From a virus: DNA of 28,357 nucleotides. The notes under the pieces were generated by a model that was given only the letters and a program-made list of their open reading frames with translations, searched no databases and had not been told where the DNA came from. Numbering within the stretch: the first letter of the stretch is position 1; each line of letters opens with the position of its first letter. The stretch is from IMG/VR virus record IMGVR_UViG_3300042449_000709, positions 1 through 28,357 of that record. The stretch is one strand, 5' to 3'. This document shows, in pieces, positions 1 to 28,357 of the stretch. The position numbers were made by a program, and so were the translations under genes.

Positions 1-2504
1 CGTGGTGCAGGATTGGTCGAACTGCCTGATGTGGGTGAGTTAGGTCTATCACCCGTTGGCACAAACGCCCAACACACAGCATTAGCTTCATCCCATGTGT
101 AGCCATAACGAGTGCAACAGTCTTGTGATGGATCAACAGGCTCATCATTGGCATCAACAAAGTTCACCTCGCCATTTGTTGAGATGGTTGAAGGTATAGC
201 GGAGCAGTCCTCGGTATCTTCCAAGAACTTTAGCAGCTTAACCTTTGTGCTTTCCAAATCGCCCACCTTGTAATCGCTTACCTCAATGATGCGCCAATAG
301 CTATCTTGAATCCAAATCTTGTCGCTGAATTGAAACGTGAGTATGTCTTTGAGCGATAATGCAAATGATGCTTCCATCATGCGTGCTTCAGGTGAATAAA
401 GCGCATTCATGTACGTGCGCCAATGCAAATTGAATAGGTTGTTATACGGATTCGCCTCAATCGGATGTGGTGGTACTTCAGGTGCCCAGTTCAAGTCATA
501 GTCGTAAATCGATGGATATACTGCGCTGTAATTATTTAGCACAGCCACGTTGGTATTGACAACCGTTGTTGTGCTATCATCATACAATTGCACATCCACT
601 GGTGCTGCCTCGTACAAACAACGAGGACCAGGGGCAACGAACTGCACTGAATCATTTAAGAACATTGGCATTACATAGCCATTGCCATTCACAACTCCCG
701 ATGGCGTGCTGCGTGTAACAAGTGTAATCTTTTGGTCACCTATAGCGAAGTCACTTGGTGCTGTGTCGGGATTGATGGTGTAACCGACCGCCTCGTAATC
801 ACCATACACACGCTCAACATTCCTATATACTTTGCTCAAAAAGTCTTCACCTGCCGTGTACGTAAATTGAAACTTTCCCTTTTGCAAATCCGTTGTGCTG
901 CCTATGGTGACATCCTTTGAAATGTCAAGCTTGCTTGTCCAGTCCAAGACATTGCCGCTGCCCAAGTAGCTATTCTGCGGCACGATGTATATTTTATTTG
1001 GTACTGCCCTATCCGACACAATCGCGCAGTTGTGCATCTTAATGACATCCGTCACGAAGTCTATTTGCTTCATATCGGGTGCGTTTGCGCTGTATGTAAT
1101 AGACTGGCTATAGTTCAAATTGGCAACTTGCAAACCAACCGTGCTTCCTGCATCAAATGCAGCAGTTCCTACACCTTGCTTAAAACAAAACCATGTTAGC
1201 GTATCACCTGCCTCAAGTAGTTGCGAATCATTAAATACCCATTGGCTTGTACCTGTAAAAAATTGCACATCGATTATTGGGTAGCTGTTCACCACATTCT
1301 TAATCGCTTGTACAAATATCCTTGCGCTTGCACCGGTGATGACCACTTGTAGGTTAAAGTTGAAAAAGTACCTACCACTTACAGGTGCGGTGAAGGTGTA
1401 CGTTGCAGGGTTATAGTCACCGTTGTTATCGAATAACTCGTTATCAAATGGTATCGTGTTAAAGGCAACAGGTGTTGATGCACTTAATGCAGCACGAAAA
1501 GCAAAGCCACCATTGGTATCACTACCTTGCAAGAATCGCGAGTTGCACCACGGCATCCAGTATTGGCTTAGTATGCTTTGCAGTGTACCGCCCACCAATT
1601 CAAAACCTGCTTCTTTGATAATGTTGTTGAACAGGTATTCCCAACAAAGTGCAGGCGTTAGGTCGGCAGCAAACACGGGCGTATTCGGGTCTTGTAATGT
1701 TCGCGTATTGGTTTCACCATTTTCACTCCATCTTTGACCGCGATCTAAAATCGTCCATATACGCTCCGCACTTGGATTGGTTACGTTATCATAGCCAACC
1801 GTTTCATTCAACGCAGTAAGCGCATCTAAATCACTCAGCTTTTTCTCACCAATGTTCCGCACAAGGTCGGGCGTTTCAGCATAAAAGGCTAACTCAACTT
1901 CATTGATGCGGTTCTGCTGCTTGTAAATCTTGCGCACACGAACGTATCCTGTCGCGATGGGTAGCGTGTCAACACGAATTTCAGCAGGTAACTTATAATG
2001 GAAAAAATTTGATGCACCTGCATCTACGTTAACATCAAACAATGCACCCAGGGCAAGTTGATTAGTTGCGCTATAAGGCACTCTAAACTCGCGAGTGAAT
2101 GAACCTTGCGCAGTGAAGCTGTTAAGGTCTTGAAACTTCCAGTTCTGCGATATGCTTTCGTTTTCAAAGAGGTCTAAGTAATATTCACCACCTACACCCA
2201 ACATGAAATAACCACCTGCGGCAGCGGAATAGTCATCTGCCCATGTGCCTGCAAAGTTCAAACGTGTTTGACCAACTACAGGTGAATCGAGAGCAGGTGG
2301 TGAGTTGAGTGTTTTTACAACGCTATCACCAACCGCATTCATAATCGTAAGGCTATCACCCGTAGTTAGTGCTGCAACTTCGGGTCTGCTTGTCACAATC
2401 AAACGCGATAACGCACCAATGCCGACAAATGCAGGGTCATTGCTTATGCTATCGATTTGCTCAAGACTGCCCGTGTTAACTATAAGTTGTACTTCTCCGT
2501 TCAT
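1..2504 (-). CDS. Large tail protein, N-terminal part (runs off left edge)
   Basis: The frame is open from the ATG at 2504 to the window edge, at least 834 codons, with no stop. The protein starts MNGEVQLIVNTGSLEQID. It contains a stretch reading YLDLFENESISQNWKFQDL followed by FTREFRVPYSATNQ and RIWTILDRGQRWSENG, a pattern seen in long tail or baseplate-like proteins of Bacteroidetes phages. Near the edge there is a Cys pair and a small unit CCTRYGYTWDEANAVCW, then a Ser/Pro/Thr-rich stretch (SPTSGSSTNPAP) that looks like an interdomain linker, so more domains probably follow. The start is one base after the stop of the 428-residue tail gene, indicating coupled translation. It is probably a structural tail or receptor-contact protein. 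Exact function is inferred from position and composition only. Confidence 0.75.
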   Translation of the reverse strand, partial: MNGEVQLIVNTGSLEQIDSISNDPAFVGIGALSRLIVTSRPEVAALTTGDSLTIMNAVGDSVVKTLNSPPALDSPVVGQTRLNFAGTWADDYSAAAGGYFMLGVGGEYYLDLFENESISQNWKFQDLNSFTAQGSFTREFRVPYSATNQLALGALFDVNVDAGASNFFHYKLPAEIRVDTLPIATGYVRVRKIYKQQNRINEVELAFYAETPDLVRNIGEKKLSDLDALTALNETVGYDNVTNPSAERIWTILDRGQRWSENGETNTRTLQDPNTPVFAADLTPALCWEYLFNNIIKEAGFELVGGTLQSILSQYWMPWCNSRFLQGSDTNGGFAFRAALSASTPVAFNTIPFDNELFDNNGDYNPATYTFTAPVSGRYFFNFNLQVVITGASARIFVQAIKNVVNSYPIIDVQFFTGTSQWVFNDSQLLEAGDTLTWFCFKQGVGTAAFDAGSTVGLQVANLNYSQSITYSANAPDMKQIDFVTDVIKMHNCAIVSDRAVPNKIYIVPQNSYLGSGNVLDWTSKLDISKDVTIGSTTDLQKGKFQFTYTAGEDFLSKVYRNVERVYGDYEAVGYTINPDTAPSDFAIGDQKITLVTRSTPSGVVNGNGYVMPMFLNDSVQFVAPGPRCLYEAAPVDVQLYDDSTTTVVNTNVAVLNNYSAVYPSIYDYDLNWAPEVPPHPIEANPYNNLFNLHWRTYMNALYSPEARMMEASFALSLKDILTFQFSDKIWIQDSYWRIIEVSDYKVGDLESTKVKLLKFLEDTEDCSAIPSTISTNGEVNFVDANDEPVDPSQDCCTRYGYTWDEANAVCWAFVPTGDRPNSPTSGSSTNPAP

Positions 2505-2505
2505 G

Positions 2506-3792
2506 TTATGTCCAGTATGGGTTTGATAGGCGCACTCTCAAAGTTACGTTGTACTGCTTGCCGTCACGATTCTTCTTTTCGACAAAGCTTGTGTCTTCTA
2601 TGTTCACAGGTACTTCAACAGGCGTACCTGCGTCTTCAGTTAACCACGTGACTTGATTGCTTACGAGCAACGATCGCAGTAGTTGAAACTCGCCCTCGGT
2701 AATGTAGTCGGATGTAATGGTTAGCACTTGTTGCGCTAAGTTTTGGCGTTGCAGTAATGACCTGTCGTTTGTGCTGAATATGGTTGGGCTGCCATTGAAC
2801 AACACCTTGCGGTATTGCTTGCGCTCAATCTCGTTTGTTGTTTCGGACTTCTTAGTGAAGTTGAAATAATCCCAACCACCTCGCGAGTTTACCCAACCAA
2901 GCCTGATGTTATCCCAATTGCAGTCGCTCTGCCCGTAGTCGTGTGCGTTGTAGAAGATGTATGTTTCACTCACACTACCATTTGCAGCGTTAAGTATGCC
3001 AACAGTGTAACATCGCCAATTTGGGAAGAGCGAAGGCTTCACCGTTAGTCCTGTCCAGTCGTTAAGGTTGGCAGGGTACACAGGCAGGTTCTCAATATTG
3101 TAACCATTCAGCGCAATGGTTTGGCTCGTTGGCACACCTGCACTTGAAAAGATTGTAATACGGAATTGAGTTGCTACGTTGTTGCTTAGATAGGTATCGT
3201 TGCCGGGTATCGACAACACACCATAGTCCTTCTCAAGCACAGGTATCCAAATGCTATTGGTAGCGTCACCAAAGCTCCACGTTTGGCTAAGATAAAAAGG
3301 CGAAGTGTTGTTGTTGCGGTCGCTCATCATATACGATGATGTACTTGTGAGTGATTGTTTTACCTTTTGGCTACCTGTTTCAACGTTTGGTTTGTAGCCA
3401 TCTATTACTTGGAAATAGCCGTTTATTGCTAAAGCTTCATCTCCGCTTACTTCGCTACCTGCATTGAGTGTAAACACACCATCTACTATCCACCATTCAG
3501 TAAGCGTAAAGTTCAAAAAGGTTTCGCTTAAATCCTTTACGGTGTCATCGGTGGCAAAGTGAAAGTTCTGCGGCTCATCATTGCGCATCGTGTCAAGAAG
3601 CGGCTGCATGTCAAAGTATAGCCTATCATCAGGAGCAGCGTTTAAATAGAAGTTGTACAATACACCATCTATGTCAACCTCTACGCCGTACTTAAAACCA
3701 ACCTGTGCTATTTGGTCACTCGTTGCAACTATCATTAACTTCTGCCCTCGCAACGCCCATGTGTACGGCTGGTCTTCTATTGTTATTGCCAT
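2506..3792 (-). CDS. Tail structural protein, 428 aa
   Basis: The 428-residue protein begins MAITIEDQPYTWALRGQ and is beta-rich and aromatic-rich, without signal peptide or membrane segment. The C-terminal part has the sequence WVNSRGGWDYFNFTKKS and later ITEGEFQLLRSLLVSNQVTWL. This arrangement recurs in a tail protein family of Bacteroidetes phages, where it usually stands next to the larger tail protein that follows here. Its start overlaps the stop of the gp10-like gene as TAATG, and its stop is one base from the next start, so it sits inside one translationally coupled tail operon. A distal-tail or baseplate role is plausible but not shown by a specific motif. Confidence 0.7.
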   Translation of the reverse strand: MAITIEDQPYTWALRGQKLMIVATSDQIAQVGFKYGVEVDIDGVLYNFYLNAAPDDRLYFDMQPLLDTMRNDEPQNFHFATDDTVKDLSETFLNFTLTEWWIVDGVFTLNAGSEVSGDEALAINGYFQVIDGYKPNVETGSQKVKQSLTSTSSYMMSDRNNNTSPFYLSQTWSFGDATNSIWIPVLEKDYGVLSIPGNDTYLSNNVATQFRITIFSSAGVPTSQTIALNGYNIENLPVYPANLNDWTGLTVKPSLFPNWRCYTVGILNAANGSVSETYIFYNAHDYGQSDCNWDNIRLGWVNSRGGWDYFNFTKKSETTNEIERKQYRKVLFNGSPTIFSTNDRSLLQRQNLAQQVLTITSDYITEGEFQLLRSLLVSNQVTWLTEDAGTPVEVPVNIEDTSFVEKKNRDGKQYNVTLRVRLSNPYWT

Positions 3793-4322
3793 TATCTTTT
3801 GTTTAGTAGTAATCGTGTTTCAATTCCTTTTACATAGCCTTCCATCAACTTATCCTTGTATTCATCCCAAGTGTCATTGATTGCTTCTTGGTAGTAGTTG
3901 ATTCCTTCAATGCCTCGCTCACCTATGTTGATTGCGATGCGTAATGCTGCTGCTCTTATAGTGTCATCAGTTGACTTAATAAATTGCCCCTGGTTATTGC
4001 GCAGCTTCAATGGCTTCAATTTTATCCAGTCCTCAATAGCCTTAACAGGTGGGCGTTTGTTAGGTTGCCCCGGGTAAGGTCTGCGCCCATATTCAATCAC
4101 ATCCGCATACTTGCCTGCTTGGTCATTAGACACGGTGAAGTCAAGCGTTGGCTTGTTGTATCTAAACTTGAGATTGTAGTAGAGCGACTTTGACAACGTG
4201 CCTGAAGCAAAACGATTGACCATCTTACCACGCACCCTTCGTTTGATGCGCAGGTTAGATTGCGCACGTTCTATGACTGCGACTGCGTACTCGTTTAGTA
4301 TGTCTTCAAACGCATCTGCCAT
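3792..4322 (-). CDS. HK97 gp10-like neck / tail completion protein
   Basis: This 176-residue protein has an N-terminal helix followed by a basic stretch (NLRIKRRVRGKMVNRFASGTL), then YNLKFRYNKPTLDFTVSNDQ and AGKYADVIEYGRRPYPGQPN. The YADVIEYGRRP element matches the KYA-x-x-x-E(Y/F)G signature typical of HK97 gp10-type minor tail or tail-completion proteins, which sit at the head-tail interface. Start and stop overlap with the neighbours (TAATG on both sides). The context of tail chaperone, terminator-like and small closure-like genes supports a neck role. I am fairly sure of the family and less sure of the exact position in the virion. Confidence 0.7.
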   Translation of the reverse strand: MADAFEDILNEYAVAVIERAQSNLRIKRRVRGKMVNRFASGTLSKSLYYNLKFRYNKPTLDFTVSNDQAGKYADVIEYGRRPYPGQPNKRPPVKAIEDWIKLKPLKLRNNQGQFIKSTDDTIRAAALRIAINIGERGIEGINYYQEAINDTWDEYKDKLMEGYVKGIETRLLLNKR

Positions 4323-4582
4323 TACGCAAGCGTGATGTTTAAGTGTGATGCAGCTAAGATGTATGCCTCTTCGTTTGAATCACCACTACTGCCCCAATCA
4401 ATGTACTCTTGATCAATAAAAAATATTTGACCCTCATAAATAATTGCGCCCATGTCATCATGCAGTTTATAGACTAACGCAGCCTGTGTAGATAGGTCAT
4501 CGTAGCTAATGTAAAGTGACAAGGCAACGGCTGTCTTAGTATCGCCATCGCTCCAAATGTCTAATGGTAGTATTGCTTTCAT
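4322..4582 (-). CDS. Small neck/tail protein, unknown
   Basis: The frame can start at 4606 (94 aa) or at the ATG at 4582 (86 aa, MKAILPLDIWSDGDTK). I chose 4582 because it lies four bases after the TAA of the 863-aa gene, whereas 4606 would begin inside that gene. The protein is acidic, has no membrane segment and contains a beta-rich middle (AALVYKLHDDMGAIIYEGQIFFIDQEYIDW). It lies between the tail-terminator fusion and the gp10-like gene, where tailed phages encode head-closure or tail-completion proteins. No motif gives a firm function, so this is a context call. Confidence 0.65.
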   Translation of the reverse strand: MKAILPLDIWSDGDTKTAVALSLYISYDDLSTQAALVYKLHDDMGAIIYEGQIFFIDQEYIDWGSSGDSNEEAYILAASHLNITLA

Positions 4583-4586
4583 GTTT

Positions 4587-7178
4587 TTATATTTCTTCAA
4601 ATTCAATGTAAGAGCCTGCCTTGCAGGTTACGCTTGTGATTGTTAATTCATTTGCAAAACGTGCGCTCAATGTTCCGTTTGCGGATGGTACAACAATACC
4701 CTCAATGATTGCACAGTTGTTTGTGGTGAAGTTTGAGTTAAGTGTTGTTGCAGTTGCATCATAAGTTTGAAATGCAACATTTGATTGCAAGCCTGCTCCT
4801 GATGTCCAAAGGACACTATAAAACAAACGTGTGAACGCTGGTCCATTAACCGCCCAACGTGTACCCGTAGAGATATTGGTCACATCGAATTGGCAGAATA
4901 TTTTGAACTTGTATGTGCGACCAGCCACTACCGAAAATGAAAGGTCTGTAACATCGGCAAAAGCAAGCACATTGCTTGATTGGTCAAGAGTTTTAAATAC
5001 AAGTTGTTTGCCGCCAAGCTCCGATTTTAAAGTTGCCGCACTTATAGCAGTTGCCGTGTTATCTGCATTGATGCGCACATAACGAATAGCACTTGGATTA
5101 GGCAGTGTTGCGAGTGCATTACCCACCGTGGTAAGTCCGATGTTGTTTTGCTTGCCGTTAAACGCAGCCCAATCGGTCGTTGAAAGCAAGCCACGATTTG
5201 CAGCACTTGCAGTTGGTAGGTTGAAAGTGTGTGTTGAACCAACCGAGCTAATACCAAAGTCAACTCCTGCCGTTCCTACTGCGAAATTTTGAACTTGTGC
5301 AGTTAAGCCATTGATAGCATTAACTCCCGTGCTTAGTGTTGTTATTACTTGAGATAGATGCGAATCCTCAGTATGCAGTTTAAGTGTGCGACCCGAGGTC
5401 GTTACAAACACACGCAACGCCAATCTATCAGTTAACGCCATTGTGGTTGGCGGTACTGCAAGAGCCGTAAAATATGCATCGATGACCGTGCCTTGCGTTA
5501 TGCCTTCAGGTGTTGCAACATCGGTAGCTAAAAGGGTAAATGTTGTACCATCGTACTTGTACAACTCAACATAGAATGAAGGCGTGCCACCACTCGATGA
5601 CGCACTAAAATAAAGTTCAAGGTTGAAGTTTCCACCCGGCACAAGTAACACATTAGGGTCGTTTGCATCCGTGATGAACTGCGCGATTAATCCATTGCCT
5701 GCCGCATTAGTTCGTGTGAAGTCCGTGCCTGCACCAAATACAGCCGTCTTGCTCATTTGGTAGTAGGTGCTGCCACCTATTGTACCTTGATTGATTGAGC
5801 CATTGAGGTAGTAGCTAACTGATGAGCCACCACCACTCGTTGAAGGCATTGTGCGAAGTGCGCCTGTGCCATCTACATATTGATCTATAGTACCATTTGC
5901 TGAAACCGCAAGCGTGCCTGTATTGGTAACGGGTGAACCTGCCACGCTGAATGCAGGATTCGCAGGAGCAGGCATTGAAAGTGCAACGCTATTAACCGTG
6001 CCACCACCACCGCCCGAAGGTGTGGATGCTATCCATTGACCTGTTGCAGTATCAAAGGTTAAGACCTGCCCGTTTGTTGGTGTGGGCGCATTGACATCTT
6101 GTAGCCAGTCGAGTTCAATAAAACCATTTTTCCAAACACCAGCCAAATAATACAACGAATTATAATTTGCAGGAGCTGCTGCGCTTACATCTGCTAAATC
6201 GTCAATGTTAACGGGGATAAATGGTTTGTTGAGAATCTGAGCCAAACCACTAACCGCATTCCAATCACTATTGACTTGTGCCGCAGGAATGGTTGGCTTG
6301 TTTAGTATTTGATAGTCACCGCTCGATGCATTCCAATCAACAGGCGTTTGGCGCAACCTATAACCTACCGCAACAAGTGTCCAGTACGTTGTGTTGGTTG
6401 GTAGTAGTGCATCATTATTTGCAATGCATCGATACACGTTGCCGTTGTACCATACCCTATCGCCAACTACATATTGGTTGCCTGTCGCAGTTGTGTGGTT
6501 AGCGTTGTATTCAGTGCTGACAAACTCACCACCGCCACCACCGCCACCTGTTGAATCAATTTGCACTTGGCCATTGCCTAAATCCGTGATGGTTATGTTC
6601 GTGCCTTCAACTAAGTCAAGCAGCGTTTGCACCACGTTGTCAACACCATTGGTGCGTAGCGTTATGCCATACCCTGTGCCTTCACCACCTGTGCCACTTG
6701 CACCACCAACAGACCATATCGCAGGGATGTCGCATGCTGACCAATCCCACGGCACTGAAAGCTTCAAAGTAAACGCAACACCAGTAACCGTGTTCTTCTG
6801 CTCTTCCATGAATGGCTCAAAGGTGGGCGTTTCAAGAAGCTGCACATCGAAGCCAAACAACTCAAGACCATTCTTCACTTCAGCTATCAAGTCTTGCCCC
6901 AAACGTATGCAATCACTAATCACCTCGCGTTGATACTCTGCCTTATACTCCTTGTCGCGTGGTATGTCCGCGAACATGATGTGAAAGCCAAAGTTCATTG
7001 CGCCTGGCACCGGCTCAATCGTATCTGGTGTAACGTGCATGAATGGATATTGATCGTCCTGCAATTGGTCGCTCATATCAATCTGCCCGTGCGTGAACCG
7101 CCTAATCAAAAAGTGACCTGCGGCAAATGCCTCAAGTCGATTAATTAGTACGTTGTAACTATAGTTGTAACTTGTCAT
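4587..7178 (-). CDS. Tail-terminator-like domain fused to a tail fibre
   Basis: This 863-residue protein is modular. Residues 1-155 form a conserved globular part (start MTSYNYSYNVLINRLEAFA, ending KLSVPWDWSACDIP), which in Bacteroidetes phages looks like a tail terminator/completion protein. A Gly-rich linker (seven Gly at about 211-217) follows. Residues 223-270 contain VVGDRVWYNGNVYRCIANN and TYWTL, resembling a small aromatic carbohydrate-binding module. The unit DWNASSGDYQILNKPTIP is then repeated as DWNAVSGLAQILNKPFIP, a fibre-shaft motif, followed by Gly/Ser/Thr-rich beta repeats. The C-terminal ~120 residues look like a compact fibre tip (VVAGRTYKFKIFCQFDV). The start overlaps the chaperone frameshift stop as ATGA. 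The fusion is unusual, and the gene occupies the place where a tape measure normally stands. Confidence 0.75.
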   Translation of the reverse strand: MTSYNYSYNVLINRLEAFAAGHFLIRRFTHGQIDMSDQLQDDQYPFMHVTPDTIEPVPGAMNFGFHIMFADIPRDKEYKAEYQREVISDCIRLGQDLIAEVKNGLELFGFDVQLLETPTFEPFMEEQKNTVTGVAFTLKLSVPWDWSACDIPAIWSVGGASGTGGEGTGYGITLRTNGVDNVVQTLLDLVEGTNITITDLGNGQVQIDSTGGGGGGGEFVSTEYNANHTTATGNQYVVGDRVWYNGNVYRCIANNDALLPTNTTYWTLVAVGYRLRQTPVDWNASSGDYQILNKPTIPAAQVNSDWNAVSGLAQILNKPFIPVNIDDLADVSAAAPANYNSLYYLAGVWKNGFIELDWLQDVNAPTPTNGQVLTFDTATGQWIASTPSGGGGGTVNSVALSMPAPANPAFSVAGSPVTNTGTLAVSANGTIDQYVDGTGALRTMPSTSGGGSSVSYYLNGSINQGTIGGSTYYQMSKTAVFGAGTDFTRTNAAGNGLIAQFITDANDPNVLLVPGGNFNLELYFSASSSGGTPSFYVELYKYDGTTFTLLATDVATPEGITQGTVIDAYFTALAVPPTTMALTDRLALRVFVTTSGRTLKLHTEDSHLSQVITTLSTGVNAINGLTAQVQNFAVGTAGVDFGISSVGSTHTFNLPTASAANRGLLSTTDWAAFNGKQNNIGLTTVGNALATLPNPSAIRYVRINADNTATAISAATLKSELGGKQLVFKTLDQSSNVLAFADVTDLSFSVVAGRTYKFKIFCQFDVTNISTGTRWAVNGPAFTRLFYSVLWTSGAGLQSNVAFQTYDATATTLNSNFTTNNCAIIEGIVVPSANGTLSARFANELTITSVTCKAGSYIEFEEI

Positions 7179-7938
7179 CTGTTCCTTTTTTTCATTTCTA
7201 CTTTCTGCACATACACGTAATCTGCTAAGTATGTCAAGTGCGTGAATACTTCAAATGCGTTGCGCTCAGTTACCGCATCAAACTTCGTTATGTCCCTGTC
7301 CGCTAAACTCTCAATGATGTGAAACCATCCATAGACCTCTAAGCCGTCTGGTGTTCCGCTGTCATCTCCGCCACTATCTCCGTTATCTCCTTTGCCAAAT
7401 ATTCGAGGGAACTGTTGTACAGCTCGATTTCTAAACTCGAAAAAAAAAGCAGCACGTTTAGTACATGGTCTAAGGTTAGTTCTTTCACCGCATCCGCATA
7501 CTTGCGCTTCGCTTCAGTCTTGTATGGCTCAATATCGTAGTAGTTGCCAAACTTCGCCTTAATGGGGCGGTATAGGATGCACATCATCTTGAGTGCTGCT
7601 TCACCATTCACCTTACCATTTTGGTACAGGTTAGTGCATGCGCTGTCCAAATCCACGTATTCACCAAAGGTCATTTCTTGCAGGTTAGGTATAAACCCTA
7701 ACTCAATCGCGTTGGCACGCACCTTCCGTTCAAAGTCATTGCTGCCTAACTTAATGGCTGCTTCGAACTGCATAATGATTTCATCAATGATGCTTGCCTG
7801 CAATAGCCGTATGCTTTCGCTGCTCTTGCCCGTGATGATATGCACCTGCTCAACCTTATCGACCGCGTTTTGGTAGTCGATGTATTTGGCAAGTGATACA
7901 CCTTTGGCGTTGGCTGCTATGTTTAGCTTTAACTTCAT
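7175..7938 (-). CDS. Tail assembly chaperone, -1 frameshift (GT-like) form
   Basis: Reading the 7339-7938 frame to the T9 run and slipping -1 gives about 254 residues instead of 199. After the slip the new frame reads FEFRNRAVQQFPRIFGKG, then a Gly/Asp-rich linker DNGDSGGDDSGTPDG, then a folded-looking tail LEVYGWFHIIESLADRDI and FDAVTERNAFEVFTHLTYLA, ending KKRNR at a TGA that overlaps the next ATG as ATGA. The extension stays open for 89 codons, fills the gap between 7339 and 7178, and its stop is coupled to the next start. These are hallmarks of gpG/gpGT chaperones of long-tailed phages, whose T domain recruits tail tube protein to the tape measure. The sequence shows the extension. The chaperone role is inferred. 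Confidence 0.7.
7339..7938 (-). CDS. Tail assembly chaperone, unshifted (G-like) form
   Basis: The 199-residue product starts MKLKLNIAANAKGVSLAKYID and ends EMTAEHQTA. It is soluble and mostly helical, with a conserved-looking core containing TFGEYVDLDSACTNLY and KMMCILYRPIKAKFG. The words MTFGEYVDLD and MMCILYRPI are typical of the abundant small chaperone of Bacteroidetes long-tailed phages. Ordinary translation ends 36 codons after the slippery T9 run, while -1 slippage makes the longer form. It lies upstream of the tail genes in the same leftward operon. The neighbouring neck genes and the frameshift design support the assignment. An alternative is an unrelated early protein, which I think unlikely. 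Confidence 0.7.
   Translation of the reverse strand: MKLKLNIAANAKGVSLAKYIDYQNAVDKVEQVHIITGKSSESIRLLQASIIDEIIMQFEAAIKLGSNDFERKVRANAIELGFIPNLQEMTFGEYVDLDSACTNLYQNGKVNGEAALKMMCILYRPIKAKFGNYYDIEPYKTEAKRKYADAVKELTLDHVLNVLLFFSSLEIELYNSSLEYLAKEITEIVAEMTAEHQTA
7440..7448 (-). promoter_or_regulatory. Programmed -1 frameshift slippery run (T9)
   Basis: On the coding strand the codons are CTT TTT TTT TCG, so the tRNAs sit on a U UUU UUU heptamer within a nine-T run. Slipping back one base moves the ribosome into a frame open down to 7175. Nine-base homopolymers can also cause transcriptional slippage, so either mechanism could act. No obvious stable hairpin was checked downstream. Confidence 0.65.
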
Positions 7939-7972
7939 GTTGTGTGTTATTGTAGTTTTTGATTACTTTTTG

Positions 7973-8257
7973 TTACAGGTCCGAATGCACCTGAATAATT
8001 ACGGGTGCTTTTTCATCTCCGCTGTGCGTAATGCGGGCTTGTTTTGGTTTGAAGTATTCAAGAAGCGCAGTGTAGTGCTTGATGTATTCTTCATCTTCCA
8101 TGTCATTCATGATGCGCATGCACTTGGCTGCACCTTCCTGCACAAACCATTCGCCTAACTCGTTCCACATTTTTGTCTTTTCACTAACCGCTCCTTTCGG
8201 TTTTAGACCACCATGCCCAGGTAGCAGGTGGCCTTTGTCGTTGCGTTTTTTTTCCAT
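7973..8257 (-). CDS. Possible terminase small subunit
   Basis: The 94-residue protein starts MEKKRNDKGHLLPGHGGLKPKG, a basic glycine-rich N-terminus. It continues with helices KTKMWNELGEWFVQEGAAKCM, then YIKHYTALLEYFKPKQARI, ending in a short beta-like stretch KAPVIIQVHSDL. A basic Gly-rich start, a helical DNA-binding-like region, a 'LLEYFKPK' helix and a short C-terminal strand are features of small terminase-like proteins in Bacteroidetes phages. The large terminase lies far away on the other strand, so proximity does not help. An A8 run lies directly after the start codon (ATG GAA AAA AAA). Treat this as a guess. The protein-coding status is good, the function weak. Confidence 0.5.
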   Translation of the reverse strand: MEKKRNDKGHLLPGHGGLKPKGAVSEKTKMWNELGEWFVQEGAAKCMRIMNDMEDEEYIKHYTALLEYFKPKQARITHSGDEKAPVIIQVHSDL

Positions 8258-8276
8258 AAGCCTCGATAAGATATTG

Positions 8277-8726
8277 TTATTTGCTATCTATTTTGTTCAG
8301 TTGCCTGCGAAACTCGTTTATCAAATCGCGTATGCACGATGCACACCCCGATGGCTGCTCATGCTTGCCTGTCATTTTAGTTGCCCACTTGTACAACTGC
8401 TGCAAATCATGCGCTTCAATCTTATTCGCCTTATGGATGCGGTGAATAAACTCGTTTAACTCCGCAATCTCTTCCTGCTTCCAGTCAAGTGCAAACCATT
8501 TATGTGCCGGGCATGACGCAAACCTGAACATGGTCTTGATGGGCATAATGCAACCGCACAACTTTATCTTCTCTTTGTAGTGCGTTACGCTATTCTCTTC
8601 AGGATCTACAGTGTTACCCACGATAAGTGTGCCGCATGACTGCGTTAGTGGCTTAAAAAACTTGCACTTTTTACAAATCGCCAGCCTCTCTCTTTGAATG
8701 TGCAGCGGCACGTTGAAGTTCAACAT
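8277..8726 (-). CDS. Zinc-binding phage protein, unknown role
   Basis: This 149-residue protein has two cysteine-rich parts. Residues 17-70 contain ICKKCKFFKPLTQSCG, then LCGCIMP and FASCPAHKW, giving a likely zinc ribbon of the CxxC...C...CxC...C type. Near residue 128 there is a second short unit, SGCASCIRDLINEFRR. The middle is helical. Related Cys-rich proteins stand beside tail or regulatory genes in Bacteroidetes phages, but I know no assigned function. Its start lies inside the sigma-like gene (8671-9096), overlapping by 56 bases in another frame, which suggests translational coupling. DNA or RNA binding is possible. Confidence 0.65.
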   Translation of the reverse strand: MLNFNVPLHIQRERLAICKKCKFFKPLTQSCGTLIVGNTVDPEENSVTHYKEKIKLCGCIMPIKTMFRFASCPAHKWFALDWKQEEIAELNEFIHRIHKANKIEAHDLQQLYKWATKMTGKHEQPSGCASCIRDLINEFRRQLNKIDSK

Positions 8727-9096
8727 AGGTTCTAATCTTTTTTAATGCTCGGTGTATGGCTGTGCGCAAGTATGGGTATGGTATGCCTGTAGTTGCGCTC
8801 AGTTCTTTGTAATTAAAGTCGGGTTTGCTGTATAGTCGCAGCAGTATTGCATCGAACTCATGCATGCGTCCTATTGCGCTGTACAAATACTCACCATCGA
8901 TAAACGCTCCTATCCATGTTTCATCCTGTTTGGTGTCTTCTGCGCCCTTTTCCGTGTGCAGCTCGTAATACTTGCGGTACTTTATCGCGTAGTCGCTGCG
9001 GTTGCTGTGCCAACTTAACCACAATGCACGATTGACATATTGCTCTACCTTGCCACGGCACACGATGTCTTGCACATCTTCTTGCGGTCTATCCAT
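8671..9096 (-). CDS. Sigma-70-like regulator (region 4 HTH); true start upstream
   Basis: From the first ATG the product has 141 residues. Residues about 90-120 read YKELSATTGIPYPYLRTAIHRALKKIR, a helix-turn-helix like sigma factor region 4. The same frame stays open upstream to 9219 and encodes HYNAWLDKATRLAHDKC then GSDLLHEVLARL, which resembles sigma region 2 (the DLxxEVxxxL helix). The ATG at 9096 therefore falls inside the conserved domain. There is no ATG, GTG or TTG between the upstream TAA (9220-9222) and 9096. Only ATC at 9216 and ATA at 9195 are near-cognate starts. The gene is first in the leftward block and directly downstream of a leftward promoter, so it may control late genes. 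A start-proximal frameshift error is possible. Confidence 0.6.
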   Translation of the reverse strand: MDRPQEDVQDIVCRGKVEQYVNRALWLSWHSNRSDYAIKYRKYYELHTEKGAEDTKQDETWIGAFIDGEYLYSAIGRMHEFDAILLRLYSKPDFNYKELSATTGIPYPYLRTAIHRALKKIRTYVELQRAAAHSKREAGDL

Positions 9097-9250
9097 GAGC
9101 CTGGCTAATACCTCATGCAGTAAATCACTTCCTTTACATTTATCGTGGGCAAGCCTTGTAGCCTTGTCAAGCCATGCGTTGTAGTGCTTTTGTATGTTGT
9201 AAGCTACGCAGTCGATTTGTTAAAGATTGTTAAATTTTACGGGTAAATAG

Positions 9251-9280
9251 TTGCACCATTAAAACTTTAGTGTAGATTTG
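9251..9280 (+). promoter_or_regulatory. Rightward early promoter, Bacteroidetes type
   Basis: TTG at 9251-9253 is followed after 19 bases by TAGATTTG at 9273-9280, a full match to TTG-N17..23-TAnnTTTG. Transcription would start near 9286 and enter the gene at 9323, the first of the rightward block. Confidence 0.7.
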
Positions 9281-9287
9281 TACCCAA

Positions 9288-9316
9288 CAAAGGTAATCAA
9301 TAACCATTTAAATCAA
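9288..9316 (-). promoter_or_regulatory. Leftward promoter facing the early promoter
   Basis: Read leftward, TTG (9316-9314) is followed after 18 bases by TACCTTTG (9295-9288), matching TTG-N-TAnnTTTG. Its start would fall near 9282 and feed the sigma-like gene. The -7 box is separated from the opposing -7 box by only seven bases, so the two promoters should exclude each other. Confidence 0.5.
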
Positions 9317-9322
9317 TAGCAC

Positions 9323-9574
9323 ATGTATTTCACTTTTGAACACGAAGCAAGTATCATCCCTATCACGCTCACCATTCGCGTTGAGTATGTACCCTATCAC
9401 CGCCATGCAGACTACAACAATCCTGCTGAGTTTGATTTCAAGCACAAGTATGAGCTGCACTGCGGTGACCTTAATCTAACTGACTGCATCAACGCAAGCA
9501 CATTCACTAAGTTGCAGGATGAAATCGAAAGCGCAGTTAATGACGCTATCACTACACATTTTTTTAATCAATAA
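9323..9574 (+). CDS. Hypothetical early protein, 83 aa
   Basis: This is the first gene after the rightward promoter, 83 residues, beginning MYFTFEHEASIIPITLTIRVEY. The sequence alternates hydrophobic and polar residues and looks like a small beta-sheet protein with a C-terminal helix (FTKLQDEIESAVNDAITTHF). It has no Cys motif, signal peptide or membrane segment. I do not recognise the family. Its length and place suggest a small early host-takeover or regulatory protein, which is inference. The next start follows 12 bases after the stop. Confidence 0.6.
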   Translation: MYFTFEHEASIIPITLTIRVEYVPYHRHADYNNPAEFDFKHKYELHCGDLNLTDCINASTFTKLQDEIESAVNDAITTHFFNQ

Positions 9575-9586
9575 TAATTTACAACA

Positions 9587-9925
9587 ATGACAACAGTATC
9601 TATCAAACATCGCGTGTTAACTACGATTGACACCACCGAAGTAACACTTCCCTTTTATTTCACCACAGGCAAGCTATCAAAAAGCTATTGCTGCATGACT
9701 GCTGAATTCAAGCTTATCACGATATGGGCATTGCGCAATGAAGGCATGTCATTCGATGTACGCTCTTATGATGACCTTGAAGAGGTAGCCGAAAGCATCG
9801 CCTATGACATGAATCATTACGAAGAATTCGCTATCATTGACCCTGCTGTGTTTCATCACCAGTTTAGTGCTGCCCATCGTGAATTGTTCTACTGCGTTAA
9901 TCCTGAACTAAAACCAAAGGCATGA
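9587..9925 (+). CDS. Hypothetical early protein, 112 aa
   Basis: The 112-residue product starts MTTVSIKHRVLTTIDTTEVTL. Residues 20-60 are beta-like (FYFTTGKLSKSYCCMTAEFKLITIWAL), then come acidic helical parts (YDDLEEVAESIAYDM). No family is recognised and no membrane segment or metal-binding motif is present. The stop overlaps the next start as ATGA, which ties it to the HTH gene in one message. Its N-terminus resembles the preceding 83-aa protein in style (short strands, then an acidic helix), but I cannot show homology by eye. Confidence 0.6.
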   Translation: MTTVSIKHRVLTTIDTTEVTLPFYFTTGKLSKSYCCMTAEFKLITIWALRNEGMSFDVRSYDDLEEVAESIAYDMNHYEEFAIIDPAVFHHQFSAAHRELFYCVNPELKPKA

Positions 9926-10158
9926 GAAATACCAATCAATTAAACGGATTGATTGCACGCACGGTGGGGAGCAAAGCTGCTCTCCTTCGTGCTATGCAAC
10001 GAAGCAACACACCCATAGTCAAAAAGACACTGCACAACTGGTGCGTTGACCCCGGCAGCATCAAGCTACGACAGCTGATGAATCTCAGCCAAGTGCTTGA
10101 GTTGCCACTATGCGAAGTCATTAATTCAATAACTATAAAAAACGAAGGCGATGAGTAA
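9922..10158 (+). CDS. Cro/XRE-like helix-turn-helix protein
   Basis: The 78-residue protein contains LIARTVGSKAALLRAM, then VVDP-like spacing (NWCVDPGSIKLRQLMNLSQVLELPLCEVI). This fits a small single-domain helix-turn-helix regulator, with a helix ending in 'L...L...LxxxLELPLCEVI' typical of XRE/Cro proteins. It is the third gene of the early operon, overlapping its upstream neighbour by ATGA and the downstream gene by eight bases. It is a candidate for early or divergent promoter control at 9251-9316. The assignment rests on helix pattern and hydrophobic spacing, not on an exact signature. Confidence 0.55.
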   Translation: MRNTNQLNGLIARTVGSKAALLRAMQRSNTPIVKKTLHNWCVDPGSIKLRQLMNLSQVLELPLCEVINSITIKNEGDE

Positions 10159-10387
10159 ACAAACAGCAGTAGAGTGGTTCTTTGATAAAATGAAAAGCCA
10201 CTTTGAACACGATGGAGATTTATTTGAAACGGCTTGTATGACTTATGCTATTGCTAAGGCAAAGGAGAGGGAGCAGATAATTGATGCTTTAGATGTAGGC
10301 TATCAAATAGCAAATGAAGATGTGAAGTTCAAACATATTCAGACAACTGAACAATACTACAACGAAACATACGGAGGTGACAAATGA
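10151..10387 (+). CDS. 'QTAVEWL' family small phage protein, copy 1
   Basis: The protein (78 aa) starts MSKQTAVEWFFDKMKSHFE and is helical and acidic. It is a paralogue of the gene at 17668-17922, which starts MKKQTAVEWLIEQV. A 23-base stretch near both starts (10157-10179 and 17674-17696) is identical. Both have the element AKAKEREQIIDAL / AKAMEKEQMYDAI around residues 45-60. Proteins with a K-QTAVEWL start are widespread in Flavobacteria phages with no known function. The gene ends in YGGDK, which at DNA level is a strong ribosome-binding site for the next gene. Confidence 0.7.
   Translation: MSKQTAVEWFFDKMKSHFEHDGDLFETACMTYAIAKAKEREQIIDALDVGYQIANEDVKFKHIQTTEQYYNETYGGDK
10370..10387 (+). 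promoter_or_regulatory. Strong Shine-Dalgarno inside the 3' end of a gene
   Basis: TACGGAGGTGACAAATGA contains GGAGG 7 bases before the ATG at 10384 and simultaneously encodes the last residues YGGDK and stop of the upstream gene. Such a site is unusual in a Bacteroidetes phage, whose genes mostly lack one. Confidence 0.7.
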
Positions 10388-10617
10388 GTCCAAAAGAAAA
10401 AGCAGAAGAATTTATAGACAAATTTGTGCGGTACACTCCTGCCGAAGAAGAATTTGAATACCCATATGCTAAACAATGTGCTTTGATAGCAGTAGATGAG
10501 ATATTAGAAAACTTTGGTCAACTTATGGAAGGCAAAGAGCATTATGCCGCATACTCAACTATTAGATTTTATCAAAAAGTAAGAAACGAAATCGAAAATT
10601 ACGGAGGTGACAAATGA
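10384..10617 (+). CDS. 'KEKA' family small phage protein, copy 1
   Basis: The 77-residue acidic helical protein starts MSPKEKAEEFIDKFVRY and has YAKQCALIAVDEILENFGQL followed by FYQKVRNEIENYGGDK. It is a paralogue of the gene at 18016-18297, which starts MKAKEKAWQLYSNYF and shares ALYCVDEAI and YYMHVKNEL. The start overlaps the preceding stop (ATGA) and is preceded by GGAGGTGA at 10373-10380. The gene itself ends in the same DNA motif. Function unknown, but the pair of families recurs together in this window (copy 2 at 17668 and 18016), so the two may act together. Confidence 0.7.
   Translation: MSPKEKAEEFIDKFVRYTPAEEEFEYPYAKQCALIAVDEILENFGQLMEGKEHYAAYSTIRFYQKVRNEIENYGGDK
10600..10617 (+). 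promoter_or_regulatory. Second copy of the same Shine-Dalgarno / stop module
   Basis: The 18-base sequence is identical to 10370-10387. It ends the 10384 gene with YGGDK and drives the ATG at 10614. An exact repeat at two junctions points to a shared module or duplication. Confidence 0.7.
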
Positions 10618-11030
10618 ACATACAACATCCCACAGCAAAGCAGGTTGCATACATCAGGCGCAACATCAACAAGAAGCCATTCCATGTTATGCGAAACGAA
10701 CTACGGGTAAGTGTAGGCGTCATGTACGAATGGGTAAAGAACGTATACCAACCCGATAAGCAGGTCATCGTGGACGAGGATGGGCAAGAGCTGCACAATG
10801 CCTATTTGGTTACGCTAAACGGCTTTAACTACATCGTCAACTTTAGCGTGGCGGTTGAATACCCAACTATCCAGTATTGCGGTCATCGCATTGGTTTCGA
10901 TTACGAGGTAAGCAAGTTAGGCTATTGGGAATATAACCACCTGCGCAACAACATACCCACCATTAATATCAAGACCGATGCGAACTATGTGGCTAACTTT
11001 TGGGCAACCACTAAACTATGGCACGAATGA
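10614..11030 (+). CDS. Hypothetical early protein with possible N-terminal HTH
   Basis: The 138-residue protein begins MNIQHPTAKQVAYIRRNINK, then KKPFHVMRNELRVSVGVMYEWVKNVY. The second part reads like a helix-turn-helix with a recognition helix 'VSVGVMYEWVKN'. The remaining ~85 residues are beta-rich (YLVTLNGFNYIVNFSVAVEYP) and hydrophobic without a membrane segment. The start has the duplicated GGAGG site. It overlaps the VRR-NUC gene by 13 bases. DNA binding is plausible only by this pattern. I do not recognise a family. Confidence 0.55.
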   Translation: MNIQHPTAKQVAYIRRNINKKPFHVMRNELRVSVGVMYEWVKNVYQPDKQVIVDEDGQELHNAYLVTLNGFNYIVNFSVAVEYPTIQYCGHRIGFDYEVSKLGYWEYNHLRNNIPTINIKTDANYVANFWATTKLWHE

Positions 11031-11389
11031 AGCATGACGAAAGCAAAATGCAGCAGCGATGTGTTGAGTGGTTTAGGTATTCCTTCCCTCGCACATTGAT
11101 CGCTTCCTTTCCTAACGGAGTATTCATTGGCGGTACACCGGTGCAACGTGCCAAACGCTGGAACATCTTGAAGGCAGAAGGTGCAATGCCTGGCATGCCC
11201 GATTTGATGATATGCATGGCATCGTCTGGACATCACGCACTGTTCATTGAGATGAAGACCGAAAAGGGAAAGCTTTCGGACACGCAGAAAATCGTTCACG
11301 CACAACTTATCAATGCAGGATACTGCGTGAAAGTGTGCAGGTCATTTGAAGAATTCACGCAAACAATTAAAAAATACTTAGAGCAATGA
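11018..11389 (+). CDS. VRR-NUC nuclease (PD-(D/E)XK)
   Basis: This 123-residue protein carries the VRR-NUC pattern: VEWFRYSFP near residue 16, then GMPDLMICM with Asp62, then FIEMKTEKGKLSDTQ with Glu78 and Lys80 (the ExK pair) and Gln90, and the terminal helix VHAQLINAGYCVKVCRSFEEF. VRR-NUC proteins are standalone nucleases of the restriction-endonuclease fold. Phage copies are common next to replication genes and are thought to cut branched or Holliday-type DNA. All key residues look present. The gene overlaps its neighbours on both sides (ATGA with the next). Confidence 0.85.
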   Translation: MARMKHDESKMQQRCVEWFRYSFPRTLIASFPNGVFIGGTPVQRAKRWNILKAEGAMPGMPDLMICMASSGHHALFIEMKTEKGKLSDTQKIVHAQLINAGYCVKVCRSFEEFTQTIKKYLEQ

Positions 11390-11808
11390 GCATCACGAAA
11401 AACAAATACATGAGTGCGCTTCAGTATATCTGCGCACAACCAACTTTCCATTCAAAGATTACCATGCGCCTGTTCAAGGTTAGCAATAACTTCCTTACAG
11501 CAGGCAAAGAGCTTGGCTTGTTCAAGAAGGTAGGCAAAAGCGAATACAAGTGGAACTTATCGCGACCGCCTTTGATGAGTGATGTGCAGGATATCCAAGT
11601 GCGTGTTCGGTCTTATACGCAGACGCATCGACTAAAAGCAAAACCATCACCGCAGCTAAAGCTCAAACCTCTTCGCAAAGCACCTGCACCTGCGCCCATG
11701 TCCGTAAACGCAGAGCCTGAATGCGACACTACCAATAGCAAGATGCTGTTGATACTTGGCGCAGGATTGCTCATCGGGTTTATGATTGCCACAATTATTT
11801 GGAAGTAG
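11386..11808 (+). CDS. Winged-helix-like N-terminus with C-terminal membrane anchor
   Basis: The 140-residue protein has three parts. Residues 1-57 (LQYICAQPTFHSKITMRLFK... TAGKELGLFKKVGKSEYKWNL) look like a small helix-turn-helix or winged-helix domain. Residues about 75-105 are Lys/Pro/Ala-rich (LKAKPSPQLKLKPLRKAPAPA), a flexible basic linker. Residues 119-139 (MLLILGAGLLIGFMIATIIW) form a transmembrane helix, ending the protein at the membrane. A DNA-binding domain tethered to the membrane is odd in a phage early operon and could attach phage DNA to the inner membrane. That role is inference. The gene ends just before a rightward promoter. Confidence 0.6.
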   Translation: MSITKNKYMSALQYICAQPTFHSKITMRLFKVSNNFLTAGKELGLFKKVGKSEYKWNLSRPPLMSDVQDIQVRVRSYTQTHRLKAKPSPQLKLKPLRKAPAPAPMSVNAEPECDTTNSKMLLILGAGLLIGFMIATIIWK

Positions 11809-11828
11809 AGATAGTTTGACTATCTTTG
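11798..11828 (+). promoter_or_regulatory. Rightward promoter, Bacteroidetes type
   Basis: TTTG at 11798-11801 is followed after 19 bases by TATCTTTG at 11821-11828, a full match to the TTTG/TAnnTTTG form. The start would be near 11834, at the first base of a long structured leader before the gene at 11936. Confidence 0.75.
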
Positions 11829-11832
11829 CAAC

Positions 11833-11931
11833 GCTAGTTCGTATGAAAACATTTTTAAATCCCATCTTCACTGCATTGCCATAAGCCATTCGGCTACGGA
11901 CTAGCCTTTGCATGTGAGGGTGGGTATTTAG
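11833..11931 (+). ncRNA. Structured 5' leader RNA (possible riboregulator)
   Basis: The 99-base stretch starts at the predicted transcription start. GCTAGTTCGTA (11833-11843) can pair with TACGGACTAGC (11895-11905), eleven pairs with one G-U. Separately, 11855-11875 can pair with 11909-11931 as a 21-pair helix with two single-base bulges (T913 and T925 in the last three digits). The two helices interleave, so they form a pseudoknot or mutually exclusive states. A smaller stem AGCC/GGCT lies at 11884-11895. The second helix ends four bases before the ATG at 11936 and would hide the start region. No known class is recognised. Confidence 0.6.
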
Positions 11932-11935
11932 TTTC

Positions 11936-12151
11936 ATGTATTATGACTATAAGAAATTTGCGGCGTATCCATACCCAAATAGATTTAGGGATTTAAAACG
12001 TCAAAACTTTGTTCAAATAGATCGCATTAACGGTGCTATTTTTATCTCATCTTATAGAGATACTGATGGCGAAGGTGTCCATGTCTTGATGACCGATTAC
12101 GAAGCAAATCAAATGCTGCTTCATCTTCAAAAATTACTTAATGAAAAATAA
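11936..12151 (+). CDS. Small hypothetical protein under the structured leader
   Basis: This 71-residue protein starts MYYDYKKFAAYPYPNRF and reads as a compact beta-rich unit (NGAIFISSYRDTDGEGVHVLMTD) followed by a C-terminal helix (YEANQMLLHLQKLL). It has no Cys pair, signal or membrane segment. The start codon lies four bases beyond the long leader helix, so translation may be controlled by RNA structure. The downstream replication gene starts at 12141, overlapping by 11 bases, so leader control could also affect initiator expression. No family recognised. Confidence 0.6.
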   Translation: MYYDYKKFAAYPYPNRFRDLKRQNFVQIDRINGAIFISSYRDTDGEGVHVLMTDYEANQMLLHLQKLLNEK

Positions 12152-12935
12152 TGGCTATTCATATTCGCGTGCATGGTTTGACTATGCATTTGAACACCCG
12201 GAGCAGGTGACTGCTTCGCATGGTATCTTGTATCTATGGCTCGTTGAGATAAATAATCGATTGGGGTGGGTTGACATCTTCCAAATTACAGCCAGTGAGT
12301 GCATGCAAGGTATGGGATGCAAAAGCTACAATACATACAAGAAGTGTTTTGACCAACTTGTTGAATGGGGCTTTGTTAAGGTGGTAAAGAAGGCAGTCAA
12401 TCAACACCAATGCAACATAGTTGCTCTATCAAAATTTGACAAAGCAAGTAACAAAGCACTTGACAAAGCACTGATGAAGCACTTGACAAAGCAAAGTGAA
12501 AGCACAGTACAAAGCAATGTTGAAAGCAACTGCGACATTCATAAACAAGTAAACAATAAACCACAAACCATAAACAATAAACGTAGTGCATTCGCACCCC
12601 CAAACGAAAATGATGTTTACAATTTTATGGGTGAGTATTCAGTACAAAAGCACATGCAGTGGACTGATGAAAAAATAAACACCGAGGCCGCGAAATTTTT
12701 TAACTACTACGAAGCCAATGGATGGAAGCAAGGTCGCAATCCGATGAAGGATTGGAAAGCGTCCGCACGCAACTGGATGGTAAATAACTCTAAATTCGAC
12801 AACTCAAATAACTCAAAAAACATAATTCAAGATGAAAGAGCAAAGCGCATTAGCGAACTTGAAGAGTTCCGCAAGCAATACCGAAGTGCAATTGCACGAG
12901 ATTTTGGCACGGAAAACATCACCAACCCTAGCTGA
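12141..12935 (+). CDS. Replication initiator / DnaD-like protein
   Basis: The 264-residue protein is divided into an N-terminal winged-helix-like part (residues 10-100: YSRAWFDYAFEHPEQVTAS, ITASECMQGMG, SYNTYKKCFDQLVEWGFV), a repetitive linker (about 98-150; KALDKALMKHLTKQSEST, then NNKPQTINNKR), and a C-terminal helical part with FNYYEANGWKQGRNPMKDWKASARNWM. That WK-x-G-R-x-P-M-K-x-W-x-x-x-x-R-N-W motif is typical of DnaD-like replication proteins in Bacteroidetes phages. The linker DNA contains iteron-like repeats and an AT-rich flank, as in the lambda O gene. The gene overlaps the next by 104 bases. Confidence 0.7.
   Translation: MKNNGYSYSRAWFDYAFEHPEQVTASHGILYLWLVEINNRLGWVDIFQITASECMQGMGCKSYNTYKKCFDQLVEWGFVKVVKKAVNQHQCNIVALSKFDKASNKALDKALMKHLTKQSESTVQSNVESNCDIHKQVNNKPQTINNKRSAFAPPNENDVYNFMGEYSVQKHMQWTDEKINTEAAKFFNYYEANGWKQGRNPMKDWKASARNWMVNNSKFDNSNNSKNIIQDERAKRISELEEFRKQYRSAIARDFGTENITNPS
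12436..12583 (+). other. Candidate replication origin: iteron-like repeats plus AT-rich flank
   Basis: TTGACAAAGCA occurs at 12436-12446, 12460-12470 and 12483-12493 (spacing 24 and 23). The last two copies share the 15-base GCACTTGACAAAGCA. Degenerate copies follow (TGAAAGCA 12497-12504, ACAAAGCA 12509-12516, TTGAAAGCA 12520-12528). Then 12541-12583 is about 74% A+T with almost only A and C on this strand, and carries AAACAATAAAC twice (12551-12561, 12572-12582). The layout resembles the lambda origin inside gene O. A coding repeat effect is the alternative. Confidence 0.5.
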
Positions 12936-13518
12936 AATTCGCAAGGATAAAAATCAGCAGGCAACGGTTAACATCATGGTGGCAATGATGGATATGTGCC
13001 AACAATACTTTAACCTGCAACAGCCAATGAACGCACAACAACTTGCGCTTACAGCTGAGTTAATGCTTGAAGATTACTACTACCTGAGAGTGGATGAGCT
13101 GCAGGTTTGTTTCCGCATGGCAATGAAGGGTGAGTTTGGTCCAGTGTATAACCGAATAGATGGGCAGATATTCTTTGAATGGATTCGTAAGTTCATGACC
13201 AAAAGACAAGCGATCAGTGAGCGCATTAATTTGGAAAAGCAAAGCAGCAACAACATCTACGAAATGTTCCAACACCCACAGGTGCTTGAGGCTATTCAGC
13301 AGACAGCGGACAAGTTGAAGATTGAAGAAGCACCGGCACAAGAAGTGAAGCGCATTGCACCAACTGCATTTGAGCAATTGTTGATGAAGGAATACGATGC
13401 GCTGCCGCAATGGAATAACGACATGCGATTTAGGGTTTACAAGAACACACCATACCAGTTCAACGAGTACCGCAAGGAGCGTTACATGGAAGAGATTAAC
13501 AAGCAAAATGAATACTGA
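12832..13518 (+). CDS. Conserved phage protein next to the initiator
   Basis: This 228-residue protein is mainly helical. Its core (LMLEDYYYLRVDELQVCFRMAMKGEFG, PVYNRIDGQIFFEWIRKFMTKRQ) resembles a family found beside replication initiators in Bacteroidetes phages: 'TA..I...YYYL..DE...+F...K.G..G.+YGR+DGQ.++EW+'. The C-terminus is charged and helical (NEYRKERYMEEINKQN). By location it may assist helicase loading, but I see no Walker motif. Its start lies inside the initiator gene, a long out-of-frame overlap of 104 bases, and it abuts the zinc-ribbon gene by ATGA-type coupling. Confidence 0.65.
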   Translation: MKEQSALANLKSSASNTEVQLHEILARKTSPTLAEIRKDKNQQATVNIMVAMMDMCQQYFNLQQPMNAQQLALTAELMLEDYYYLRVDELQVCFRMAMKGEFGPVYNRIDGQIFFEWIRKFMTKRQAISERINLEKQSSNNIYEMFQHPQVLEAIQQTADKLKIEEAPAQEVKRIAPTAFEQLLMKEYDALPQWNNDMRFRVYKNTPYQFNEYRKERYMEEINKQNEY

Positions 13519-13742
13519 TGACGCATACAAGTTATCTTGATAAAATCACTTATGCGGTAAAGTTCAAATGTCCTTCATGCGGTTGCAAAGAATTTGAGCG
13601 ACCGATTGATGAATTGTTACAGCTAACATTTCTTGAAGGATATTTTGAGTGCGTTAATTGCGCTGAGGAATTTAGCTACTACGCTGAAGCTTTTACCTTG
13701 CAGTCTTTAACACCTACAAAACCACAACTAACTTTATTTTAA
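13518..13742 (+). CDS. Small zinc-ribbon protein
   Basis: The 74-residue product has CPSCGCKEF (residues about 18-23) and CVNCAEEF (about 46-49), a CxxC...CxxC pair spaced as in a rubredoxin-like or DksA-like zinc ribbon. The short C-terminus ends LTPTKPQLTLF. It could bind zinc and a nucleic acid or protein partner. No specific family is recognised. It sits directly after the replication genes, with the next start (13742) touching its stop. Confidence 0.65.
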   Translation: MTHTSYLDKITYAVKFKCPSCGCKEFERPIDELLQLTFLEGYFECVNCAEEFSYYAEAFTLQSLTPTKPQLTLF

Positions 13743-13903
13743 TGAAAGACTACGACAAGCAGCGCGAAACCGAACTACTACGCAAGTTGTTTGTGTTAAC
13801 AGCTAAACGCAGTATGCGTCCTGCAATGAGTGATAATATGGCAATGCGTCTTATCTTTGAAGAGTTACTTCTACTAACGGACAAAGATGAATACAGGCTA
13901 TGA
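13742..13903 (+). CDS. Small hypothetical protein, 53 aa
   Basis: An ATG at 13742 opens a frame that ends at 13903 and encodes 53 residues (MKDYDKQRETELLRKLFVLTA..., ending DKDEYRL). It is basic at first, then helical with a short hydrophobic LLLL stretch too short for a membrane helix. The start touches the previous stop, and the stop overlaps the next start (ATGA at 13900-13903). This tight coupling supports a real gene despite its size. Function unknown. Confidence 0.6.
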   Translation: MKDYDKQRETELLRKLFVLTAKRSMRPAMSDNMAMRLIFEELLLLTDKDEYRL

Positions 13904-14082
13904 CAATAGGCGAATTGTTTGATAGGTTGGCTGATTATCCTGATGAGATGGAAATCTTTATAGGCTTCATCGACATCCACAGCATCTACCTTGAGCAGTT
14001 CGAGATAATTGAAACGACCGATTTAAACGGAAATAAAACCATCGCACTGATGGTCGATGACATCGCAATAATTAACAATTAA
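13900..14082 (+). CDS. Small acidic hypothetical protein, 60 aa
   Basis: The 60-residue protein starts MTIGELFDRLADYPDEMEIFIG and is strongly acidic with a beta-like middle (IFIGFIDIHSIYLEQFEIIETT) and a C-terminal strand (KTIALMVDDIAII). It overlaps the 53-aa gene by ATGA and precedes the SSB-like gene by four bases. The first part, 'TIGELFDRLADYPDEMEI', resembles a short amphipathic helix followed by a beta strand. I do not recognise a family. Confidence 0.6.
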   Translation: MTIGELFDRLADYPDEMEIFIGFIDIHSIYLEQFEIIETTDLNGNKTIALMVDDIAIINN

Positions 14083-14086
14083 TACA

Positions 14087-14320
14087 ATGAGTAACTACCA
14101 AATGCAAGAGGGACAGTTCACCCTATTCAAGAACAACAAGACAACTAACAACGCACCTGAATACACAGGTGAGATTATGGTGAATGGCAAGAAGATGCGA
14201 CTGGCTGCATGGGTCAAAGAAGGCAAGAGCGGCAAGTTCTTTAGCGGCAAGATGTCCGAGCCTATGCAACAACGCCCACAAGAAGACGATTCACAAGGCA
14301 CAGGTGATTTGCCGTTCTAA
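14087..14320 (+). CDS. SSB-like protein with acidic DLPF tail
   Basis: This 77-residue protein starts MSNYQMQEGQFTLFKN, contains YTGEIMVNGKKMRLAAWVKEGKSGKFFSGKM (about residues 26-60), and ends EDDSQGTGDLPF. The 'YTGxIMVNGKK...AAWVKxGKxGKFFS' block matches a small OB-like/DUF736-like family, and a C-terminal acidic D-x-P-F end is the partner-recruiting tail of single-stranded DNA-binding proteins. A binding role in replication next to the initiator genes is likely. The tail is the strongest evidence. The fold is inferred from length and pattern. Confidence 0.65.
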   Translation: MSNYQMQEGQFTLFKNNKTTNNAPEYTGEIMVNGKKMRLAAWVKEGKSGKFFSGKMSEPMQQRPQEDDSQGTGDLPF

Positions 14321-14328
14321 AAAGGATT

Positions 14329-14417
14329 AGTCAGGTGGCGAAATGGTAGCCATAAGAGAAGCAGGAGGCAGTAACGGACTAATAGCTGCTTAACAGGTTC
14401 GACTCCTGTCCTGACTA
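14329..14417 (+). tRNA. tRNA-like RNA 1, enlarged anticodon loop
   Basis: AGTCAGG (14329-14335) pairs perfectly with CCTGACT (14410-14416). The T arm is ACAGG-TTCGACT-CCTGT (14393-14409) with a canonical TTCRANY loop, and the D-arm region contains GG in a GAAATGGTA loop. In place of a seven-base anticodon loop, stem AAGCAG/CTGCTT (14359-14364/14386-14391) closes 21 bases, so no anticodon can be assigned. The D-arm stem TGGC/GCCA leaves no standard linker bases. It is clearly tRNA-shaped but non-standard. Confidence 0.5.
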
Positions 14418-14482
14418 CAGAAGGTGTCAACCCGAAACATTGAAAGAAAAAGTTGATGACGGCTCGGAAAGACGAGCAACAT

Positions 14483-14592
14483 GGTCATATGGCAGAGTGG
14501 CTTAATGCTGAGCATACATAGAGTGGATGGGTGGTTTGTATGGAACCGACATTGTACCCATTTGCCCACAGGTTCGACTCCTGTTGTGACTA
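14483..14592 (+). tRNA. tRNA-like RNA 2, enlarged anticodon region
   Basis: Acceptor GGTCATA (14483-14489) pairs with TGTGACT (14585-14591) using two G-U pairs. U8, G9 and a D arm GCA/TGC with GG in the loop follow (14490-14508). The T arm (14568-14584) is identical to that of RNA 1. The middle has a stem CATAC/GTATG (14513-14517/14538-14542) around 20 bases and a long extra region where ATGGGT and ACCCAT can pair. No anticodon with U33 is evident. A GCTCG-GAAAGA-CGAGC hairpin lies just before it (14462-14477). Confidence 0.5.
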
Positions 14593-14601
14593 CAAAAGAT
14601 T

Positions 14602-15900
14602 ATGATAGAATACCTGCCGAAACAAAATGAAGCACTGCGTGTGTTGGGTAATTCACACCCGGCACGTGTGGTGCTTTTCGGTGGTGCAGCAGGTGGAAGT
14701 AAGTCATTCATTGGTTGTGCATGGCAAATAAGCCGCAGGTTTAAGTATCCAGGCACGCGAGGCTTGATAGGTCGCAGTAAGTTGGATACGTTAAAGAAGA
14801 CCACGCTGAAGACATTCTTTGAGGTAGCGCAGATGTTTGGACTTGCGCCAAATGAACACTACACCATTAATAATCAAACGCACGTTATCACGTTCAGTAA
14901 TGGCAGCGAGATAATCCTGAAAGACTTGTTTGCTTATCCAAGTGACCCTGAATTTCACGCACTCGGTGGACTGGAGTTGACCGATGCGTATGTGGATGAA
15001 GCTGCGCAGGTATCAAAGAGGGCAATTGACATATTGCAATCACGCATCCGTTTTAAGCTACGCGAATTTGATTTAGCACCCAAGATGCTGCTCACGTGCA
15101 ATCCGTCCAAAGGATGGCTTTACAATGAGTTTTACGCACCATTCAAAGCAGATAACTTAGCGCAGCACCTTGCATTCATCCCATCGCTACCAACGGACAA
15201 CCCACACCTACCTGAAAGCTACATCGAAACACTTGAACGGTTGCCCGAAATAGATAGACGAAGATTGTTGTATGGAGATTGGGAATACGATGAAAGCGTG
15301 GACAACCTGTACCAATACGATGATTTGGTGCGCTGCTTCCGGGATGAAGAAGCCAAAGGTGAAAAGTACATCAGTGCCGACATCGCACGACTTGGAAAAG
15401 ACCGTAGTGTCATTTGCGTATGGCATGGTTTGCAGTTGATGGAGATACACGAACTACGCAAGCAACCAATAACAACTGTTGTCGCTACCATTCGCCAGTT
15501 ATGCGACAGGCACGCAATCAAATTAAGCAATGTGATCTGTGATGAAGATGGTGTAGGTGGTGGCGTGGTTGATAGCTTAAAGTGTCGCGGCTTCCTTAAT
15601 GGCGGCAGAGCCAAGCAATCAGATAAGTTCACCAATCAAAAGGCTGAGTGCTATTTTAAGTTAGCAGAATTAATCGAGCAGAACAAAGTAATCTTCAAAG
15701 TGAATCAGTTCCGCGATGTCATCGTGCAAGAACTGGACATGATACGCAGAAGGCAACCCGAAGCCGATGGCAAGTTAGCCGTAATTGGCAAAGATGAGAT
15801 AGCCCGCATGCACGGTAAGTCACCCGATTACGCTGATGCTATTATGATGCGCATGTACTTTGAACTATTCCCAAATTACGGTAGCTATTCGTGGGCGTAG
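14602..15900 (+). CDS. terL: Terminase large subunit (packaging motor)
   Basis: The 432-residue protein has the terminase ATPase and nuclease parts. Walker A is GGAAGGSKS (residues 27-35), Walker B is DAYVDEA (128-134), and the coupling motif is TCNPSKGWL (165-173). The nuclease part has ISADIARLGKDRSV with Asp260, CDEDGVGGG with Asp314/Asp316, and DYADAIMM with Asp412, the usual three acidic positions of RNase H-fold terminases. It packages DNA into the procapsid through the portal. It stands in the early rightward block and not beside the portal (22746), which is unusual. The start is preceded by two tRNA-like RNAs with no room for a separate strong promoter. Confidence 0.95.
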   Translation: MIEYLPKQNEALRVLGNSHPARVVLFGGAAGGSKSFIGCAWQISRRFKYPGTRGLIGRSKLDTLKKTTLKTFFEVAQMFGLAPNEHYTINNQTHVITFSNGSEIILKDLFAYPSDPEFHALGGLELTDAYVDEAAQVSKRAIDILQSRIRFKLREFDLAPKMLLTCNPSKGWLYNEFYAPFKADNLAQHLAFIPSLPTDNPHLPESYIETLERLPEIDRRRLLYGDWEYDESVDNLYQYDDLVRCFRDEEAKGEKYISADIARLGKDRSVICVWHGLQLMEIHELRKQPITTVVATIRQLCDRHAIKLSNVICDEDGVGGGVVDSLKCRGFLNGGRAKQSDKFTNQKAECYFKLAELIEQNKVIFKVNQFRDVIVQELDMIRRRQPEADGKLAVIGKDEIARMHGKSPDYADAIMMRMYFELFPNYGSYSWA

Positions 15901-16068
15901 TGTACCCTTGAGAGTATAAACGAGGGTAATTGTGTTGCATTTATACCCTTATAGGTATAGTCAAGGTGGTTACAATTTGTAACCAATTGCAATTTTAACA
16001 ATTTTTAACAGGGTGAGTGTAAGTAGTTGCACTATCTTCGCCCTATCAATAACAATAAATCTTATCAC
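15901..16068 (+). promoter_or_regulatory. Intergenic region with three inverted repeats
   Basis: This 168-base gap holds TACCCT/AGGGTA (15903-15908/15923-15928), TATACC-CTTATA-GGTATA (15942-15959) and the perfect 7-base palindrome GGTTACA-ATT-TGTAACC (15968-15984). A TATCTTCG close to a -7 box lies at 16033-16040, but no TTG stands 17-23 bases before it. The repeats look like operators or a weak terminator. No T-run follows the first one. Confidence 0.4.
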
Positions 16069-16173
16069 ATGAAAAAAGCATCTACCATTCTCCGTTACAT
16101 CATTGGCGCAATTATCATCTTCGCAGTTCTAAGCTACTGCCAAGAACTGAACGACTGCCTAATGAATCACTAA
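16069..16173 (+). CDS. Tiny membrane protein, 34 aa
   Basis: An ATG at 16069 opens 34 residues (MKKASTILRYIIGAIIIFAVL, then SYCQELNDCLMNH) ended by TAA at 16171. The hydrophobic run LRYIIGAIIIFAVLSY is a single transmembrane helix with a basic N-terminus. Two Cys (near residues 24 and 30) lie after the helix. Single-pass micropeptides like this are common in phages, for example as host-envelope modulators, but I cannot name it. It is the first gene after the repeat-rich gap and before the annealing protein. Confidence 0.55.
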   Translation: MKKASTILRYIIGAIIIFAVLSYCQELNDCLMNH

Positions 16174-16200
16174 GCAAACCAATCAATAATCAATAACGAC

Positions 16201-16872
16201 ATGAACTTTCACAAAGACAATCTTGAAGCATTGCAGAAGTTTCAGCAGATGCTCAATGCAGAACCCGACCCGCTCGGAGTTGAATCTACACCCGACAAGA
16301 AGGCGCAAACCTTAGTCATCAGCCACGTTGAAACCACCCTGGATGAATTATTCTTTGGGCATTGGCGCACTGAGAACTTTAAATGGGCGGTACTTGCTAA
16401 CGAAGTGCAGGCATCACTTGAGTTAGTCGTGATTCACCCCATCAGCGGATACGAACTAAAGCGCACCGGTGCCGCATCGGTAATCATCATGGTAGACAAA
16501 GTACCCGACAACGTATTTGGTAGCGATCGCAATAGATGGGCATTAAACCCCGATAACAAGAAAGCTAACGCAATGGACTTGGCGTTTGGTAAACTCAAAG
16601 CAGAGTGCCTTAAAAACGCTGCATTGTCACTTGGCAAGGTGTTCGGTCGTGACCTTAACCGCAAGAACAAAGACACATACAAGCCATTCAAGTTGAAGGG
16701 TGCGCTTGGTCGTGGGCATGAGCAGGATGTGGCGTATGTGCGCGAACTCATTCAGCAGGCAACCGACATCACTCAGCTCATGAAAATCTTCAAGGCCTGC
16801 AGTCCTGAGGTATTGGCTGAGGTAGGCGATGAACTCAACGCCAAAAAAGACCTGTACGGTCTTGGCGAATAA
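16201..16872 (+). CDS. Rad52-like single-strand annealing protein
   Basis: The 223-residue protein has the motif LDELFFGHWRTENFKW, then NEVQASLELVVIHPISGYE, RTGAASVIIMV, and LKAECLKNAALSLGKVFGRDL, ending in a helical tail. Alternating beta strands followed by an A-x-x-x-A-L..G..FGR block is characteristic of Rad52-superfamily (Sak or DUF1071-like) phage recombinases. It is directly followed by an exonuclease, giving a Red-type annealing protein/exonuclease pair. The family name is inferred from pattern, because no residue here is fully diagnostic. The protein would anneal complementary strands during phage replication and repair. Confidence 0.6.
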   Translation: MNFHKDNLEALQKFQQMLNAEPDPLGVESTPDKKAQTLVISHVETTLDELFFGHWRTENFKWAVLANEVQASLELVVIHPISGYELKRTGAASVIIMVDKVPDNVFGSDRNRWALNPDNKKANAMDLAFGKLKAECLKNAALSLGKVFGRDLNRKNKDTYKPFKLKGALGRGHEQDVAYVRELIQQATDITQLMKIFKACSPEVLAEVGDELNAKKDLYGLGE

Positions 16873-16903
16873 TTGTATATTTGACCATCAATAACAACAA
16901 CAA

Positions 16904-17671
16904 ATGGAAAACGTATTATTTAGAGCGTCACAACTTGGTAAGTTGATGACCGATGCAAGAACCAAAACAGGTCTTAGCGAAACCACAAAGAGCGCACTAC
17001 TGGAAGTCTATGTGCAGCACAAGTACAAACGCTACAAAGAAATCAGCAACAAGTACATTGAAAAAGGTTTGGCGGTTGAGAATGATGCCATAGACATGTG
17101 GCGTCGTGAGCGCAAACAAATCGTGTTCAAGAACGAGCAGATGTTCCAAAACCAATTTGTGAAAGGCACGCCCGACCTGCTCATTATTGATGACAACGAC
17201 AAGTGTTTGAACGTGCCTGACATCAAATCTTCATGGAGCATCCACACCTTCATGGATTCAAAGCAGGATGACTTGAGCAAAGACTACTACTGGCAAGGGC
17301 AGGCATACATGTGGCTAACGGGCGCACCAACTGCAACCTTCTGCTTCGTGCTTGTCAATGCACCCATCGAAATGATTAACGATGAGAAGTATCGATTGGC
17401 ACGCAGGCTCAATCTTATTGATCCACAAGGTGACCCTACCTTTATCAAGAAGGCGCAGAGCATTGAGCGCAACATGATATACGACATGGAGCAGTTCATG
17501 CGCGATTACCCGGATGCAGATTTGGAATCGCACCGCACCGAATGGGTGTACGACATACCAGTTCAAGAGCGCATACACGAAAAGAGTATTGCGTATGATG
17601 AGGCAGCAATCGCAAAGCTTCAGGAGCGTGTACCAATGTGGCGTGAATACCTTAATACTTTATCACTATGA
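16904..17671 (+). CDS. Phage exonuclease (YqaJ/lambda-Exo-like, PD-(D/E)XK)
   Basis: The 255-residue protein starts MENVLFRASQLGKLMTD, where RASQLGKLM is the typical first motif of YqaJ-like nucleases. It continues KGLAVENDAIDMWRRE with Glu59, then KGTPDLLIIDDND with Asp91, DIKSSWS with Asp106 and Lys108 (D-x-K), and DYYWQGQAYMWLTGA with Gln131. All catalytic positions of the fold are present. It should resect double-stranded ends and work with the annealing protein in front of it. The region before it has TATATTTG at 16876 but no proper -33 element, so it probably shares the upstream message. Confidence 0.85.
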   Translation: MENVLFRASQLGKLMTDARTKTGLSETTKSALLEVYVQHKYKRYKEISNKYIEKGLAVENDAIDMWRRERKQIVFKNEQMFQNQFVKGTPDLLIIDDNDKCLNVPDIKSSWSIHTFMDSKQDDLSKDYYWQGQAYMWLTGAPTATFCFVLVNAPIEMINDEKYRLARRLNLIDPQGDPTFIKKAQSIERNMIYDMEQFMRDYPDADLESHRTEWVYDIPVQERIHEKSIAYDEAAIAKLQERVPMWREYLNTLSL

Positions 17672-17922
17672 AAAAACAAACAGCAGTAGAGTGGTTAATA
17701 GAGCAAGTCAACCACAAAGGAGTTGTTTATAACAACTATCATATGATAACAGATATACCAAAAGAGATTATTGAACAAGCCAAAGCAATGGAGAAAGAGC
17801 AGATGTATGATGCTATTCGTTATACAATTGAAGAACAGTATTGGCGTAGAACATGGGCAAATTGTGAAGCTACATTGCCAGTAGCGGAAGAGTATTATTT
17901 TCTAACATTTGAAGATAAATAA
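17668..17922 (+). CDS. 'QTAVEWL' family small phage protein, copy 2
   Basis: The 84-residue protein starts MKKQTAVEWLIEQVNHKGV and contains IEQAKAMEKEQMYDAIRYTIEE. It is a paralogue of the gene at 10151. The first 23 bases around the QTAVEW codons are identical, whereas the rest differs, so the conserved start probably matters for function. It overlaps the exonuclease gene by the last 4 bases. The C-terminus ends FLTFEDK. It stands directly before another small gene and the second KEKA copy. Confidence 0.65.
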   Translation: MKKQTAVEWLIEQVNHKGVVYNNYHMITDIPKEIIEQAKAMEKEQMYDAIRYTIEEQYWRRTWANCEATLPVAEEYYFLTFEDK

Positions 17923-18062
17923 TGACCACTGACCAACTCAAAGACCATGTGCGCAATTCAATGCAGCACTACTACAACAAAGAACAAGTAATCGAATTAA
18001 TCAATAAGCTAAACAATGAAAGCAAAGGAAAAGGCATGGCAACTGTACTCCAACTATTTTGA
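17922..18062 (+). CDS. Small hypothetical protein, 46 aa
   Basis: An ATG at 17922 shares its first base with the previous stop (TAATG) and opens a frame of 46 residues: MTTDQLKDHVRNSMQHYYNK, then EQVIELINKLNNESKGKG, ending TVLQLF at TGA 18060-18062. It overlaps the start of the next gene by 47 bases in another frame. The sequence is amphipathic and helical, with no membrane segment. The coupling at the start argues that it is translated. Function unknown. Confidence 0.55.
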   Translation: MTTDQLKDHVRNSMQHYYNKEQVIELINKLNNESKGKGMATVLQLF

Positions 18063-18297
18063 CATAGTCGAAGGCGGTGAGCAGTTAGGGGAACTTGCAG
18101 TGGTGCATCTCAAAGCAGTGAACGCTGCGCTCTATTGTGTCGATGAGGCAATCACTAACGCACCTGATGAGATAATGCAGGACTTCGAAGGCACGGGTGA
18201 ATACTACAGCGTGAAAGCATACTACATGCACGTAAAGAACGAACTACTAAAATTGACAAAGTATGAAGCGAAAAGAAATGATGTCCCTAACCAATGA
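18016..18297 (+). CDS. 'KEKA' family small phage protein, copy 2
   Basis: The 93-residue protein starts MKAKEKAWQLYSNYFDIVEGG, contains VHLKAVNAALYCVDEAITNA, and ends near YYSVKAYYMHVKNELLKL. It shares layout with the gene at 10384: an N-terminal KEKA helix, then an A-x-x-C/A-x-x-x-VDEI helix, then a closing Y-x-x-VK-N-E-L helix. Together with the QTAVEWL copy it makes a second instance of the same pair. The proteins are small and acidic. The repeated pairing suggests a shared role that is not identified here. Confidence 0.65.
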   Translation: MKAKEKAWQLYSNYFDIVEGGEQLGELAVVHLKAVNAALYCVDEAITNAPDEIMQDFEGTGEYYSVKAYYMHVKNELLKLTKYEAKRNDVPNQ

Positions 18298-18421
18298 CGA
18301 GTTGCGGCTGCTTCGCCACAAGTACCTGGGGATGGTTGGTAAAACACCATCGGAAAAGGATTACATCAATAGAACTTTAATTAGAATCAGACAAGAACTT
18401 TTTATCCGACAAGCACAATGA
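18263..18421 (+). CDS. Small basic protein, 52 aa
   Basis: An ATG at 18263 inside the preceding gene opens 52 residues (MKRKEMMSLTNDELRLLRHKYLG, then TLIRIRQELFIRQAQ) ending with TGA at 18419-18421. That stop overlaps the next ATG at 18418 (ATGA). The protein is basic, with a short L/N/D-E-L-R-L-L helix and an R-x-R-Q-E-L helix, possibly nucleic-acid binding. The overlap pattern fits the rest of this compact operon. Confidence 0.5.
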   Translation: MKRKEMMSLTNDELRLLRHKYLGMVGKTPSEKDYINRTLIRIRQELFIRQAQ

Positions 18422-18630
18422 CACAAGAGAAAAAAGAAACCGCCATTCGCAGACTGCACCTAACGCTCAAGCGCAGGTTCAAAGGTCAAGCCATCAAAAT
18501 GACATGGGCAGAAATGGAAGGGCTATTGAACGCAGTACAAACCATTGAAATGAACCACATCCATAACTCATACAATGATGGGTACAGGGATGGTGAAACT
18601 GGACAACCAAATAAAACCCAAGTAATATGA
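18418..18630 (+). CDS. Hypothetical protein, 70 aa
   Basis: The 70-residue protein starts MTQEKKETAIRRLHLTLKRRF and has a basic N-terminal helix, then MTWAEMEGLLNAVQTIEMNHI and HNSYNDGYRDGETGQPN. A small helical protein with a G-x-R-D-G-E turn is seen, with no membrane segment. Start and stop overlap neighbours (ATGA at both ends). I do not recognise it. Confidence 0.6.
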   Translation: MTQEKKETAIRRLHLTLKRRFKGQAIKMTWAEMEGLLNAVQTIEMNHIHNSYNDGYRDGETGQPNKTQVI

Positions 18631-18734
18631 TAGCAGCAATAATTGTAGCAATCCCTTTGTGGATAATAGCAATCTCGCTAAGAGACCTGTGCAACCAAAT
18701 CAAAAAATACGATGAAAGCAACACTAACCTTTAA
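18627..18734 (+). CDS. Tiny membrane peptide, 35 aa
   Basis: An ATG at 18627, overlapping the previous TGA, opens 35 residues: MIAAIIVAIPLWIIAISLRD, then LCNQIKKYDESNTNL. The first 18 residues form a hydrophobic transmembrane helix with a short basic tail. The next gene starts inside it at 18712. A membrane micropeptide in an early operon could be envelope-directed. Nothing more can be said. Confidence 0.5.
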   Translation: MIAAIIVAIPLWIIAISLRDLCNQIKKYDESNTNL

Positions 18735-18924
18735 TCTACCCGAAGACGAAGTAGAATACAGCTACACGCTGAATGCTGCCCGCTACAAGGATGCGCTCAA
18801 AGACATCATGAACATGATGCGTAATGAAGTGAAGTATGGCAATCACGATGAGCCAACGCAAGATGCATTAGAAGTCCTATATGAGCAGTTCGGTAAAATA
18901 GTCTACGACTTGCTTGATGAATAG
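18712..18924 (+). CDS. Conserved phage protein, 70 aa
   Basis: The 70-residue protein starts MKATLTFNLPEDEVEYSYTLNAARY and continues LKDIMNMMRNEVKYGN, ending EVLYEQFGKIVYDLLDE. A start of the form K-A-T-L-T-F-x-L-P-E with an LNAA helix and a C-terminal helix is a widely seen phage pattern. It has no known function that I can name. It is followed by a 38-residue frame starting inside its end (ATG at 18917). Confidence 0.65.
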   Translation: MKATLTFNLPEDEVEYSYTLNAARYKDALKDIMNMMRNEVKYGNHDEPTQDALEVLYEQFGKIVYDLLDE

Positions 18925-19033
18925 ATTTCTAATCCTTAGTAGCGGACGCATTATTGCTGCACCTATTGATAGCAATATATCCAAAGAAATACAAGTTGTG
19001 GATTCCTTACCTGATAGCAACTTGGAAGCTTAA
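18917..19033 (+). CDS. Small hypothetical protein, 38 aa
   Basis: ATG at 18917 overlaps the previous stop (TAG ends at 18924) and opens 38 residues: MNRFLILSSGRIIAAPIDS, then NISKEIQVVDSLPDSNLEA, ending TAA at 19031-19033. It is the last rightward gene before the terminator. The N-terminus is mildly hydrophobic but too short for a clear membrane helix. Its existence is supported only by the overlap. Confidence 0.4.
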   Translation: MNRFLILSSGRIIAAPIDSNISKEIQVVDSLPDSNLEA

Positions 19034-19052
19034 TACCCATGTGCTATATTTG
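19022..19052 (+). promoter_or_regulatory. Possible rightward promoter before the terminator
   Basis: TTG at 19022-19024 is followed after 20 bases by TATATTTG at 19045-19052, a full TAnnTTTG match. Transcription from about 19058 would run only ~70 bases into the terminator, so it may make a short RNA. The following bases GCAACG are the same as after the 11821 promoter. Confidence 0.45.
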
Positions 19053-19102
19053 CAACGGTTATGTGATAATACGCATCATTGTTTTTCGTTATTGATTGAA
19101 CA

Positions 19103-19128
19103 AGCCCTCACAACGGTGGGGGCTTTTT
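19103..19128 (+). terminator. Rho-independent terminator of the rightward block
   Basis: AGCCCTCAC (19103-19111), loop AACG, GTGGGGGCT (19116-19124) form a 9-pair stem with one G-U, followed by five T's. It lies between the convergent ends of the early block and the metallophosphoesterase gene. Confidence 0.75.
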
Positions 19129-19130
19129 CT

Positions 19131-20171
19131 TTAACGAATCTTTCCATTTACAATGCGGTAGTTGCTCACTTCAAACTCGCCCGTGTCCATGACACGCACG
19201 TGCGCAAAGCCGTGGTGGTGCTTGTTGATGGGCATGTAATCAGGATGCAATTCGCACAGGCACGCCACACTCCAACAAGTTGTAAGCTTTCCTTTGATGT
19301 TCGGCTCGCTGTGTTCACTCGCCTGATGATGGTGACCGCACAATGCATCCGATTTAGCACGCAAGAACAAACCACGTGCGATGTTTACGGGACTGAATAC
19401 CGATGCGCCTAACTCATGCCCGTGCAATATCGTTAAGTTACCGGCATGGATTATCTGCTTGTCAGGAATAAACGTAATGTTTAACTCATCAAGCTTCATC
19501 AAACTTTCAAAGTTGAACTCATCCATGCCCAAAAGGTCGGGCGCATTACGCATGATGTAGTGGTCATAACGAACATCGTGATTACCACACTTGTAATAGA
19601 TCGCGGCATTAGGGAATAGCTTGCGTAGCGTTGCAAGAAACTGCCGTGTCATCAATACCTCATGCCCGAAGTTTCTTTTGCGTGGGTCTTTTTCAAATCT
19701 GCTAATAGCATAGAAGTCTATGATGTCACCATTGAGCAGGATAGTATTGACTTCATGCTCCAGTCCATACTTCAGCGCAAGTGTTAGTGCCTGAATGTTA
19801 TGGTACGGCACGTGAATATCCGACAACAGCAGGATGTCATTGTGATTTGTCGGTAGTTTGAATGGTTTGTAGTCGCTTTCCTGCGATGGTGGAAGGTCAA
19901 GTGGGTTGCTCGTTTCGGGCGCTAACTCTGCGAGAAGACTATTGAACTGATTAAGGTCAGCAGATAACTTAGACAGGTTGCCTTTAGGCTGCGTTTTAAC
20001 GGGCTGTTCTGCCTTTAGCTTATGATACTTGCGCCATGCATAATACAATCGCTCAAACGAGCTGTATTGCATTGTGATGCCATGCTTAACCATAGCCGCA
20101 CGGATGCGGTCTGCTATTGTACCTGTGCCTGCATGTATCTCTTTGTAGATTTCCGCATGTTGACCTTGCAT
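19131..20171 (-). CDS. Calcineurin-like metallophosphoesterase
   Basis: The 346-residue protein has a 105-residue N-terminal extension with a basic, Lys-rich helical part (SSFERLYYAWRKYHKLKAEQP), then the metallophosphatase core. The motifs are LLLSDIHVPYH (Asp118, His120), LLNGDIID (Asp149), CGNHD (Asn198, His199 region), LHGHE (His250/His252) and GHHH (279-282), the complete set of metal and substrate residues. Such proteins in phages are often called phosphoesterases or SbcD-like, with unknown substrates. The extra N-terminal helix may bind DNA. The gene ends the leftward lysis/structural block, facing the early terminator. Confidence 0.85.
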   Translation of the reverse strand: MQGQHAEIYKEIHAGTGTIADRIRAAMVKHGITMQYSSFERLYYAWRKYHKLKAEQPVKTQPKGNLSKLSADLNQFNSLLAELAPETSNPLDLPPSQESDYKPFKLPTNHNDILLLSDIHVPYHNIQALTLALKYGLEHEVNTILLNGDIIDFYAISRFEKDPRKRNFGHEVLMTRQFLATLRKLFPNAAIYYKCGNHDVRYDHYIMRNAPDLLGMDEFNFESLMKLDELNITFIPDKQIIHAGNLTILHGHELGASVFSPVNIARGLFLRAKSDALCGHHHQASEHSEPNIKGKLTTCWSVACLCELHPDYMPINKHHHGFAHVRVMDTGEFEVSNYRIVNGKIR

Positions 20172-20177
20172 GTAGTG

Positions 20178-20504
20178 TTATTTAGTGCCACGGATGTACC
20201 CGGCTAACTCCGCAAGATTGGTGCTGATGCTCAAATTTTGTGAAGCAATCACATCAATCTTTTTTTCAAGCTTATCAATGGCTTTGTTTTGTTCTTCTTT
20301 CATGGTGTTGAGTTTGGTGTTGAACTCATCCTTCGTGTCTTTAATTGATTCGGATAGCATAGTAACTTCTCTTTTATGATACGATTCAACTTTGCCTAAT
20401 GCACTTGATACTTTGACCACATCGCGCTTAAGTGCGTAGTACAAGCCAGTGAGCGATACTGCTCCACCAATTATTGTGATTAAATCTCGAGGTTGAAAGT
20501 CCAT
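20178..20504 (-). CDS. Membrane-anchored coiled-coil protein, holin-like
   Basis: The 108-residue protein starts MDFQPRDLITIIGGAVSLTGLYYALKRDVV. Residues 8-26 are a single transmembrane helix, followed by a long charged coiled coil (KVESYHKREVTMLSESIKD..., then EEQNKAIDKLEKKIDVI). A single N-terminal helix plus coiled coil fits XhlA/holin-accessory proteins of lysis cassettes. It stands between a spanin-like gene and the metallophosphoesterase, seven bases from the next gene. A structural or spanin role is an alternative. Confidence 0.55.
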   Translation of the reverse strand: MDFQPRDLITIIGGAVSLTGLYYALKRDVVKVSSALGKVESYHKREVTMLSESIKDTKDEFNTKLNTMKEEQNKAIDKLEKKIDVIASQNLSISTNLAELAGYIRGTK

Positions 20505-20506
20505 GA

Positions 20507-20962
20507 TTATAGTATTGCAAAATATATAGTAGAAACTGCTACCGCTGTGATACCTAAAGTGAGGGCTGTGTTAGTAATTATTAACCGCCTGTTCTTCTTT
20601 TTCAAATCCTTTATTTCGTTGTCCTTCTCAGTGGCAATAGCCTTTTCAATGGCCTGCTTATTCGCATAGATTTCAGCGAGTGTTTCATAACTCTGCGCCT
20701 GAATGCCTGTTATCTTAGCGTAATAAGTAGTTTTTAATCTTTCAAGTTGGTACAAGCTATCGATTTCCATAGCCGTGCCGTACCAATACATCATGCTATT
20801 GTAGTTGAGATTGAAAAGTTGCAGATCGTAGGTTGTAAGTTCTGGTGTAAAATCCTGCTTTGAGTAGGCTATCCGACTTTTTGAGCGTTGCGCGAAACTG
20901 AGCAGTGGCATTAGCAGGAGTAGCAGAAAGAATGTTGTAAGTTTCATTGCGGTAAATTTCAT
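20507..20962 (-). CDS. Secreted membrane protein, spanin-like
   Basis: The first ATG gives 151 residues. A second in-frame ATG five codons later (20947, MKLTTFFLLLLLMPLLSFAQ) gives a cleaner signal peptide ending in Ser-Phe-Ala-Gln. The mature part has a helical middle (EIYANKQAIEKAIATEKDNEIKD) and a C-terminal membrane helix (IITNTALTLGITAVAVSTIYFAI). It overlaps the next upstream coiled-coil gene by 167 bases in another frame, a layout reminiscent of Rz/Rz1 pairs, although no lipobox Cys is visible. It is likely part of the lysis cassette with the CHAP endolysin. Confidence 0.55.
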   Translation of the reverse strand: MKFTAMKLTTFFLLLLLMPLLSFAQRSKSRIAYSKQDFTPELTTYDLQLFNLNYNSMMYWYGTAMEIDSLYQLERLKTTYYAKITGIQAQSYETLAEIYANKQAIEKAIATEKDNEIKDLKKKNRRLIITNTALTLGITAVAVSTIYFAIL

Positions 20963-21212
20963 TGGTGATTTGTTGCTGTTGGATGATGGTGTCTTGATGT
21001 ATTTGAAGACTGTCTATCTTCAAAAAAAGACTATCAGTTTTGCTGTTGTTGGTTTCAATGATTTGATAAAGTGAATCGTTAATGCTTTGCAGCCGTTCAA
21101 TAGCAGGGTCTTCCTTTTCCTTGCAGGATTTAACACCAACAATAATCATAATTAACACAACCGCTGCAACCGCTGCGATTAGTACCGTGCTTCTTAGCTT
21201 GTTTTCTTCCAT
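20796..21212 (-). CDS. Membrane-anchored coiled-coil protein, Rz/spanin-like
   Basis: The 138-residue protein starts MEENKLRSTVLIAAVAAVVLIMIIVGVKSC. Residues 8-27 are a transmembrane helix, and the rest is a helical, coiled-coil periplasmic part with many Ser/Asn-rich heptads (IERLQSINDSLYQIIETNNSKTD, LFLKIDSLQIHQDTIIQQ). This topology is that of an inner-membrane spanin (Rz). It overlaps the CHAP gene by 19 bases at its start and the signal-peptide gene by 167 bases at its end. No clear cysteine pattern is seen. The lysis assignment comes from the topology and neighbours. Confidence 0.55.
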   Translation of the reverse strand: MEENKLRSTVLIAAVAAVVLIMIIVGVKSCKEKEDPAIERLQSINDSLYQIIETNNSKTDSLFLKIDSLQIHQDTIIQQQQITNEIYRNETYNILSATPANATAQFRATLKKSDSLLKAGFYTRTYNLRSATFQSQLQ

Positions 21213-21766
21213 CGTGTAATGTGTAAGTGTTTAGATAGTGGGCGAATTTTGTAGTAGACACCATCACCGGTGCGACTATCGCGCATGCCTTGGTCATTGG
21301 TGTTGCCTTCAATGGTGCGCACTGAATACTTAGTCACCTTATCCACGATGCCCGTGTGACCAATGTTCTTGTACCTTTTACCATTATCTTTATAACTCAA
21401 GGTCATTACAAGCACATCGGATTCATTAAATGATTGTACGAATTTACCATCCGTGAAAATGACATCATAGCGATTGTATGCGGTCGGTGCCCATCCGTTT
21501 ATCTTGTGAGGTATGCCGCACTCATCGAGCATAGCCATAACGAAGAAGCTGCACCATGCGTAGCCGGGCTTCCAACCTTGTTGCTTCATTAGCACAAGAA
21601 GAGCCTTGTCATTAAAGCCCATGTTGTTGCCGCCCTTTTCTCTTACACCAACAAATGATGCAGCGGTTGCCCTTACGCAGTAACCGTCATCAGCATGTGT
21701 AAGATGTACAGGTAGGCAGCAAAGTAGAACGCATATAAAAGCAGGTATAACACAACCTTTTGCCAT
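21194..21766 (-). CDS. CHAP-family endolysin with signal peptide
   Basis: The 190-residue protein has a Cys-rich hydrophobic N-terminus (MAKGCVIPAFICVLLCCLPV) that reads as a signal peptide ending near HLTHA|DDG. The catalytic part contains YAWCSFFVM (Cys72), then GHTGIVDKV (His137) and TIEGNTND (Glu153, Asn155), the Cys-His-Asn order of CHAP amidases/peptidases. CHAP enzymes cleave peptidoglycan. The signal peptide suggests export through Sec, so release may be controlled by the spanin/holin-like neighbours and not by a canonical holin. It overlaps the membrane protein gene upstream by 94 bases. Confidence 0.85.
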   Translation of the reverse strand: MAKGCVIPAFICVLLCCLPVHLTHADDGYCVRATAASFVGVREKGGNNMGFNDKALLVLMKQQGWKPGYAWCSFFVMAMLDECGIPHKINGWAPTAYNRYDVIFTDGKFVQSFNESDVLVMTLSYKDNGKRYKNIGHTGIVDKVTKYSVRTIEGNTNDQGMRDSRTGDGVYYKIRPLSKHLHITRWKKTS

Positions 21767-22083
21767 GTCGTTAGATAGGTGTTTATTTCATACTTGACTT
21801 CCTTGTTATATATCTCGCGTTGCAATGCCCGAAAATTGAATCTGATGCCCAAAAAAACCACGAAGTTGGCAAAGACCATGACGAGTGCAGCAAGCACGAT
21901 ATACTGGATGTATTCGGTGCTAATGATTGCATCGTTAAAATAGGCAACGGATATCGTGCCTGAAATCGCAAACACTAAGAAGGCAAGTGGTATCGACCAC
22001 AAGCCATCCATCAACTGCAACTTGTAGCGCAGTGACTTTAACGTGTTACTTTTTTCCTGTGGTTGTTCCTTCTTGTTTGCCAT
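21673..22083 (-). CDS. Three-helix membrane protein, possible holin
   Basis: This 136-residue protein has a charged N-terminus (MANKKEQPQEKSNTLKSLRYK) and three hydrophobic helices: about 27-48 (LWSIPLAFLVFAISGTISVAY), 58-82 (YIQYIVLAALVMVFANFVVFLG) and 109-132 (VVLYLLLYAFYFAAYLYILHM). A small three-helix protein next to a signal-peptide endolysin is consistent with a holin. An unrelated inner-membrane protein is also possible. It overlaps the endolysin gene by 94 bases and the 40-residue gene upstream. Confidence 0.5.
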   Translation of the reverse strand: MANKKEQPQEKSNTLKSLRYKLQLMDGLWSIPLAFLVFAISGTISVAYFNDAIISTEYIQYIVLAALVMVFANFVVFLGIRFNFRALQREIYNKEVKYEINTYLTTWQKVVLYLLLYAFYFAAYLYILHMLMTVTA

Positions 22084-22168
22084 TTGCTCGGAGTTTTAGT
22101 TGCAGCTCGCGCTCATATTTGCGCAAACGCTCGGTGTAATCTTGTTTCAAGGTCTTCTTATCACTCAT
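22046..22168 (-). CDS. Small basic coiled-coil protein, 40 aa
   Basis: An ATG at 22168 overlaps the previous stop (ATGA) and opens 40 residues: MSDKKTLKQDYTERLRKYER, then ELQLKLRANGKQEGTTTGKK. The stop is at 22046, inside the next gene, which starts at 22083 in another frame. It is basic, helical and probably a coiled coil. Its existence is supported by the overlaps on both sides. Role unknown. Confidence 0.55.
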   Translation of the reverse strand: MSDKKTLKQDYTERLRKYERELQLKLRANGKQEGTTTGKK

Positions 22169-22734
22169 GGTATACGATTAATGATGTTACGTGAGTAGGT
22201 AGGACGAAAAGATGTTGCCGTGTTGCCAGTGCTGAACTGGTAGTTTAGCGTGTTGGTCACATCCGTTCGTGGTGAACGCTCAGGCCAAGTGCTTGTGGAG
22301 TATTCAGGAAACAAACTTGAGTTAGCGCACAGGTAATCGACAAGCAGTGTCGTGTAATGCTCTGCGTTTTGCCTTGCACGATCTATCATATCCTTCATCA
22401 CCACATCCGAAACAGGTATAGTGTCTTCGCTTTGACGCTGCACAAGCGTGCCGTTGTCCATGCGATAGCACAGGTTAGGTGTAACATCGACCATCACCCA
22501 CCACAATAGGCACTTTTGAATGTAATCCTCAAGTAATACTTGATAGTTGCCCGCGATTGTGTTGTTAGCCACATCATCCTTAATCTTGTTCAGCAGATTA
22601 GTTCCCAAAAAGGGAAGCAGCCATTTATCCTGCGCCAAATAGACTGATGGATAAAGCAAGTTAGGGTCAACACTACCATTAACGGCTGTGTATTTCTTGA
22701 TGTAGTTTTCGCTTATTAAAAGTACCTCTGCCAT
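22165..22734 (-). CDS. Head-tail connector (gp6/DUF6712-like)
   Basis: The 189-residue protein starts MAEVLLISENYIKKYTAVNG and contains VYLAQDKWLLPFLGTNLLNKI and LLEDYIQKCLLWWVMVDVTPNLCYRM, then RARQNAEHYTTLLVDYLC. The pattern 'SE.YIK.Y....GNVD...L.P...LAQD..I.P+LGT.LLN+I' is that of the gp6-like adaptor/connector family in Bacteroidetes phages. It binds the portal ring and starts the neck. It directly follows the portal gene in transcription order, which matches the usual HK97-type order. Confidence 0.7.
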   Translation of the reverse strand: MAEVLLISENYIKKYTAVNGSVDPNLLYPSVYLAQDKWLLPFLGTNLLNKIKDDVANNTIAGNYQVLLEDYIQKCLLWWVMVDVTPNLCYRMDNGTLVQRQSEDTIPVSDVVMKDMIDRARQNAEHYTTLLVDYLCANSSLFPEYSTSTWPERSPRTDVTNTLNYQFSTGNTATSFRPTYSRNIINRIP

Positions 22735-22745
22735 AGTTGTAATTA

Positions 22746-24731
22746 TTATTTATTGAATCGCGGATTGTCAGGAAGAAATCCTTCGTAAGGCATATCGCGT
22801 GGTTCTTGTGCTACCTTCGGATTGTTACGCACCTTATACCCTGCTTTCTTCACTCGCGCATCCATTGCTTCGCGGATGTTTGGATTGGTTAAGTCCAAAC
22901 CAAAACCTTTTGCACTGGCAAAGGTCATCTTCCGCCACACATGGCCACATGCCCCTCCGCCCTTCCAGAGCCACACCGAATATGTGTTAGCCCCTCGCGG
23001 TCCCCATCCCTCATTGACTATTTGCCTTGTCATTTGCATGATGTCTTCCTTGCGATAAAGCTTGTCGGCTGCTATCATCTTACGACAAAACTCACGTGAA
23101 TTTTCTTTTATCTCACCGCTGTACTTATAGCGTGTGTAGAATTTCACATCGTCAATAGTTTTATCCTGTGTTGACTTTGCGTTGGGGCGTGCAGTGCCTG
23201 TGCTTGTCTTTGCAAAGTTGTGCGCCTCTATGCTTTCGTTGTCTGCATCGTCCGTGTCATAGTCAACATCGTACTCATCAATCAACACCCAATCTTCGTC
23301 TTGGTCTTCACCTAATGCAATCAATGCATCTGCTACTTTGTTATCGTCAAAGTCCGCAGCTACTTTTTTTTTTAACTCAATTCCTGATTGAACAACCTCA
23401 GTCGGTTGCAGCGAACCGCTAACCACATCGGCAAAGATTGCATCAATAGTTGTGGCAGGTAGCGTTGGGAATGCAGCTTGCACGATTGCCTTTGCGCTTG
23501 ACACAGGCACAGCACCCGCAGCACTTTGCATCACGATGTCAACGAGTGAACTAATCTGCGCACCATTCAAGGCTGTGGCAGCAACATCCGCTGTTGCACC
23601 ACCTGTGGTATCCACAACCACTTCTGCCTGCTCAATAGCAAGTGGGGTATTTGGAATTATTTCGAAAGTAACACCCGGCATTTGATTGCTTAGTAATTCT
23701 TCAAGGCTATAGTTGATTTTGTTTTGATACGGCTCAATCACCTGGTTGTTGAATATCTCCAATCCCGTTGCCATCTCATCTTTATTGCTACCAAATCCTG
23801 TGTTCTCGCGAATACCAAATAGAAGTGGTGTAGTAACGCGATGTGATGTGATAATCTTTTGCGTTGCCGTATCATTCATAAGTTGATACTGCTTGTCCGC
23901 ATCATTTACAGGAAATGGTGTAATTTCAGTCTTTGGTTGATCGCGCTCGTTAAAGAACATGACCACCTTACCTGCGTTGCGTGCGCCACTCATCTTGTTC
24001 TCCCAATCCATCATCATCTGCTGCTTCTGCTCTGGCGTTGCCTGCCCGTTGTAGAAGTTGATGATAGTCGATGGGAAAAGACCGTTGCTTATTTGGTTGA
24101 TATGGAAGATTGAAATCTGCTTGTCTAACTCGATGTAGTTAATCGCGCTCCAGTAGTCGGGGCGTGGGTACACATCCGAACCAGTGTAAGTGAAGCACCA
24201 ATAGATTTGGCGTGGCTCTTGTTCGCGTGTCAAGTAGTTATACTTGGGAATGAACTCAGGCGTGTTGCGTTTCTTTCGTGTGTTCGACCAATCGTAGCTA
24301 TGGAAGATTCCTATTTCGCTATCGTCATCCTGATTCACCGCAATGCGGCACTCTTCAAATGGAATTGCATTTAGCTTGCTAATCACCGTGCGGTCGTTGC
24401 TCCAAATCACTTCAATGTAGAAACCACCAAACAACTTCAAGTCATGCGCACAGGCATAGGTTAGGCTATCAATTTTAAGTGCATCAAGTTCTGCTTGGTA
24501 TTGCTCCGACTGAATACCCTTCCCGGCTATCATGTCACCAATGGCAACAACCAAACTACCATGCACGGGTGATTCGTGCGCAAGGTCGCGCAGATATTGT
24601 GGAAAGTCGTTTTGGTCACCGTAGTTTACCCAACCTTTGCGGTCTACTTTTTCCGCATCCGACTTAGCAACGTATTCACTAAGCTTCAATGATACTATAT
24701 TCGATTCGTTATGGTTCATAGATGATGTCAT
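22746..24731 (-). CDS. Portal protein fused to a Mu-F-like head domain
   Basis: This 661-residue protein has a portal part of about 456 residues (VNYGDQNDFPQYLRDLAHESP, GFYIEVIWSNDRTVI, IFHINQISNGLFPSTIINFYN, TTPLLFGIRENTGFGSNKDEM). A Lys-Lys-Lys stretch at 454-456 (A10 run) and an acidic linker (DQDEDWVLIDEYDVDYDTDD) follow. The C-terminal ~130 residues include ENSREFCRKMIAADKLYR and WLWKGGGACGHVWRKMTF, the S-R-x-F-C...G-G-x-x-C-x-H pattern of Mu gpF-type minor head/ejection proteins. The portal is the DNA gate. The fused domain may enter the head or process other proteins. Fusion plus slippery run suggests two products. Confidence 0.85.
   Translation of the reverse strand: MTSSMNHNESNIVSLKLSEYVAKSDAEKVDRKGWVNYGDQNDFPQYLRDLAHESPVHGSLVVAIGDMIAGKGIQSEQYQAELDALKIDSLTYACAHDLKLFGGFYIEVIWSNDRTVISKLNAIPFEECRIAVNQDDDSEIGIFHSYDWSNTRKKRNTPEFIPKYNYLTREQEPRQIYWCFTYTGSDVYPRPDYWSAINYIELDKQISIFHINQISNGLFPSTIINFYNGQATPEQKQQMMMDWENKMSGARNAGKVVMFFNERDQPKTEITPFPVNDADKQYQLMNDTATQKIITSHRVTTPLLFGIRENTGFGSNKDEMATGLEIFNNQVIEPYQNKINYSLEELLSNQMPGVTFEIIPNTPLAIEQAEVVVDTTGGATADVAATALNGAQISSLVDIVMQSAAGAVPVSSAKAIVQAAFPTLPATTIDAIFADVVSGSLQPTEVVQSGIELKKKVAADFDDNKVADALIALGEDQDEDWVLIDEYDVDYDTDDADNESIEAHNFAKTSTGTARPNAKSTQDKTIDDVKFYTRYKYSGEIKENSREFCRKMIAADKLYRKEDIMQMTRQIVNEGWGPRGANTYSVWLWKGGGACGHVWRKMTFASAKGFGLDLTNPNIREAMDARVKKAGYKVRNNPKVAQEPRDMPYEGFLPDNPRFNK
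23364..23373 (-). promoter_or_regulatory. A10 slippery run inside the portal gene
   Basis: The coding strand reads TTA AAA AAA AAA GTA, containing A AAA AAA. A -1 shift reads AGT AGC TGC GGA CTT then TGA (stop at 23347), and a +1 shift reaches TAG at once. Either gives a portal-only product of about 456-461 residues, the usual portal length. The run lies at the portal/Mu-F-like boundary. Confidence 0.45.
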
Positions 24732-25122
24732 TTGGTATGGTTACTACAGGCACATCAAACCACGTTGTATTCTGATTCAATACAGCATATCCACGCTGAC
24801 ACAAACCAATAACAAGACCACTTGTCGGGTCAGTATTGCTTGCAGAATTTTGTCCGTATACTTCATACCTGTATCTGCCTGCTAATGTAAGGCCAACCGT
24901 TGTAATTTCAAGTTCCGTTATGCGCACGTTCTCGTTAACAATAGTAGCAACCTGTGCAAGGTCATTGCCCGTGGTGCTGTTCTCTTCGTGCGTTAAAATC
25001 AAAAGGTAGTTTGTGAAGGCTGTAGCAAAGTATTGCCGTGCTTCGTCAAGTGATAAAAACACTTGTTGGTCTGGTGTATTTGTTTGAAGATAGATCATTG
25101 ACTTTATTTGAAAAAGGGGCAA
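24709..25122 (-). CDS. Conserved minor structural protein
   Basis: The 137-residue protein starts MPLFQIKSMIYLQTNTPDQQVFLSLDEA, with YFATAFTNYLLILTHEE and TVGLTLAGRYRYEVYGQNS. The motif G-x-Y-x-Y-E-V-Y-x-Q near residue 80 is typical of a small virion protein in Bacteroidetes phages located between the tube/capsid genes and the portal. The shorter start at MIYLQTN is also possible. Its 3' end overlaps the portal start by 23 bases. No function beyond virion structure is known to me. Confidence 0.65.
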   Translation of the reverse strand: MPLFQIKSMIYLQTNTPDQQVFLSLDEARQYFATAFTNYLLILTHEENSTTGNDLAQVATIVNENVRITELEITTVGLTLAGRYRYEVYGQNSASNTDPTSGLVIGLCQRGYAVLNQNTTWFDVPVVTIPNDIIYEP

Positions 25123-25141
25123 GTGTAAACCTGCCCCCTTT
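25111..25141 (-). terminator. Hairpin after the tail-tube-like gene
   Basis: On the leftward strand AAAGGGG(G)CA and TGCCCCTTT pair around a ten-base loop, followed by T-rich sequence. It can stop or attenuate transcription after 25172. The same hairpin could work rightward as it has A's before it. It may set the capsid/tube gene level above the downstream genes. Confidence 0.6.
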
Positions 25142-25171
25142 AATACAACAAGAACACAACGGAAAACAATC

Positions 25172-25714
25172 TTAGTAAGCAGGGCTTACCGTAATGCCAG
25201 CGAAGTTATCGAAAGGCACAGTAGTGAATGGCTCAAGGTGTACAGCAGGAGCAAGTTCTTCTGCAATTGTAGTCACTTGGTAACCCATCAAATCTGCCTT
25301 TTGCGCACCCGATTGAACAGTACCTGCAGTCAGCTGCGAGCCTTCGCCTGCACCAACCAACAAAATTTGGTCATCATTGGTACGAACAAACACAATCATC
25401 TTTGCTTTTGCTACGTTCAAGAATTCGTTGCGCATGTCTTGGTTCAACTTACCGAAAGTCCATCCAACTTCTTGAGAGAAAAACAATGTACCTGTTTCCA
25501 AGTTTTTGTTCACCGTCTCGATGTATGAACCGCTGTTGCGGAATGGAACGTAACGATAGATAGTTGCAGTTGGCAATCCATCCACTTCGCCATCAGTACC
25601 ACCATAGGTAATACCTGTTTCGAAGTCTGCGTAGTTAGCAATAAGAACCTCTTTGACCCCACCGATACCTTCGAGGCACCCGAGGGTAAAACCTGTAGTT
25701 AATTCACAAGCCAT
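25172..25714 (-). CDS. Probable major tail tube protein
   Basis: The 180-residue protein has YVPFRNSGSYIETVNKNLETGTLFFSQEV, then LNQDMRNEFLNVAKAKMIVFVRTNDDQILLVG, and TAGTVQSGAQKADLMGYQVTTIAEELAP. The order of FSQ/ETGT, M-R-N-x-x-LNVAK, IVEVR-TNDD and the end 'G...LTAG..SG..K.DL.GY...'. is typical of tail-tube proteins in Bacteroidetes long-tailed phages, where the end matches 'SGTAKGDLNGYTLTFTG.E'. The gene is preceded and followed by hairpins that suggest high, separately tuned expression. Alternatively it is a head decoration protein. I favour the tube, as a tail chaperone is also present. Confidence 0.6.
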   Translation of the reverse strand: MACELTTGFTLGCLEGIGGVKEVLIANYADFETGITYGGTDGEVDGLPTATIYRYVPFRNSGSYIETVNKNLETGTLFFSQEVGWTFGKLNQDMRNEFLNVAKAKMIVFVRTNDDQILLVGAGEGSQLTAGTVQSGAQKADLMGYQVTTIAEELAPAVHLEPFTTVPFDNFAGITVSPAY

Positions 25715-25729
25715 TTTGTATAGTTTTAA

Positions 25730-25751
25730 AAGGGGGCTGTTACACCCCCTT
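25730..25751 (-). terminator. Hairpin after the major capsid gene
   Basis: On the leftward strand AAGGGGG (25751-25745) and CCCCCTT (25736-25730) enclose an eight-base loop, and TTTT follows. It lies in the 46-base gap between capsid and tube genes. The T-run is short, so it probably attenuates, not stops, transcription, or protects the capsid mRNA 3' end. Confidence 0.6.
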
Positions 25752-25760
25752 GATTATTAA

Positions 25761-26657
25761 TTATGCTCCCCAGTAGGTGATGTCTTCAGCAACAGCAATC
25801 TGTGCGCCGATGTAGAAACGAGCACCGTAACGCACGTTCTGTGAACCATCCAAGTTCTGCATGTCCAAGATGAACACTTCGTTCATTTGGTTCTCTTGCC
25901 ATGTACCGAGCATCAAGTTGCTTGGCTGTGCGAAGATGATGTTGTTTGCAGTCATACCCGGGCAAACGTAGATTTCGTACATTCCTACGAAACGACGGCT
26001 AACCTCTGGTCCACCTGTCAAATACCATCCATTGCCGGCAGCAATTTGCGCTTGCATGTAAGCTTCCCATGCAGCCTGTCCCATGTAAATTGCAGGCTTT
26101 TCAGCAGCACCTTTTACAGCAGCAGGAGCAGTGTTGATTACATCCCAAATGGTCGCGATGATGTTACTATCGCTCAATGCGCCTGAACCTGCAGATACAG
26201 CACCTGAACCACCTGCCTTAATCAAAGTTTCAAAACCATCGTATTGACCTGCAGTTGCGTTAACACCTGACCACATGATGGTCTCGTTAGCTGCAGCAAT
26301 ACCACCAACCAAGCGACCAATGATAGCGTCTTGGATTTGTGTGTTTACACGACCGCTCATTACATCGGCAGTTGTCCAGTCAATGAAGAAGTCCTTCTTA
26401 CAGATTTGGCGTTGAACTTGGAACTCTTCCAAAGTCAAGATGCGCTCAGTCAAAGTGATTGTGCCTGTTGGCGTGAAATCACAAGTGCCTGCGGCAAATG
26501 TTACAGTGTCATCAATTTTACGTACTACTGATTTGTAAGGTACGTTAGGCTTCATTGTCACGTACTGTGCAGATACGTTTGACAAGAGTGCCTTTGCTAC
26601 GATTTCACCAGCTAATTCACCTGCATAGGTGGTGGTGAGAGAAGTTGTTGTTGGCAT
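25761..26657 (-). CDS. Major capsid protein (HK97-fold type)
   Basis: The 298-residue protein starts MPTTTSLTTTYAGELAGEIV, contains VRKIDDTVTFAAGTCDFTPTG, FQVQRQICKKDFFIDWTTADV, WSGVNATAGQYDGFETLI and PAIYMGQAAWEAYMQAQI, and ends in GARFYIGAQIAVAEDITYWGA. Length, the N-terminal arm, the long-helix region after 'DAIIGRLVGGIAAANETIMW', and the position between a coiled-coil scaffold and the tail genes all fit an HK97-fold capsid. No protease gene is visible, so maturation may lack cleavage or use another gene. A terminator-like hairpin follows the stop. Confidence 0.85.
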   Translation of the reverse strand: MPTTTSLTTTYAGELAGEIVAKALLSNVSAQYVTMKPNVPYKSVVRKIDDTVTFAAGTCDFTPTGTITLTERILTLEEFQVQRQICKKDFFIDWTTADVMSGRVNTQIQDAIIGRLVGGIAAANETIMWSGVNATAGQYDGFETLIKAGGSGAVSAGSGALSDSNIIATIWDVINTAPAAVKGAAEKPAIYMGQAAWEAYMQAQIAAGNGWYLTGGPEVSRRFVGMYEIYVCPGMTANNIIFAQPSNLMLGTWQENQMNEVFILDMQNLDGSQNVRYGARFYIGAQIAVAEDITYWGA

Positions 26658-26687
26658 TTTTAAATAAAATTTATGAGGTGAATTAAT

Positions 26688-27287
26688 TTACTTTTTTGAA
26701 CGGATGCTTTCCATGAAGTCGCTGAATGAGTTACCATTCGATGCAACCACAGGTTGAGCATTCTTTTTAAATTCTTGTGATTTAACCGAAGGCACAGCAG
26801 GTGCTTTCTTAACTGAAGCAAGTTCAGTCTTTGCAGCCTGTGCTTCGCTCTTTGCAGTTTCAACCGCAGCGGCAAGCTCAGTCTTTTCGGTTTCAAGTGC
26901 TGCGATGCGCTCAGACAATTGACCAATAACTGCAACGAGGTCTTCGCTGCTCATTTCAGTTGATTGCTCTTCGCGTTCGATTTCGGCTACCATGCCGTCT
27001 TCGCCTACTACTACTTTGGTGACACCATCCTCAAGGAGGTATTCGCCCGCAGGCACAGGTACTGGATTGCCTTCAGCGTCTTGAGTGTAGATGTCTACGC
27101 CCACTACCCACTCATTCGCGGTAGAATAGATTTTAGTACCATCGCTCAAAGTGCCTTCTACTGCGAACTGCAACTCAGTTGCTGGCTCTGCGGCAGGTGC
27201 TTCTTCTTCGAACTTGATACCAACACTTGAAGGGTCAATGCCGTACTTGTTGAATACGGATTTGATTTGTTCTTTGATGTTTGACAT
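26688..27287 (-). CDS. Scaffolding protein
   Basis: The 199-residue protein is acidic and modular. Residues 1-100 hold GIKFEEEAPAAEPATELQF, then VEGTLSDGTKIYSTANEWVVGV and EYLLEDGVTKVVVGEDGMVAE, a beta-rich part seen in phage prohead protease/scaffold-type proteins. Residues about 108-160 form a coiled coil (DLVAVIGQLSERIAALETEKT, ELAAAVETAKSEAQAAKTELA). The last 40 residues are basic and end NSFSDFMESIRSKK, as in many scaffold C-termini that bind the capsid protein. It stands immediately before the capsid gene. No Ser-His protease signature is seen. Confidence 0.75.
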   Translation of the reverse strand: MSNIKEQIKSVFNKYGIDPSSVGIKFEEEAPAAEPATELQFAVEGTLSDGTKIYSTANEWVVGVDIYTQDAEGNPVPVPAGEYLLEDGVTKVVVGEDGMVAEIEREEQSTEMSSEDLVAVIGQLSERIAALETEKTELAAAVETAKSEAQAAKTELASVKKAPAVPSVKSQEFKKNAQPVVASNGNSFSDFMESIRSKK

Positions 27288-27322
27288 TGTTGGATATTTG
27301 GCTATTGTAGAAATCAGCCTGT

Positions 27323-27354
27323 TTTGTTACATCCAACATTTTGTTTTATCTTAG
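27323..27354 (+). promoter_or_regulatory. Rightward promoter for the ribbon-helix-helix gene
   Basis: TTTG at 27323-27326 is followed after 20 bases by TATCTTAG at 27347-27354, one base from TAnnTTTG. It sits in the gap between the scaffold start and the small gene at 27379. TGTTGGAT (27288-27295) and ATCCAACA (27331-27338) form an inverted repeat around it that may be an operator. Confidence 0.5.
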
Positions 27355-27378
27355 CAGGGTAATTAAATACCTTTATTT

Positions 27379-27510
27379 ATGAAAGCAGCAGACACACTTG
27401 CGAAAAAAGTATCAGCACGATTGACCGAGAAGCAATATAAGGCTGTGGTGAAAAGTGCAAAGGCATCTAAGATGAATATAGCCGATTACGTTCGTGCTTG
27501 TATTTTGTAG
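27379..27510 (+). CDS. Small ribbon-helix-helix-like protein
   Basis: ATG at 27379 opens 43 residues (MKAADTLAKKVSARLTEKQYK, then AVVKSAKASKMNIADYVRACIL). The pattern of a beta strand (KVSARL), a first helix (TEKQYKAVVKSAKASK) and a second helix (NIADYVRACIL) is that of small ribbon-helix-helix DNA-binding proteins such as MobC/CopG type. It is the only rightward gene between the structural genes and is followed by a bidirectional terminator. It may repress the scaffold/capsid operon or its own promoter at the inverted repeat. Confidence 0.6.
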   Translation: MKAADTLAKKVSARLTEKQYKAVVKSAKASKMNIADYVRACIL

Positions 27511-27535
27511 TGGTTATTGTTTTGGTAAAAAAAAG

Positions 27536-27562
27536 AAGCCCCTCGTTTGGGGCTTTCTTTTT
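27536..27562. terminator. Bidirectional terminator
   Basis: AAGCCCC (27536-27542) and GGGGCTT (27549-27555) enclose a six-base loop. A-rich sequence precedes and T-rich sequence follows, so it works for both strands. It separates the ribbon-helix-helix gene from the leftward tail gene at 27612. Confidence 0.75.
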
Positions 27563-27611
27563 AATTACTCTTTAACCTAAATACTATTCTATGTATTACC
27601 ACGATGCGAAG

Positions 27612-28357
27612 TTAATACAAACTTTCTATTCCTGTTTCAAGGCTCAACCATTTTCCACAATTTTCATTCTTGCCACCTGCAGGTAAAAATTCCATGTACG
27701 CAAGCACACGTGCATCATCAACAAGACTGGCGTTATACGTTAGCGTGCGAGTGATGCTATTCCATGCATTAGTACCACCCACCTGTAGATTGATGGTTGA
27801 ATCCTGAGTTGAATTCTGCCCGATGTCAAGCGTGCTGCCGTAGACATTCATTGCCGTAGGGTTTTCGCGTGGACCATTGTGCAACCTGTACTGCTGCATG
27901 TAGCCGCTGTACGTTTGACCGAATGAATTAATGAGCTTCTTGTAGTCAAACTTATTCGCATCAATGCCGTTGATGTACACCGTGCTTTTTACACTTGTAG
28001 GTGTTGGCTGTTCGATGTCCATTGCAATCGATGTGATGTGCGTTTCGCCTTTGACCGGCACGATAGGATAAGTAATGCGGCAATTCCATACAAACTCTTG
28101 CGCGGTTATGCCTGCCAGTTGCAAGAACTCATCGCGCCTAAACCTTTTCTTTGGCGTTATCGCACCACGGCTTGTCCACTTCACCACAGTATTGCCTTTT
28201 GAATCTTTGCTAAGTACACGCGACCTGTATTGCACACGCACAATCGGATTCACCATATCATCAGCAATACCATTAACAACAGTCTCGTATGGCTCATACG
28301 TGTATTCAATGCGATCAACATTGAAGTAGATATTGCTTTCAACGTAGCGTATCAATT
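27612..28357 (-). CDS. Tail protein, C-terminal part (enters from right edge)
   Basis: The frame is open from the right edge to TAG-type stop at 27612, at least 247 codons. The first codon within the window that could start is a TTG at 28355, but the sequence IRYVESNIYFNVDRIEYTYEPYE looks mid-domain, so it is probably truncated. It is beta-rich (RSRVLSKDSKGNTVVKWTSRG, EFVWNCRITYPIVPVKGETHI, NGIDANKFDYKKLINSF) without transmembrane segments. It is the last gene of a leftward unit that ends at the bidirectional terminator. It could be the end of the same large tail gene that leaves at the left edge. Confidence 0.65.
   Translation of the reverse strand, partial: LIRYVESNIYFNVDRIEYTYEPYETVVNGIADDMVNPIVRVQYRSRVLSKDSKGNTVVKWTSRGAITPKKRFRRDEFLQLAGITAQEFVWNCRITYPIVPVKGETHITSIAMDIEQPTPTSVKSTVYINGIDANKFDYKKLINSFGQTYSGYMQQYRLHNGPRENPTAMNVYGSTLDIGQNSTQDSTINLQVGGTNAWNSITRTLTYNASLVDDARVLAYMEFLPAGGKNENCGKWLSLETGIESLY

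Follow-up and report, generated by a model that had tools for sequence, protein, structure and literature searches.

A pseudoknotted leader RNA family in Bacteroidota phages upstream of replication-initiator and homing-endonuclease genes

The leader described in this study is a folded RNA of Bacteroidota phages that lies before many unrelated genes, above all those that start replication and those for selfish DNA-cutting enzymes. To judge by its shape, it may be a decision point at which transcription either halts or runs on into the gene behind it. It was found in a viral window of 28,357 nt (the whole stretch of DNA that was analysed), in which an earlier note had pointed to two long helices in front of a small gene.

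Anatomy, conservation and novelty of the leader

In the window, the leader spans 11833-11935 (103 nt) and contains three helices, P1, P2 and P3, with the strand order P1a (11833), P3a (11857), P2 hairpin (11884-11895), P1b (11897) and P3b (11909). P1 and P3 are interleaved and form a pseudoknot. The features are as follows:

11798-11828, plus strand: Bacteroidota-type promoter, with the -33 element TTTG at 11798-11801 and the -7 element TATCTTTG at 11821-11828; sequence match and conserved spacing
11833-11841, plus strand: 5' strand of P1, pairing with 11897-11905; predicted first bases of the transcript
11843-11884, plus strand: short upstream ORF (MKTFLNPIFTALP, then a stop), whose AUG is kept in almost every relative and whose frame is not
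11857-11875, plus strand: 5' strand of P3, with its partner at 11909-11929
11884-11895, plus strand: P2 hairpin (11884-11887/11892-11895), adjoining P1 and stacked; covariation
11897-11905, plus strand: 3' strand of P1; covariation in both sets
11909-11929, plus strand: 3' strand of P3, terminator-like (GGGTATTT); covariation in both sets
11925-11934, plus strand: U-rich run (TATTTAGTTT) directly after the G-rich end of P3; T count against controls
11936-12151, plus strand: first gene after the leader, 71 aa, of no known family; replaced by other genes in relatives
12141-12935, plus strand: replication-initiator-type gene (PHROG 15768), overlapping the 71-aa gene; probable initiator function

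Both long helices of the earlier note are readable from the sequence, namely a stem of 11 pairs (11833-11843/11895-11905) and a helix of 21 pairs (11855-11875/11909-11931) that carries two single-base bulges, U11913 and U11925, and ends four bases upstream of the ATG at 11936; the small hairpin P2 had been overlooked. The cores conserved in relatives are slightly shorter (9 pairs in P1 and 19 in P3), and P3 encloses a loop of 33 nt. Both P3 bulges recur in the main clade of relatives, and the first (U11913) is often absent from a divergent clade. The nested fold of the 103-nt leader was more stable than dinucleotide shuffles (z -3.5, 0/200; on repetition z -2.9, 1/200), and P1 was missing from this fold because P1 and P3 interleave.

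Relatives were collected from IMG/VR with three protein queries, namely the initiator, the 71-aa protein and an upstream protein of 140 aa, and more loci came from pattern scans; in the fetched IMG/VR loci, blastn located the leader at 74-100% identity. Alignment A1 holds 60 distinct relatives of the main clade, and the divergent clade holds 35 sequences. Standard pairs filled 95.7% of cells in A1 and 79.4% after shuffling, which bears out the earlier expectation that pairing of this kind lies beyond chance. The covariation score of A1 was 0.473 as against 0.183 for shuffled alignments (0/500), and it was at most 0.097 when the partner strand was slid by 1-3 bases. P1 was paired in 99.6% of cells, as many as four pair types occurred at single positions, and 6 of its 9 pairs showed double-sided changes; the corresponding figures for pairing and double-sided changes were 95.4% and 8/19 pairs for P3, and 88.3% and 4/4 pairs for P2. 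Compensatory changes, the check that had been proposed for this leader, were thus abundant in all three helices, and the region is not part of any conserved gene. Moreover, a covariance model, R1, was built from P3 and P2, with P1 left out of the model used for alignment, and in the searched loci it separated members (E < 1e-6) from noise. In the divergent clade (n=35), P1, lying outside the model, was nevertheless paired in 98.4% of cells. A model-free covariation scan placed only pairs of P1, P2 or P3 among the top 13-14 of each set, and no alternative helix covaried in either set (A1, n=60; divergent clade, n=35). Of the earlier suggestion of alternative folds or a pseudoknot, the pseudoknot has therefore stood and the alternative folds have not. 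About 20 positions of A1 were invariant, several of them unpaired. UUGCC and CUUU are conserved unpaired stretches.

No match above the gathering score of Rfam 15 was obtained in the window or in seven divergent loci, and the best chance match at a permissive threshold had an E of 2.7. A blastn search against cultured phages did not find a relative, and no description of such a leader was found in open-licence papers. The leader family thus appears to be a new RNA family, absent from Rfam, although an attenuator-type leader is of a known kind.

The pattern TTTG-N18-20-TANNTTTG has its sole match in the window at the promoter listed above. This match taken alone is not beyond chance; the spacing between the promoter and P1 is constant, and alignments A1 and A3 both show 4 nt from the -7 box to P1. 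In F. johnsoniae, 4-5 nt separate the -7 box from +1 (PMC6847099). Transcription probably starts at 11833, the first base of P1, and the promoter that the earlier note had placed upstream of the leader appears real by sequence, its spacing being conserved across the family. As in an attenuator, the leader would have its own promoter and a structure between the start and the first gene.

An AUG was present between P1 and P3 in 60/60 loops of A1, whose members were selected with ATGAA (a selection that dropped non-members only), and in 35/35 loops of the divergent clade, as against 11.7 and 7.8 expected; about one fifth of shuffled P1-P3 loops contained one. The distance from this AUG to P3 varies, all three frames occur, and the upstream ORF ranges from 4 to more than 60 codons, 13 being commonest; one leader of L135 and one of L038 have the four-codon ORF. 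A conserved leader peptide or a set of regulatory codons was ruled out, since frame and length are free. An AUG that is kept in a frame that is not argues for a role in ribosome binding rather than in making a peptide. At L254:4250-4939, the upstream ORF and the NUMOD4/HNH gene share a reading frame, so that the protein would gain a hydrophobic N-terminal stretch (CWVAFVLIAGIFI), and the upstream ORF of L225 is likewise in frame with the downstream gene.

At the other end of the leader, at least 6 T in 10 nt were found in 54/54 distinct elements, as against 3.5% of 719 control gene starts. These 54 elements came from protein-fetched loci and were located by their 5' half only; the recount was made on such loci because a pattern scan fixing GGGTNTTT had inflated an earlier count. 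The run is interrupted in the main clade (UAUUUAGUUUU). As in an attenuator, a stable helix, the covarying P3, is thus directly followed by a U-run. No covarying helix represents an alternative antiterminator fold.

Genes behind the leader and related layouts

Among about 120 matches, the downstream genes fell into 16 N-terminal families, so that at least 16 unrelated families are served. They include initiator-type proteins with differing N-termini, DUF6291, DUF4326, a helicase-methylase fusion, the 71-aa family and GIY-YIG proteins, and the Pfam matches of the downstream proteins were to HNH, GIY-YIG, NUMOD, AP2, T5orf172, endonuclease VII, DUF6291, DUF4326 or none. Of the 35 leaders of the divergent clade, 27 stood directly before homing-endonuclease-type genes with NUMOD4/HNH, AP2/HNH, GIY-YIG, T5orf172 or endonuclease VII domains. 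One P1 allele can precede several families (e.g., GCTAGTTCG before six), which indicates that leader and gene are exchanged freely. With at least 16 downstream families scrambled against leader alleles, product-specific autoregulation is unlikely as a general role.

Several further observations concern the neighbourhood of the leader. The initiator-type proteins behind it share a C-terminal domain (PHROG 15768) and have interchangeable N-terminal parts. A VRR-NUC nuclease gene (Pfam E 6e-12) lies two genes upstream of the leader in the window, at 11018-11389. Two leaders, always with different P1 alleles, occur per contig in L135, L207, L046, L038 and L197; in the first four, the helicase-methylase fusion follows one leader, and a gene that is small or of the DUF6291 type follows the second. 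In L139:313-1507 (reverse strand), a leader is followed by a GIY-YIG gene and an initiator, possibly an intermediate between the endonuclease-linked and initiator-linked forms. The viral contigs L216, L150, L178/L172 and L165 (G016, G018) have an end within the leader, which would be expected if assembly breaks at conserved copies whose neighbours vary.

In bacterial genomes, three stretches were found in GTDB contigs, of which only the match in a Bacteroidetes MAG was credible, and in the class of this MAG the leader occurred in 3/395 genomes. The family is almost confined to phages, and its near absence from bacterial genomes ruled out host gene regulation.

The best 80 relatives of one AP2/HNH endonuclease encoded behind a leader were also fetched, and 77 were scored. 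By eye, many of these genes had upstream interleaved helices that ended in U-runs and bore no similarity to R1. In an automatic interleaved-stem score, 18/77 were unequalled by any of 60 shuffles, as against 5/150 other gene starts (Fisher 5.7e-6); one of the 18 was an R1 member, L286. At least 6 U in 10 followed the second helix in 61% of the 18, 3% of unstructured endonuclease loci and 0% of controls. Since the scan had been prompted by inspection of the same AP2/HNH set, it was repeated on NUMOD4/HNH genes, where the helix excess was weaker (11/78 versus 9/195, p 0.01) and the U-run excess was not significant. In some of these phages, a ribosome-binding-site-like sequence was seen by eye after the U-run; the upstream AUG is not a general feature of the non-homologous endonuclease leaders. 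Examples without similarity to the window leader are L311, L339, L308, L305, L360 and L457 (L286-L365, upstream of position 1501; L379-L458). L339:2640-2830 holds a second interleaved pair, TGACAATGAA...TTCATTGTCA and CTCATCGG...CCGATGGG followed by CTTTTTT, before another gene. Cultured relatives of the endonuclease mostly overlapped the preceding gene and had no leader, and the two gaps seen upstream of such relatives held ordinary terminators or a plain hairpin. A wider reading, which we put forward tentatively and regard as rather doubtful, is that phages of several host groups share a hitherto undescribed class of pseudoknotted, terminator-ended leaders that is linked to homing endonuclease genes, travels together with them and was co-opted for replication genes. 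Its role may then lie in gene mobility, as an RNA partner or a timing device, and not be that of an ordinary attenuator.

A proposed attenuation mechanism and its alternatives

The reading that we favour, to which we give about an even chance, is that the leader is a portable promoter plus transcription attenuator, in which the terminator lies within the pseudoknot and could be prevented by early ribosome loading at the AUG. The helices, the U-run, the spacing of the promoter, the AUG kept in a variable frame and the swapping of downstream genes are observed in the sequences; termination, ribosome binding as antitermination, the physiological signal and the direction of control are proposed from sequence. 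Transcription would start at the first base of P1. In undisturbed nascent RNA, P1 would close once its 3' strand emerges and hide the region before the upstream AUG, P3 would close across P1 to give the pseudoknot, and P3 with the U-rich run would act as an intrinsic terminator just upstream of the coding gene; most transcripts would end as RNAs of about 100 nt, and the downstream gene would stay low. A ribosome that occupied the 5'-proximal AUG before P1 and P3 formed would cover P1a and the foot of P3a, no terminator would arise, and transcription would continue into the 71-aa gene and on through the replication genes that follow. P1 would thus be part of a co-transcriptional race and P3 the terminator, and the signal may be translation capacity or infection stage. 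Because no antiterminator helix covaried, the ON state is assumed to depend on a ribosome or a protein.

Attenuation is favoured by the promoter before P1, by the interleaving of P1 and P3, and by a U-run that is shared while a ribosome-binding site may follow it. Since such a site seems to follow the U-run in some phages, start-site occlusion is unlikely to be the shared function, and the gate more probably works by terminating transcription at P3 and the U-run than by occluding the start codon. The earlier idea that the structure gates the downstream gene therefore fits the evidence, whereas translation as the gated step fits less well than termination. Several features speak against an attenuator, namely the interrupted U-run of the main clade, a 33-nt P3 loop that exceeds that of a textbook terminator, and the position of the end of P3 close to the start codon, from which occlusion of translation would also result. 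The four-codon upstream ORFs, the AUG that many endonuclease leaders outside the family do not share and the absence of a covarying antiterminator helix also count against it. Like leader-peptide attenuators, the leader combines a promoter, an early AUG and a terminator-like helix before a gene; unlike them, it has no conserved peptide, run of regulatory codons or covarying antiterminator, and the competing P1 is interleaved as a pseudoknot.

The main rival, which we consider unlikely, is a translational gate, in which the pseudoknot forms on full-length mRNA and the foot of P3 blocks the 30S subunit at the downstream start until P3 is opened by a protein, by an RNA or by translation of the upstream ORF, in an arrangement like that of RepY-RepZ. 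In RepY-RepZ of IncI/IncB plasmids, a pseudoknot serves to activate translation, with an antisense RNA as the inhibitor. The present leader resembles this system in having a short leader ORF and a pseudoknot before a replication initiator, but its ORF frame is not conserved and its family also serves non-replication genes. Occlusion would agree with the fact that P3 stops a few nt short of the start codon in almost every member, with the conserved upstream AUG, and with the finding that structure near the start lowers initiation in Flavobacterium (PMC6847099). However, the U-run is conserved beyond what such a gate needs, helix and U-run precede the ribosome-binding site in non-homologous leaders, and neither the frame nor the length of the upstream ORF is conserved.

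Phage T4 gives this rival further support, since hairpins that cover the ribosome-binding site silence its homing endonucleases (PMC2988022). Among these T4 genes, I-TevI, mobE and segB have hairpins, mobE and segF have internal terminators, and seg43(25) has a hairpin before its ribosome-binding site (PMC2988022). In both cases, phage homing endonuclease genes would be held down by a 5' RNA structure or a terminator. The T4 hairpins are simple and mutually unrelated, whereas the present leaders form a conserved family of three-helix pseudoknots, with their own promoter and a terminator-like 3' helix, that also precedes replication genes.

The second rival, less probable still, is a gene for a non-coding RNA of about 100 nt, stable, pseudoknotted and ending at the U-run, that would act in trans by binding a nuclease, RNA polymerase or the ribosome, as type III antitoxin RNAs do, with the gene behind it expressed by read-through. 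Its own promoter, compact structure and terminator-like end before nuclease-type genes are consistent with this, as are the conserved unpaired UUGCC and CUUU. The order of promoter, structured RNA, terminator and nuclease-type gene is also that of type III toxin-antitoxin systems and AbiF RNA (PMC12373285). Nevertheless, the leader is a single unit without tandem repeats, no ToxN or Abi_2 protein accompanies it, and one RNA core precedes HNH, GIY-YIG, endonuclease VII, initiator, helicase and small genes. No toxin of the ToxN/AbiQ/CptN type was present among the Pfam matches behind the leader. A type III antitoxin was ruled out, as there is one unit per leader and no single protein partner.

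A metabolite riboswitch, with the pseudoknot core as aptamer and P3 as expression platform, is very improbable. The invariant positions, several of them unpaired, would suit an aptamer, and a compact pseudoknot with a terminator-like helix is a common riboswitch build; yet the downstream genes share no pathway, the same topology occurs without conserved bases before endonuclease genes elsewhere, and no Rfam riboswitch was matched. HDV-like ribozymes possess P1.1 pairs and a catalytic C followed by A in the J4/2 strand. The leader shares their strand order (P1a, P2a, hairpin, P1b, P2b), but self-cleavage is hardly credible and was ruled out, as inspection shows neither P1.1 nor a C-N-A-A joining strand (the alignment has C-U-U(U)), the second helix is much longer and has two bulges, the probable transcription start is the would-be cleavage site, which leaves nothing to cleave, and Rfam gave no match.

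Significance for Bacteroidota phages

To our knowledge, cis-acting RNA in Bacteroidota phages has hardly been charted. Bacteroidota hosts do not use Shine-Dalgarno sequences, a point that bears on how their phages time gene expression. The leader is a portable RNA module with unusually strong covariation that serves at least 16 unrelated gene families. Moreover, its link to endonucleases and the same layout in unrelated leaders suggest a general way in which selfish endonuclease genes may carry their own expression switch.
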